Shown: one piece after another, positions 1 to 64,000 of the stretch
Layout: every line of letters starts with the position of its first letter
Numbering within the stretch: the stretch's first letter is position 1
Source of the DNA: Bdellovibrionales bacterium
GTDB lineage: Bacteria; Bdellovibrionota; Bdellovibrionia; Bdellovibrionales; UBA1609
Reading direction: 5' to 3'
NCBI GenBank assembly: GCA_020850475.1
Contig: JADZEO010000059.1
Coordinates: forward strand, 1-64,000
Length of the DNA: 64,000 nt
Translations under genes and position numbers: made by a program
The notes under the pieces: generated by a model
Told to the model about the DNA's origin: nothing
What the model saw: only the letters and a program-made list of their open reading frames with translations
Databases searched by the model: none

Positions 1-1786
1 CTAAGCTGATATTGGTTTTTTGATCGAGGAACTTTCCAAAAAGCGAATCCCCACACCAAGGCGTTAGAATTTTTCCGAAACGCACGATGTTCGGATCTTT
101 ATGGTTTAGTAAAATCTCTCGAAGGTCAGAAAGTCGCGGTGATTTTGAAGTCGCATAGACTTCGCGGATGGCCTCTTCGACCTCGGCACGCTCTAGTTTT
201 GGCAAACGAGAAACGTCCTCTTCTTTAGCCATGAGTTCGATCAAGCCCACCAAAAATTTGATCTTCTGGTTGGATACGACTTCCTCGCCAGCGGCCAAAT
301 CAAAGGGATTGATTGAAATTCCATCAGATACGCCGAGCGGGAGGTATTGCCCCTCAAGATTCTCGCAAAGTTTCTTGTAACTTCCGCCAATATCGACGAA
401 GAAAATTTTAGGATTTTCTTTGAGCATCTGCATAAGGATGATGTTTGTAAGAAACGATTTCCCGCTGCCTGACCCACCAGAAATCAGCATATTGGAGTTC
501 GTGAAATCCGCGTCGAACGGATCGAATTTCAAAAGCGCACCGGAGCTACTCCGCAAAAGTACACTCGGCTCTGTCGTGCCAGTCCAAGCACCATAGATCG
601 GCAAAAGATCGGCGAGGTTCGATGTCTTCACTCGCTTAGATCGCTCCGCCGCTCGCGCATTGGGTAACGCCATCTGCGAGAAAATATCAAAGGCCGCAAT
701 TGTCTCCTGCATGGCCTCGCTACTGCCAAGACTTCTCACCGCAATGAGGGCTTGGTTTACCTTGTCCTCAAGCTCCTCTAGGTTTTCCGATTTCAACAGT
801 ACGTTGAGACTCAGGCGGAACACCTTTTCACCGCTTGCAATCATCTGCTCCAGCAGTGTCTCTAGGTCTTGCAGCTTTGCCTCGGACTCGATGTCAGAAA
901 CGCCGTTTCGTTTTCCTCGTGCCATCGAAAAAGCAATGCGCCGTTGGGTCTTTAAACTTTCAAGCTCTTTTGTTTGATCGGGCACATGGACCGAAAAGAA
1001 CAACCGCGAGCCAAATGGAAGCCCCTGAAGTATTGCGCCTAAGCAAGAGTAAGTCGCCTCTGGCAAAATCTTGAGCGACAGAATCCTATGGTGAACATTC
1101 CCGATAGAAAATCCCTCCTGTGAGATCGCAACGTCGGTCAGACAAAGCGATTCTCGCAGGTCTTCGGGATCGTATTGTCCAAGCCCGATCTTCCGCGTGG
1201 GATTCCACTGTTTATAGACGAGCTTCAAAACTTCTTCGGGCGTAAGTACGCAAGCGGTTAGCCCCAGCGACTTGATACCTTGAAGCAAGTCTTCAAGAGT
1301 CCGATCAAACATCGACAGCTCTTTTTTCAAGCGATCTTCCGTCACCTCTTGAAACTTGGGCTCAAGAGAAAAGAACTTCGTTCTGTCTGCCAGACGCTGT
1401 GAAAATGGCTTTCGTACAAAAATATGGAGGTCATACTTTGGGATAAAGCCCTGTTGATCGAACTTACGAAACATCGAGGCACGTCCGAGAGCGAGTGCCT
1501 TGGCAGCCTCATTAGTTGAAGTCATCGCCACGCTTTCAAAGCCTGCAATCTCATCTTCATTTCCGTCTCGAATGTCGCAGACGAATTGAATGTCGATGCC
1601 GCTTGGCAAGCTATTCAAAAATTGAATCAAACTGCCAGCGAGCGCATTTTTCCCTTCGTCTGAGTAGGCGACAACATCAAGAGGTGAAATCCTCAGAGCT
1701 GCGCCCATCGAGCCGTCCTCGAAAATCATGCGATTTTGTTCAAAACCCCAGAGCTGAAGCTCATCGGTCAAAATGTCTGTTTTCAT
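1..1786 (-). CDS. VirB4/TraC-family T4SS ATPase, partial (3' end off the left edge)
   Basis: My minus-strand translation from ATG at 1786 is open to the window edge (MKTDILTDELQLWGFEQNRMIFEDG...) and contains a Walker A SNMLISGGSGSGKSF near 455-500. It lies downstream of VirB2- and VirB3-like genes. Absent from the ORF track because it has no stop in the window. Confidence 0.8.
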   Translation of the reverse strand, partial: MKTDILTDELQLWGFEQNRMIFEDGSMGAALRISPLDVVAYSDEGKNALAGSLIQFLNSLPSGIDIQFVCDIRDGNEDEIAGFESVAMTSTNEAAKALALGRASMFRKFDQQGFIPKYDLHIFVRKPFSQRLADRTKFFSLEPKFQEVTEDRLKKELSMFDRTLEDLLQGIKSLGLTACVLTPEEVLKLVYKQWNPTRKIGLGQYDPEDLRESLCLTDVAISQEGFSIGNVHHRILSLKILPEATYSCLGAILQGLPFGSRLFFSVHVPDQTKELESLKTQRRIAFSMARGKRNGVSDIESEAKLQDLETLLEQMIASGEKVFRLSLNVLLKSENLEELEDKVNQALIAVRSLGSSEAMQETIAAFDIFSQMALPNARAAERSKRVKTSNLADLLPIYGAWTGTTEPSVLLRSSSGALLKFDPFDADFTNSNMLISGGSGSGKSFLTNIILMQMLKENPKIFFVDIGGSYKKLCENLEGQYLPLGVSDGISINPFDLAAGEEVVSNQKIKFLVGLIELMAKEEDVSRLPKLERAEVEEAIREVYATSKSPRLSDLREILLNHKDPNIVRFGKILTPWCGDSLFGKFLDQKTNISL

Positions 1787-2106
1787 TAAGCCCCCTTGCG
1801 TTTGAGTTGCGGCGGATTTTGAAAGGTCTTTGATTCAGGAAAAGCCCACAAAGCCTTTGGCCTCATCCAGAACTTCCCCAAATGCAGAAGATAGTTGTCG
1901 GGCTTGCCGCGTTTGCCGATGCGGATAGTGAGAGCCACCGCCAAAGTCGGGAGCCACACCAGAAACAACTTTCCCGAAGTGGCTCCGAAGAGAAAATTTA
2001 GAATCGAGAGCAAGAAAAATATAAAGAGCAGGTCAGGGATTTCAAAACCCATGACTTGCAGCTTTTTCTCCAAGCACTGACTGACAGGCGTTACTTTCAA
2101 AGCCAT
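1786..2106 (-). CDS. VirB3/TraL-like T4SS membrane protein
   Basis: About 106 aa from MALKVTPVSQ, hydrophobic double segment (LLFIFFLLSILNFLFGATSGKLFLVWLPTLAVAL), located between VirB2-like and VirB4-like genes. Confidence 0.6.
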   Translation of the reverse strand: MALKVTPVSQCLEKKLQVMGFEIPDLLFIFFLLSILNFLFGATSGKLFLVWLPTLAVALTIRIGKRGKPDNYLLHLGKFWMRPKALWAFPESKTFQNPPQLKRKGA

Positions 2107-2173
2107 GCACGATCTCCGAAAATGGGCCGACACCCAGAGGGCAAAGCCCTCCGAGCATCGGCGCGTAACTAAC

Positions 2174-2458
2174 TTAGTGAATTAGTGACTGAACAAACTG
2201 GATGATGGATGGCGCACCGAAGCCGACAACGGCCCCCATAATCGCCAAAATCAGATGCGAGCGAGCGTTCTGCGATCCAGTGAAGAATGAGAAAGCCGCG
2301 AACACCAGTCCCAAAATCCCCACCAGTGGCAAGACGGTGTTGATGAGCTTCGATTGTACCGCCATCAAACTTGATTCAACGCTGGCCGATGCCATTATTG
2401 GCGTGAGAAACATCCACAACGAGCCGACAAGCGCGACCCCATATCTCTTGATTTTCAT
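2174..2458 (-). CDS. VirB2/TrbC-like pilin
   Basis: 94 aa, signal peptide plus two TM segments (INTVLPLVGILGLVFAAFSFFTGSQNARSHLILAIMGAVVGFGAPSIIQFVQSLI), typical VirB2/TrbC layout; gene order VirB2-B3-B4. Confidence 0.7.
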   Translation of the reverse strand: MKIKRYGVALVGSLWMFLTPIMASASVESSLMAVQSKLINTVLPLVGILGLVFAAFSFFTGSQNARSHLILAIMGAVVGFGAPSIIQFVQSLIH

Positions 2459-2539
2459 AAAATCCCCTTTGCGAAATGCAAAAGCCCTTCAAGCGGACTT
2501 TTTTTAGTGGCGGGGTTTTATTGAGACGGTCGCCGAGCT

Positions 2540-2887
2540 TTAGTTGCTCGGATAGATCGACATATAGACCTTCTGTTTTGGAAGGCGCAGGTTGATCTCC
2601 AGATAGTCCTTTAAATCGCCTCGTAGGACGGCGTAGCCGACAGGATTCTGGAAATGCACGCTCGTCTCAGTCTCAACTTTTTTTGTGAAGATCGTGAACT
2701 TGTCCGATGAATCTCGATTCATGCTCAGGTAATAAGTGACATTCGGGAACGGCCAGAGTTTCAGAATGTAGTATTTCAGATTCTCGTACTTGAGCGCGTA
2801 ACCAATATGGAGTGCGCAATCAAGTTTCTGGCCGACGTGGTTTCCTACGAATACATCATGCTTCATTTTGTTCACTTCGATTTCCAT
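2540..2887 (-). CDS. hypothetical protein, 115 aa
   Basis: ORF with SD-like GGGGGAA upstream of ATG; same strand as the T4SS genes; no family recognised. Confidence 0.5.
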   Translation of the reverse strand: MEIEVNKMKHDVFVGNHVGQKLDCALHIGYALKYENLKYYILKLWPFPNVTYYLSMNRDSSDKFTIFTKKVETETSVHFQNPVGYAVLRGDLKDYLEINLRLPKQKVYMSIYPSN

Positions 2888-2939
2888 TAAAATTCCCCCG
2901 TATAAATTTGTTTTCTAATTCAGAGTCGACGTTACGCTC

Positions 2940-3065
2940 CTACTTCAAATGCAGGAGCAGTTTTTTGATTCGCCGAACGATGGGCGCGATTTTTCGATTT
3001 CTCGACACCTCTTCTGCGGAAATCGAATCAAGCACCATCCCCACCTCTTGTTTGACCGTTTTCAC
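2940..3065 (-). CDS. small ORF, about 41 aa (GTG start)
   Basis: MKTVKQEVGMVLDSISAEEVSRNRKIAPIVRRIKKLLLHLK, preceded by GGGGACA; part of a chain of coupled small ORFs. Confidence 0.4.
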   Translation of the reverse strand: MKTVKQEVGMVLDSISAEEVSRNRKIAPIVRRIKKLLLHLK

Positions 3066-3073
3066 TTGTCCCC

Positions 3074-3211
3074 CTATTGACCCAACAGCCTCAGTGCATT
3101 CTTCAGCTCCGCGATCAGTTGAGCGTTGCACATGATCTCTTCAATCGAGAGTGCGCCCATCAGTTCATAGAGTTCCCGCTTGAGCAGCATCAGAACTTGC
3201 ATCTCGCTCAT
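3074..3211 (-). CDS. small ORF, 45 aa
   Basis: MSEMQVLMLLKRELYELMGALSIEEIMCNAQLIAELKNALRLLGQ; ATG overlaps the stop of the preceding ORF (CTATGAGC). Confidence 0.45.
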   Translation of the reverse strand: MSEMQVLMLLKRELYELMGALSIEEIMCNAQLIAELKNALRLLGQ

Positions 3212-3375
3212 AGTGACCACCGACGGATAACTGTCTCAGGGTACTTCTGAAGCATCTCAGCACGAGCCGTGTTGATTTGCTCCTGCACGCGGGCTGATGC
3301 CGCAGCCGATCCACGCATATTTAAGAGAACCCTTTGAGCAGCCATCCTGATGCGAGTTATGATCTTGCGGATCAC
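3208..3375 (-). CDS. small ORF, 55 aa (GTG start)
   Basis: MIRKIITRIRMAAQRVLLNMRGSAAASARVQEQINTARAEMLQKYPETVIRRWSL; GTGA overlap with the preceding zinc-ribbon ORF. Confidence 0.45.
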   Translation of the reverse strand: MIRKIITRIRMAAQRVLLNMRGSAAASARVQEQINTARAEMLQKYPETVIRRWSL

Positions 3376-3590
3376 GCGGCACCTTCCAGCGATGGCTCAG
3401 ATTCTTCGCTTTCTTCTTTTGTGGTTTTGTCGCCGAGATTTTCTGCCCATGTTGGGATGGGGAGATCATCAGGAGACATCGGTCGCTCTAGTAGATCGGG
3501 GCTGTAGTTACAGCTCACGCAGTGAGCGTGAGTTCTTAGAACTTCATAGCTGCGATCATTGCAGCGTGGGCATTTTCGCCAGTAGGTCAT
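3372..3590 (-). CDS. zinc-ribbon-like small protein
   Basis: CPRC-x14-CVSC motif; ATG at 3590 has a strong SD (AAGGAGAAAGCTATG). Confidence 0.55.
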   Translation of the reverse strand: MTYWRKCPRCNDRSYEVLRTHAHCVSCNYSPDLLERPMSPDDLPIPTWAENLGDKTTKEESEESEPSLEGAA

Positions 3591-3739
3591 AGCTTTCTCC
3601 TTTGCTGGTGGAGGGATGGTTTTCAGCCCTCTCACCAATTAAAATTGCAAGCTGTGCCAACTTTGGTGCGAAAATGAGCTAACGCTCGAACATCAAAAAG
3701 GAATCGGTGGAAATCGCGGAATTTTTCTGGGTCAGAAAC

Positions 3740-3956
3740 CTTCAGATAATTTGAATGAAAATGCGCGAGCACAAATTTAGAGGCTCTACGCGTATTCAAA
3801 AAATTTGAAGAACATCAAGAATCTTGAATATGAATTTTCTACACGAACCATTCAAGAAATTTGAATATCTCGAAGAAAACAGAAACCGTTTAATCTTCAA
3901 TAACTTAACGTGTATTAAGCGATGCCGTCTCCTCCTAGTATTCAAATAAATTGAAG
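3740..3956. promoter_or_regulatory. cluster of four 17-bp dyads, candidate upstream activating sites
   Basis: CTTCAGATAATTTGAAT (3740-3756), ATTCAAAAAATTTGAAG (3794-3810), ATTCAAGAAATTTGAAT (3850-3866), ATTCAAATAAATTGAAG (3940-3956); all share a 6-N5-6 layout. Confidence 0.65.
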
Positions 3957-4060
3957 AATTATTTATATATCTGTTGTATATCCACATCGTTAAGAGGGCC
4001 GATGGATGCTGGTTATGCGTTTTTTGCGGGGTACGACAGTTAAAGAGTAACTTCTAGTTG

Positions 4061-4076
4061 TGGCATCGGCTTTGCT
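4061..4076 (+). promoter_or_regulatory. sigma54 (-24/-12) promoter of the YcaO operon
   Basis: TGGCATCGGCTTTGCT; exact GG-N10-GC spacing against the consensus TGGCACG-N4-TTGCW; about 27 nt from the downstream edge to the ATG at 4103. Confidence 0.7.
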
Positions 4077-4102
4077 CTCTTCGAGTGTATAGGGGGCCAA
4101 GC

Positions 4103-5077
4103 ATGGTGAGCGATCTAGCTCAAGACAACCAAAGACTACGAAGAAGGGGTTTTGAAACCTCGCCGCTATTATTCGGTCCAAAAATCACCAGCGAAAACGA
4201 AATCAAACGGCCAGAGGGTTACGCACTCCCTGGATTTGTGGCCCTTTCCATAACGGCGGAAGCGGACGGATTCACAGCCACTGGCTACGGCGAAGGCCCG
4301 CATGATCTTGCCCGTGCAAAGGCGATTTCCGAGGCGTTTGAGCGGCTGGCTCTTTTCAAATTTTGTACTGACACCAATAAATCAGAGACAAGTAGTGGAT
4401 GGGCGGCCCATTGTACCGCCGAGCTTGCAGTCCGTGCGGCGGTGTTTGAACTGATCGAACGCGATGTTGCTCTAACGGTTTGGGAAAACGGCGGTCCTTT
4501 TTATGTGGTGCCTGAATCACTTTGGCCGAAGCCCCTCCTTATATGGAAGAGTGAGCGGCACGCCAGCCTTGAATTTTCTTATCTTCGTATTCTTCTCAGT
4601 AGTACCGACAACGGCGCGTGTGTATCTGCGCTCCTCTTTAGTGACAGTGGGAATTTCGTCGCGGGCCATGCTTCGGCGTTTGAACTAGAGGATGCAATCA
4701 TCTCCGCCGCAAATGAATGCTTCCGTGCCGCCCACTCAGCAATCCAGTTTGATTCTATCGCCGAGGTTGCCGCTCTCCATTCTGAAAACCAAGGTGTGAG
4801 TGCAAGCCCTGCGGCTCATTCGCTGGCGTATGCCTACAAAGAGACGATGCCAGAAGTGGTGAAGATTCTGACTGCAACAGAGATTGAAGTGCGCCGTAAG
4901 TGGCAGAAACACCAGACATTATTTAATGAGTTGAATCTTGCTGCGTTCGACGCACAGACTTTTCAAGTCGGCGACCGAATCGTGGCAAGAGTGAAAAGCC
5001 CCAAGTATCGAGAAATTTTCTGGGGCCGAACTGACGATGTGTCTAAACAAAACCAACACCCGCATTTTGTGGGTTAA
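4103..5077 (+). CDS. YcaO-like protein
   Basis: Motifs GYGEGPHDLARAKAISEAFERLAL and AELAVRAAVFELIERDVALTVWENG match YcaO-type EAxER / ExIERD signatures. Start moved from 4058 to 4103 because of the SD AGGGGG (4091-) and the sigma54 promoter. Confidence 0.72.
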   Translation: MVSDLAQDNQRLRRRGFETSPLLFGPKITSENEIKRPEGYALPGFVALSITAEADGFTATGYGEGPHDLARAKAISEAFERLALFKFCTDTNKSETSSGWAAHCTAELAVRAAVFELIERDVALTVWENGGPFYVVPESLWPKPLLIWKSERHASLEFSYLRILLSSTDNGACVSALLFSDSGNFVAGHASAFELEDAIISAANECFRAAHSAIQFDSIAEVAALHSENQGVSASPAAHSLAYAYKETMPEVVKILTATEIEVRRKWQKHQTLFNELNLAAFDAQTFQVGDRIVARVKSPKYREIFWGRTDDVSKQNQHPHFVG

Positions 5078-5088
5078 AGGAGGGATAT

Positions 5089-5385
5089 ATGCGTAACAGA
5101 GCAATCAAAGGAGTCTTATTCACGCTTGCAAGTGTAACAGGTCTTTTTGCGTTTGCTGGGGAGCTACCGCAGGGCTTGCACTTGATCGAAGAACTTCCAC
5201 TCGAACAGAGGGTTGTGGCTCACAAGCAAGTCTTGAAATTTCTGAATGAGAATCCCCAATTTGCCGCACTCGTGAAAGTGATCGCGGTCGATGAAAAAGG
5301 AACGGTCTATGTCTTGGATGAGAAAATGGAAAACATCGTTGCCGCTGGTGCCCCTAGCTCTATTGGGATGTCTGCTGGCAAGTAG
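5089..5385 (+). CDS. small secreted protein, candidate YcaO-associated peptide
   Basis: 98 aa with Sec-type signal (IKGVLFTLASVTGLFAFAG), SD AAGGAGG, C-terminus AAGAPSSIGMSAGK; 11 nt downstream of the YcaO gene. Confidence 0.6.
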   Translation: MRNRAIKGVLFTLASVTGLFAFAGELPQGLHLIEELPLEQRVVAHKQVLKFLNENPQFAALVKVIAVDEKGTVYVLDEKMENIVAAGAPSSIGMSAGK

Positions 5386-6811
5386 CCATCTGGCATTTGC
5401 CGCCTCGGAGGGATCAGTGCATACGAAAAGCGTAAGAACCTACATGAATTTTGCCAAAGAGGTCGATCCAGCCCACATCCTGTCGATGGCTGATCTCGAA
5501 CTCTCTATTGCCCTTTCTACTCCGCTCGTCGTGTTCAATAACGAGCGTCAGGTTGTTTCGGGCTTGGCCGAGACATGGACGATTCTTCCGCCTGATCGAG
5601 TATCGTTCACGCTTCGTAAAAATCTACGCTGGTCAGATGGCTCACAAGTCAAAGCTGCGGAATATAAGACGGCATTGGAGCGAGCTAAACGTCTCTATGG
5701 AAACGATCTCAAAGCATTGTTTGAAGCCGTCACGAAAATCGAGGCCCCTGATGAGCGCACACTGATTTTTGTAACCAAGGGCGCGGCAACAGAGAGCGGA
5801 CTTCTGCTCAAGCTGACTGAACCCATGTATGGACTTCTGGCCCTGAAGGGTGACGTCCTTAATCTTTCAAAGACAGTCGGGCCGTTTTTTGTGAAAGAAA
5901 ATCGTGGCGACTCGCTGACGTTGGAAGCAAATAAGAACTGGTATGCCTACACAAGCGCGATGCCCACACTTGTTGAAATCAAACGCCCGAAAGATGGCGT
6001 TGATTTGATGACCACCTTCGATAAAGACGACTGGCCGAATCTGACCTCTGGCAGCTCTCTCATGTCGAAAGAAACCCTCGATCAACTAAAGAGCAAAGGC
6101 TTCAAAACTTGGCAACGCAGTCTCGACAAGGTTTATAGCCTCTATCCATCAAAACGATTTCTAAAAAACGACGGAGCAAATTTCATAAAGTTGCTTTCAA
6201 AGAAGGTGGACAGCTCATCTCTATTGGGTGGACTCACTGGATTCACCAATGCTGAACAATTTTTTCCGCGAGGCTATGAGCTTTATTCCAGTCAGCAGCC
6301 GAAGGTTCCCACTGTCGATAAGTGGCGCGGCAAAGGCCCGATCACAGTTCTACTACTCGACACGACAGTTCTTGCGGGAATGCGCGAGAACTTGGCGAAG
6401 GTTATCTCTGCGGCATCGGGACAACCAGCTAAAATCGAAGTCATCTCTGTTTCTAAAGCGGGGGATCGCATGAAACTCGGCGACTTCGATATTTTCGGCG
6501 TGCAGATTGCCGTCGCTGATCCAAATTTTGAAGGCGCAATGTCTTTCTTTATAGAGCGAGAGCCGCCGTTCATTCCATCGGGCGATGGTGCGGCGGATTT
6601 TGCTGCACAACTTCGCGCTGCTCGCGGATTGCCAACGTCAGCGGATCGCGCCGCCCGCATGAGAGAAATCATCATTCGCGCTCAAGAGGCGGGTCACGTT
6701 CTGCCGCTTTTCCATTTTTCTAGCCTTGCCATTGCAAAGCCAGGCGTTGACCTGTCGGAAGTTCCAAACTCGGACGAGACGATTTTATTTTCTAAGGTGA
6801 GAATGCGATGA
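5309..6811 (+). CDS. ABC-type peptide solute-binding protein (SBP family 5, DppA/OppA-like)
   Basis: Signal peptide LPLVPLALLGCLLASSHLAFA; SBP_bac_5-like PLVVFNNERQVVSGLAETWTILPPDRVSFTLRKNLRWSDGSQVKAAE. ATG 5309 has AAGGA 6 nt upstream; overlaps the preceding ORF by 77 nt. Confidence 0.75.
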   Translation: MSWMRKWKTSLPLVPLALLGCLLASSHLAFAASEGSVHTKSVRTYMNFAKEVDPAHILSMADLELSIALSTPLVVFNNERQVVSGLAETWTILPPDRVSFTLRKNLRWSDGSQVKAAEYKTALERAKRLYGNDLKALFEAVTKIEAPDERTLIFVTKGAATESGLLLKLTEPMYGLLALKGDVLNLSKTVGPFFVKENRGDSLTLEANKNWYAYTSAMPTLVEIKRPKDGVDLMTTFDKDDWPNLTSGSSLMSKETLDQLKSKGFKTWQRSLDKVYSLYPSKRFLKNDGANFIKLLSKKVDSSSLLGGLTGFTNAEQFFPRGYELYSSQQPKVPTVDKWRGKGPITVLLLDTTVLAGMRENLAKVISAASGQPAKIEVISVSKAGDRMKLGDFDIFGVQIAVADPNFEGAMSFFIEREPPFIPSGDGAADFAAQLRAARGLPTSADRAARMREIIIRAQEAGHVLPLFHFSSLAIAKPGVDLSEVPNSDETILFSKVRMR

Positions 6812-8172
6812 AACCTGAGTCCTTGGAACAAAACGTAAAGCGACAAGCTCTTGCTTGGACAACTGGTGGAATCATCTTCACCCTGTGTCTGACAGGATCG
6901 CTTTCACTTTTCTTGATGTTCCAAGATGCAGCCCGCGAAGTTGAAACTATCTCAGCATCAGCCATCGCGTCGGGACGTACCGAGATTCTTTCTGGCGATG
7001 TCCGCGCTACCGAGCTTCGCTTTAGAAAAAATCTTGGCCTCAAACCAAACGACCGACTTTTATTTCTCGATCAGAACCGTGCGGCTTGGGTTGGTGATTT
7101 ACGAGAGGAGTCTCTGTCCTCATGTGCGGACCCAACTCCGTGCCGATTGTGGCTCAAGCAGCGAATCGTTTTTGAAAAACCCATTTACTTCGACGATGAA
7201 GGACGGCACCTCTGGGGCTATCTCCACATCGAAAAGGCAGCACAAACAGATTGGCCGCTCGTCCTTGGCGTTGCGCTTGCCGTTATCTTGGGAATGCTTA
7301 TCCAAGGATTCGGTGCATATAGGAACACAATGAAGTCCATTCGGAAAGTTAGCTCGACACTGACGGCTTGGGCAAAAAAGATTTCCGAAAATCCAAAGGA
7401 TCAATCTGAATATCGCAAAGTGCCTTTCTCTGAGATTGCGCCCGTCGGGAATGCACTCCTCGGCATGAAGGATTATGTCATTGCACTCGAAGCGCGAGCC
7501 CGCGAGCAAGGGGCACTTGTCACACTTCGTGGAATCGGGCACGACATCCTAAATCCTGTGGCCCGCATGAAACGCCTGTTAGGTTTACTTGAGGCTCAGA
7601 GCAGTGCCGATCCTGAAACACTCGCAAACATTCGCGCCAACCTTAAACGCCTATCAAGCTATGCCGAGCAGTTGAAGCTCATTTACAAGCGGCAACTTGG
7701 CGAAGTCACTGACACCGCCTCAACGTCTGATGTCGCCAAAGAAGTGCGCGAGTTGGCTTCGGAATTATTAACCGACTCTGAAGTCATTGAAAAACGCATC
7801 CGATTTCAAGTCGATGCGGAATCGTCGTGCATAAGTCCGATTCCTGCGCCAGCTTTGAGTCGCCTTATCGAAAATCTATGTAACAACAGCATCCACGCAA
7901 GCCCTGAAGGAGCAACGCTATCACTAAAAGTAGAACCGAAGGGGGACCGCGTTTCAATTCTTGTTCACGACGAGGGCGACGGGATTCCTCCAGAACTTCA
8001 ATCTCGAATATTTGAGGCCGACTTCACTACCAAAGGAAACAAGGGCACTGGCCTTGGTCTCTTTGTGGTGAAACAGGTCTGCGAACAATACGGCGGGAAG
8101 ATCGCTATTTCATCCAGCAAGAGCGGCACTGCGTTCACTTTGGATTTCCCACGCGTGGAGGTAAGCCCATGA
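6808..8172 (+). CDS. membrane sensor histidine kinase
   Basis: Two N-terminal TM segments around a short periplasmic region, H-box GIGHDILNPVARMKRLLGLLE, HATPase_c motifs (NSIHASPEG, DEGDGIPPE, GTGLGLFVVKQ); ATGA overlap with upstream gene. Confidence 0.9.
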   Translation: MKPESLEQNVKRQALAWTTGGIIFTLCLTGSLSLFLMFQDAAREVETISASAIASGRTEILSGDVRATELRFRKNLGLKPNDRLLFLDQNRAAWVGDLREESLSSCADPTPCRLWLKQRIVFEKPIYFDDEGRHLWGYLHIEKAAQTDWPLVLGVALAVILGMLIQGFGAYRNTMKSIRKVSSTLTAWAKKISENPKDQSEYRKVPFSEIAPVGNALLGMKDYVIALEARAREQGALVTLRGIGHDILNPVARMKRLLGLLEAQSSADPETLANIRANLKRLSSYAEQLKLIYKRQLGEVTDTASTSDVAKEVRELASELLTDSEVIEKRIRFQVDAESSCISPIPAPALSRLIENLCNNSIHASPEGATLSLKVEPKGDRVSILVHDEGDGIPPELQSRIFEADFTTKGNKGTGLGLFVVKQVCEQYGGKIAISSSKSGTAFTLDFPRVEVSP

Positions 8173-9542
8173 GCTACCGCATCCTCCTAGTGGACGACGA
8201 CAGAGAGAACTTGATGGCGAACGAATCCCTGCTAAGAGCGAAGGGCTATCAAGTCAAAACTGTGCAGTCGGGTCAAGAGGCCATAGACACCATCAAAGCG
8301 GCCAAGAAAGACTATGCGCTCATCTTGATGGATTACCACATGGTCGGAATGTCGGGCGCGGAAGCGGTAGCCGAGATCATAAAGATCAAGCCAAACCAAC
8401 AAATGTTAGCCTATTCGCTCGACGACAACCGCGATGTAATGCGCGAGACGTTCAAAGCTGGCGTGCTGGATTTTCTCGACAAGAACTCCGAAAACGAAGT
8501 GCTGCTTTCAACTGTTGCCGCCTACTGTGAAAAGTACGAGCAGAATTTCCGTCTGCTTGATGACGACAACCTTACCCACAGCGAGAAGGAAGACTTCATC
8601 AAGAAGATTGGAATGATCGGTCGCTCAGAAAAACTCTATGAGCTGGCCCGCCAGGTCGAGAAGATTGCACCATCAAAAGCAACGACACTAATTTACGGAG
8701 AGAGCGGCACAGGCAAAGAACTTGTGGCTCGTGCGCTTCATAAATGCGGCGACCGATCTAGCGGTCCCTTTATTGCGGTTAACATTGCAGCGGAGCAAGC
8801 ATCACTTCTCGACTCTTCTTTGTTCGGCCATAAAAAGGGTTCTTTCACTGGAGCCACGCACGATCAAGCTGGGAAATTCCAGCTTGCCAATCGAGGAACA
8901 ATTTTCCTCGACGAGATCGGCGACATGAGTCTTGATCTTCAAGTAAAGCTCCTGCGTGTCTTGCAAGAGCGTGAGATCACGCCAGTCGGGGCGACGCGCC
9001 CGATTTCGGTTGACGTGCGAATTGTTGCGGCCACTCACCGCGATTTACCCAAGCTCATCGCCGAGGGAAAGTTCCGCGAAGACCTTTACTACAGATTGAG
9101 TTCTGTGATTTTGGAAACCACGCCACTTCGCGCTCGACCCGACGATATAGAGCCGCTTGTTATTCACTTCACACGAGAAATTTGCAAAGAAAACGGCTTT
9201 GACCGTTCATTCCATCGCCGCTGTCTTGAGGTGCTGCGTGAATATTCTTGGAAGGGCAATGTGCGCGAACTTCGCTCGGTCGTTGAGCGACACTTGATCG
9301 GCGCGGACAGCGAGATCGTGCGGGCTGAAGACCTCGAAGCTCTTTTGTATCAAAAAAGAGAAACCGAAAATCCAAGAACACTCGAAGAAATCGATCGCTA
9401 CCTTCACGAACAGAAGCGGCGGATGATGGCTGATGTGCTTAAGGACTCCAGCTCCAAAGCAGAAGCCGCGCGCCGACTCGACATTGCCCCAAACAGACTC
9501 CACTACTTCGCTGAAAAGTACGGGCTCGATCGGAAATCCTAA
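8169..9542 (+). CDS. NtrC-family sigma54-dependent response regulator
   Basis: Receiver ALILMDYHMVGMSG, Walker A GESGTGKE, GSFTGAT loop, IFLDEIGDM, C-terminal Fis-type HTH (EAARRLDIAPNRLHYFAEKYGL). Confidence 0.93.
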   Translation: MSYRILLVDDDRENLMANESLLRAKGYQVKTVQSGQEAIDTIKAAKKDYALILMDYHMVGMSGAEAVAEIIKIKPNQQMLAYSLDDNRDVMRETFKAGVLDFLDKNSENEVLLSTVAAYCEKYEQNFRLLDDDNLTHSEKEDFIKKIGMIGRSEKLYELARQVEKIAPSKATTLIYGESGTGKELVARALHKCGDRSSGPFIAVNIAAEQASLLDSSLFGHKKGSFTGATHDQAGKFQLANRGTIFLDEIGDMSLDLQVKLLRVLQEREITPVGATRPISVDVRIVAATHRDLPKLIAEGKFREDLYYRLSSVILETTPLRARPDDIEPLVIHFTREICKENGFDRSFHRRCLEVLREYSWKGNVRELRSVVERHLIGADSEIVRAEDLEALLYQKRETENPRTLEEIDRYLHEQKRRMMADVLKDSSSKAEAARRLDIAPNRLHYFAEKYGLDRKS

Positions 9543-9625
9543 GCATACAAGAAAGTCCTACAACTAGCCCTTGGCACATCAAGTCATTGCTCTATGGATA
9601 TGATTTCGCGTGTGGTCTTTACTTG

Positions 9626-9642
9626 TCTGTGATTGTCACAGA
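9626..9642. promoter_or_regulatory. perfect inverted repeat TCTGTGA-TTG-TCACAGA, candidate operator
   Basis: 7-bp arms, 3-bp spacer, 40 bp upstream of the HTH gene that heads the defence operon. Confidence 0.45.
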
Positions 9643-9682
9643 TAATTTTTGAGCCGGACAATCACCCATATTGGAGAAGCGA

Positions 9683-9901
9683 ATGCAGGCAATTGAGCCC
9701 TGGTACTCAGTTGAGGAAATTGCTCGTCACTTAGGCGTTTCAAAGGAAACGATCTATCGCTGGCTAGAGCGTCGAACTATTCCTGCGCATCGCATGGGGA
9801 AGCTCTGGAAATTTAAGCCTAGCGAAGTGGACGCGTGGGTACAAAATGGTGGCGCTGCCGACGATCGCACGCACCGCAATCCACCGGAAAGCAGCGTGTG
9901 A
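9683..9901 (+). CDS. excisionase/MerR-like helix-turn-helix protein
   Basis: WYSVEEIARHLGVSKETIYRWLERRTIPAHRMGKLWKFKPSEVDAWV, HTH_17-type; ATG 9683 with SD GGAGAAG (track start 9671 is TTG). Confidence 0.8.
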   Translation: MQAIEPWYSVEEIARHLGVSKETIYRWLERRTIPAHRMGKLWKFKPSEVDAWVQNGGAADDRTHRNPPESSV

Positions 9902-9905
9902 TCTA

Positions 9906-12900
9906 ATGATAAAACTCGAAGACCTAAAACAATCACTTTATGTGCGCGGACTAGAGGGCAACGAAGTCGTCCAGATTAAAAGTATCGAGAAAGTCAGCGA
10001 AGATGCAGTGACGGTTCTCTATAAAAATGCCCAGGGGCAATTCCGCGAACAGATGGTTCACAGGGCTGACGAAGCTCGAATGGAGCTGGTCGACAATAGC
10101 TCCCGCCCTTGGAGTTTTCAGGCAGAGGGCGCAGAGTTTCGTTTGGGCCTTGAAGCCCAGCGCATTCGGCTAGCACACCTTTTTGATCCAATGATGGCGG
10201 TTCACAGCTCGAACGTAGAGCCGCTTCCTCATCAAATTACTGCTGTATATGAAGCCATGCTGCCAAGGCAGCCGCTTCGTTTCGTTCTTGCTGACGATCC
10301 TGGCGCTGGCAAAACGATTATGGCCGGACTTTTCATTAAAGAACTCATTATGCGTGCAGATGCCAAGCGCATTTTGATCGTAACACCAGGCTCGCTGTCT
10401 GAGCAGTGGCAGGAAGAGCTATACGAAAAATTCGGACTCCGTTTCGATCTGTTCAGCAGAGAGAAGATGGAACAGTCCGTTCGCGGCAATTATTTTGAAG
10501 AACAAGACTATTTGATCTGCCGTCTCGATCAGCTTTCGCGGAACGAGGATTTTTTATCCAAACTCCAAGCGACAGAGTGGGATCTGGTAATTGTCGATGA
10601 GGCCCACAAGATGTCAGCCAGCTTTACGGGCGGAGAGGTTAAGCGCACTGACCGGTACGCTTTAGGCGAGTTATTGGGAAAAATCACCCGTCACTTGCTG
10701 TTAATGACCGCTACGCCTCACAACGGTAAAGAAGAAGATTTCCAGCTTTTTCTTTCGTTACTTGATAGTGACCGTTTCTATGGAAAATTTCGCGATGGGG
10801 TTCACAAAGTTGATGTGACGGACATTATGAGGAGAATGGTGAAAGAAGAGCTGCGTCGTTTCGATGGAACAAAGCTCTTCCCTCCGCGTTTTGCTTACAC
10901 CGTAAATTACCCCCTTTCTGTTGGCGAACAAAACCTTTACGACGCAGTAACAACCTACGTTCGAGAGGAAATGGACCGCGCTGACCGACTGGCCGCAGTA
11001 GACAAGCGCCGAGGCGGAACTGTTGGCTTCGCTCTTACGGCTCTTCAGCGACGTTTAGCTTCAAGTCCCGCCGCAATTCACGAATCGCTCAAGCGCCGTC
11101 TAAATCGTCTTCAAACGCGGCTTGAGGAAATGAAGAAGGTTAGCTCAGGCCAACTGCCTAAGGACGCATTGGATAAATATAACCAAACAGTTCCCTCGAA
11201 CTTCGACGATGCTGACGATGAAATGAGTTCGGAGGAATACGAAGAGTTCACCGATGAAGTGATCGACCAAGCCACCGCCGCTCAAACCGTCGAGGAGCTT
11301 CAAAAAGAAATCATTATCTTGAAAGACTTGGAGCAAGAGGCGCGCAAGGTGCGTCTGTCGGGAGAAGACAAGAAGTGGTCTGAGCTTTCTACTTTACTCC
11401 AGGGCAACCCTCACATGAGAGATAAGAATAGCAACTTTCGTAAGCTTCTTATCTTTACGGAGAGCCGGGACACTCTTGAATACCTCGTAGAAAAGATCGC
11501 GGGCGTCTTTGGAAGCCCCGATAAGATCGTGACGATCCACGGGGGCACGAACCGCGACCGACGAAAAGAAGCCCAAGCCCTTTTCCGAAACGACCCGAAT
11601 GTGCATGTAATGATCGCGACCGATGCCGCTGGCGAAGGCGTGAACTTACAAAATGCAAACTTGATGGTGAACTACGATCTTCCCTGGAATCCGAATAGGA
11701 TTGAACAGCGGTTTGGTCGTATTCACCGGATTGGTCAAACTGAGGTATGCCATCTGTGGAACATGGTCGCCAAGGGAACCCGCGAGGGTGATGTGTTTCA
11801 TACACTTTGCGAAAAATTGGAAGTTCAGAGCAAGGCTCTCGGCGGCAGAGTGTTTGACGTTCTCGGCGAAGCCTTTGAGAATATATCGCTCAAGGACTTG
11901 CTGATTCGAGCAATTCGTACCGCTGACAGTGATGCTGTTCGCCGAGAAATTCGGAAGGTTGTGTCTGATAGCCTCGAAACCGAGCGAATCCAGGAACTCT
12001 ATAAGCGCAACGCTTTGGTTGAGCAACACATGAGCCTCGATCAGCTATACAAAGTTAAGGAGGACATGGATCGGGCTGAGGCGCGGAAGCTCCAGCCTTA
12101 CTTCATTCGCTCGTTCTTCGATGAGGCTTTCAAAGCACTCGGCGGCGACATTCGCGCGCGGGAGACTGGTCGATGGGAAATCGCGCATGTTCCGCCTGTC
12201 GTGATCGAACGAGCCAAACAACTTCTCGGCTCTAGACATCCCGTGACTAGAACCTATCAACGAGTTTGTTTTGAAAAGAACGTAGTGCCGATCGAAGATC
12301 GGCCCAAAGTCGATCTCATTCACCCCGGCCACCCTCTGATGGCTGCTGTCACGGACATTATTCTGGAGAGGAATCGCGCAAAACTCCGCGAAGGAGCGAT
12401 CCTTGTCGATCCAGCAGATGAGTCTACTGAGCCTCGCGTGGTTTTCATGCTGGAACATTCGATCAAGGAAAGTTCTGGAGAACAGAAAGTCGTTTCTCAG
12501 GCTTTACAGTTTGTTTCCATCGACAAAAACCTTCAACCCACTAATGCGGGATGGGCTCCGCACATTGACCTTCGCTCGATCAAGGACGAAGAACGTGCGC
12601 TCGTGACTGACGTGATAAACGCTCCTTGGTTGAAGACCGAGCTAGAAACAAAAGCAATGGCCTATGCTTCGCAAGAAATGGCGCCTCATCACTTTAGGGA
12701 AACCAAAGAGCGACGCGAAACCTTTGCAGACAAAGTGAAGGAGGCGGTTCACGAGCGGCTTACAAAGGAAATTTCCTATTGGGAAGATCGCTACATCAAA
12801 CTTAAAGAGCAACAAAGCGAAGGTAAGCAACCGCGAATGCAGCCCGAAAATGCTCGTCGTAAGGCCGAAGAACTCAACGCTCGGCTGGAGCAGCGGAAAA

Positions 12901-13436
12901 AAGAAATCGCCACGATGAGAAACGTAATTTCATCGACACCTAATGTGATCGGTGGCGCGCTTATTATTCCGGCTGGCCTTCTTGCTCAGAAGGCTGGTGA
13001 TACCACGTTTACAATAGACGCAGAAGCACGCAAGCGGATTGAAAGAGTCGCTATGAATGCAGTGATGGACGTGGAGCGATCTTTCGGCCATCACGTCTTC
13101 GATGTTTCTGCGGACAAGTGCGGCTGGGATGTTACGGCGCGAATTCCTGCGAAGGGCGAAAATCTTTTCGATGATCGGCATATCGAAGTAAAGGGCCGCG
13201 CCAAGGGGCAAGAGACTATCACAGTCACAGCCAACGAGATCATGTACGCTTTGAACCAACGTGAGAAGTTCATCCTGGCGATTGTGATTGTAGACGGTGA
13301 AAAATTCGAGGGGCCGTTCTACGTCAAAAATCCCTTCAAGAGCCCGCCAGATTTTCAAAGTGAGAGCAGAAATGTTCCGCTCAAAGAATTACTTAAGATG
13401 GCAGTAAAGCCCGAGCAGACAGTGGTGAGTCAATGA
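9906..13436 (+). CDS. SNF2-type helicase with C-terminal DUF3883-like domain
   Basis: [67 protein letters not shown]-terminal [29 protein letters not shown] resembles DUF3883. Confidence 0.88.
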
Positions 13437-16390
13437 GTATTCGCATTCGATCTCCCAAGAAGCTTATAGAAGTGGCTTTACCACTAGATGCTATCAATGC
13501 TGCCTGCGCACACGAGAAGCAACCAGGAATAGGCGCTCATCCAAGAGGGCTTCATTTATGGTGGGCTCGCCGGCCCTTGCCCGCATCACGTGCAGTTCTG
13601 TTTTCCCAACTGGTAAATGATCCTGGATACCAGCAAGGTGAGGGCTTTAAGTTTGGAGTTAGTAAGGCAAAGGCGGCAGAAGCCCGAGAGCGCCTTTTCA
13701 AAATTATTGAAGATCTTGTGCTGTGGGAGAATACAAACAATGAATCCGTTTTGTCTCAAGCACAGAAGGAAATTGAAAAATCATGGAAAGAAACCTGCGA
13801 GCTTAATCGTGACCATCCTCAGGCTGAAGAACTTTTTAATCCAAATGTTTTGCCAGCCTTTCATGACCCATTTTCTGGTGGCGGCGCAATACCATTAGAG
13901 GCGCAGCGCCTGGGATTAAAGAGCTACGCTTCAGACCTTAACCCAGTTGCTGTAACCATCAATAAGGCCATGATTGAAATTCCGCCTGTCTTCTCGGATC
14001 GTCGTCCGGTTGGAAAAGTTCGCCCGGATGATAAACAAATTGAGATGAATAGAGAATGGAAAGGAGCGAGTGGACTGGCGGAGGACGTAAGGAGATACGG
14101 CTATTGGGTGTGGAATGAGGCCCAGAAGCTTATCGGCCATTTGTATCCACAGGTGGAGGTAACGTCGGTATTGGCAAGCAATCGAAACGATTTGGAACCA
14201 TTGATCGGCAACAAACTAAATGTAATTGGCTGGGTGTGGGCTCGAACCGTGAAGAGTCCCAGTCCCGCATATTCGCACGTCGATGTACCTCTTGTTTCAA
14301 ATTTCATTCTATCAAGTAAGGCCGGTAAGGAAGCCTATGTAGAACCAGTCAAAAACAGTGATGGGTATAGTTTTATTGTAAAGACCGGTTCAATCCCCGC
14401 CGGGGCAAATGTCGGAACAACCGCAGGAAAAAGAGCTGCGTTTATTTGCCTAATGTCTGGCTCCCCGATTGACTATGATTACATTCGCTCCGAAGGAAAA
14501 GCCGGGAGAATGGGTCAAAGGTTGATGGCGATTATCGCAGAGGGCAAGAGAGGGAAAATTTATCTCTCACCAACGCAAGAGCAGATTGACATTTCATTAA
14601 GAGCTGTTCCTGCCTGGAAGCCTGAACAGAGATTACCTCACAATCCAAGGGACTTCAAAACACCAAATTATGGACTTACTACTTTTGGCGACCTGTTCAC
14701 TCCACGTCAGTTAGTTGCGATGAATACCTTCTGTGATCTTGTCAAATCAGTTATCAAAAATGTCGAAAAGGATGCGGTTCTCGCAGGTCTTTCAGATGAT
14801 GGAGTCAGTCTTGAGGACGGTGGTTCCGGTGCGAAGGCTTATTCACAGGCAATCGGAGTATATTTGGCTTTTGCGATAGATAGACTGGCTGACTACGGCA
14901 GTTCAATCGCTACATGGAAATCGTCGGGCGAGCAGGTAATGCAGACGTATAAGCGCCAGGCAATTCCCATGACTTGGGACTTTCCCGAATCTAATTTCTT
15001 AGGACAGAAAGCTATCTGTTGGTTGAATGCAGTTGAGTACGCCTCAGAAAACTTAAACTCAACTTGTCCTACTAAAAGAAAAAATGCAGGGGTGGCGATT
15101 CAGGCAGACGCTCAAACACAGCAAGTAAGTCAGGGAAAGGTTATATCCACGGACCCTCCTTACTACGATAATATTGGGTATGCGGATCTTTCGGAGTACT
15201 TCTATGTTTGGCTACGCAGAAGCCTCCATGACGTGTACCCCAAGTTATTCAATGCGCTGACCGTGCCTAAAGATAAAGAATTAGTGGCGACCCCATATCG
15301 ACATGGCGGGAAGACAGAGGCCGAATCGTTCTTCTTAAAGGGAATGAAAGAGGCGATTCAAAATTTAGTTCAGCAGGCCCATCCCGCCTTTCCAGTTACA
15401 ATCTATTACGCCTTTAAGCAAAACGAGACCGAAGATGACAAAGGCACATCCAGTACGGGCTGGGAGACTTTTCTACAGGCGGTGGTTGAGTCTGGTGTGG
15501 CAATAACTGGCACCTGGCCAATGCGCACAGAGTTGAGCAACAGAATGATTGCTTCAGGAACGAATGCGCTCGCGTCCAGCGTTGTCTTGGTTTGCAGGAA
15601 AAGGGCAAGTGATGCGCCAACTGTTGGGCGTAGAGAATTCATCCGTGAACTGAATGCTGTTTTACCAGCAGCACTTGATGAAATGACTCGCGGAGGTGTG
15701 AACTCGCCTATCGCTCCAGTTGATTTATCCCAAGCCATTATTGGTCCGGGAATGGAAGTTTTCACAAAATACTCTGCCGTTCTTGAGGCAGACGGGAAGC
15801 CGATGTCTGTGAAAACGGCCCTTCGACTTATAAACAGATTCTTGGCGGAAGAAGATTTTGATCATGACACGCAGTTTTGTCTCCAGTGGTTTGATCACTA
15901 CGGGTGGTCTTCTGGAAAGTTTGGAGATGCAGATGTGCTGGCGCGGGCGAAGGGCACGTCAGTTGATGGTTTACGAGAAGGCGGCGTTGTCGAAAGTTCG
16001 TCCGGAACACTGAGACTTCTAAAACCGAGTGAACTTTCTATCGCTTGGAGGCCGGAAACAGACTCCAGAGTTTCCATATGGGAGCTGCTACATCAGATGA
16101 TTGCAAGGTTCTATTCTGGTGGAGAAAGCGGCGCCGGTGAATTGCTGGCCAAAGCAAATAGCCACAGTGAAGCAATACGCACACTTGCTTATCGACTGTA
16201 CACGACTTGTGAACGAAAAGGATGGGCACAAGATGCAAGCAGCTACGATGGACTGGTGCGAGCCTGGGACTCCATTGAATCTGCTGCCCGCGCTGTTGGA
16301 TACAGCGGAACTCAAATCCCCTTATTTGATTCGGCATCACCAAGCGAATCTCAAAATCCGATAAACGCTAAATCGAGGAAGAAGAAATGA
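13433..16390 (+). CDS. DUF1156-type DNA methyltransferase, defence-associated
   Basis: N-terminal [40 protein letters not shown], motif [19 protein letters not shown], catalytic [20 protein letters not shown]. Confidence 0.85.
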
Positions 16391-19230
16391 CGTTGAAACC
16401 TTGGCGCGAACTTATCACTCCTCATAAAGACGTATTGGACGGTACGTTTAAGCAAAGTGAATTTGCCGCCGACCTCACCCAAGTACAAACTGGAACGGCT
16501 CCGAGTGAATACAAGGATGCAGAAAAATTCTTTCAGCGCACCTTCATCACTGAAGGAATGCGATTGCTTTTAGACTCAGTCGCTCGACGTATTTCCGGTA
16601 AAGGTGGCGACCCGGTTATTCAGCTTCAGACTTCCTTCGGTGGCGGAAAAACACACACGCTTTTGGCGGTATTTCATCTGGCTCGCCGAGAAGTCAGTCC
16701 CGAAAAAATGAGCGGGATTCCCCCCATCCTTGATGCTGCTGGGATTACCGATCTCCCGAAAGCAAGGATCGCAGTTATTGACGGCAATAATATGTCGCCA
16801 AGCAAACCGCGAAAACGTGGCGCAGCTTCTGTGAATACAATTTGGGGAGAAATCGCGTGGCAACTTCTTGGAGAACCCGGATATAAGATTGTTGCCGAGG
16901 CAGATCGTGATGGCACATCTCCAGGCAAAGAATCTCTTGTAGAACTTCTTAAGAGTTCCGCTCCCTGCGTTGTGTTGATCGACGAGTTGGTTGCATTCAT
17001 CCGTCAGCTCGAATCAGGGAAGTCTTACGTAGGTGGCACGTTCGAGAGCAATTTGAGTTTCGTTCAAGCCCTCACAGAAGCCATGAAGTCGGTGCCCAAC
17101 GCACTACTTCTGGCATCACTGCCTGAATCTGAAATTGAAGTCGCCGGCCCAATGGGCAAGCTCGCTCTCGATTCTCTTGAGAAGTATTTTGCAAGGGTCG
17201 AATCTGTTTGGAAGCCCGTCGCAACTCAAGAGGCGTTCGAGATCGTGAAGCGTCGGCTGTTTGAGGGGACTGGAAACCGAGCCGAAATCGAAAAAGTTTG
17301 TAAGACATTCTTCAACTTCTATATCGAGAACAATACAAAGTTCCCGGCAGAAACTCAGACGAGCCAGTATTTTGATCGACTAATTCAATCTTACCCAATT
17401 CATCCTGAAGTTTTTGATCGTCTTTATGCAGATTGGTCAACGCTTGAGAAGTTTCAGAGAACACGCGGCGTTCTTCAATATTTAGCAATCGTCATTCACC
17501 GGCTCTGGAACTCAGGCGACAGCGATCCTATGGTTATGCCGGGCTCACTTCCCCTCGAAGATGTGAATGTTCGTACTAAGAGCATTCACTACCTACCGCA
17601 AGGATGGGAGCCAGTAATTGAAACAGAAATTGACGGCCCGCGCTCCGCCCCGGCGGAGATTGACGGCAAAGAGGCACGGATGGGATCGATTCGCGCCGCT
17701 CGTAGACTGGCACGAACGCTATTTCTGGGAAGCGCACCTTCAACAAATGCACAAGGCGCACGAGGATTGGCACTGGATCATATTATCCTTGGCGCTGCTA
17801 TTCCCGGTCAGGTGATCGGAGTTTACGAGGACGCTCTTAAACGGCTCCGCGATCAACTTCAATACTTGTTCGGCGACAATAATCGCTTCTGGTTCGACAC
17901 CCGAGCAAATCTCCGCAAAGAGATGGAATCCCGAAAGCTTCGTCTTGAGGGACGGGAACACATCATTCCCTGCATTCGTGAGTTTGTTGCCAGCGATCTG
18001 CGTGGAAATTCTGTATTTGCTGGTGTTCATGTGTTCACGGATTCTGCGGATATTCCTGACGAAGTTGGTCCCGGCCCGCGACTCGTGGTTTTAGCTCCCG
18101 AGCACTCAAGCGCGTATTCTCGTGCGAACGCAACTGTTGCCCAAGATGCTGCCAGCAGAATTCTAGAAAAGCGCGGTGAACAGCCAAGGCAGCGTCGCAA
18201 TCGCATCGTCTTTCTCGCCCCCGATTACGATTCACTCTCTCGTCTGAAAGAAAATGCGAAGACCTACCTGGCATGGGAGTCCATCGTTAAGGATATTAAG
18301 GAAGAGAAACTAAACCTGGATATGCACAATTCTCGGCAGGCAAAACAAGCCTTCGAGCAGTCTGAAAAGGTCTTGTGCCAAAGTGTTCGAGATTCATTCA
18401 AGTGGATTTTGAATCCTTATGAGGAACCCGTGGCTGGTCGCTTCACCTTGAAATGGGAAGCGGCTCAGGTCGCTGCGGGAGGGGCGAACTTTATCATTGC
18501 GATTGAAAACAAAATGCGCGAGGAAGAGTGGATCATCACTGAATGGTCGCCCATCCACCTAACGAACATTTTAAAGCAATGGTATTTCAAGGACGGTCAG
18601 GCCGACGTTATTACCAAGAAAATACTTAATGATTTTGCCAGCTATCTCTACCTTCCAAGGCTCACGTCTGAGGCTGTTCTCAAAAGTGCTATTGCCGAAG
18701 GTGTGATGGCAGAAGATTTCTTCGGTTTTGCGCAAGGAAAGTCCGGCGACCGTTACCTTGGATTAAAAATTGGAACACCTGCCAGCATTTTTATCGACGA
18801 TGCGACTCTTGTTGTGGAGAAAAACGCTGCTCTGAAGCAACGAGAACAAGAGCGAGCCGAGGTTCCGACTTCCTCGACCACCGGTCCAAATTTAACCGCT
18901 CCTTCTACAAGTGGCTATACCGGCGCAACAATGGAGTCACGGTCTGTCGGTGTTCATAGCGCAGGATCGCCGAATTGCTTTACAGCGTCCAAGGAGCTGA
19001 ATGCGAGAACAGCCAAGCTCCACTTCAATGATGTGATCGAGAAAGTGCTTCGTCAACTTACGGAGCGCGTATCTACATCCGTTACTATCTCCATCAACAT
19101 TGAGGCAGTTGATGAGCACGAGTTTGGACAGGATGTGCAGAAAACCATCCTGTCCGCGTGCGAAGAACTTCAATTCAATCGAAGTGAATTTTACAGAAAT
19201 TCGGACATCAAAGGGAGTGACAGCCAATGA
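16387..19230 (+). CDS. DUF499-type ATPase, defence-associated
   Basis: Walker [20 protein letters not shown], Walker [18 protein letters not shown]; follows the DUF1156 gene with ATGA overlap. Confidence 0.82.
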
Positions 19231-19291
19231 TGGCACATCGCTTGCCTAGAGAAGCAACTATGACGAATCAACGCATACACGGAGGTACATC

Positions 19292-19663
19292 GTGAGCACC
19301 AACGGCGCAACCAAATTGCAGAAAATAATCAAGAGCTTGCAGGATCGTGGTGCAATGAAAGGCATCGCTATCCGAGGGCCTGCGGAGAATGTTCTTTGGA
19401 TTGAAAAACGGACCGGAGAATCCGAGAACCGGACGGAGTTCACTTTTCAGATAAGAATCGACCGAGTTGCTGGGAAAGACACCTGGTGGCCGATTTCATA
19501 CAGCAGCGCAAGCGGCGAAGCGATCAGTTGTGAAACTGTCTCTAATGGTAAAACGCTTACGAATTTCGTGAAGCAAGATGCTTTGATTGAATTGGCGGAG
19601 AGCTGGGCGAAGACTTTAGAGGCCGAGTATGTAGCCAAGTCAGTGGACAACGCTCTTCGATAG
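19292..19663 (+). CDS. hypothetical protein in defence operon, 123 aa
   Basis: GTG start with SD GGAGG; no family recognised. Confidence 0.6.
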   Translation: MSTNGATKLQKIIKSLQDRGAMKGIAIRGPAENVLWIEKRTGESENRTEFTFQIRIDRVAGKDTWWPISYSSASGEAISCETVSNGKTLTNFVKQDALIELAESWAKTLEAEYVAKSVDNALR

Positions 19664-19690
19664 GAATTTGCGGAGGAACTTTTTGAGGAA

Positions 19691-20593
19691 TTGGGTTTTT
19701 TAATGGCAAAGCGCGGAGTTCAAAATTTTGGCGGGAGTTGGACAGAAGAAAAACTCGCCAGTGTTCAGAAATATCTGGCCGCATATGCAACCATAATGCA
19801 GAAGCAAAAGTTTAAGTTTGCTTACGTCGATGCCTTTGCCGGAACCGGATACCGCGAACAGAAAATTCAAGATACTACATCATCTGAATCACTTCTTGTT
19901 TCCGCTCTTGCCGGTGAAGAACCGCAGAAGTTTTTAGATGGTTCGGCGAGTGTCGCTCTTAAAGTAGAGCCGCGCTTTGATCGCTACATCTTTATCGAAA
20001 AAAATGAAACCCGATTCAAAGAACTTGAAGCTCTGAAATCGAATTTCTCTGACAAAGCTAAGGACATTCAGCTTATCAACGCCGATGCCAACACGTTTCT
20101 AAAGGATTTTTGCAACAAGAATTGGCGCTCTCATAGAGCTGTCGTTTTCCTCGATCCGTATGGGATGCAGGTGCATTGGGACACAATTAAGACGATTGCA
20201 AAAACGAAGGCCATTGACCTCTGGATTTTATTTCCGCTTGGCTCTGGCGTAAGTCGTCTGCTTCGTCGTGATGGCCAAATCGATCAGGCGATGAAAGAAA
20301 AGCTGAATAATCTTTTCGGCGAAGAGGCTTGGTATGACGCTTTTTATGAGAAGAAAAAGCAGCAGAGCTTTTTTAACGATGATTCAACTGTAGAAAAAGT
20401 AGCCAACTTTAAAAGCATAGAAAAATATTTTGTTAACCGACTAAAAGAAATTTTCCCATCTGTCGCCCCAAATCCACTGCCGCTCTACAACTCAAAGAAA
20501 GTTCCCTTGTTCCTTCTCTGTTTTGCGGCGGCAAATGAAAAAGGTGGCCCAACAGCGGTGAAAATTGCTCGCGACATCTTGGGGAAAACATAA
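19691..20593 (+). CDS. tcmP: three-Cys-motif partner protein TcmP
   Basis: [78 protein letters not shown]; followed directly by a Gp37/Gp68-like gene. Confidence 0.8.
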
Positions 20594-21300
20594 TGGCAAC
20601 AAAGTCAGACATCGAATGGACGGAAGTAACTTGGAATCCTTTAACGGGCTGTAACAAAATAAGTCCAGGGTGCAAGCATTGCTATGCAGAAAGAATGGCG
20701 AAGCGTTTAAAGGCAATGGGGCAGCACAATTATAGAAATGGATTTAAGCTAACGCTTCATCCACATACGCTCGGCTATCCGCTTCACTGGAAAACTCCTC
20801 GAATAATTTTCGTTAACTCAATGAGTGATTTGTTTCACAAGGATGTTCCAGACGACTTCATCGAAGATGTGTTCAGCGTAATGAATGAGGCGTCTTGGCA
20901 TCGATTCCAAGTATTAACAAAGCGAGCTGATCGGCTGTCCAAGATAAACAAAAAACTCAAATGGTCGAAAAACATTTGGATGGGCGTATCTGTTGAATCC
21001 AAGGAATATGTGGGAAGAATTGACGATCTAAGAAAGACGGACGCTGCGGTGAAATTTCTTTCGTTAGAACCGCTGCTTGGACCTCTTCCAAAATTAAATT
21101 TGAAGGGAATTGATTGGGTTATCGTTGGCGGTGAGTCCGGACCTGGCGCGCGTCCAATTGACCCTGCCTGGGTCAGAGACATTCGAGACCAATGCAAGAA
21201 GGCCAAGGTCGCTTTCTTTTTCAAACAATGGGGTGGGGTTTGGAAGAAGAGAACCGGGCGCGTGTTGGATGGCCGCACATGGGACCAGATGCCGAAGTAG
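20593..21300 (+). CDS. phage Gp37/Gp68-like (DUF5131) three-Cys protein
   Basis: [53 protein letters not shown]-like [21 protein letters not shown]. Confidence 0.88.
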
Positions 21301-21388
21301 TGCGGACCGATCCACAAAAGACTTCGATACGAGATTGAGGAGCACGGACAATTTGAAATTTGAGTGAGATAAGAAAAGAGGACTGGGT

Positions 21389-23929
21389 ATGGCAATTAAC
21401 TTTGGCAAGCGCTCGCAGAGCAAACCTGTAGAGAAGGAATTAGATCCTTGTTTGATCTATGAAAAGCTCGACCGCCACGCAAGCAAGGGGCCATTAAGAA
21501 AGCCCGTCCAAGAGGCTGTGTTGACAGACTGGTTTAATAACTATCGCCAAAAAAGGGACGTAATTCTAAAGCTTCCCACTGGTGAGGGGAAAACAATTGT
21601 TGGTCTGCTCCTACTTCAATCTAAGCTGAATGAGGGCAAGAGTCCTTGCCTATATATTTGCCCCAACAATTACCTCGTGGATCAAGTGAAAAGCCAAGCG
21701 ACTGAGTTTGGTGTTCCATTTTGCGAGATTAAGAACGATGAATTGCCGGACGAATTTGTTAGCGGCGAAAAGATCCTAATTACTAACGCCCAGATGTTGT
21801 TCAATGGCCGCAGTACAAAATTTGGAATAGGAAGTAAATCTATTAACGTGGCCACGATTCTTTTGGATGATGCCCACAGTTGTATCGAGACAATTAAGTC
21901 TGCTTGTCGCTTTACAATAAAAAAAAATTCCGGCTGTTATGCCGAGCTTCTTGCTCTCTTCTCGGAGTCATTAAAGACACAAGGGTCGGGGACATTTGCC
22001 GATATTGAAAATGGAGAAACTGGCGCTCAAATTACGGTACCCTACTGGGACTGGCAGAATAAACACGATGATGTTGTAAAAGTCCTCTCAAAATTCAATC
22101 AAGCGAAGGATCAGTGCATTTGGTTTTCATGGGAGTTGTTGAAGGATGGCTTATCCAACTGTATCTGCATATTTTCTGGTAGCGAAATAGAAATTTCTTC
22201 CTATGCGCTTCCTTTGGAAAAGTTCGGTGGGTTTTTCAATGCGACTCATCGAATTTTTATGTCCGCGACGATTTCAGACGATTCATTTTTTATTCGCGAT
22301 TTGGGGCTTGATAAAGAAGCGGTAGAGCATCCGCTTACCTATGAGAAAAAGTGGTCGGGAGAAAAAATGATTTTGATCCCTTCTATGATTGGGGAGGAAT
22401 TAACTCGGGATGACATAATCAATTGGCTCGGCAAAGCCAAAGATACGGCATTTGGAATTGTAGCACTCGTTCCAAGTTTCGCGCATGCAGCCATCTGGGA
22501 AGCTTGCGGATCAATTGCGGTCAGATCTGATAATCTGAATGCTCATATTGAAAATTCAAAAAACGGAAAATTCCCCGCTCCGCTGGTAATGGCTTCGAGA
22601 TACGATGGGGTTGATTTACCCGACGCAATGTGCAGAGTTTTGATCATCGACTCCCGACCAATCAATGAGACTTTACTGGAGCGATATGTTGAAAAATGTA
22701 TTCCCGACAGCACTTACCTCAAAATCAAGATGGCTCAAACCATCGAACAAGGTCTCGGTCGTGCCGTTCGAAGTGAGAAAGATTTTGCCGTCGTTATTTT
22801 TATCGGAAGAGATTTGGTCAAACAGATTCGATACAAGGATTCTAGGCAATTCTTCTCTGTGCAAACTCGGAAGCAAATCGAAATCGGGCTGGATCTGGCA
22901 AAATTTGCCAAGGAGGATCGCAAAGAAGGGCAGAATGACATTGAGACTGTTAGAGCAGTCATGAACCAGTGCCTTCAGCGCGATGAGGGATGGAAAAACT
23001 ATTACGCAGAACAGATGAATCAAATTTCCGATGATAAAGTTACGCAAAAAAGGGTTGATGAGCTCATGACGCTTGAAAAGGAGGCGGAGTCTCTTTACGT
23101 CAGGGGAAGGGCCCTCGAAGCCCATACAACAATTCAGAAGTTATTGGATAAATTCGGACCATCCTTGTTGCAAGAAGAGCGTGGTTGGTACATGCAGATG
23201 ATGGCCCGCTATCTTTATCAAGTGGATAGGGCCAAATCTATGGCGCTTCAGATTGAGGCACACAAGATTAATAGGTCACTGTTGCTGCCACCTACAGGCT
23301 ATGAAGTATTGCGAATTTCTCTTACTTCGCAGGACCGAATAAGAAATATTAGGACTCGGGTCTCCAAATTTGAGACTTTTGAGAATCTTTTGGTTTACAT
23401 AGACGATGTTTTGTCGCGCCTTTCCTTTGGTAGCGATTCGGAAAAGTTTGAAAAAGCCGTCGATGATTTGGGCCAACTTTTAGGATACGAAACCGAGCGT
23501 CCCGACAAGAACTGGAAGTCTGGTCCCGATAATCTCTGGGCCCTCCGTGAGGGAGAGTACCTATTTATCGAATGCAAGAATGAAGTTTCGGAAAATCGAG
23601 CATGTATCGAGAAGGGAGAAACGGGCCAGTTCAACAATAATATTGCTTGGTACCATCGATACTATGCTGGGAATAAAACACATTACGCGATGATTATTCC
23701 GACAAAAAAAATAAATGTGAACACAGGCTTCAACGAGCACGTAAGAGTGATGAGAAAAGGGTCATTACGCTCATTAAAGTCTAAGTTCAGGGCCTTCGTG
23801 CTTTCGTTTAAGACGATAGACTTGAAGGATATTTCTGGAGAGTTTATCAACCAATCGCTGACTCAGCACGAGCTGACGACCGACAACATCGTTGCAAATT
23901 ACTTCGAGGACACAGTTCAGCAGAGATAA
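21389..23929 (+). CDS. DEAD/DEAH-type helicase with nuclease-like C-terminus
   Basis: LKLPTGEGKTIVGLLLLQ, ILLDDAHSC, QTIEQGLGRAVRSEKD; C-terminal DNLWALREGEYLFIECKNE. Confidence 0.75.
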   Translation: MAINFGKRSQSKPVEKELDPCLIYEKLDRHASKGPLRKPVQEAVLTDWFNNYRQKRDVILKLPTGEGKTIVGLLLLQSKLNEGKSPCLYICPNNYLVDQVKSQATEFGVPFCEIKNDELPDEFVSGEKILITNAQMLFNGRSTKFGIGSKSINVATILLDDAHSCIETIKSACRFTIKKNSGCYAELLALFSESLKTQGSGTFADIENGETGAQITVPYWDWQNKHDDVVKVLSKFNQAKDQCIWFSWELLKDGLSNCICIFSGSEIEISSYALPLEKFGGFFNATHRIFMSATISDDSFFIRDLGLDKEAVEHPLTYEKKWSGEKMILIPSMIGEELTRDDIINWLGKAKDTAFGIVALVPSFAHAAIWEACGSIAVRSDNLNAHIENSKNGKFPAPLVMASRYDGVDLPDAMCRVLIIDSRPINETLLERYVEKCIPDSTYLKIKMAQTIEQGLGRAVRSEKDFAVVIFIGRDLVKQIRYKDSRQFFSVQTRKQIEIGLDLAKFAKEDRKEGQNDIETVRAVMNQCLQRDEGWKNYYAEQMNQISDDKVTQKRVDELMTLEKEAESLYVRGRALEAHTTIQKLLDKFGPSLLQEERGWYMQMMARYLYQVDRAKSMALQIEAHKINRSLLLPPTGYEVLRISLTSQDRIRNIRTRVSKFETFENLLVYIDDVLSRLSFGSDSEKFEKAVDDLGQLLGYETERPDKNWKSGPDNLWALREGEYLFIECKNEVSENRACIEKGETGQFNNNIAWYHRYYAGNKTHYAMIIPTKKINVNTGFNEHVRVMRKGSLRSLKSKFRAFVLSFKTIDLKDISGEFINQSLTQHELTTDNIVANYFEDTVQQR

Positions 23930-23932
23930 GGT

Positions 23933-24109
23933 TTACTTCTGTTGTCCGACGAGCGAAAGGTTGAGCTGCTTCAAGCTAACGATCCCTTGGCGATGTGCCT
24001 TCACCGCCTCTTCCCTCATGGCCTGCGTGAGATCAATTAGCCCTCCGGTGAGGCCGACCACTAACGCCAGCTTCACCAGCCCTAAAACAATTCGTGCAAT
24101 TAAACTCAT
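23933..24109 (-). CDS. small single-TM protein, 58 aa
   Basis: MSLIARIVLGLVKLALVVGLTGGLIDLTQAMREEAVKAHRQGIVSLKQLNLSLVGQQK with strong SD CGGAGGTTCTT; below the ORF-track length cutoff. Confidence 0.5.
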   Translation of the reverse strand: MSLIARIVLGLVKLALVVGLTGGLIDLTQAMREEAVKAHRQGIVSLKQLNLSLVGQQK

Positions 24110-24336
24110 AAGAACCTCCGTTAAGTATGAGGCTCTTTGGACAAGGAAAAGTGGAAATGAACACCCGCGAAGGTCTGCGTCTGACTAAGACTTCAGTAAG
24201 ATTCTACTAAGACAACGACCGTGATTTTCTGTGATGATCCGTGATCGTCGTTTCGTTCTGACCCTGCTAACTCGTTGAAACCTTTGGTTTGTGATTTTCG
24301 CTACTTACGTTCTGAGCGACCGTCACTAGAGACTTA

Positions 24337-24429
<93 letters not shown>

Positions 24430-24601
24430 CAGGACAGGTCTGTCGACGAATTGTCGAACCCGTAAAAGATTCAATTTTTTAGCACCCTTAAGGGGTTCTG
24501 TCTAGATCGGAATCAAACCCTCCGGGGAATGGGAATTGCACTTCCGTGGGGGTTTTAGTGCAGTGGCTCGTCCAACGCAAATAGGCTGGGTTTTACCTCC
24601 G

Positions 24602-25858
24602 ATGGCTTCATATTTTCGACAATTTTTGTTGCTGGGACTGTGCTTGAGCCTCTTGCTTGGCCCCGCCCCTCTTGCCGTCGGTGCCGGCCCTTGCCAACGA
24701 GACAACGCCCGCCAAGAACGCCTCAAATCCTGGGCCGAGCGGGCCCGCAACCATCTTGAGGATCAGCTTGCACGCGTGCGCGAATGGAACCGGATTCATA
24801 TTGGGTGGACACGGGCTTTTGACCTCAATGCCTTTGATCGTCACCGCGACCAATTTGAAGCCAAACTCAAGTCTCTCATTCCTGACCCGCGTGCCGCGAC
24901 CACCGATTTCGATCCCTCCTCGGCCCGACTGAGGCTTTCTGAACGGGCCACGCCAGAGGAGAAACTGGCGTTTCTTGAGGCCGTAAGCTCCCACTTTGTC
25001 AGCAGCTCCCCGTCCAATCCACTTCGCGCCGAACGCATCCTCGACACCCGCTTGCGAGATTTTTTCGCTAAACGCCGCTTTTTTAAAAAACTCGACGACC
25101 TCAATTTTACCAAACTCAAAGTCACTCAGATGGAAGATCTCCTCGTTGACCTCTACACCCTACAAAACGGCGGCAACAATAATTTACCGACCAAAATAAG
25201 GGCGATGATTTGGGGCGTGTTACCTCTGAACGGTGATTTTTATGAGAGTTGGTATCGCGACGCCGTCACTAAACGCTTTTACGTTGAGGTCATGCGCTTG
25301 GGTTTAGAGGATGCCATGAACCGATTGAATATGCCTCTGCGTGAGCCCTTGGCCGCGTCGTTGCGACAAAACAAGATCTTTCGCCAGTTCGCCGGGACCG
25401 GAATCAGTGTTGCGCTCAATTGGTACATTCTCATTCCGATGGCCCACCTGTTTGGGTTTTTACATCTCCCCAACATCAATCTCTCCGAATGGCTCCCGAT
25501 CACGCGGGCGCTGCAAGCGGAACTGAGCAAAAACCCGCAACTCCTCGACGAAATCGTGCGCTCTGGGTTTCGTTATGAACTCGTTGAGTCGATGATCTCG
25601 ACTTACGGTCTTCAGCGCCACGGGCTGAGGGCCCGCTTTGATGTCATTTACCAAACCTTGCGTACCACCTATTTGGGGCTCGCCGTGCCGCCGGCACTTT
25701 ATTTTTTCATCGCTCAGTTCCTCCCCTTTGATCTCCCGCTGATCGACCAGATCATGGCTCATTGGGACCACCTGCGGTGGCAATTAATTCCCTGGCTGCT
25801 TCCCGAGTCAGGAACGGGCCGCGACCTCGATGAGCTCATTCGTCCGCCAAATTTTTAA
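24602..25858 (+). CDS. uncharacterised secreted/membrane protein
   Basis: Start shifted to MASYFRQFLLLGLCLSLLLGPAPLAVGAG (signal peptide). Confidence 0.65.
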   Translation: MASYFRQFLLLGLCLSLLLGPAPLAVGAGPCQRDNARQERLKSWAERARNHLEDQLARVREWNRIHIGWTRAFDLNAFDRHRDQFEAKLKSLIPDPRAATTDFDPSSARLRLSERATPEEKLAFLEAVSSHFVSSSPSNPLRAERILDTRLRDFFAKRRFFKKLDDLNFTKLKVTQMEDLLVDLYTLQNGGNNNLPTKIRAMIWGVLPLNGDFYESWYRDAVTKRFYVEVMRLGLEDAMNRLNMPLREPLAASLRQNKIFRQFAGTGISVALNWYILIPMAHLFGFLHLPNINLSEWLPITRALQAELSKNPQLLDEIVRSGFRYELVESMISTYGLQRHGLRARFDVIYQTLRTTYLGLAVPPALYFFIAQFLPFDLPLIDQIMAHWDHLRWQLIPWLLPESGTGRDLDELIRPPNF

Positions 25859-26058
25859 ACTCTCTCTTAACCCGTCTCCCTCCTTCGGCTGTCGACGGAT
25901 TTGACACTTAGGCAAGGCCTACTCTTTACTCTCTACACGACTCATCCCCAAAATTTTCAATCCCCGACTCCAATGACACTTACTGCTCGGGAGATGGCGC
26001 TCGAGTGTGATATGGGCCCTTAAAAGGGTGAGAGGTCCTACACGATAAAGGAGACGTT

Positions 26059-27408
26059 ATGATGGGGCGTAGTGTCCTTCGAATGGCGCTATTAATCGGG
26101 TTATGGGGCATGATCATTGGTGGCTCGGCGGCTCAGGCCGGAATGAGCTATCAGCGTGACGACAAAGAAGTGAATCTGCACATTCGCGACGGTGTTAACC
26201 GCTTGTGGTTCGAAGTGGAGATTCCCTTTCATGAAATGGGCGAATCTTCCAAACGCGTCGCCGCCGCGCGAGCGCTGTACTTTCTCAAACAAGACCTTCA
26301 GCAAATGTGGAAAGAGGGCAAGCTGCCGACGGCTCTTCATCAACTATTAGACTCGACCGTATCGATGGGCGAACTGCAGTACGACCAAATCTATGATCGC
26401 ATTCAGTCGGCTTCGGGCGCCAAAGTGCGCAAGGCGCTTGAGGAAGCCCTTCCTGGGATTTCTAAGACTGAACCCAGTCAACTCGGTGATGTCGATTGGT
26501 GGCGCCCGTCAGGCCTGCTGGTCGAAGTGGGCATTCGCGGCAGTGTTAAGCTGTCCTTTCTTAAAGGGCTCAGCGGCAACTTTACTCAAGTTGTTGTCCC
26601 CCAGTGCGTTCATCGCATCCGCAAGATTCCTCGCCAGGACGCCGAGAAGGACAAGGACCTGCAGTTAATGCTTCAGGATTACAAACCCAACGTACTTGAC
26701 CGCAGCTACAACATTATCTTGACCAAAATGTACGGTCGCCCCTGCACCGAAGACATCGGGGTTTTAATCAATCGAATCAAAGCTCACGAACCGGCCACTG
26801 ACATGGAGAACAACTTCTATGTGGTCGAAGAGGCCTATGTCCGCAGCGTTCGTCGTCTGATGTTTTGGGCCAACACGCAAGTCGGAAGCCGCAGCGATGC
26901 CTCTCCCGATGCCAAGCGCCCTTCCGTTCAAACCAAATTGCGAGCAGGCTTTGTCTACGGTCAACTCCGTCGCCCCGAGGAATTTGCCGGCGGTACGATG
27001 TCGTACTCAAAAACTTTCCAGTTGCCCGCGGCCACTCGTGAAAGAATCCGTAATTGGGTTTCTTCAAAGTTTCCGGGCAAGTTTCTCAATTTGATGAACT
27101 ATAGCTGGGGTTGGAACGGCAAGGTGGGGGCTTTGATTTGGAATGAGCGCTTCTTCCCGTACTTTTTGACCGGGCCAGAATTCGGGACTGAGATCAGTTC
27201 TAAAGGCGCGGTTCATCCCGGTACGGTCATGGATGTGCTCGAGCTTCTGAAGAACTCCGCAAATTCTGTGACTTCTGCCTATGATGGCCAGTCCGCCGGA
27301 AACACTCGTCAGGACCAAGTTTCTCTCGAGGAGTATGCTCAACAGCAAGCTCAACGGCGCAGCCAAACAGTTCCCCAGGAGCAAGCTCCCGGCGGGTCTG
27401 AACAGTAG
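26059..27408 (+). CDS. uncharacterised secreted protein
   Basis: Signal peptide LRMALLIGLWGMIIGGSAAQAG, SD AAAGGAG upstream. Confidence 0.7.
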   Translation: MMGRSVLRMALLIGLWGMIIGGSAAQAGMSYQRDDKEVNLHIRDGVNRLWFEVEIPFHEMGESSKRVAAARALYFLKQDLQQMWKEGKLPTALHQLLDSTVSMGELQYDQIYDRIQSASGAKVRKALEEALPGISKTEPSQLGDVDWWRPSGLLVEVGIRGSVKLSFLKGLSGNFTQVVVPQCVHRIRKIPRQDAEKDKDLQLMLQDYKPNVLDRSYNIILTKMYGRPCTEDIGVLINRIKAHEPATDMENNFYVVEEAYVRSVRRLMFWANTQVGSRSDASPDAKRPSVQTKLRAGFVYGQLRRPEEFAGGTMSYSKTFQLPAATRERIRNWVSSKFPGKFLNLMNYSWGWNGKVGALIWNERFFPYFLTGPEFGTEISSKGAVHPGTVMDVLELLKNSANSVTSAYDGQSAGNTRQDQVSLEEYAQQQAQRRSQTVPQEQAPGGSEQ

Positions 27409-27461
27409 ATTTAAAATTTCGCCAAGGGATACGCCAGTCGTAAGGGCGAAGCCAAAAAGGT

Positions 27462-27494
27462 AAAAAACCCGCGGGATACCGCGGGTTTTTTTTT
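27462..27494 (+). terminator. Rho-independent terminator
   Basis: AAAAAACCCGCGG-GATA-CCGCGGGTTTTTTTTT. Confidence 0.9.
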
Positions 27495-27547
27495 GCAATT
27501 TCACAAATTGAATATGGGAGGTCTCAGACGTTCTCGCCCACCCGTGA

Positions 27548-27802
27548 TCAAACTGGCAGTAAGGGGCGGAAGACGGTGACCAGCTTCTTAAGAATACTGC
27601 CCGAGCCTTCCAAATAGGTGAGAACCCAAATCATGGGGATGCCCAAGCCCAAAAACAAAACCGAAGTCAGGACGATCTCCTCAAAGTACTCAACCACCAA
27701 AAGGGCGATCAACAACCCGAGTGCGGTTCCTCCGGCAATTTGCATAAACAAAAGCATAACGCTTTCCCTTCTGCTAAGGCGCAATGACGCCAACGGAGCC
27801 AA
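27548..27802 (-). CDS. small two-TM membrane protein
   Basis: MLLFMQIAGGTALGLLIALLVVEYFEEIVLTSVLFLGLGIPMIWVLTYLEG; AtpI-like layout but not assigned. Confidence 0.5.
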   Translation of the reverse strand: MAPLASLRLSRRESVMLLFMQIAGGTALGLLIALLVVEYFEEIVLTSVLFLGLGIPMIWVLTYLEGSGSILKKLVTVFRPLLPV

Positions 27803-27898
27803 GAGTCCAAGATTTATGCCACCATTTCACTCTGAAAAATCGGGTGGTTAGCCTCTTCAAGAGCGCCGTATTTGCGGCCGTCCACCCGACGGCGAGGC

Positions 27899-28372
27899 TC
27901 ATATTTGGCGCCGTTGCCGAAAGAACTCTTTGAGAATTTGCCCGCAAGGCTCAGCTAAAATTCCACCTTCAACGACGGGCAAGTGGTTCAGGCGCTGATC
28001 GGAAAGGATCTGGTACAGAGAAGCCACCGCCCCAGCCTTGGGGTCCACCGCGCCGTAATAGACTCCGTCCAAGCGGGCACTCACAATCGCCCCGGCGCAC
28101 ATGATACAGGGCTCAAGGGTCACTAAGAGGTCACACCCGGTGAGCCGCCAGCGCCCCAGACGTGCCGAAGCCTGCTGAATAGCCAACACCTCGGCATGAT
28201 GGAGAGCCGAATGGTCGGTTTCCTTGCGATTAAAGGCCTCGGCGATGACCTGGTTTTCAAAGACGACAAGGGCCCCGACCGGCACCTCTCCCATAGCCCC
28301 TGCCTGGGCCGCCAGCTCGAGGGCTCTTCGCATCCATTTCTCTTTTGTTTCTAATGAGTTATCGTTTTTCAT
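27899..28372 (-). CDS. tadA: tRNA-specific adenosine deaminase TadA
   Basis: HAEVLAIQQA and PCIMCAGAIVSAR zinc motifs, VPVGALVV; ATG at 28372 preferred over track start 28708. Confidence 0.9.
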   Translation of the reverse strand: MKNDNSLETKEKWMRRALELAAQAGAMGEVPVGALVVFENQVIAEAFNRKETDHSALHHAEVLAIQQASARLGRWRLTGCDLLVTLEPCIMCAGAIVSARLDGVYYGAVDPKAGAVASLYQILSDQRLNHLPVVEGGILAEPCGQILKEFFRQRRQI

Positions 28373-28528
28373 TTCGCAGTCCGCCAGAGGCACCTGGCCA
28401 CCATCCTGTTCGATAATAGGGTTTGTCAAGCGGTGAATCATTTGATAATTCATTTCCTCTTTGCTGCAAGGTTTTAGCAGCCGGTCATTACATCGACCGC
28501 ATTCTCCGCGAAGGGCAGGTGATTTTCT

Positions 28529-28735
28529 GTGGCCATGATACGAGTTCGCGATAACGAAGCCTTTGAACAGGCCTTTCGTCGCTTCAAGAAGTCTTGTGAA
28601 AAATCCGGGATTCTCTCTGAAGTTAAGAAACGGGAACACTATGAAAAGCCCAGCGTACGCAAGAAGAAAAAGTCTGCGGCCGCCCGTAAACGTTTGATCA
28701 AAAAACAAAAGAAGACCTTTCGCGGGAGCTATTGA
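28529..28735 (+). CDS. rpsU: 30S ribosomal protein S21
   Basis: [42 protein letters not shown]... Confidence 0.93.
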
Positions 28736-28779
28736 TTAGCTCCCCGTTTCGCTAAAAATTTCTTTCGATGGAAGGGCCG

Positions 28780-29226
28780 ATGAGTCTGAAGGATAAAATT
28801 CTCTCTGACATGAAGGACGCCATGAAACAGAAAGACATGCCTCGTACTGAGGTGTTGCGCTTTCTCCAATCGGCCATCAAAAACAAGGAAATTGAACTCC
28901 GCCCGAATCAAATTACTGAGAGTGATGTTCTCGGCGTGATTAACAAACAAGTTAAACAGCGCAAAGAGTCCATCACTCAGTTTCAAGATGCCGGGCGGAA
29001 GGACTTGGTCGACAAAGAGAGCTACGAGCTCTCAGTATTAGAAACTTATTTGCCCAAACAAATGTCACGGGCGGATCTGGAAAAGATCGTCGGTGATATC
29101 ATCACAGCTATGAATGCCACCTCCGTTAAACAAATGGGCGCCGTCATGAAAGAGGTCCTGGCCAAAACGGCCGGGGCCGCCGACGGAAAACTCGTCAGCG
29201 AAGTAGTCAAATCGAAGCTCCAATAA
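28780..29226 (+). CDS. GatB/YqeY family protein
   Basis: MSLKDKILSDMKDAMKQKDMPRTEVLRFLQSAIKNKEIE...; between rpsU and dnaG. Confidence 0.9.
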   Translation: MSLKDKILSDMKDAMKQKDMPRTEVLRFLQSAIKNKEIELRPNQITESDVLGVINKQVKQRKESITQFQDAGRKDLVDKESYELSVLETYLPKQMSRADLEKIVGDIITAMNATSVKQMGAVMKEVLAKTAGAADGKLVSEVVKSKLQ

Positions 29227-29280
29227 GGCAGATGGGTCTTGATGACCTCGCTGTCTATGGGGGATGGGAGTGTTTCGGTT

Positions 29281-31152
29281 ATGCGTTTTTCTCAGGACTT
29301 TCTAGATAAAGTCCGCGACGCCAACAATCTGGTCGACGTGATCTCAAGGTACACTCAGCTGAACCGCGCTGGTGGCCGTTATGTTGGCCTTTGTCCTTTT
29401 CCTGATCATCGCGAAAAAACGCCGAGCTTTTCCGTGTCCGACACCCAGCAACTTTACTACTGCTTTGGCTGCAAAAAGGGCGGCAACATTTTTAAGTTTG
29501 TCGAAGCGATGATGGGCCTCAGTTTTCCTGAGGCCGTCGATTGGCTGGCTCGCCAGGCGGGAATCCCCATTCCTCAAGAGATGTACCAGCGCAGTGAAGC
29601 CGTCGTAGCCCACGCTCAAGAGCGTAAAGCCATGGCTGAAATCAACGAATTTGCCATTCAGTTTTTTGAGTCTGAGCTCAGACAGTCCGGCCCCTCGGCT
29701 CCGGTTAAAGAATATCTCAAAAAGCGTGGCCTTAATGACGAAACCATTAAAACTTTTCGGCTCGGTTATTCACCCAACGATTGGGAAAAGTTGTCTTCCC
29801 TACTGAAGGCCCGACGTGCACCGCTGAATTTGGCCGAGAAGCTCGGACTCATTCGCGCTCGGAGCCAGGGAGGCAACGGTTATTTTGACTTGTTTCGCCA
29901 CCGCCTGATGTTTCCTATTTTTTCTCTCGAGGGCAGTGGCATTGGTTTTGGTGGACGCGTTCTCGGCGAGGGTGAGCCCAAATACCTCAACAGTCCAGAG
30001 TCACCCTTGTTCCACAAGGGGCAAGTGTTTTACGGACTCTCTGAGACCGCCAAATTTATTCGCGCCCAAGATCAGGCGATTGTCGTCGAGGGCTACATGG
30101 ATTTGCTCGCACTCTACCAAGCTGGAATCAAAAACGTCGTCGCGCCCCTCGGTACGGCGCTCACCGAGGATCACGCCAAACTGCTCAAGCGTTTTACCAA
30201 GAACGTGATTGTCCTCTTTGACGGAGACCAAGCCGGACGTGATGCTGCCGAGAGGAGTTTGCCGATTCTACTCGGGGCTGGGGTTCTTCCGCGCGGCTTT
30301 ACTTTGCCGGACAAGATGGATCCCGATGATTTTGTGCGCACTCAAGGCGCTGAAGCTCTCAAAGGCAAGCTTGCTGAAGCACCCGAATTGTTTGTTTTGA
30401 TTCTCGATCAAGACGTTAAAGGATATCGCGGAACTTCAGCGGAAAAGGTCACCCTCATTGACAAAATGGCGCCCGTTTTAGCGACCGTGCCAGATTCGCG
30501 TTTGCGCGACTTGTACGTTGATGAAGTCGCCAGCCGACTGGGGGTCACGGGCGAATGGCTTAAAGAGGCCTTGGCCCAAAGTCGGGGCTCACAGCGCCCT
30601 GGCCTGCGAACAGCGAATAAAGCGGTGGAGGCGGTGCCCACGATGGAGTCGACCCCGCCCCCCGAAGTATCGATCATCAAACTGGGTGGAAAACGACCTA
30701 AAGCCGAGGAACTCTTAGTAAATTTAGCTTTGATGAAGCCGGATTATATGCGCCTAATTGTGGATCTCGGCGTGGTCCAGTTCTTTGCCCACGCGGGCCT
30801 CCGCGAGGTTCTTCAACGGGCCATCCTAATTCATGGACAAATGCCTAATGAATTTGATAAGTTAACGGCTTTGCTGGTTTCGCAGGTGGATTTGTCCGAG
30901 GTTCTCTTTCTTCATCTCGAGAATCACTTGGAAAATCTCAATTTAGAGGGGGCGCAAAAATTGATTGCCGACTGCAACCGCAAGGTTCAAGACGCTTTTT
31001 TGAAGTCCCAAAGCCGCCAGATTACCACCACCTTGCGGGGGCGCCCGGCGGCTGAGCAACTCGAAAAATTGGAACAAATAATGAATATGCATCGCCAACG
31101 GCGGGACCGCGGCAGTGAGCGGGACCCCAATTCGGGCGCATTCGGGAGCTGA
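29281..31152 (+). CDS. dnaG: DNA primase
   Basis: Zinc finger [72 protein letters not shown]-like [18 protein letters not shown]. Confidence 0.95.
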
Positions 31153-31156
31153 TTTA

Positions 31157-33010
31157 ATGACCAAAGAACCCCAGGCGAAAGCCACAGAAGAGGTTATCAA
31201 GGCACTTTCTGTCGACGAGCAGTTGGCCGTCGTAAAGGAAGAAATTCAACGCCTTACAAAGGCCGCGAAAGACAGAGGTGCAATCACGATCGAAGAGATC
31301 AACGAGTCTCTGCCGCCGGAAATTATTGCGGCTTCAGTTCTCGATCACCTCATGCAGTCGATGGAGCTGGCGGGTGTAAATATTACTGAACCGTCAGAAA
31401 ATAAGAAAGAGGAAGAGGACGGCGAGAGCTTTTTCCTCGACGACTCCGCGTCTAACGCCAAGGAAGAACAAGAAGAAGAGGAAGAAGTCGCAGATACCCG
31501 CAGTAATGACCCCGTTCGTCTTTATTTGCGCAAGATGGGCTCGGTTTCTCTGCTTACTCGCGAGGGCGAAGTTGAAATCGCCCGCCGCATTGAGCAGGGC
31601 GAGCGCGAAATCGTTCGCGCCATTCTTAAATCTCCAATTGGTATTTCTGAGATCATTCAGCTGGGTCAACGCCTCGATGCCGGCCGCATTAAGGTAAAAG
31701 CTATTTTCCGCGGTCTTGAGGACGAAGAAACCCAATACGATGAGAACGAGTACATCGAGAAAATTCACGAGCTCATCGGGCACGTCAAAAAATACGAGAA
31801 AAAGGTCAAGCGGCTCTTCCCGATTATCATGGAAGGCAAAGCCGATACCGCCGAATACAAAGCGGCGGATGAAGAACTGGAAAAGGCCAACTCCGAGCTG
31901 ATGCTCAAGTTCGAGTCGATCAACTTTAATCGCAAGACCATCAATCGCATCGTGATTAAGTTCCGCAACTTGCGAAATCGTATGCAAGAGCTGCGCAACC
32001 GCGTGAAGGAAGCCTGCAAGTATACGTTCACGAACGATCTCGAAGCGCTGGCTCAGCGTTACAAAGTCGTTGAGAGCAGTGACCAAGAAATGGCTCGCAT
32101 GACTCGCGAGATGGGTCTGACTTTTAACCAATTCCGCGCCTACTACAGCCGCGCCAAAGACGCCGCTGTTCGCGTGGATCGCCTTCACCAAGAAACTGAA
32201 ATGACCTTTGATGCCATTCGCGACACCTACACTGCCATTTGGCGCGGTGAGCGCGAAGCCGACAAAGCCAAGGCTGAACTGGTTGAAGCCAACCTGCGTT
32301 TGGTGGTGTCAATCGCCAAAAAGTACACCAATCGCGGCTTGCAGTTCTTGGATTTAATCCAAGAGGGCAACATCGGTTTGATGAAAGCCGTGGATAAGTT
32401 TGAATACCGTCGCGGTTATAAATTTTCGACCTATGCCACTTGGTGGATTCGCCAAGCCATTACTCGGGCTATTGCCGATCAAGCGCGCACCATTCGCATC
32501 CCTGTGCACATGATTGAAACAATCAACAAGTTGGTTCGTACTTCTCGTTATCTCACTCAGGAGCTCGGCCGTGAGCCTATGCCCGAGGAGATTGCCGAGA
32601 AAATGGACATGCCGGTCGATAAGGTGCGCAAGGTTTTGAAAATCGCCAAAGAGCCGATCAGTCTCGAAACTCCCGTCGGTGAGGAAGAAGACTCACATCT
32701 GGGAGATTTTATCGAAGACAAAAAGGTCATCAATCCGGCCGAAGCCATTGTGAACCTCAATCTCGCCGAGCAAACCCGTCGAGTTTTGAGCACTCTCACC
32801 GCCCGCGAAGAAAAAGTTCTTCGGATGCGTTTTGGTATTGGTGAAGAAAGCGACCATACTCTCGAAGAAGTGGGTCAAGACTTTAACGTCACTCGTGAGC
32901 GGATTCGTCAGATTGAAGCCAAAGCTCTGCGCAAACTGCGCCACCCCAGCCGTTCTAACAAGCTTAAAGCTTTTATAGAAGGGAGCAGCAACACTGACTC
33001 CGAACGTTGA
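31157..33010 (+). CDS. rpoD: RNA polymerase primary sigma factor RpoD
   Basis: [30 protein letters not shown]; region 2 [39 protein letters not shown]; region 4 [25 protein letters not shown]. Confidence 0.97.
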
Positions 33011-33092
33011 AAGGATGGCGCTGGAGACGGCGAGGGCTGATCGGGAAGCCCGCAACAAGATGAAACGAAAAACAAGAGAAGCTCAGGTCAGA

Positions 33093-33169
33093 GGGGGCTT
33101 AGCTTAGTTGGTTAAAGCAGCCGGCTCATAACCGGCGGATCCCAGGTTCGAGCCCTGGAGCCCCTACCA
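33093..33169 (+). tRNA. tRNA-Met(CAT) (Ile2 not excluded)
   Basis: GGGGGCTTAGCTTAGTTGGTTAAAGCAGCCGGCTCATAACCGGCGGATCCCAGGTTCGAGCCCTGGAGCCCCTACCA cloverleaf. Confidence 0.93.
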
Positions 33170-33192
33170 AATTCGACTCACCCAAACGTCGA
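33170..33192. repeat. direct repeat, copy 1
   Basis: AATTCGACTCACCCAAACGTCGA, immediately after the tRNA CCA; identical to 34659-34681. Confidence 0.85.
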
Positions 33193-33243
33193 GAACCGAA
33201 AACAGCCCTCCAGAATCAAAGTGACACTGGGTTTTGTTCGGCT

Positions 33244-33259
33244 TGGCACGTAAATTGAA
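33244..33259 (+). promoter_or_regulatory. sigma54-like -24/-12 promoter
   Basis: TGGCACGTAAATTGAA; -24 element perfect, spacing correct, -12 GC is GA. Confidence 0.45.
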
Positions 33260-33305
33260 ATAATATTCGGGTGATTTACCTAAGCTTATTACTTGGAGGA
33301 TCTGT

Positions 33306-33896
33306 GTGGATAAAATTAAAAGTCTTGGATTACTTTTTTTGCCACTCATTTTTTGTGGTGAAATTGCATCCGCACAAATCGATGAAGAGTACGCTAAGTT
33401 TCAGTTAATTTGTGCCTCTAAAGGCCTTACGGATTTAGCGTCGGAGATTCTGGCCACTTCACAACTTCTAAGTACCCAGTACGGAGATATCCAATACAAA
33501 CATGGCTGCACATCTAAAGAAGCAAGTGAATCAAACAGGACAACTATAGATTGTTTTGGGTCCTACATGTCTGGTTTGGTAGCTCAACTAAGGGAGGCCA
33601 ACAATGACCGCAAAAGAAAAATGGAATCTTCGGCAACCAATTTACAAGATCTTTCCGACTGTCTAAAATTAAAAGCTAAATCTGAACAACGAAAAAATCC
33701 TTATACGAATGTGGAAGTTGAGAGACTCCTTAAGAACGGTGAGTTCACACTAAATTACCAATTATTGGATTGTCGACAGTCTGAAATGGTCTTGAGCAGT
33801 TTTTATAGCTTGTCTAAATTTTCTGACGATTTAATTTTGCCTCAGGTTTTATCTGAGAAAGTTAGAACCTGTAGAAGTTCTGCCAAAAAAAAGTAA
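33306..33896 (+). CDS. uncharacterised secreted protein
   Basis: GTG start with SD TTGGAGGA, signal peptide SLGLLFLPLIFCGEIASAQ. Confidence 0.65.
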   Translation: MDKIKSLGLLFLPLIFCGEIASAQIDEEYAKFQLICASKGLTDLASEILATSQLLSTQYGDIQYKHGCTSKEASESNRTTIDCFGSYMSGLVAQLREANNDRKRKMESSATNLQDLSDCLKLKAKSEQRKNPYTNVEVERLLKNGEFTLNYQLLDCRQSEMVLSSFYSLSKFSDDLILPQVLSEKVRTCRSSAKKK

Positions 33897-34102
33897 GTCC
33901 TCTGCGACATTAAGACCATATCTAAAACATGAGTTTTGATAGAAAGCTTCAACGATGCTGAGCTTTTTTCCTTGAGGACCGTCCGGAAGTCAGCGCTCGC
34001 GTAAATTTTGAACAGAGAAAGGCGTGGCTTATTTGGCGCCTTCAGGTCTAAAGTCGGATTATTGAGATTGAGTCCACGAACGATTGTTCCGATATAATTT
34101 GG

Positions 34103-34600
34103 ATGAGCGAACCAAGAGTAAATGGGCCAAAGAACACTCAGAAGGCTGTCAAACACCAATCGACCAAGAAAGTAAGTCGGCAGGATCAACAAGACTTGCC
34201 CACTTTTATACTGATTCTTGTTATGGCCATTTTTTTTGCACTTCGGCTTTTCTTTAAGCGTGGAGTTCGAAGGCGATTAAGTGAAGACGGCTATGTACTA
34301 AAGAAAACAGACTCTGGAGTTCAGTACGAACATCGACAGATCGCTGAGGAAATTTTAGGTCGGCGTTTATTGCCTGGTGAGGTTGTTCATCACATTAATG
34401 GCAAGCGAGCAGATAATAGGCCGTCAAATTTATGCGTTATGAGTAGTCGCGATCATGACCGCTATCACGAATGGTATGATTGGATTTACAAAAACTACGG
34501 CAACTATCCCAGAAGAGAGACCCAACTAAAGAAGCTTCGGGAAAGTTTTAACGGCATAATCCTTGAAGAGTTTGTTAGTAAGCGCACTGGATCTTGGTAA
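34103..34600 (+). CDS. HNH endonuclease-like protein with N-terminal TM segment
   Basis: YEHRQIAEEILGRRLLPGEVVHHINGKRADNRPSNLCVMSSRDHDRYH (HNH_3-type); TM LPTFILILVMAIFFALRLFF. Confidence 0.75.
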   Translation: MSEPRVNGPKNTQKAVKHQSTKKVSRQDQQDLPTFILILVMAIFFALRLFFKRGVRRRLSEDGYVLKKTDSGVQYEHRQIAEEILGRRLLPGEVVHHINGKRADNRPSNLCVMSSRDHDRYHEWYDWIYKNYGNYPRRETQLKKLRESFNGIILEEFVSKRTGSW

Positions 34601-34658
34601 ACCGTGATTATGAATTGGATTAAGTTCGGTGGCTAACGGGACGTTGAAATCCTTAAAG

Positions 34659-34681
34659 AATTCGACTCACCCAAACGTCGA
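34659..34681. repeat. direct repeat, copy 2
   Basis: AATTCGACTCACCCAAACGTCGA, identical to 33170-33192. Confidence 0.85.
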
Positions 34682-34788
34682 AGACCTTGGCCCAGAGGAT
34701 CAATGTCTCTATATGAGACGAAACTCTTAAAAAAAGATGCCCAGATCCAGCCCCCACCAAGTCTTGGTCGTGCTACAATTGAAACAGC

Positions 34789-35964
34789 GTGAAATCGATC
34801 CTGCGTACACCCATTCCATGGCTGCTGCTCGTAGCTGTTTTGACAGCTATTTCCTTTCAGAATTGCAGCTCTTCGTTGGACGTAAAATCACCTCCACCGC
34901 AGGAAGCTCAGCATGAACAAACGGAAGAAGCCTGCAAGACTCTGCATTGCCAAGCTGGAAAGTTCAATTTGTTCGTGGCCGACATTGATGGTTCCAATGT
35001 TCAACTGATCAAGAAGAGCTCTTATCAGGATATGACCCACCCCCGCGTTTCAGCAGACAAACAGTGGATCGTGTACACAACTTACAATAATCGAGATAAC
35101 GACAACTGCGGCACGATGAAGTTGGGTTTTGAAAACTCCGAGCTCCGCGCAATCAGATTTAACGGCCAAGACGATAAATCAGTCGTTGCTCCCGAAGCGG
35201 GTGTGTTTAATACCAATGCCTACTTCCTCGGAACGACCAATACTTTTTCTTATCTGTCGGGACCCGCTTCAGGTCTTAAATTGATGCGCCAAACAGTTGA
35301 TGCCGGCATGAATAAGCTGGGAGGACCAACCCAGATTCCGGTGCCTTCTTCGATATTGCCGTTGGATCCGGCACCCCACCTCGCGACTAACAAGATCGTG
35401 TTTCCAGGGGTGTTCTTCCACCCGTCCTATGGTGGATATATAAAGAGTCTCTTTCTTATGAATTACTCGGATGGGACCGGCTTAATTGGATTAACTTTGG
35501 GTCGTGACCACACCAATGGCCTCATCGTTTGCCGATCACCGTCTTGCGACGACATTATGGAGAACGACCCCAAGATCTCTCCCGATGGCTCCAAAGTGGC
35601 CTTCATGCGAAATGCCGCCAAGTCTGGAGCCAATGGCTTTGGCTGGCATCTGTTCGTCGTCAATGTCAGTAATCCCTATGCCGAGGTCGACATCTCCTAT
35701 AAGCACTTGGGTGCTAACATTTTGCTCAATGACTCGCTCCCGGAGTGGGTAAATAACGATTTGCTCATTTTTTCACATATTGAAGTTAAGACGGAAACCG
35801 AGATGAAACGGTTCATCTATGTCACCACACCTACGGGAGGCCAACGAACCAAGCTTCCCCTTCCTGAGGGCTTTCTATACGCTGACGTCTTTCCCTTCAA
35901 AGACTCCTCTGGAAAACAAAAGATCGTCGTTTCTGCGGAAAAAATCGGAACCCCCTGTGACTGA
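34789..35964 (+). CDS. TolB/PD40 beta-propeller-like lipoprotein
   Basis: Lipoprotein signal WLLLVAVLTAISFQNCSSS; propeller-like NLFVADIDGSNVQLIKKSSYQDMTHPRVSADKQWIVYTT and DPKISPDGSKVAFMR. Confidence 0.7.
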   Translation: MKSILRTPIPWLLLVAVLTAISFQNCSSSLDVKSPPPQEAQHEQTEEACKTLHCQAGKFNLFVADIDGSNVQLIKKSSYQDMTHPRVSADKQWIVYTTYNNRDNDNCGTMKLGFENSELRAIRFNGQDDKSVVAPEAGVFNTNAYFLGTTNTFSYLSGPASGLKLMRQTVDAGMNKLGGPTQIPVPSSILPLDPAPHLATNKIVFPGVFFHPSYGGYIKSLFLMNYSDGTGLIGLTLGRDHTNGLIVCRSPSCDDIMENDPKISPDGSKVAFMRNAAKSGANGFGWHLFVVNVSNPYAEVDISYKHLGANILLNDSLPEWVNNDLLIFSHIEVKTETEMKRFIYVTTPTGGQRTKLPLPEGFLYADVFPFKDSSGKQKIVVSAEKIGTPCD

Positions 35965-36008
35965 GGTTCGTAGATTTTTTCCATTCCCTCGGAACAGTCT
36001 TTTTTAAT

Positions 36009-36743
36009 TCACTTTTTGATCGAATGCATGGGCAGCTTGCCGCTGTTGTAGATCACTTCGCACTCGCCGCAGAGGTGAAAGGACAGCCCATTGAGGTACA
36101 GGGTATTGTCAGTGTCGGCGGCTCGTTGAGCGGCCTCCGCTTGAGGCGGGATCAAGTCCAGCTGATAACAGGACTCAAGCTTCTCTCGTCCGTACCAACC
36201 GGTAAAAGCCAATTCACTGACGGGTTGGTAGGTTTCTCGGTTAGCCCATTTCTTGTTAATGATTTGATAACTGGGAATCTCTTCTTCCTCTTCTACGGCG
36301 AGCAAACTCAGAGCCTCATCGGAGCCGAGCACATAGAGCAAATCAAATAACTGACTGGGTTCTTGAGAGAAATTAAAGCGAACCACAACTTGAGCTCCCT
36401 CACGAAAGACCACCACTTCGCGAGGATTGAGAAATTGAGCAATCAGACTCTCCGTTAAGGTCCCCGGGCTCGAGCTTGCCTCATAGGAGACGATGGAAAG
36501 AGGAATCATCCACTTCACCGGCTTGTCGCTTTCATACAAAATGCTGCGCGCCCGAAAGGTCACCGTACCCGAGAGCCGGTTATCAACAACTCGATTGCTA
36601 CCGGGCACGACACTGACCTCACGCCCGCTGATTCGGCACAGGAGATCGACCTCGGTGTATTCCTTGGCTTGGACCAAAGGACCGAACAAGAGAGTAAAAA
36701 TCGGCAAAATGAGAAGAGCCGCGCGACGCTTCGGGTAAGTCAT
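36009..36743 (-). CDS. uncharacterised secreted protein
   Basis: Signal peptide RRAALLILPIFTLLFGPLVQAKE. Confidence 0.6.
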   Translation of the reverse strand: MTYPKRRAALLILPIFTLLFGPLVQAKEYTEVDLLCRISGREVSVVPGSNRVVDNRLSGTVTFRARSILYESDKPVKWMIPLSIVSYEASSSPGTLTESLIAQFLNPREVVVFREGAQVVVRFNFSQEPSQLFDLLYVLGSDEALSLLAVEEEEEIPSYQIINKKWANRETYQPVSELAFTGWYGREKLESCYQLDLIPPQAEAAQRAADTDNTLYLNGLSFHLCGECEVIYNSGKLPMHSIKK

Positions 36744-36856
36744 TGGAGCCTTTCCGTTAGTGATCGCAGTATAGAGTTTGAACTGAAAAAATAAAGGGCC
36801 CTTGTAAAGGATTCAGGGTTAGGGCAAATTTTGATACTGACTGTCGCTGATTTGAC

Positions 36857-37399
36857 GTGGTCTCGAGAGACAGCGCCAACCAGTCCCCTTCGAGAAAGGA
36901 CTTTTTTGTGTGGCTTCGGTTCTTTATTAGCAGTGTTTTATTAGCGACTCTTGCTTCGATCAATTTGACGGTGACAACAGCCTTTGCCGCCGACGGAACT
37001 CCGCCGAAAACTCAGCCACGAGAAGGCATAAACCCTGGACCGAAATTGGAGTCGACGATGCTCAAATACAACGTGCCTTTTGGCAACAAGCAGACCCCCG
37101 ACAACACCCTGTTTGCGTTTGCAGATTTTAAGCTCACTTTTGTACACCAGGTTAAACTCAGCGACGATGAAATGAAACAAAGAGCGAAGTCGCAAAAAGA
37201 GGGCGTTGATGGCGGGGACTCGATGCTCGCCCCATCCCATCACTTTAAAATCGAAACTTTGTTTGGTGAGGTCATTGGGGAATACGACCTTCGTCAAGTT
37301 CCCTACCATCACATTCATTTCTCGGCGAACAGTATGAAGTTTCAATTAAGCAACTCCACTAATCACGACGGCCGCTGGATCGTCGAAACTCTTAAGTAA
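36857..37399 (+). CDS. uncharacterised secreted protein
   Basis: Signal-like WLRFFISSVLLATLASINLTVTTAFAAD; a GTG at 36908 with upstream GAGAAAGGA is a plausible true start. Confidence 0.55.
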   Translation: MVSRDSANQSPSRKDFFVWLRFFISSVLLATLASINLTVTTAFAADGTPPKTQPREGINPGPKLESTMLKYNVPFGNKQTPDNTLFAFADFKLTFVHQVKLSDDEMKQRAKSQKEGVDGGDSMLAPSHHFKIETLFGEVIGEYDLRQVPYHHIHFSANSMKFQLSNSTNHDGRWIVETLK

Positions 37400-37492
37400 A
37401 ATAATTTGCTCTCCCCTGGTCCTCCGTGCCGTTGCAATTACACCTGTGTTCGTTAAGCTATTGACTCAATAAATCAACGCGGAGGCTGTTCA

Positions 37493-38026
37493 GTGAAACT
37501 TTTTAGCAATTTATCTCCATGGGTATTGGTCGTGACCGTGGTTGTTTCCGGTTCACTTGTGGCTCAAGCTAAACCCAAAAAAGCCGCTTCGGCCAAAGAA
37601 AAATCCACTTCGGCGGCGACCCTGACTCCCGAACAGCAAGCCAAATTTGACGAGTGGCAAAAATATATAAACGACATGGACAATAGTTATGCGAAGTACC
37701 CTGTCGATATGTGCGGTTATGAAATGCCGATCACCATGGACAAAGCGATGGTAGAACCATTTATGAAAGCCAATGCCAACGCCGAGCTTTATTGTGAAGA
37801 GGTGCGCACCAAGCTTTCGACGATTTGTCGTAATGCGGCTGAACTCGGCAACAAGAACAAAGAAAAGATCACTAAGTTAGTGAAGAAGATCTCATGTCTC
37901 AACGGCAAAAAAGAAACCGACGTGGGCTTCGAAGCCAAGGGCGGAGAGTTGAAAGTCTATTTAGGGCCCAAAGCTGCTAACATCAGCGAAGAAGTCCTCA
38001 AATTTATTGATTCACAAAAGAATTAA
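37493..38026 (+). CDS. uncharacterised secreted protein
   Basis: GTG start, signal peptide LSPWVLVVTVVVSGSLVAQAK. Confidence 0.6.
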   Translation: MKLFSNLSPWVLVVTVVVSGSLVAQAKPKKAASAKEKSTSAATLTPEQQAKFDEWQKYINDMDNSYAKYPVDMCGYEMPITMDKAMVEPFMKANANAELYCEEVRTKLSTICRNAAELGNKNKEKITKLVKKISCLNGKKETDVGFEAKGGELKVYLGPKAANISEEVLKFIDSQKN

Positions 38027-38085
38027 AGGTCCGTGCTGATGGCGCAGCAGTGTGCTTGGGCGGGTCGACGGTGGAACGGTTTCAG

Positions 38086-38826
38086 CTAGATTTCGCCGAG
38101 ATAGGCTTTGCGAATCTCATCTGATTCGAGAAGTTCGCGGGCCCGTCCTTGCAGCTTGAGGGTTCCTGTTTCGAGGACCAAACCTCGATGAGCCACTTGC
38201 AGAGCCTGCATGGCATTCTGCTCGACCAATAAAATGGTCACGCCCCGCTTGTTAATATCCTGAACCACTTGAAAAATGGTTTCGATCACTCGGGGTGCCA
38301 GACCCATGCTGGGCTCGTCGAGCAACAAAAACTCAGGATGGCTCATCAGCGCCCGGGCAATGGCGAGCATTTGCTGTTCGCCCCCGGAAAGAGTGCCCGC
38401 ATTTTGTTTGCGCCGATCCTTGAGGCGCGGAAACAACTCAAACGCCTTGTTGAGATCTTCTTGATAATCTTTCGCCTTTCCAACCACCCAAGCGCCCAAA
38501 TCCAAATTTTCCTCAACCGAAAGATTAAGAAAAATCCCCCGCCCCTCCGGCACCTGACACAAGCGTTTTTGAACGATCGTATGCGCCGGCATCGTCGAAA
38601 TTTTTTCGCCCTTAAACCAAACTTCACCCTTCGTCGTCCGGAGTAATCCAGAAATTGTTCTTAAAATAGTGGTTTTGCCGGCTCCGTTGGCGCCCAGCAA
38701 ACAAACGATCTCGCCTGGAGCAACCGCAAAACTCACGCCCCGAACGGCGTTAATGGCTCCGTAGTTGACGGCTAAGTCCTTTACTTCGAGCATGGGAGTT
38801 GTTCCCGTCGCCGCCGCACTATTCAT
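38086..38826 (-). CDS. livF: branched-chain amino acid ABC transporter ATP-binding protein
   Basis: LLGANGAGKTTILRTISGLL, TLSGGEQQMLAIARALMSHPEFLLLDEPSMGLAP. Confidence 0.93.
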   Translation of the reverse strand: MNSAAATGTTPMLEVKDLAVNYGAINAVRGVSFAVAPGEIVCLLGANGAGKTTILRTISGLLRTTKGEVWFKGEKISTMPAHTIVQKRLCQVPEGRGIFLNLSVEENLDLGAWVVGKAKDYQEDLNKAFELFPRLKDRRKQNAGTLSGGEQQMLAIARALMSHPEFLLLDEPSMGLAPRVIETIFQVVQDINKRGVTILLVEQNAMQALQVAHRGLVLETGTLKLQGRARELLESDEIRKAYLGEI

Positions 38827-39598
38827 GATAGGCCTTCCCGAGATAAGCCTCGATCACTTTAGGGTCTCGCGCGATTTCCTTGGGCGAGCCTTCGGCAATT
38901 TTTACGCCGTAATCAAGGACGGCGATCCTCTCGCAAATTCCCATCACCAGCTTCATATCGTGTTCAATTAACAAGACCGTCAAACCATAACGAGTGCGAA
39001 GCTCGCGAATGGTCGACATGAGGCTTTGTGTTTCTTGAGGATTAAGTCCCGCCGCTGGCTCATCGAGCAAAAGAATTTGCGCGCCGGTCGACAGAGCCCG
39101 GGCGATTTCGAGCCGGCGCTGGTCACCATATGGCAAATTTTTTGCCAACTCCTCGGCCCGATCATGTAAACCTAAGTCTTTAAGCCAAGTCATCGCCATT
39201 TGCTGGCGCTCCTCTTCGACTCGCAAAAAAGACGGAGTGCGAATCAAAGATCGGAAAAAACCAAAGTGATGAAATCGCGGATTCACGTCGCTCGCCACCA
39301 ACAGGTTTTCAATGACTGAAAGTTCTTTGAACAAGCGGATGTTCTGAAAAGTGCGCGCCATCCCCTGGCGAGTCACGGCGAAGGCTTTAAGACCCGTAAT
39401 CTCGCTTGTACCGCAAAGAATCTTACCCTTGGTGGGTTCGTAAACTCCGGTGATCAAATTAAAAACCGTGGTTTTGCCGGCACCGTTAGGACCAATGAGT
39501 CCAAAAATCGATCCTTTGGGAATTGCTAAATTCAGATCCGTGACGACTTTAAGCCCACCAAACTGAATTGATAAATTCTGTGTCTCAAGTGCGTTCAT
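38819..39598 (-). CDS. livG: branched-chain amino acid ABC transporter ATP-binding protein
   Basis: LIGPNGAGKTTVFNLITGVYEPTKG, ARTFQNIRLF, DEPAAGLNPQET. Confidence 0.93.
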   Translation of the reverse strand: MNALETQNLSIQFGGLKVVTDLNLAIPKGSIFGLIGPNGAGKTTVFNLITGVYEPTKGKILCGTSEITGLKAFAVTRQGMARTFQNIRLFKELSVIENLLVASDVNPRFHHFGFFRSLIRTPSFLRVEEERQQMAMTWLKDLGLHDRAEELAKNLPYGDQRRLEIARALSTGAQILLLDEPAAGLNPQETQSLMSTIRELRTRYGLTVLLIEHDMKLVMGICERIAVLDYGVKIAEGSPKEIARDPKVIEAYLGKAYHE

Positions 39599-40593
39599 GC
39601 GGATTTACCCGTCGGACGTCGCCGCCAAAAATCTTTAAGCTCGCGTGTCCCCAGCAAGCCGTTTGGTCGCAACAACATCAAGCCGATCAATATCAACGAG
39701 TAAATGATCATGCGCAAATCCACTTGCGTGTACTCCGCCAAGTCGCGCAGGTACTCCCGCAGTAAGGTCAGCAGAACCGCTGCCACCACTGAGCCCGACA
39801 AACTCCCCATTCCACCCAAAACCACCATAATGACAATTTCAAAGCTGCGATTAAAATCAAACGCCGCCGGACTCAAGATCGTTAGATAGTGCCCATAGAG
39901 TCCGCCCGCGATGCCCGCAAAAAAAGCCCCTATCGCAAAGGCGCGGACTTTGGCTTGAGTGGTGTTAACGCCCATGCTTTCCGCCGCGACTTCGTCCTCG
40001 CGAACGGCCAAGAGAGCGCGCCCATGATTCGAGCGAATGAGCCGCCAAATGACAAATACGGTCACCACCACGCACAGATAAACCAACAGGAAGGAGGTGA
40101 TGCGAGGAATGCCCGACAGTCCCCGAGCGCCACCAAGAAAATCGAGGTTCAGAAGACTCACTCGGATAATTTCTCCGAAACCCAGAGTAACAATCGCCAA
40201 ATAGTCGCCTTTGAGACGTAGACTGGGAAGTCCGACTAAGAAACCGACAACTCCACTCAATAGGCCGCCAAAAACGAGCGCTCCAACTAAAATCACTTGC
40301 GCTATGAACGTGCCGTCACTCAAATCGATCCCGGCATTTCGCAAAGCGAGGGTCGCCCAGGCTGCGGCATAGGCGCCGACCGCCATAAAACCCGCGTGAC
40401 CAATCGAAAACTGACCGGTAAAGCCATTAACAAGATTGAGACTTACCGCCAGCACAATGTTGATTCCGGCAAACACTAAGATCTCAGAAAGTGTGGACGG
40501 CAAAATCGGCACAATCAAAAAGTGGGTTGCCGCCATGGTCAAGAGGGCCACAAGCCACGGCACCAATCCTTTGAGTGTTGCTGAGCCCATCAC
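39595..40593 (-). CDS. livM: branched-chain amino acid ABC transporter permease
   Basis: Multi-TM; NLVNGFTGQFSIGHAGFMAVGAYAAA, GLPSLRLKGDYLAIVTLGFGEIIRV. Confidence 0.92.
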   Translation of the reverse strand: MMGSATLKGLVPWLVALLTMAATHFLIVPILPSTLSEILVFAGINIVLAVSLNLVNGFTGQFSIGHAGFMAVGAYAAAWATLALRNAGIDLSDGTFIAQVILVGALVFGGLLSGVVGFLVGLPSLRLKGDYLAIVTLGFGEIIRVSLLNLDFLGGARGLSGIPRITSFLLVYLCVVVTVFVIWRLIRSNHGRALLAVREDEVAAESMGVNTTQAKVRAFAIGAFFAGIAGGLYGHYLTILSPAAFDFNRSFEIVIMVVLGGMGSLSGSVVAAVLLTLLREYLRDLAEYTQVDLRMIIYSLILIGLMLLRPNGLLGTRELKDFWRRRPTGKSA

Positions 40594-40594
40594 T

Positions 40595-41497
40595 TTAGAC
40601 CTTTTCTCGCAGATTTTGACCCATGAGACCTTGCGGCCTGAATAGCAAAATCAAAATGAGTAAGCCAAAGGCGAGAGCATCACGAAAGGTGGAGCGACCA
40701 AAAGCCACCACAAACTCTTCAGAGAGTCCCAGAAGAAGGGCCCCAATCACTGCGCCGACCACGTTGCCAATGCCACCAACGACCGCGGCCACGAACGCCT
40801 TAAGTCCTGGCATGACTCCCATGAGAGGATCAATTTTGGGATAGATGAGTCCCACCAAAACTCCGGCAGCTCCGGCTAAGGCTGAGCCAATCATAAACGT
40901 GGCCGAAATCACCAGATCCGTGGGAATTCCCATTAACCGAGCGGTGTCGCGAGAAAAGCTCACCGCTCGCATCGCTCGACCCAAGCGGGTGCCAAAAATA
41001 ATGTACTGGAGAAGTAACATCAAGACCACGGCGATCACTGCGACGATCATTTGCAGTGGATTGACTTGCAAGCCACCAACGGACCACTCTCCCGCGGGTT
41101 GATAAATTTGGGGATAAAACTTGGGATCGGCGCCAAATCCCAGCTGACCCGAAAACTGCAGAAACAATGACACGCCCACGGCGGTGATGAGAGCGTTGAT
41201 GCCTGAGGCTCCCCGCAACGGACGATAGGCAAATCGCTCAATTACAAAGCCAATGACCGCACAACCTGCCATCGCCACAATCATGACGAGTAGCAAGTTC
41301 ATGAAACTCGGATTTTGATCCAGCTGAAACATCCGCGAAGTGTAATAACCAATGAAGGCGCCCATCATGTACACTTCGCTGTGGGCGAAGTTAATCAACC
41401 GCAGAACCCCATAGACCATGGTGTAACCGAGCGCGATGAGCGCGTAGATGCTACCGAGGGACAGGCCGTTGATCACATGTTGAAAAAAATCAATCAT
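40595..41497 (-). CDS. livH: branched-chain amino acid ABC transporter permease
   Basis: INGLSLGSIYALIALGYTMVYGVLRLINFAHSEVYMMGAF. Confidence 0.93.
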   Translation of the reverse strand: MIDFFQHVINGLSLGSIYALIALGYTMVYGVLRLINFAHSEVYMMGAFIGYYTSRMFQLDQNPSFMNLLLVMIVAMAGCAVIGFVIERFAYRPLRGASGINALITAVGVSLFLQFSGQLGFGADPKFYPQIYQPAGEWSVGGLQVNPLQMIVAVIAVVLMLLLQYIIFGTRLGRAMRAVSFSRDTARLMGIPTDLVISATFMIGSALAGAAGVLVGLIYPKIDPLMGVMPGLKAFVAAVVGGIGNVVGAVIGALLLGLSEEFVVAFGRSTFRDALAFGLLILILLFRPQGLMGQNLREKV

Positions 41498-41509
41498 TAC
41501 GCCGCGTCC

Positions 41510-42679
41510 TCAGGGACTAATCGATGTGACGTAGGAGAATCCTCCGTTTTCAACCTTCAAAACCACGGCTGGCTTGGAGGCGTTACGTTTGTCATCGATC
41601 GTAATTTTTCCCGTCACCCCAGGATATTCTTTGGTGGCGGCCAAAGCATCGCGCAGTGCCTTGGCGTCGGTGCTGCCCGCCCGCTTGATGGCATCAAACA
41701 AGACCATCGCGGCATCGTACCCTTGCGCGGCGAGGCCATCGGGAATTTGGCCGTAGGCTTCTTTGTAGCGTTTAATAAAATTTTGCACGAGCTCGGATTT
41801 GTCGTCAGGCGAGTAATGATTCGACAAATAACTTCCTTCAACCGCCTTGCCGCCGATTTCAAACAACTTCGGAGAGTCCCAGCCATCGCCACCCAACAGT
41901 GGAGCTTTGATGCCCAACTCGCGAGCTTGGCGCGCGATCAAGCCGACTTGAGTGTAGTAACCCGGCACAAAAATAGCTTCGGGATTGAGGCCGCGAATAG
42001 CTGTTAACTGCGCCTTAAAGTCGACGTCTTTTTCGGTGTAACTCTGATCCGAAACGATTTCTCCGCCAACTTTTTTGTAAGTTTCGGTGAAAGCGTCGGC
42101 CAGACCCACGCTATAGTCCTGTCCCACGTCCCGAAGAATTGCGACCTTTTTGGCTTTGAGATTTTCGAAAGCAAATCGGGCCATCACCGCGCCCTGAAAG
42201 GGATCAATAAAACAAACGCGAAAAATATAATCGCCGATGGCCGTGACCTCAGGATTAGTCGAGCTTGGCGAAACCATGGGCACCTTATTACTTTGAGCAA
42301 TTGGTGCCATGGCTTTGCTTCGACGGCTCGCCACTTCGCCTAGAATCGCTGCCACTTTGTGTTGGTTGATCAATCGATTAGTTGCCGTGGCGGCTTCCTC
42401 TTCTTTGCCTTGATTGTCGTACTTGACGATCTCAACAATCTTGCCCAACAAGCCACCGGCTTTGTTCAGCTCATTCGTCGCCAATTCGATTCCCTGATGC
42501 GTGGAAATTCCAAAAGTTGCGGTGTCGCCAGTAAAGCTCCCCACCTCACCAATGACAATCGAACTGCCGGCGGGCTTTCCGCCCTCAGTCGTTTGGTCGC
42601 CCTTTTTGGTGCAACCCAACACGAATCCAATGGTCAGCAAAACTGCGAGAAATCTTGATGTTTTCATTCGTTCACCCAC
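41510..42679 (-). CDS. livK: branched-chain amino acid ABC transporter substrate-binding protein
   Basis: Lipoprotein signal LLTIGFVLGCTKKG; IVIGEVGSFTGDTATFGISTHQGIELATNELNKAGGLLGK. Confidence 0.9.
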   Translation of the reverse strand: MGERMKTSRFLAVLLTIGFVLGCTKKGDQTTEGGKPAGSSIVIGEVGSFTGDTATFGISTHQGIELATNELNKAGGLLGKIVEIVKYDNQGKEEEAATATNRLINQHKVAAILGEVASRRSKAMAPIAQSNKVPMVSPSSTNPEVTAIGDYIFRVCFIDPFQGAVMARFAFENLKAKKVAILRDVGQDYSVGLADAFTETYKKVGGEIVSDQSYTEKDVDFKAQLTAIRGLNPEAIFVPGYYTQVGLIARQARELGIKAPLLGGDGWDSPKLFEIGGKAVEGSYLSNHYSPDDKSELVQNFIKRYKEAYGQIPDGLAAQGYDAAMVLFDAIKRAGSTDAKALRDALAATKEYPGVTGKITIDDKRNASKPAVVLKVENGGFSYVTSISP

Positions 42680-42848
42680 ACCGATTAAAGATATTGTGGC
42701 CGCTATTATGTCCTGACCGGACCTGCCAGGTCCAGCTCTTGTGAACTTCCTGCACTCTGCGTAATGGTGGGGCGTGTGAAAGATGGTGCTTTCGAGAGAA
42801 GGGCCAGGGGCGACTTCAATCGCCGCCCCACCCTATCGTGATTCTGAA

Positions 42849-43433
42849 TTACTTCTTAGTTACAGTAGCAACTACCGCCCAAGTCCAAGACTCTTTGTAT
42901 ACGAGCTCTTCGGTGCAATTGGGGTCGGGAGAACCAGCCTCTCCGATGATCGGGCAAATCTTAGAGTTGGCCATGTCGACGATTTGGATCGTTTTCTTGA
43001 CCGTTTGAACGTCCAAAGAAAACTTCGATTTGCCGAACTCGCGGTTGACGTTGGAGAACGGGTGTTTCCAGCTGGGGTAAACTGACTTGAGCAACTCAAC
43101 TTCATCAGCTGAAAGATCAGTTACATCAAAGGTCACAGACGCCTGACCACGCTCGTTCGCCGGACGGAAGGTGTCACTGTAGGAAAGGAAAACTTTGATT
43201 ACGGGTTTGCTGGCAACAACAACGGTCTCTTCGCAAACGTTGCCGGCCTCGCCGCCCTCAACGCAACCAGGAATTGGACGCGTCATGGTCTCGGTAGGAA
43301 TAAGAGCATAGGCAGCACCATCCAAAGTGACGCGGCTTACACCTGTGTTAAAGGAAACAGACTTGCTTGCTCCTGCAAAGGCAGAAGAGGCAGCGACAAA
43401 TGCAATTGCCGCAATGATCATCTTAGCTTTCAT
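42849..43433 (-). CDS. secreted protein, paralogue A
   Basis: Signal peptide plus RPIPGCVEGGEAGNVCEETVVV; similar throughout to 43714-44325. Confidence 0.7.
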   Translation of the reverse strand: MKAKMIIAAIAFVAASSAFAGASKSVSFNTGVSRVTLDGAAYALIPTETMTRPIPGCVEGGEAGNVCEETVVVASKPVIKVFLSYSDTFRPANERGQASVTFDVTDLSADEVELLKSVYPSWKHPFSNVNREFGKSKFSLDVQTVKKTIQIVDMANSKICPIIGEAGSPDPNCTEELVYKESWTWAVVATVTKK

Positions 43434-43713
43434 ATTAATACCCCCGGATTTCCGGTTAATTGGTTATTGATTCGAGCGGCACCATAAGGCCAAGTTGAAC
43501 GCTCATCAATTTTTTTTCACAAATAGAAGAATTTCTTTTCACGTCTCAATTTGTCCCGCCACGTCACGCGACCGTCGAATGTTCACGCGCGCTGTGAATT
43601 TTTAGTGAGCTTCAATGGAAAAAAAATGGCCAGCACCACGCAGTGCTGACCATTAAATAACGCTCTCAACTTCACACTCACACCAAGTTCAAACTCAGCA
43701 CGAGCGGAGCGGA

Positions 43714-44325
43714 TTATTTTTTTGTTACAGTTGCTTCAACCGCATTGGTCCAAGACTCTTTGTAAACCAACTCTTCACGGCAATTGGGATCTGGCAAACC
43801 CACTTCGCCAATGATCGGGCAGATTTTTGATTTTTGCATGTCAACGATGCGAATCGTTTTGCGAACGGTCTTCACCTCTAGAGTAAAGTTCTCGGCCGCA
43901 AACTGGCGGTTCACGTTGGAGAAGGGGTGCTTCCAGCCTGGGTAAACCGACTTGAGCAACTCCACTTGAGCGGCAGAAAAATCCGCGACATCAAAAGTAA
44001 CTGAACTATAGGGGCGCTCGTTGGACGGGAAAAAGGTGTCACTGTAGCTCAGGTAAACACGAATCACCGGTTGGCTTTCGACCACTACTGTTTCTTCGCA
44101 GACATTACCGGCTTCGCCACCTTCCACACAGCCAGGGATCGGGCGAGTCACGGTTTTTGTGGGAATCAAATCATATTGCGCATCTTCGAGAGAAAAATTG
44201 TAGACGCCGGTATTAAAGCTGAGTGTTTTGCTGACGCTGGCAGAAGCTGAGCCCACAAAGGCAAGAGTCAAAGCGATCATCATCATTTTAGTTTTCATCA
44301 ATCCCCCCGGGTTTGACCGAATCAT
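43714..44325 (-). CDS. secreted protein, paralogue B
   Basis: Shares RPIPGCVEGGEAGNVCEETVVV, LSYSDTF, VELLKSVYP.WKHPFSNVNR and SKICPIIGE with paralogue A. Confidence 0.7.
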   Translation of the reverse strand: MIRSNPGGLMKTKMMMIALTLAFVGSASASVSKTLSFNTGVYNFSLEDAQYDLIPTKTVTRPIPGCVEGGEAGNVCEETVVVESQPVIRVYLSYSDTFFPSNERPYSSVTFDVADFSAAQVELLKSVYPGWKHPFSNVNRQFAAENFTLEVKTVRKTIRIVDMQKSKICPIIGEVGLPDPNCREELVYKESWTNAVEATVTKK

Positions 44326-44528
44326 GGTTTTTGGTTTGTTTCGGCGCGGACCTTATTGCAGTAGTACAGATGATTCAACCGAGATTGACCAACAAAATTT
44401 TTTCCTCACCTGTCTTGAGAAGGAGAAATCCCCGCTCACGAAAGTCGTGAAATTGTATTCGAACTAAACCCCACACCTCTCTCACAACTTTTGTGCAAGT
44501 ATCACTTCCCTCTCGAGGAAAACGAGCT

Positions 44529-44816
44529 ATGATAATTGTTATGTTAAGATGTTTAGGTAAATTTCTTTTTGTGACGACTCTCGTGGGCTGTGCTTCCGCA
44601 CCCAAATCGATGACCACGGCGCCGACGCCTTCGTCACCACCAGAAGACCTCGTCTCCGTCGCTGCCGCGATTGAACTTGCGCGGAGTGCATACACAGCAG
44701 GTTGTGTTCGCACCTACAACGAACGCGCGGAGAAAGGCCACTTCGCCCAATGCCGAGCGGCCGCTGATGTCTATGTTGAAAGTGAAGTCGTGGGAATTAT
44801 TCGCGGTAAACGCTAG
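44529..44816 (+). CDS. small lipoprotein
   Basis: MIIVMLRCLGKFLFVTTLVGCASAPK lipobox. Confidence 0.55.
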   Translation: MIIVMLRCLGKFLFVTTLVGCASAPKSMTTAPTPSSPPEDLVSVAAAIELARSAYTAGCVRTYNERAEKGHFAQCRAAADVYVESEVVGIIRGKR

Positions 44817-45125
44817 ACGGAATCGCGAAAACCAAACCAAAATTCTAGGGAAAGTATTGGAGTCCTTCGATTATCAGGACCGCAGAAGCTAGACTCAGTA
44901 TCGCAATGAGAAAAAGCTGTCGGTGCATAGGCTCCTCATACATTCAGTAAAGCGCCTGTTCCAAGATATTCATCGTCAGAGGCCGCACCGAGGTCGAGTC
45001 CCCTTCTCTAAATGAGTCGCCAAGCTAGCGCCACAACGAGGTTTTCTCAATTTTAGAGGCCCGTAACGTGGCATTTCGGCAACAGTTGATTGAGACGGTG
45101 GGAGGACTTGTGCTATATACCTGGG

Positions 45126-45488
45126 CAGCGGAATTGTGGGCTCTCGCTCAGTCTTAGGACTGAGAGGAAAGTCCGGACTCCATATGGCAGCGCAAGGGGT
45201 AACGCCCCTCCACCGCAAGGTGAGGAACAGTGGAACAGAGAGAATGTCCGGGGCAGTGATCCTTAGGCCGGGAACGGGAAGCTTAAGGGGAGCCGCTGGA
45301 GTGAAAACAGCCAAACTCTGCGCGGAGCAAGGCCAAATAGGGAAACGATAGAGCGCGGCCAGCGCAAAGTTTCCGGGTAGGCCGCTTAAGGGTGACAGTA
45401 ATGGCACTCTCAGAGGAATGACAGCCTCACAGACAAAATGCATCGTTTTGTTTGTCAGACAGAATCCGGCTTAGAGCAAATCCGTGAC
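45126..45488 (+). ncRNA. rnpB: RNase P RNA (bacterial class A)
   Basis: Conserved GAGAGGAAAGTCCGGACTCC near the 5' end and GACAGAATCCGGCTTA near the 3' end, plus AGGCCGCTTAAGGGTGACAGTAATGGCACTC; boundaries approximate. Confidence 0.88.
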
Positions 45489-45499
45489 GATGCTTTTAT

Positions 45500-45532
45500 G
45501 AGGCGGGTGTTACAGCCCGCCTCTCTTTTTTT
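45500..45532 (+). terminator. Rho-independent terminator after rnpB
   Basis: GAGGCGGG-TGTTACA-GCCCGCCTC followed by TCTTTTTTT. Confidence 0.85.
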
Positions 45533-45575
45533 GCCTTTGATCGCCGGCCTCATTCCGTCGGTTCCGCCGCGAGAC

Positions 45576-45884
45576 TCAGTCTCGATTGCCAAAGACGGTC
45601 GACTCGAGCTTCATCATGGCTTGAATTTTGTCGTGCAACAGGATTTTTAGTGAATCTCGCAAATAGGTTTCGACATCTTGGTCGGTACTTCCGGTGTTGG
45701 AGATGATTTTGTCGTAAATGGCGCGAGTTTCTTCCGAAACACTGAGCGTAATCTTATGGTCGCTCAGATAATCATCTAATAAGTCGCGGATGAGGCCACT
45801 GAGGTTCAAACCCCGGTCTGCCAGAACTCGAGCTTGGTCTTCTCTAATCATCAGACTGATTCGCTTTAACGCCGCGTCTTTCAT
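45576..45884 (-). CDS. ribbon-helix-helix-like regulator
   Basis: ISLMIREDQARVLADRGLNLSGLIRDLLDDYLSD suggests a CopG/RHH-like N-terminus; divergent from the PspC gene. Confidence 0.5.
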   Translation of the reverse strand: MKDAALKRISLMIREDQARVLADRGLNLSGLIRDLLDDYLSDHKITLSVSEETRAIYDKIISNTGSTDQDVETYLRDSLKILLHDKIQAMMKLESTVFGNRD

Positions 45885-46016
45885 TGCATCACCATTTTGA
45901 CTAATAATTACAATATCTTATGTATTCTTAAGTCCATAATATAGAACCACACGATCTTACCACCATTATGCATTATTTTACAAATTTTTCTTGCAGTATG
46001 TATCATTATTCACTAT

Positions 46017-46032
46017 TATGTACGAATACATA
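46017..46032. promoter_or_regulatory. inverted repeat TATGTA-CGAA-TACATA, candidate operator
   Basis: Perfect 6-bp arms 33 bp upstream of the PspC gene; more TATG(T/C)A half sites at 45918, 45965 and 45997. Confidence 0.45.
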
Positions 46033-46064
46033 TTAACACATAACCTTAAGAAGGGGACAAAGAA

Positions 46065-46478
46065 ATGAAATGGGAAGAGTGGACGACGAAAGAAAAGTGG
46101 GTGCGGTCCAACGACGGCTGGCTCGCTGGTGTTTGCCAAGGGCTGGCAGTTCGATTTGGGGTTGAACCCTGGATCATGCGAGCCGCCTGGTTGGCGAGCA
46201 TTGTCTTTCTCGGATTTGGAGTTTTGGTCTACATCCTGTTGGCCTTAACTCTCCCCCGCGAAGATCAGCTTCACTCGAGCCACCAAGAAAAGTTCCTCGG
46301 CGTCTGCAGAAAAATCAGCCTCCGCACGGGCTTTGATGTGGGTCTTGTTCGATTCATCACAGCGTTTTTGGCGGTGAGTTCGTTTGGCGCCACGATGGTC
46401 GGGTACTTGGTACTTTATTTTGTCCTTCCCGACACCGTCAGCGAGAGTGCGGTCCAGGACTCCGGGAGGACATTATGA
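46065..46478 (+). CDS. PspC-domain protein with two PspC-like repeats
   Basis: WLAGVCQGLAVRFGVEPWIMRAAWL...LVYILLALTLP and FLGVCRKISLRTGFDVGLVRFITAFL...LVLYFVLPD. Confidence 0.8.
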   Translation: MKWEEWTTKEKWVRSNDGWLAGVCQGLAVRFGVEPWIMRAAWLASIVFLGFGVLVYILLALTLPREDQLHSSHQEKFLGVCRKISLRTGFDVGLVRFITAFLAVSSFGATMVGYLVLYFVLPDTVSESAVQDSGRTL

Positions 46479-47185
46479 ACCTCGCAGCTCGCTTCCGCCT
46501 TTTGTGGACTGGCTTTTGGAGCAACTTACTTGGCGGCACGGAGAATCGGCACCCCGAACTACTGAATTCGGGCCTCATTGAGGACCACCAGCGCCAACTG
46601 CATCGGCTGCGTGAGGCGCTGGCGGAATTGATCTTTCAACGCAAGCGCATTGAGCACCGCCTGGCCGAACTGGCTGAGCAGGAAACTCAACTCAAGGCCG
46701 ATTTGCAAACCGCGGCCACCGATGATCGCGATGAAATCGCCCTCGAGCTGATCGCGAGGATCGAACGGATCGTGACTGAGGTTCAACAATTGGCTGAGCA
46801 AAAAATGAAGATGGACGCCGACATTGAGGCCGCTCGCCAAACTGAAGTGGCCCTCGCCCGAGAGACGCAACAACTGCGGCAAAAACTCGAGTCTCTCGGC
46901 TCCCGCCACCGTTTTTTACAAATGCGTAAGGAGTTAAAGGGAAACATCGACTCGGCGGGCCGGTTAACCGTGGCGACCGCCCAGGGTCTCGGTCGTATTC
47001 GCGATCGGATTTTACGTCTCGAAGCTGACATTGAAGCCATGGGCGACAAACCCGATCACGTCGAGCAAGAGCTACAGAAAATGCGCTCGGAACGCCAACG
47101 ACAAAAGCACGCCGAGATTTTACGACGAATCAAAGTCGGACTTAAACCTCAGACCGTCACCCGCGCCTTGGCGCCGATCTCCTAA
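46475..47185 (+). CDS. PspA/IM30-like coiled-coil protein
   Basis: Long coiled coil, ATGA overlap with the PspC gene. Confidence 0.6.
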   Translation: MNLAARFRLLWTGFWSNLLGGTENRHPELLNSGLIEDHQRQLHRLREALAELIFQRKRIEHRLAELAEQETQLKADLQTAATDDRDEIALELIARIERIVTEVQQLAEQKMKMDADIEAARQTEVALARETQQLRQKLESLGSRHRFLQMRKELKGNIDSAGRLTVATAQGLGRIRDRILRLEADIEAMGDKPDHVEQELQKMRSERQRQKHAEILRRIKVGLKPQTVTRALAPIS

Positions 47186-47202
47186 GAAAGGGAGTTAAAT
47201 AG

Positions 47203-47736
47203 ATGGCACAAACCCAATTGAAAGTAAAAAACGACAAGAACGGCCTCGTGCTGGCCCTCACCGCGGGAATTTTGTTGATCAAGGGCTGGTTCTTTCTCGG
47301 CGTCTTGGTGGTGGCAATGGCGGTGAAGCGGTTGTTCTATTGGACTGAGGAAACGAGCGAGCCTCTAACTACCGCTTGGAGCCCGACGGGCACGAGCGCT
47401 GCCGTGGACAGTCAGAAGTGGGGCTTACGGATCCCTCATGATCCCGAAGTCCGCGACTTACTCGATCGAGTTTATCGTCGGTACAATGTTGGACAGCGGC
47501 GGTACCCTCACCTTCGAGAAACCTTTGATCAACTCATTGCCTCGATGTGGGAGAATTTGAGTCTCACGGAAGATCCAAGAGACTGGAAATGGGTCTTGCG
47601 GGAGCTGCTCAAAGAGTGGCCGATCAAGGCCGACGTTCACATGAATGATTTAAAGCAAAAAATTCGCGACGCCAGACTCGCGGCTCAACAATGGAGTGAA
47701 GCACGCCACGAAGCCTGGGGTCTCAATTCCCAATAA
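47203..47736 (+). CDS. membrane protein in Psp-like operon
   Basis: TM LALTAGILLIKGWFFLGVLVVAMAV; SD GGGAG. Confidence 0.55.
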   Translation: MAQTQLKVKNDKNGLVLALTAGILLIKGWFFLGVLVVAMAVKRLFYWTEETSEPLTTAWSPTGTSAAVDSQKWGLRIPHDPEVRDLLDRVYRRYNVGQRRYPHLRETFDQLIASMWENLSLTEDPRDWKWVLRELLKEWPIKADVHMNDLKQKIRDARLAAQQWSEARHEAWGLNSQ

Positions 47737-47819
47737 TCCCTTCCCCTATCGTCCCCTCGATACACCGGGCGTCCCGCGCTTCCTTCGCGGGCGCCCGGCC
47801 TTCCCTTCCCCGATCGCGG

Positions 47820-48854
47820 TTAGCTCCGCTTGCGGGCATAGACCAAAAGCTCTGCGCCCTGCCGATTAGGAACTGACTTACGCCACCGGGTCCAATACAA
47901 AAATTCGAAGTGCGCTTTTAGCCGCTCACGCACCTCCCACTCACTCCCGCCAAAGGGCGGCCCCAGTCGTTTGTCTGTGGCAAAAAACACGCCGAGCAAG
48001 TGTCCCCCGTCGACCAAAACTCGCTTCCAAACGCGGATCAGCTCATTGCGGCGGACTGGATTTACGGCGCAATAACAAGTGTGTTCAAAAATCACATCGA
48101 AGCTGTTGGTGAAGGTGTCGGGCAACTTAAAGACATCCGCCACCTGGAATTCCAAATGGGGAATTTGGCCGTATCGTTCTTGCGCCACGCGAATTGCCTC
48201 GGGCGAAAAATCAAAGCCGGTTACCACATGACCTTGCCGAGCCAAATAGGCGGCGTCATTTCCCGCCCCACAGCCGGGAACTAAAATGCGCGATTTAGGA
48301 AGCTTGATTTTGGCAAGAGTCTCCACCAAGACCGGCGTTGGCTCGGCGAGGTCCCACGGCGTATCTTTTTCCTGGTAACGATGACTCCAAAACTCGGCCC
48401 GATTAACTTCCGGCTCAGTGAGCAGCCACGGTGGGATCTGGTAGACAACTCCGTTGGCGGTGATGGACTCGTCGTCATAATCATCGAGGATGCGGAAAAA
48501 TTCACTTTGCGCAGGACGAGACATAACAAACGGGACCCCACTGAGGATTGAACCGTGAAAGCGGTCCCATTCGTCGAGTGACAAAGTCGACAACTTGAAC
48601 TGGGCGCGATATCCGTAAGGAAACAAGAGTTCCCATTCATCGCCGTCTCTTTTTTCGACCTGCTTTGCTACCAAGGGTTCGTCAAAGGCCTCCACCCAAA
48701 CTTGATGGCCTTCGATCGTCAAGAAACAGCGCCCGCGTTCCTCGCGAACAATTTGTGCGAGCAGGGTGCGGCCATAGTCTTCGTCGGTAACCCGCAAACC
48801 ATTGGAGAGAAAGTAGCCTTCTTCATCGATCTGAGTGAAGCGCTCCAAACTCAT
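47820..48854 (-). CDS. SAM-dependent methyltransferase (TPMT-like domain, C-terminal)
   Basis: FWSHRYQEKDTPWDLAEPTPVLVETL, RILVPGCGAGNDAAYLARQGHVVTGFDFSPEAI. Confidence 0.8.
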   Translation of the reverse strand: MSLERFTQIDEEGYFLSNGLRVTDEDYGRTLLAQIVREERGRCFLTIEGHQVWVEAFDEPLVAKQVEKRDGDEWELLFPYGYRAQFKLSTLSLDEWDRFHGSILSGVPFVMSRPAQSEFFRILDDYDDESITANGVVYQIPPWLLTEPEVNRAEFWSHRYQEKDTPWDLAEPTPVLVETLAKIKLPKSRILVPGCGAGNDAAYLARQGHVVTGFDFSPEAIRVAQERYGQIPHLEFQVADVFKLPDTFTNSFDVIFEHTCYCAVNPVRRNELIRVWKRVLVDGGHLLGVFFATDKRLGPPFGGSEWEVRERLKAHFEFLYWTRWRKSVPNRQGAELLVYARKRS

Positions 48855-49387
48855 TGGGCCGGGGTTTCTGTCGGTGGCTCAGGTTGGGCTGGGGGTTGCG
48901 GTTGAACTTCAGGGGGTGGCTCCGGCGCGGCAGAGGTCGTCTCCTCGGCCTCGGATTCGTTACCGCGGGGATCGACTTTGAGGGGCTCTTTGAAATCGAT
49001 GCGGTTATTCAAGATATAAAGCTCATCGAAATTCCAAAAATCATATTCTTCGTCGGTGTTGCTGTCGCGATTAAGGATCGCGTACCCTTCGATTTCCACG
49101 CGGGCAGGGCCGACTGATTCAGCGTTGTCTTCAAAGGAGTAAATAAACGAGGCTTTGACCTGGTTTTTTTTTATATTTTCCGTCCAAAAGCGCTCAAAGC
49201 GGAGGTTCTTAGATTGGGGCAGATTTTCCTGAATGTAATCGCTGATAACTCGTTTGAGATCATCCTGAATGCCAATATGAACATTCTCAGACACATTGGC
49301 CGGATCATGAACGAGTGACCAACTCCAATGCATTGCAACGAGAAAAACCAACAAACTCAGATATTTCATTCCCTGATCCTTCCACAC
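48851..49387 (-). CDS. secreted protein with Pro/Glu-rich C-terminal tail
   Basis: Signal LSLLVFLVAMHWSWS; C-terminal APEPPPEVQPQPPAQPEPPTETPAQ. Confidence 0.6.
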   Translation of the reverse strand: MWKDQGMKYLSLLVFLVAMHWSWSLVHDPANVSENVHIGIQDDLKRVISDYIQENLPQSKNLRFERFWTENIKKNQVKASFIYSFEDNAESVGPARVEIEGYAILNRDSNTDEEYDFWNFDELYILNNRIDFKEPLKVDPRGNESEAEETTSAAPEPPPEVQPQPPAQPEPPTETPAQ

Positions 49388-49442
49388 AGAGTATGCATAG
49401 TCACTTGAGAACTCTACTTTAGGTTCATGGCGCGGACAACCG

Positions 49443-50078
49443 TTGCCCGCCCTTAGGGAAAGAACTGTGACTGGCGGCCGTCGTAAACGAATTTGGATGG
49501 AGCTTGGTTCTGAAGTTTTGAACCGAGCCTGGGAATTAAAGGGGAAACTCGAAACCGAGCTTCACTCCCCCTTCTGGCAGGAGGTCATCGCGCGACCTCG
49601 CCAACTTTTGTACTGGGCCGAAAACCTAAGCCCTGAGCTCACTCGGCGCGCATTAAGCTACGCGTCAGTCGCCCGGCTCCCCGGCACCACCGGACCCACT
49701 TTTGAAATCACGGATTGGTCCCAGGACGGACTCGCGGTGGCACTTAAGGCTCCCGCGCAAAGTGAATTATCAATGGCGGAGCTCACGCAGTTTGCCGAAA
49801 GGGTCCTTCGACTTTATTGGGAACGGCATTTTTTAGGCCCTGCCGACCAACTCACGCTGAGATCCGCCCACCTTGAAAAGCTCGGCAGTTGGAGTGGCAC
49901 CCTGCAACTTCGCCTTGGCATGAATCACCTGATGCGCGAAAAGCTGCGCATCGCTGCGGCCCGCACCGACGGTGAGGCCGTGTTGGATATCTCGATCCCT
50001 GTTTTTAGCGAACAAAGCCTCCAAGTTGGCGAATGTAGTTTTGAGCTCGCTTGGACGGCCCGCCCCGCCCTGGAGTAA
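49443..50078 (+). CDS. hypothetical protein
   Basis: Uninterrupted ORF on the same strand as the downstream catabolic cluster; start uncertain. Confidence 0.5.
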   Translation: MPALRERTVTGGRRKRIWMELGSEVLNRAWELKGKLETELHSPFWQEVIARPRQLLYWAENLSPELTRRALSYASVARLPGTTGPTFEITDWSQDGLAVALKAPAQSELSMAELTQFAERVLRLYWERHFLGPADQLTLRSAHLEKLGSWSGTLQLRLGMNHLMREKLRIAAARTDGEAVLDISIPVFSEQSLQVGECSFELAWTARPALE

Positions 50079-50188
50079 GCGCAGCTTCGTTTGGCGCAAC
50101 ATGGCCACGGTTTTAGGTTTGTCATCGGCAGAGGCCTTAAGTAAAACAAAATCTCGGTTTCAGATCAGGCTTTTACCAAGGTGTACAG

Positions 50189-51796
50189 ATGTCTACGCTG
50201 CAGTCCCGCATTAATCCCAAGAGCTCAGAGTTTCAGGCCAATGCTGAGCAAATGCGTATGCTTATGAAAAAGCATGCGGCCCAGCTGGCGGAGATCGAAA
50301 AAGGTGGCGGAGACGAAGCCCGTCGGCGCCACGAATCTCGCGGTAAACTCTTTGTCCGTGAACGGGTCAAACGTCTCATCGATCCCGGGACTCAGTTTTT
50401 GGAATTTTCGGCCTTTGCGGCATGTGACTTGTACAGTGGTTCAGCTCCTTCGGCTGGCGTCATCACGGGTATCGGAGTTGTTCAGGGTCACGAGTGTTTG
50501 ATCGTGGCAAACGACGCAACCGTAAAAGGCGGTAGCTATCTGCCAATGACGGTTAAGAAACATGTGCGCGCCCAGGAGATCGCTCTTGAAAACGGGCTGC
50601 CGTGTATTTACCTCGTCGATAGTGGCGGAGCTTTTTTACCCCTGCAAGCCGAAGTCTTTCCCGACCGCGATCATTTTGGCCGCATTTTTTATAATCAGGC
50701 GCGCCTCTCGGCGGCGCAAATCCCGCAGATCTCAGTCGTCATGGGTAGCTGCACGGCGGGAGGGGCTTATGTCCCAGCGATGAGTGACGAGAACGTCATC
50801 GTCAAAGGCAACGGCACGATTTTTTTGGGTGGCCCCCCGCTCGTCAAAGCGGCAACCGGTGAAGAGGTCACCGCCGAAGAACTGGGCGGCGCCCAAGTGC
50901 ACTGTGAAGTCAGCGGTGTAACTGATCACTTTGCGGAAAATGATGAGCACGGACTTGAAATCGCTCGCAGTATTCTGGCTCATCTCAATCGCAAGAAAAA
51001 TATTCCGGTGCAAGCTCAGGCCGTCGAAGACCCCCTCTACTCTGCCGACGAAATTTACGGGGTGATTCCACGCGATCATCGCGTTCCGTATGACGTTCGC
51101 GAAATCATCGCCCGAGTCGTGGATGGCAGCGCCCTTCACGAGTTCAAAGCGAACTTTGGCACCACGGTCGTCACCGGTTTTGCGCACATTTGGGGCTACC
51201 CCGTCGGGATTATCGCCAACAATGGTGTGCTGTTTAGTGAGAGTGCTATCAAAGCTGCGCATTTTGTAGAGTTGTGCGACCAGCGCGGAATTCCGCTCAT
51301 CTTTTTGCAAAACATCACCGGCTTTATGGTGGGCAAGAAGTACGAAAACGAGGGGATTGCTAAGCATGGCGCGAAGATGGTGATGGCCGTCAGCACCACT
51401 CGTGTTCCCAAATTTACCGTGGTCATTGGCGGCTCACACGGTGCCGGCAATTACGGGATGTGCGGTCGCGCCTACCAACCGCGACAACTTTGGATGTGGC
51501 CCAACAGTCGCATCTCAGTGATGGGCGGCGAGCAGGCCGCCAATGTCTTGTTGCGAGTAAAACTCGATCAAATGGAAAAAGACGGACTCACGATGTCTCC
51601 TCAGGAGCAGGCCGAATTCAAAGCTCCTATTTTAGAAAAATACGAAAAAGAGAGTTCTCCGTACTACTCGAGTTCTCGGATTTGGGATGACGGCGTCATT
51701 GACCCCGCCGACACCCGCCGCGTTCTGGCCTTGGGCTTGAGTGCGAGCTTCAATCGCCCGTGGCCAGAGCAGACCAAGGGCGTCTTCAGAATGTAA
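50189..51796 (+). CDS. acyl-CoA carboxylase beta subunit (methylcrotonyl-CoA type likely)
   Basis: [74 protein letters not shown]. Confidence 0.88.
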
Positions 51797-51798
51797 GG

Positions 51799-52593
51799 AT
51801 GGCTATGACGACAATTGAAACAAAACTTGCAAATGGCGTGATGGAAGTCCTTTTACACCGTCCCGATTGCCACAACGCCATGAACCAGGAAATGATCAAA
51901 GAACTCACCGAAGTTTTTTCGCGCCCCGATAAAGACAAAAGCATTCGCGCCGTTCGGCTCTCCGGCCACGGAAATTCTTTTTGCTCTGGAGCTGATCTTA
52001 ACTACATGAAATCAATGGCCGGATTTTCCTTTGAAGAAAACCGCCAAGATGCGGGTCGGCTTTTTGATATGTTCGCTGCCGTTCGCCACTGTGCCGTTCC
52101 GGTTTTGACTCATGTGTTTGGTAATGTGATGGGTGGAGCTTCGGGACTCGCCGCGGCCAGTGATTTTGTCGTGGCGGAATCCACCACTCGGTTTTGCTTT
52201 AGCGAAGTCAAACTCGGTCTGGTGCCGGCGGTCATTAGCCCCTTCATTTTGGCTCGCATGGAAAGTGGCCTTGCCCGAGAACTCATGCTGACCGGACGCC
52301 TATTTGATGCGGACGAAGCTCTCGCCGGAAAATTGGTGCACTTTGTTGGCGATCGTAGTGCTTGCCTGGCTCGCTTGACCACTTTTGAAAAAGATCTGCT
52401 GGGCGCAGGACACGAGGCGGTGCGCGAAACCAAACGACTTCTCAACCGCGTGTCCGAAAGTCTGTCGTGGCTTGAAAGTCGAAGCGAAACCACAAGGGTC
52501 ATTGCCGAGCGCCGGGTCAGTGCCGAAGGACAAGAGGGTATCAAAGCGTTTTTTGATAAGCGCCAGCCGGCTTGGCGGAGTGGCAAATCATGA
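51799..52593 (+). CDS. enoyl-CoA hydratase/isomerase family (methylglutaconyl-CoA hydratase candidate)
   Basis: LHRPDCHNAMNQEMIKEL, GNSFCSGADLNYMKSMA, NVMGGASGLAAASDFVVAES. Confidence 0.85.
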   Translation: MAMTTIETKLANGVMEVLLHRPDCHNAMNQEMIKELTEVFSRPDKDKSIRAVRLSGHGNSFCSGADLNYMKSMAGFSFEENRQDAGRLFDMFAAVRHCAVPVLTHVFGNVMGGASGLAAASDFVVAESTTRFCFSEVKLGLVPAVISPFILARMESGLARELMLTGRLFDADEALAGKLVHFVGDRSACLARLTTFEKDLLGAGHEAVRETKRLLNRVSESLSWLESRSETTRVIAERRVSAEGQEGIKAFFDKRQPAWRSGKS

Positions 52594-54080
52594 AAGGGCG
52601 AATTGATAAGCTCGCAATTGCCAATCGCGGTGAGGTGGCCGTCCGAATTATTCACGCCTGCCAGGAGTTGGGAATTGAAACCGTTCTGCTCCACTCCGAA
52701 GTGGATCGGGGGACGTTGGCTTATCGACTGGCCGATCACACGGTTTGCATTGGACCCGCAATTACCGCCGAGAGCTATCTTAATATCGAAGCCAACGTTC
52801 ACGGCGCACTGAGCGCGGGCGCCGATGCCATTCACCCGGGTTTTGGTTTTCTTTCTGAGAACGCCGATTTTGCCGATGCCTGTAAACGAGCGCGACTTGC
52901 CTTTGTTGGCCCCAGCAGTGAATCGATTCGACTGTTTGGTGATAAGATTTCTGCAAAAAAACTCGTGCAGGCCGCCGGCGGTCCCGTCATTCCCGGCTAT
53001 CAAGGGGACGACCAAAGCGAAGCTCGCCTGTTGAGTGAAATCGACAAAATCGGCCTGCCGGTAATCGTAAAAGCGGCAGGCGGAGGCGGCGGGCGTGGCC
53101 TCAAGGTTGTGCGCAACAAGAGTGAAGCCGCCGCAGCCATTGCCTCAGCCAAGCGCGAAGGCCTAAGTGCCTTTGGAAGTGATCGGGTGTTTTTAGAGAA
53201 ATATCTCGCAGAAGCCAAACACATTGAAATCCAGATTTTTGGTGATTGCGCGGGCCGAGTTTACCATCTGTTTGATCGCGAGTGTTCGATTCAGCGGCGC
53301 CATCAAAAAATTATTGAGGAAGCGGTTTCTCCTTCTCTGAGCGAGCAGGTGCGAGAGCAAATTTGTGCAACGGCCGTCAAGATTGCCGAGGCCGCGAAGT
53401 ACGTCGGGGCCGGCACCGTTGAGTTCCTCTACCAAAACGGCCAATTTTATTTTATGGAGATGAACACACGCTTACAAGTTGAACACCCGGTCACCGAGTT
53501 GGTCATGGGGATCGACTTGGTGAAGGCGCAGATCATTACGGCCATGGGGCAATCTTTGGGTTGGCCACTCGAACGTCCTGTGCGGGGCCACGCGATTGAG
53601 TGTCGCCTGTACGCTGAAGACCCCTACAAGGGCGGTATCCCCAGTACCGGAGTCCTTAGTGGCATTCGCTTTCCCTCGGGACCGGGCCGCCGATTGGAAA
53701 TTGGCTTTGAAGCTGGCGATGAGATCACCAGTTTTTATGATCCGATGATCGCGAAGGTTATTGTGTGGGACGAAACGCGCCCGCGAGCGATTAAAAAGAT
53801 GATTCGCACTCTCCACGACACGGTCGTCTTCGGGGTTAAGACGAATATCCCGTTGCTGATCCAGATGCTTTCACATGTTGAGTTTGTCGAGGGCCGAATG
53901 ACCACACACTTTGTTGAATCTCATTTTGCCCAAGGCCTCAAGCCGAAGACTCCTTCGGCCACACAGCTCGCACTGGCGGAAGAGCTGTATCGCTCCGTTT
54001 CGAGCTTATCGACGGGTGCCACGACAGCTGGTGGTGAAACCCAAGGACCTAGTCCTTGGAGTTTTGGATGGAGACCATGA
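52590..54080 (+). CDS. biotin carboxylase subunit
   Basis: KLAIANRGEVAVRIIHACQELGIETV, HPGFGFLSENADFADAC, AAGGGGGRGLKVV, FMEMNTRLQVEHPVTE. Confidence 0.92.
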   Translation: MKGRIDKLAIANRGEVAVRIIHACQELGIETVLLHSEVDRGTLAYRLADHTVCIGPAITAESYLNIEANVHGALSAGADAIHPGFGFLSENADFADACKRARLAFVGPSSESIRLFGDKISAKKLVQAAGGPVIPGYQGDDQSEARLLSEIDKIGLPVIVKAAGGGGGRGLKVVRNKSEAAAAIASAKREGLSAFGSDRVFLEKYLAEAKHIEIQIFGDCAGRVYHLFDRECSIQRRHQKIIEEAVSPSLSEQVREQICATAVKIAEAAKYVGAGTVEFLYQNGQFYFMEMNTRLQVEHPVTELVMGIDLVKAQIITAMGQSLGWPLERPVRGHAIECRLYAEDPYKGGIPSTGVLSGIRFPSGPGRRLEIGFEAGDEITSFYDPMIAKVIVWDETRPRAIKKMIRTLHDTVVFGVKTNIPLLIQMLSHVEFVEGRMTTHFVESHFAQGLKPKTPSATQLALAEELYRSVSSLSTGATTAGGETQGPSPWSFGWRP

Positions 54081-54448
54081 TGAAATCTTACGAAATTCAA
54101 ATTGACGGTCACCCTTTCCGCGTTTGGGCAGAAAAAGTGGGTAAGACCTTGTGGTATCACTACAATGGTGAAACCTTTATGTTTCAGCCCGAGTCAAAAC
54201 AGCACGCTGGAACCGGAGGAAGTGGGCTCGTTCACCGCGGAATCATGGCGCCGATGCCGGGCAAGATTATCAAAGTCATGGTGAGCGCGGGACAATCCGT
54301 CGATGCCGGCCAGCCGGTCTTAGTCATGGAAGCGATGAAAATGGAATACACTCTAGAGGCTCAAGTCAGCGGCAAGATTGACCGCATTGCGTGCGCTCCA
54401 GGGGATCAAGTCAGTCTGGGCCAAGAATTAGCCCACGTCGGGGAATAG
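54056..54448 (+). CDS. biotin carboxyl carrier protein, free-standing
   Basis: PVLVMEAMKMEYTLEAQVSGKI biotinylation motif. Confidence 0.9.
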   Translation: MEFWMETMMKSYEIQIDGHPFRVWAEKVGKTLWYHYNGETFMFQPESKQHAGTGGSGLVHRGIMAPMPGKIIKVMVSAGQSVDAGQPVLVMEAMKMEYTLEAQVSGKIDRIACAPGDQVSLGQELAHVGE

Positions 54449-54457
54449 GGGACGACC

Positions 54458-55387
54458 GTGGCAAAAGATATTCGAATTGTCGAAGTCGGCCCTCGCGATG
54501 GACTGCAAAATGAAGCAGCCCACTTGAGTCTCGAAGATCGCCGTCAGTTGGTTTCCCTCCTCGCCAGTGCTGGGCTCCGTTACATTGAAGTCGGCGCCTT
54601 TGTTTCGCCAAAGTGGGTTCCGCAAATGCAAAATAGCGGAACACTGATCAGCGGCTTGTTTGAGTTAAAGAAAGAAAAAGTCATTTCTTCGGGCGTACAG
54701 TTTTCGGCCCTCGTTCCCAACCCGACCGGGATGAAGGACGCCTTGCAGACCTCATTGACTGAAATTGCGGTATTTGGAGCCTGCAGCGAGAGCTTTTCTA
54801 AAAAGAACATCAATTGCTCGATTGAAGAAAGTTTTGAGCGCTTTGCTGAAGTCATTCGCCTGGCCAAACAAAATCGCATCAAGGTGCGCGGGTATTTAAG
54901 CACGGCCTTTGGTTGTCCTTATGAGGGCGCGGTGAGCCCCAAAGTGGCAGTGAATTTGGTCCAGCGCTTGCTCAAAATGGGCGTCTACGAGGTTTCCGTT
55001 GGCGACACCATTGGCGTGGCCACACCCAAGCAAGTTCGTCTGCTGTTGCGCAAGCTCAAGGACAAGGTTTCTCTCCGAAAAATCGCTATGCACTTTCATG
55101 ACACGCGAGGCACGGCGTTGGCCAACGTCTTGGCCAGCTTGGACCTCGGGATCCGAGTTTTTGATTCGTCCGTAGGAGGACTCGGCGGTTGCCCGTACGC
55201 CAAGGGTGCCTCGGGCAACCTGGCGACTGAGGATTTGGTGTATATGCTTCACGGCATGGGCTGTCGCACTGGAGTTGATTTGGCGAAGCTCGTCGCGATG
55301 CGACCCTGGATCGAGTCACGCATTGGCCGTCAACTCCCCTCACGCGTTGGTCAAGCCGGAGTACCTAGCCACCGTTACGACCAGTAA
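54458..55387 (+). CDS. hydroxymethylglutaryl-CoA lyase
   Basis: IVEVGPRDGLQNEAAHLSLEDRRQLV, MHFHDTRGTALANVLASLDLGIRVFDSSVGGLGGCPYAKGASGNLATED. Confidence 0.93.
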   Translation: MAKDIRIVEVGPRDGLQNEAAHLSLEDRRQLVSLLASAGLRYIEVGAFVSPKWVPQMQNSGTLISGLFELKKEKVISSGVQFSALVPNPTGMKDALQTSLTEIAVFGACSESFSKKNINCSIEESFERFAEVIRLAKQNRIKVRGYLSTAFGCPYEGAVSPKVAVNLVQRLLKMGVYEVSVGDTIGVATPKQVRLLLRKLKDKVSLRKIAMHFHDTRGTALANVLASLDLGIRVFDSSVGGLGGCPYAKGASGNLATEDLVYMLHGMGCRTGVDLAKLVAMRPWIESRIGRQLPSRVGQAGVPSHRYDQ

Positions 55388-55430
55388 CCTTGCGCTGCTG
55401 GGCGGTCATTGCTGAGTGTTCCCCGACTAT

Positions 55431-57065
55431 TTACTTTTTCTCGCTGGGCGGGATGTACGTCTTAAAAACTTTGTCGGTGATATCTAATAAACCGGCATAT
55501 TGGTTGTGATCCATTCGGACCGGGTCATTTCGCAAAAGTTGGTAGCTGTATTTTAAAACTCCGTCTTCGCGCGGTCGCTTTTGCAGCTTTTGGATGTAAT
55601 AGATCAACACCACATTTTCCTGGGCTCCATGTTCCAAGCCGGGCAAAGTTTTGCCCTCAGCGACTGGAAGCGTGGGATACAACGGCAAGCGCCGCTGAGA
55701 ATAATTGTAACACGCAGGGAAGGCCGAGGTAACGGGCTCAAGCTTGCCGTCATAGCTCAGTCCATCCTGGGCGTCGACTCTCAAGGGACTGCGGTGTTGA
55801 GCGATCTGAAATCCTGCCGGCTCTTCACCGTCAAAGTTGCCGTTGAGATTTTCATCGTCCATGGCAAAAGCCAAAAGCCGCGGGAAGTAGACAAAGGTTT
55901 CGATGCCGTCGATGATACCGTCGCGGTCAGTGTCAAAGAGCTTGGGATTGCCCACTTTGCCGATGTCGGCGCGAGCGTTGTCGTTCTTAATGAATTTTTC
56001 TTCGCAAAAGGTGAGTAAATCGTGATCTTCGTCGGAGCGGTCCTGACACGGCGGCAAGGGCGAGTTTAGTTTTTTCGAGCGCCAGTGGAAGAAATCCCCG
56101 TATCCATCACCAAAGGTAAAACGATTGGTGGGATCAAAACCCTCTGTCGCCAGCGCCAACTCATCGCGATCACACATTCCATCGACATCCGAGTCGGTAT
56201 CGACGAAGCCGTCGAGGCAAAAGGCCGCATTCAAGTTGTAAACCATGAACTGGGAGAGAAACCACGGCTCGTATCCTGGCTTTTCGAAAAAATCCTCGAA
56301 ATGCCATTCGGTTGATTGGTTGAAGTCCAAGAACTTGCCACCGCCAAGACGAGCCATCTCTTTAAGGCGATTTTTGGCGTCTTGCGTGTATTTGCCATAA
56401 TCTCCGTAGAATGCCGTACTCACAACGAGCGTGGGACTTAAACTCTTTAGCTGATTGATAAGTCCAAAGATCGTTGAATCTTCTTGTCCCACGGTTGGAA
56501 TGCCATCGCTCAAGAACAAGACAAAATAGTCGGACTCCTCGTCGGGGTGAGAATCGATGTCGTTCTTGACGACTTTTATTCCCTCTTCAAGCGCTTCTAT
56601 GTAAGGAGTCTCACCACTGTCGTCCGTATTCTGCATCCGCTTTACCGAGTCGAGCACGCTCGGGATGTCGCCCGAATATCCCGCGCGTTTGGTGACCGGG
56701 TCATTTACATAGGACTGCCCATAAGCTTCTTGAAAACCCACCAGCCCGTAACGAAAGTGTTTTTTGCTGGCATTGAGGTTAATGAATCGCTCAATGGCCC
56801 CAGCGCGTTTGCCGCCGCCAGGATCGGTACCCGGTAGCGTTCCGCCATCGGGCAGATAGACTTCGGTGTTTGAATAGGACTTGTCGACGATGAACAAAAT
56901 TTTTGTAAAGCGATTGACCTCGACGGGAGGATTCACACAGAAGAGACCTTTGCCTTGGGCATTGGCCGGACCAGGCCCGGGTGGTCCCTTTAAACGCACA
57001 TCTGAGCAGGCCGTTGCGACGGCGACAGCCATCAAGAGAATGAATGTCGGCAGTACTCTCGTCAC
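55431..57065 (-). CDS. VWA-domain lipoprotein with Ca-binding-like Asp repeats
   Basis: Lipobox LMAVAVATACS; KILFIVDKSYSNTEVYLPDGG; DTDSDVDGMCDRDE and DTDRDGIIDGIE. Confidence 0.75.
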   Translation of the reverse strand: MTRVLPTFILLMAVAVATACSDVRLKGPPGPGPANAQGKGLFCVNPPVEVNRFTKILFIVDKSYSNTEVYLPDGGTLPGTDPGGGKRAGAIERFINLNASKKHFRYGLVGFQEAYGQSYVNDPVTKRAGYSGDIPSVLDSVKRMQNTDDSGETPYIEALEEGIKVVKNDIDSHPDEESDYFVLFLSDGIPTVGQEDSTIFGLINQLKSLSPTLVVSTAFYGDYGKYTQDAKNRLKEMARLGGGKFLDFNQSTEWHFEDFFEKPGYEPWFLSQFMVYNLNAAFCLDGFVDTDSDVDGMCDRDELALATEGFDPTNRFTFGDGYGDFFHWRSKKLNSPLPPCQDRSDEDHDLLTFCEEKFIKNDNARADIGKVGNPKLFDTDRDGIIDGIETFVYFPRLLAFAMDDENLNGNFDGEEPAGFQIAQHRSPLRVDAQDGLSYDGKLEPVTSAFPACYNYSQRRLPLYPTLPVAEGKTLPGLEHGAQENVVLIYYIQKLQKRPREDGVLKYSYQLLRNDPVRMDHNQYAGLLDITDKVFKTYIPPSEKK

Positions 57066-57203
57066 GGCTTAAGACCTCCGTACAGAGCCTTTCGGCGAGC
57101 TCGACGACCGACAAGAGTCTAGAAACAGCGAGATTTATCTGGACCAAAGGTCTGCGTCCCGGACCTTGGTCGTTAGAGAGTCAAACGGTTAGACATTGAA
57201 GGA

Positions 57204-58976
57204 CTACTTTTCGCCAGCCGAATGATTGATTTGACTATCCGCTTGGTCGCCACTCGGCTGTTGGATGCCGCCTCTGCGCTCATTGCGTCGCATGGCTTCT
57301 TGAAAAACCGATCGCGGACTGCGGGCAAAGAGCCACTCGGTTGCCCCATTGACGTAGTCAACCATTGTTGGATCACGAAAAACCATGATTTGTTCGTTGT
57401 TGGTTTCGGCGCCTTCGCTAAAGTTAAAAGATGTTCCGGCGACCGCGTAAGGTCCGGTTGATATGATTTTATGGTGAATTTTCGCGGTCACCTGATGGTT
57501 GACTCCACCCACCTTCACCGCATGAGTTCCGTACTCGATGGGTGCGATCCGCACCCCTTCGCGCAATCGCTTCAGCTGTTCTTGGGAAAGAAATCGAACC
57601 CAGTCATTTTCGGAGCTCAAATCATAAAGCTTTCGCCCGTCCTTTTGCTCGACCAATTCGAGTCCCGACATCTTTAGAAACTGGCTCCAAAATTGGACCG
57701 CAAAGGGAGTGTCACCAACTGATTTGAAGTCAAATTTTCCAGTCGCCTGAGTGTCACGCTCGGCTCGTTCGCGAAGCGCCTGGGCCACTTCCGACGAAGA
57801 GTACGCAAACTGAGTCATCCGCACCGGCCCGGTGGAGTTGCGAACAAAATGCGCAATGAGATTGCGATTAATGTTTCGATACCCGCCTCCGGGTGAAAAG
57901 GACACCACGAGTGACGGCTCGGGGTAGGCCTCGAAGGTTTCCGGATCAACGCCGGGACCGGTCACCTGATAGGAGCCGGTGGTGGGATACTGAGAGCCAC
58001 GGTACTGAAAACCAGGATCCAACGTCTTGGTGAGTTCATGGTGGACCAGAGTCGCCAGCAACCAGGACTTCATGGTTACCACATGGTTGGCATTGGGAAT
58101 CGACTTTGACGGCCGCTGGGCCTTGGGAATTTGCACCAGATCCCCCTCTGGTCCCAAACACGATTGGGTTAGATTTCCTGAACTAAACAGAACTCGAGCC
58201 AAAGCGACATCGCTCCAATCAATCGCCGCCACTTTCTGATGATTGAGTGCGACACTATCGACCGGCGTAACTTTGACTCCGCCTTGAACTAACCGATCAT
58301 GAACATTTTTAACTTCAGGGCGGGCGGCGATCACTCCTTTGTCAATTCCAACCCTCACGTCGACTCCTGACTGGGCCTTGTCGACTAAGACCTTGGCGAC
58401 TTGTTGCAAGTCGAAATCGAAAACATTGAGAATGATTTCTTTTTGTGCGCGCGCCAAGAAATCACTCCAAACCTGGACAGCATTGGAGGCGGCAACCGTC
58501 GTGCGCTTGCCATTGACTGTGCGAAAATAAGGATGGGTCGAAAAGACCTTCAGCTCCGAATAACCCCACTCTCCTTTTGGTGGCACCAAACGCAAGTGCT
58601 TGGTGGGATCCGCCGTCGGCGAGGATTCTTCTTCAACCACTGATAACACGGCTTCGCGCTCAGCCTGAATCAACTCCGGGCGCCGTTGAATCGTCTCAAC
58701 AATGGGAGTTTCCGCAAGATCCTTTTTTGAGCGACGAGAGCCGTCTTTTTCTAACCGCAAGACCTCACGCACTTGGGTAAAAATGCGAGGATAGTCTGGG
58801 GTTTCTCTGCCCTTGTCCTGAATGCCGTCTTGCTGTCCAAGCGAGGCCTGAGCGGGTGAACGCTCTGACGGTGAACCCTGCCAAGTTGTGGCACAGGAGT
58901 TCATCAAGATGAGAAGGCTCAAGAGAGCGACTAAGGAGTGTACTCGCGGCATTATCATATTAATAGGTTCAGTCAT
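57204..58976 (-). CDS. phospholipase D-like (PLDc) lipoprotein
   Basis: Two HxK motifs: NHQKVAAIDWSDVALARVLFSSGNLT and KIHHKIISTGPYAVAGTSFNFSEGAETNNEQ; lipobox LLILMNSC. Confidence 0.75.
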   Translation of the reverse strand: MTEPINMIMPRVHSLVALLSLLILMNSCATTWQGSPSERSPAQASLGQQDGIQDKGRETPDYPRIFTQVREVLRLEKDGSRRSKKDLAETPIVETIQRRPELIQAEREAVLSVVEEESSPTADPTKHLRLVPPKGEWGYSELKVFSTHPYFRTVNGKRTTVAASNAVQVWSDFLARAQKEIILNVFDFDLQQVAKVLVDKAQSGVDVRVGIDKGVIAARPEVKNVHDRLVQGGVKVTPVDSVALNHQKVAAIDWSDVALARVLFSSGNLTQSCLGPEGDLVQIPKAQRPSKSIPNANHVVTMKSWLLATLVHHELTKTLDPGFQYRGSQYPTTGSYQVTGPGVDPETFEAYPEPSLVVSFSPGGGYRNINRNLIAHFVRNSTGPVRMTQFAYSSSEVAQALRERAERDTQATGKFDFKSVGDTPFAVQFWSQFLKMSGLELVEQKDGRKLYDLSSENDWVRFLSQEQLKRLREGVRIAPIEYGTHAVKVGGVNHQVTAKIHHKIISTGPYAVAGTSFNFSEGAETNNEQIMVFRDPTMVDYVNGATEWLFARSPRSVFQEAMRRNERRGGIQQPSGDQADSQINHSAGEK

Positions 58977-59085
58977 CGTCCCCTTTTGTGCAACTGACCG
59001 ATTGACCGGATTCCCTTGCGCCGGTTGTGTTTGGAGTTATTCATTGACCCGATAACCTCAGTTCGATTACGGTCACGCTCACTTT

Positions 59086-59662
59086 ATGGTAGGGAGGGTT
59101 ACAATGTTAAGAGTCGGTTATTTGTCTTTCTTGGTTCTGCTCACGGGTCTCACCTCGAGCTGTGCTTCGGTCCAGAAGGACTATGAATTCATGAAGGACT
59201 CCGCTTATACCTCCAAACCGACTTTGCGCCAGTCCCTGATCAACCCTAATGAAGCACTGTCTGAGGCTTCAGTGCAGAAGATTCTTGCGAGCAAAGTTAT
59301 TCTGCCAAAGCAAATCACTCTGGCCATCGTTCGGCTTGCCGACAGCAGTGATGGTTTGGATTTTCAAACGATCGATGCTGATCTCGCTGGACAGTAAGCC
59401 CATTTCCCACAGTGATTGGAAGATGCAATTTTTCGAAAACGATAAAGCTAAGGGCGTTACCTCGCTCGAAGTCCTCTTGCTTGATACACGCACCAGTGTC
59501 GTTCCCTTCACGTCGCTAATAACCGAAGTGGCGGAAGTCACTAAGGAGAACGGCGACTACAGCACCCATGAACTAATGAGCCGGGCCAAGAAGGCCAGCG
59601 AGGCCAAGGCCCTTCTGCAAATTCCCTCGGCTCTGCATCAGTTTTTTGCCAAAGTGCTGTAA
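59086..59662 (+). pseudogene. lipoprotein gene with apparent +1 frame change near 59390
   Basis: Frame 1 ORF (lipobox LVLLTGLTSSC) ends at 59397; the adjacent frame continues with coding-like KPISHSDWKMQFFENDKAKGVTSLEVLLLDTRTSVVPFTSLI... to 59662. Confidence 0.5.
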
Positions 59663-61141
59663 CTATTCCGTCCCACCTGCGGGCGTAGGGGAAGCTTGGC
59701 CCGAAACTGGGTTAAGGCCGCGAGCTCCGCAGGCAAGCTGGACTGCGGGCATCACGTGTTGAGCAACAAACAAAGCGCGCCCCACTGAGCATTTTTGTGA
59801 GACCTGAGCGGCTGGGCTATTGAGATCCGACTCAATGAGTTCGCGGGCGCTTGCACACTCTTCGCGATAAAAGCGCACTAAGTTGGGAGCGTCCAAACCT
59901 CCGCCATGATGAAGATCCGCCCACGTGACGGTTTGTACCTGGGGCAAGGTCCATACGGTTGTTTCTTGAGAAAAATTAACTGGTAGGGTGAATTGAGACT
60001 CGCGTCTTTGACTTCCTGGAATTAAAGCCGATCTGACCTCCATTGACTGGGGACCGGTCGGTGTAAACGCCAGCTCAACCTTACGCCCGGCCACTCGAGC
60101 ACTGACTTTATTCGTCGTTCCGCAAGTCGGTGGGCTCTCAATCTCAATTTGATCGGAATTGATCCACGATTCTGCCTTTTGCGTTTGGGCGCCAATCAGT
60201 TGGCAAAGTTCTTCAGACGGCTCGCCGGAGCCCTCACTTACCTTTTCAACGAGGGCCATCACTCCGCCACTTGAAATCTCGCCTCGCTCGCAGGAGCCGG
60301 CGAGACCGTGGCGATATTCAATGACTCCGGTGAGCAACTGAACATCTGCGTTGGTCAACGCCGAATTGCAACTCGCAATTTTAACCGGATCCGCCGCTGC
60401 CGACACCGCCACTGCTGCTGCGGCCAGTCCCGCCGCTCGCACGGCAGTTCGTCCGGCGCCCGTTCGCGTTTGTTTAACCACCGACTTTTCACTCCTTGCT
60501 AAATCTTGCCGCAATAAGCGTTCTCGCCCTTCTAGGCGAGCGATACCTCGTTCCATGTTGGCTTGTTCGGCCGCTAAAATTCGATCGCGGGGACCTGCTC
60601 CCGTAAGTGCGGCTCTCTTCGCTTTGATTTCAGCGCGCAGGCGGCCCAGCTCGAGTCTCGTCTTGATTGTCACCTCAAGACCAGCTTGAGTGCGAGCGAC
60701 ATTTAAAACTTCGGTGGCAAAGGGCGACGAGCCCAGCAGTCGTTTGTATTTAATCTTAATTGGATGAAGTCGTTCTTCCAAAATCGGCAGGGACTTTCCC
60801 TCGCGATTACCGGAGGCATATTGCCGGTAGTCTTCGGCGTGTTGACCCACCGCCTGTTGTACTTCGCGAAGAAAGTCGCGGGCGAGGGGTTCGCGCTCAA
60901 GCAAACCGGCAATTCCTCGATTTCCCGCTAGTCCTGTGGTCACTCCCCCAACTGCAACTCCAGCCAAGCCCAAGCCTGCCGACAAACAGGCGTTTGGACC
61001 TTCCGCTTCTCGGCACTGCGAAGCAGATAACAATCGCACCAGTGACGCTCCCAAATCACACGGATCTGCCAACGCCCAACTTGGGTAACTCAAAGAAAAC
61101 ATGAGAGCCAAAAGCGTCATATTAATTCGCCCAGTCGCCAT
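59663..61141 (-). CDS. uncharacterised secreted protein
   Basis: Signal peptide MTLLALMFSLSYPSWALADP; long uninterrupted ORF. Confidence 0.65.
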   Translation of the reverse strand: MATGRINMTLLALMFSLSYPSWALADPCDLGASLVRLLSASQCREAEGPNACLSAGLGLAGVAVGGVTTGLAGNRGIAGLLEREPLARDFLREVQQAVGQHAEDYRQYASGNREGKSLPILEERLHPIKIKYKRLLGSSPFATEVLNVARTQAGLEVTIKTRLELGRLRAEIKAKRAALTGAGPRDRILAAEQANMERGIARLEGRERLLRQDLARSEKSVVKQTRTGAGRTAVRAAGLAAAAVAVSAAADPVKIASCNSALTNADVQLLTGVIEYRHGLAGSCERGEISSGGVMALVEKVSEGSGEPSEELCQLIGAQTQKAESWINSDQIEIESPPTCGTTNKVSARVAGRKVELAFTPTGPQSMEVRSALIPGSQRRESQFTLPVNFSQETTVWTLPQVQTVTWADLHHGGGLDAPNLVRFYREECASARELIESDLNSPAAQVSQKCSVGRALFVAQHVMPAVQLACGARGLNPVSGQASPTPAGGTE

Positions 61142-61179
61142 ATCCCAATGATATCTAAAAAACGGTCGAACGCCACTCC

Positions 61180-62352
61180 TCAGTGAATTTTGCCATCAAT
61201 GCGAGGGTTCAGCAGAAAAGGAATAAGTCGAAAGCCAAGAAGGATATAGCAACTCGACCAAAGCACGCTCGCGACCGCAATCCACCAAACATAGTATGCC
61301 GGGAAAGAGATGGGCAAAACGAGACGGGCAAACGCCGCGAGGCCGATTAAACTAATTGCCACGCAATCTAAGGGCTTAAACTCGGGCTTTCGCCCAGTGT
61401 GACCTTGAGCGATTCGCACCAACATACTGGGAATGACAAGCCCCATGCAAAGAAAGGTAAAAATATGGAGGGACAGCGACGCGGGACCAATTGCTAAACC
61501 GAAGCGCCCCAGAGCTTCGGTGACTAAATGGATGATTGCACCCAAATACCCAAGGTACATCACCGCGTTTCCAAATTTCCGCATTCCCACGAGAGGACGC
61601 CACCAAACCCAGCGACCAAACCAAAGGGCGGCAGCCACCAAAAGGAGAACACCTGCACCAAAATCAGGCAAAAAACTTTGCAAGGCACACAGCAAAATCA
61701 CAAATTTGATCGCGTAATCAAGAATGCGCTGCCGCGGCAATTCCACCCCTTCCGTGCTTTTCATAAACTGGGTCATCGTCCGTTCAAACATCACCGCAAA
61801 GGCCAGCCGAAAGAGACCCACGGTCATCGCCAAGCCATGGCCGTAAGTATCGATTTGTATCAAGAGATTCTTGGCAATCAAAAACCCCAGTAAGGCCGCG
61901 TAAAATAGGAAGTTATCTGAGTAGGAGTCCGTCTTGCGATGGATAATGAGGGTTTGCAAGATGTAGAGGGCCGTACCGAGGACAAAACTGTTGAGCAAAA
62001 TAATACGTAACACACTGCTCGGGGGTAAAAACACCGCCCCGCGCTCAAGCAACCAAAGTCCCGCGAGGACCATCAAGGGCCAGCCGTAAATTCCACGCAC
62101 CTTCACCCAGTTCTTACTTGCCGTGAGCAGGAAGCCGCCGAGTACCGCCCAACCAAAGCCAAAGAGCATTTCGTGAGCATGCCAGTGAACCATCGACAGA
62201 GTTGGTGACCAGGTGACCGCTCCCGAATACACCAGAGCCCAGGCCAGCGGCAGTGTGGCCCCAAGAATGATCGCAAGCGAAAAGAACGGGCGAAACCCCG
62301 CCAGCCAAAGGGGGTGGTTAGGGTTCCAGAGGCATTTGCTGGATAGGATCAT
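61180..62352 (-). CDS. NnrS family membrane protein
   Basis: NPNHPLWLAGFRPFFSLAII, MVHWHAHEMLFGFGWAVLGGFLLTASKNW; multi-TM. Start likely MILSSKCLW (62352). Confidence 0.85.
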   Translation of the reverse strand: MILSSKCLWNPNHPLWLAGFRPFFSLAIILGATLPLAWALVYSGAVTWSPTLSMVHWHAHEMLFGFGWAVLGGFLLTASKNWVKVRGIYGWPLMVLAGLWLLERGAVFLPPSSVLRIILLNSFVLGTALYILQTLIIHRKTDSYSDNFLFYAALLGFLIAKNLLIQIDTYGHGLAMTVGLFRLAFAVMFERTMTQFMKSTEGVELPRQRILDYAIKFVILLCALQSFLPDFGAGVLLLVAAALWFGRWVWWRPLVGMRKFGNAVMYLGYLGAIIHLVTEALGRFGLAIGPASLSLHIFTFLCMGLVIPSMLVRIAQGHTGRKPEFKPLDCVAISLIGLAAFARLVLPISFPAYYVWWIAVASVLWSSCYILLGFRLIPFLLNPRIDGKIH

Positions 62353-62467
62353 GACGGCAACCTCGCAGCTCACTGATGACTTTGCCCTCGAGATTGCCAC
62401 GCCAATTCCAAAAGGTCCAGATGAACGCGTCGCCCTCCGCTCGATAGTCCTGCAAAAAGTCGACTCA

Positions 62468-63301
62468 CTAGATGTTGTTAATTCGAATCGTCAGCGAGAC
62501 CCGGTCTCCCGTATCAATGACACCGTCATCAGGGATTTCTTCCGACATAAATACGTTGATGTAGTAAATGGCGTCTTGTTCCACTTTGCAGCGTCGGGCA
62601 TCGACGGCGGCACCGTCATTGACTTCAATTTGCGTTTGCGAACTTAAATTACAATATTCAGCGGAATTGGGCTCCAACGGATCCAGCTCCCCTGGTATCT
62701 TAGAAATACTGTAGGCCGCCCCACCAATTTGTTCGAACAGATTTTGATAACCGTAGGCAAACCATAAGGCCTTAGGAACCGCTGGAGTTCGGATTCTAAA
62801 CGACGTCACTCCTTGAAATTTAAAATGACGTGACTCCAACAAGATCGGTGGCAGCGGATCGAGTGTTTGTCGATCGCAAGTGTTGGGCACAGTCACGGCC
62901 CCAACCACTCGAACTGAATAGGGAACCCCGGCATAAAGAACACTGATTGGTGTGGTAAGGTTCCAAATTTCCAACTCCCCACTGTAGGCCTGGCCACAAC
63001 CAAATGTAGTCATCGGATTTATAGATTTGTAGCTCTGAGTATCGGGTTTGAGGTTGGGGGGCGGAGTCACCGATGGGGGGGGCGGGGTGGCTGGCGGCGG
63101 TGGCGTTACTTCGGGCGGCAACTCTGGCGGCAGGGGCGCTGGCTGAAGCTGCTCGACAACTGGCTTGGCCGGTTGGCGCAAATTCACTCGCGCGCAACTT
63201 TGAAGGCCGGCGACTGCAACGAAAATAATGAACATCCTTGAGAATGCCATTCTGGCGTCTCCTTTTGAGACAGATCTTTGTCTCTGTGTCTCACTTTTCA
63301 A
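62468..63301 (-). CDS. secreted lipoprotein-like protein with Pro-rich linker
   Basis: Signal MFIIFVAVAGLQSCARV; PPELPPEVTPPPPATPPPPSVTPPP. Confidence 0.6.
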   Translation of the reverse strand: MKSETQRQRSVSKGDARMAFSRMFIIFVAVAGLQSCARVNLRQPAKPVVEQLQPAPLPPELPPEVTPPPPATPPPPSVTPPPNLKPDTQSYKSINPMTTFGCGQAYSGELEIWNLTTPISVLYAGVPYSVRVVGAVTVPNTCDRQTLDPLPPILLESRHFKFQGVTSFRIRTPAVPKALWFAYGYQNLFEQIGGAAYSISKIPGELDPLEPNSAEYCNLSSQTQIEVNDGAAVDARRCKVEQDAIYYINVFMSEEIPDDGVIDTGDRVSLTIRINNI

Positions 63302-63541
63302 CAGTTGGTAAGGCCTTGTAATGGCCCGTCAAACAGGAACGTCCAAGATTACCCTATAACCCAAGAGCTTCAATTCTCGGGCCAATGAAAAACTCGAACG
63401 AGCGCCCAATCTGAGCCTCGAAGTGAACAATTTTCACCGGCCTTTGGTTCCGGGGCCGATTTACAATAGCAAGACCCCTTTGCCGCCTGGCCCAAGGCTT
63501 GCGGCTAACTCTAGGGAACACTGTTCCTAGGGGTAAGTGAT

Positions 63542-64000
63542 ATGAAAAAGCTAATGTGTTGGATTGTCGGTTTAGGTCTCACCCTCGCGGGCCAATTGGC
63601 CTCCGCGGAAGGTGACGAGCGAGAGCTTCCGTACGGCGACTTGAGCAGCATCGAAAAATGCCCGGTAACCAAATCAAAAATTGATTTTCTTCAATCGCCG
63701 GCGCTGCGCGAGAGTCTTCGCTCGGCCGTTGGAGATGACGAAAGGGCCCTTCAGGCAGAACTTCAAGAGGAGACCGACATAGTAATGATGGACGTTTACC
63801 TCTGTTCCAAGTTTCGCCTTCCCATGGAAGAGGCTGTTGTTGACTTTGCACTCGTGCAAATCCAACGGGATCGGCTGGCTGAACTCTCGGCAATCGATCG
63901 CCAGCTTGCTCGAGTGAAGGGCTTACTGTTGCTGAGCCTGCTTTCTGGAAGGACCTCAAGCGAATTAAATAGGGCCGTCGATGCGCTAAAATCGTTGGAA
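63542..64000 (+). CDS. secreted protein, partial (3' end off the right edge)
   Basis: MKKLMCWIVGLGLTLAGQLASAEGDERELPYGDLSSIEKCPV..., open to the window edge. Confidence 0.65.
   Translation, partial: MKKLMCWIVGLGLTLAGQLASAEGDERELPYGDLSSIEKCPVTKSKIDFLQSPALRESLRSAVGDDERALQAELQEETDIVMMDVYLCSKFRLPMEEAVVDFALVQIQRDRLAELSAIDRQLARVKGLLLLSLLSGRTSSELNRAVDALKSLE

Follow-up and report, generated by a model that had tools for sequence, protein, structure and literature searches.

A sigma54 promoter ahead of a YcaO operon in a Bdellovibrionales bacterium, and a possible autoinducing peptide circuit carried by a conjugative element

In a 64,000-nucleotide stretch of Bdellovibrionales DNA (hereafter the window), a short sequence ahead of a YcaO operon resembles a sigma54 promoter, and the last gene of the same operon resembles an activator of sigma54. 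Does the site drive the operon, does the operon thereby control itself, and to what end? The initial annotation had claimed a -24/-12 match with exact GG-N10-GC spacing, and our analysis of motif, genome enrichment and conservation confirms it. The site, TGGCATCGGCTTTGCT, occupies positions 4061-4076 of the plus strand, with GG at 4062-4063 and GC at 4074-4075, exactly ten bases apart. From this spacing we infer a transcription start near 4087, 12 nt past the C of the -12 element, which leaves a leader of 16 nt before the YcaO ATG at 4103. That start codon and the sequence AGGGGG ahead of it (4091-4096) had likewise been named, and both are found as described.

The window by itself is weak proof. 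The pattern TGGCAYN5TTGCW has its only exact match there at 4061-4076; with one mismatch allowed, 6 sites occur against 4.8 expected, and this chance-level count is what would favour a merely fortuitous match to the consensus. The genome-wide motif scan that the initial annotation had proposed, in which the standing of the motif was judged from pattern counts, returned 23 exact matches in the 3.9-Mb host genome, whereas the reversed control gave 2. In 22 of these 23 the last base is T, as it is at 4061-4076. The host genome encodes RpoN (PF04552, E=3.7e-65), and the intergenic region yielded no sigma70-like site at the threshold of the tool used.

Homologous operons were sought in 145 genomes from the class and in 374 from the phylum. 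None of the 16 promoter bases differs in the three close relatives L070-L072, and a comparable site lies upstream of every one of the 17 YcaO-first operons recovered. These operons represent several families, and their YcaO identities fall as low as 24-33%; among ten aligned relatives, identity to the YcaO of the window ranges over 24-89%. A -24/-12 score of at least 9 out of 11 near the YcaO start was reached by 17/17 of these operons against 2.9% of background windows, and a score of at least 10 by 14/17 against 0.29%. When near-identical operons were merged, the figures were 14/14 and 11/14 (binomial p <1e-21). A scan of genome contigs yielded further close relatives only, among which L070 is the contig of L058 and L073 that of G115, each being counted once; a plasmid collection contained no YcaO relative that we could find. 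Conservation in 17/17 operons leads us to reject a chance origin of 4061-4076, to which we now give virtually no credence. Judged by comparative evidence, 4061-4076 is a genuine sigma54 promoter, kept in distant relatives among the predatory bacteria, and with no competing sigma70-like site found, the claim that it reads the YcaO operon is supported.

The promoter accompanies an activator carried by the operon. Such an activator is visible in at least 16 of the 17 YcaO-first operons, the L114 operon ending at a contig edge before the kinase and regulator. In contrast, a second, phylum-wide gene order, peptide - solute-binding protein (SBP) - YcaO - kinase (L074-L081, L119, L120), mostly lacks both regulator and sigma54 site: a -24/-12 site accompanies just 3 of 11 starts of this kind. 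Promoter presence and operon-borne activator are thus associated (Fisher p=1.5e-4). The peptides of the second gene order often carry motifs rich in Cys and Ser, for example GGATCF, GCGSSVGNGCFAN or NCSSSVGGGC.

The window operon comprises five plus-strand genes in the order YcaO, exported peptide, SBP_bac_5, histidine kinase and NtrC-type regulator. The YcaO protein (4103-5077) matches PF02624 with 52.9 bits (cut-off 25.7), which places it above the curated cut-off required of a RiPP cluster enzyme, and its motifs ExxER, ExxERD and ExxR are invariant in 11 homologues. The candidate modified-peptide precursor (5089-5385) is 98 aa long, has a signal-like segment at its N-terminus and carries the C-terminal GAPSSIGMSAGK. 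The third gene (5309-6811) encodes a solute-binding protein of family 5, OppA/PrgZ-like by profile match; it begins within the peptide gene, overlapping it by 77 nt (5309-5385), an arrangement that suggests, from the gene coordinates, possible translational coupling. Two membrane segments (residues 18-39 and 146-171) flank a periplasmic domain of about 106 aa in the sensor histidine kinase (6808-8172). The regulator (8169-9542) consists of a receiver, a sigma54 AAA+ domain with GESGTGKE and GSFTGA, and a C-terminal helix-turn-helix, AEAARRLDIAPNRLHYFAEKYGL, which was identified by eye. GSFTGA is a variant of the GAFTGA loop that also occurs in the regulator homologues. With matches to PF00158 (E=5e-68), PF00072 and AAA_lid_14, the protein has the receiver, Walker A motif, GAFTGA loop, AAA+ lid and helix-turn-helix that define an NtrC-type activator, so that this earlier identification of the last operon gene is borne out. 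A terminator-like hairpin lies past the operon end (9623-9645, plus strand).

If the regulator acts on its own operon, it should have binding sites upstream. Five palindromes of the form TTCAA-N5-TTGAA, with at most one mismatch, precede the promoter and are retained position by position in close relatives; as candidate activator sites they carry no strand. Palindrome 1, TTCAGATAATTTGAA, lies at 3741-3755, palindrome 2, TTCAAAAAATTTGAA, at 3795-3809, palindrome 3, ATCAAGAATCTTGAA, 19 bp from palindrome 2 at 3814-3828, palindrome 4, TTCAAGAAATTTGAA, at 3851-3865, and palindrome 5, TTCAAATAAATTGAA, the nearest to the promoter, at 3941-3955. They thus supply the upstream activator sites expected of a sigma54 promoter at about -100 to -350, although their binding is inferred. 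The exact palindrome occurs only 13 times in the 3.9-Mb genome, three of them within this 160-bp stretch; near the other ten we saw no convincing sigma54 site.

An unbiased palindrome search upstream of the other promoters, in which no sequence was assumed, revealed that in diverged operons the letters differ and the positions mostly match. The palindromes read TTCAG/CTGAA in L063 (five copies) and L065; CACAG/CTGTG in L064; GGACG/CGTCC in L068; and GCGCG/CGCGC in L115 (five) and L116, with a related form in L117. L062, L066 and L067 each have one TTCAG/CTGAA palindrome. The proximal palindrome starts 96-126 bp ahead of the -24 element, and the next usually lies 81-103 bp further up (185 in L114). 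Shuffled sequences never equalled the observed palindrome score for the window, L072, L060, L061, L063, L068, L114 or L115, and did so in 3-43% of shuffles for the weak cases L062, L064, L065, L116 and L117; in L066 and L067 the palindromes were not significant in this test.

Where the palindrome letters shift, the recognition helix of the operon's own activator shifts with them. Operons with TTCAA have DIAPNRLHY, DIEQNLLSY or DISPTNLQY (pattern D-I-x-x-x-x-L-x-Y), those with TTCAG have G[IV]xPxHLQY, the CACAG operon has ITPNHLRH, and the GCGCG operons have [IV]NES[ST]LR. Genomes of this kind usually hold many NtrC-type activators, and in the absence of binding data one of these could drive a real sigma54 promoter while the palindromes served a different regulator. 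We regard this as quite improbable, since the covariation ties the palindromes to the operon's own recognition helix. Nothing else in our data speaks as strongly for binding by the regulator that the operon encodes, and hence for a possible positive loop; the inferred link between promoter and regulator sites is strong. The autoregulatory loop put forward in the initial annotation is therefore supported by comparison (promoter in 17/17 operons, palindromes covarying with the helix), albeit without transcript data. Overlooked there were all five upstream palindromes, the candidate precursor peptide, the SBP and the divergently oriented transfer genes, and together these change the purpose of the loop.

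On the minus strand, divergent to the operon, the first gene (3372-3590) encodes a small zinc-ribbon-like protein (CPRC...C..C) and is followed by type IV secretion genes for a TrbC pilin (2174-2458) and a TraL-like protein (1786-2133). A TrbC pilin gene lies on the opposite strand in the window, L060, L061, L063, L115 and L117, and a TraG-type ATPase is also present on the divergent side where the locus reaches far enough. Facing the transfer genes is a minus-strand -24/-12-like element, TGGCACAGCTTGCA, at 3646-3659, whose function is unproven. A perfect TGGCAY...TTGCA element points toward the transfer genes in four lineages, with spacings of N8 in the window, N9 in L060 (4289-4303, minus), N7 in L061 (3798-3810, minus) and N9 in L063 (8907-8921, plus). 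All four end in TTGCA, not in the genome-typical TTGCT. To our knowledge, GG-N7..9-GC spacing is not tolerated by ordinary sigma54. Since the element at 3646-3659 has GG-N8-GC in place of GG-N10-GC, we do not take it for an ordinary sigma54 promoter. Across the genome, motifs with shortened spacing show just a mild excess (24 vs 8), and we found no explanation for the abnormally short spacing in four lineages.

A distance of 79-82 bp separates the divergent element from the far palindrome in all four of these lineages (82 bp for palindrome 1 in the window). Operons with a divergent element have five palindromes (five to six in L060 and L061, counting weaker copies), and two is the usual number in operons where no transfer genes lie divergently. 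In L115 the divergent site, TGGCATTTATCTTGCT, has the normal N10 spacing and lies 123 bp from the far palindrome; at 4498-10064 this locus combines five GCGCG/CGCGC palindromes with sigma54 sites of normal spacing on each strand, and among the natural loci it offers the cleanest test of shared control. L117 possesses transfer genes, but no divergent element or extra palindromes were detected there. Since palindrome number and divergent element track the divergent transfer genes, shared control of these genes via the palindromes is likely but unproven.

A YcaO 94% identical to that of the window occurs in a genome of another family. This identity across families, together with the flanking transfer genes, makes it most likely that the operon travels on a conjugative element. 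Directly downstream, on the same element, lies a candidate defence system of the Hma type, with an HmaA helicase and an HmaB methylase (9846-16390; PADLOC E=0); 16387-19230 may be a third Hma gene. A small helix-turn-helix protein encoded between these genes and the operon (about 9684-9902) resembles, by eye, DNA-binding domains of the excisionase or MerR type.

What might such an operon sense? Most YcaO-first peptides carry P-[ST]-[CS]-x at the C-terminal end. The window peptide ends in APSSIGMSAGK, others in PSCVSM, PSCIE, PSCWTAPY or PTCWGH, and further homologues in ASCG or GSCE; the L117 homologue has no Cys. Conserved Ser/Thr/Cys in the C-terminal core is what a RiPP precursor should show, and residues at such a fixed place are the expected substrate of a YcaO cyclodehydratase, the modification itself being inferred. 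The operon contains no E1-like partner or RRE protein, and the YcaO scores only 41 bits against the TIGR03604 (SagD) cut-off of 219. The criteria for a TOMM of the SagD type are thus not fulfilled, the chemistry may differ, and whether YcaO forms azoles unaided is uncertain.

YcaO proteins in many clusters produce antibacterial peptides, and the peptide gene is co-transcribed with a putative sensor; with promoter and self-activation both real, the peptide could thus be a bacteriocin-like product, autoinduced as nisin is and not primarily a signal. We find this decidedly unlikely, as the conserved operons have no dedicated ABC exporter or immunity gene and always retain the SBP and kinase instead. 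The kinase and SBP might, alternatively, sense an environmental peptide or metal, with YcaO and the small protein as output or accessory and the promoter merely providing positive autoregulation without cell-cell signalling. SBP_bac_5 proteins bind nickel and food peptides too, and kinases activated by SBPs are known for nutrients (PMC11113362). That reading is unlikely, though not to be dismissed: YcaO, small exported protein, SBP and kinase stay linked phylum-wide even in the second gene order, and no permease is conserved among the operons. The SBP matches oligopeptide-binding proteins of the OppA type, including the pheromone receptor PrgZ, and the simplest reading, although sensing is inferred, is that it presents a self-made peptide to the kinase.

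Our best reading is accordingly that the operon, carried on a conjugative element, forms an autoinducer circuit based on a peptide modified by YcaO. Phosphorylated regulator would bind the palindromes roughly 105-320 bp upstream and remodel sigma54-RNA polymerase at 4061-4076, so that the operon would activate its own transcription. YcaO would most likely modify Ser/Thr/Cys near the C-terminus of the peptide, which would be exported from the cell, captured in the periplasm by the peptide-binding protein and presented to the kinase, closing the autoinducing loop. Where the operon sits on a conjugative element, the palindromes would probably serve the divergent transfer operon as well. We hold this circuit to be rather probable, with modification, export, sensing, activation and transfer control all inferred from sequence.

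Parts of the circuit have precedents. NtrBC, ZraSR and AtoSC share the -24/-12 element, the kinase and AAA+ regulator, and upstream dyad sites with 5-6 bp between the arms; unlike in those systems, the regulator here lies inside the operon predicted as its target, with YcaO, exported peptide and SBP, and there are two sites per promoter, or five when it is divergent to transfer genes. Pheromone-controlled conjugation of pCF10 (PrgZ/cCF10) likewise combines an SBP_bac_5 of the PrgZ kind, a small exported peptide and adjoining conjugation genes, whereas the present system is Gram-negative, has no importer, is predicted to signal through a membrane kinase and sigma54, and probably uses a YcaO-modified peptide. 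In the nisin system (NisRK), as here, a single operon with a positive loop encodes a ribosomal peptide, the enzyme that modifies it and a two-component system; in the present operon YcaO replaces lanthionine enzymes, the regulator is of the sigma54/NtrC kind, and an SBP is present without exporter or immunity genes. In SBP-activated sensor kinases the SBP gene also adjoins the kinase gene (PMC11113362); our operon adds a peptide and its modifying enzyme. We found no published description of a YcaO-peptide-SBP-kinase-regulator module in the open-access full-text literature, which is no proof of novelty, and the main YcaO survey mentions neither Bdellovibrio nor kinases nor SBPs (PMC4603692).

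In conclusion, we raise as a tentative possibility that Gram-negative bacteria across much of the Bdellovibrio phylum have a novel communication system. An exported, YcaO-modified peptide would be captured by a PrgZ/OppA-like protein and sensed by a kinase, and a sigma54 activator would then drive its own operon and, through shared palindromes, the divergent conjugation operon of a mobile element. The natural pairs of palindrome and recognition helix make regulator-site specificity directly testable. If right, the circuit would mean that Gram-negative predators signal by modified peptides, in a system whose promoter and regulator sites are defined and for whose peptide there is a candidate, and possibly that pheromones control gene transfer outside the Gram-positives.
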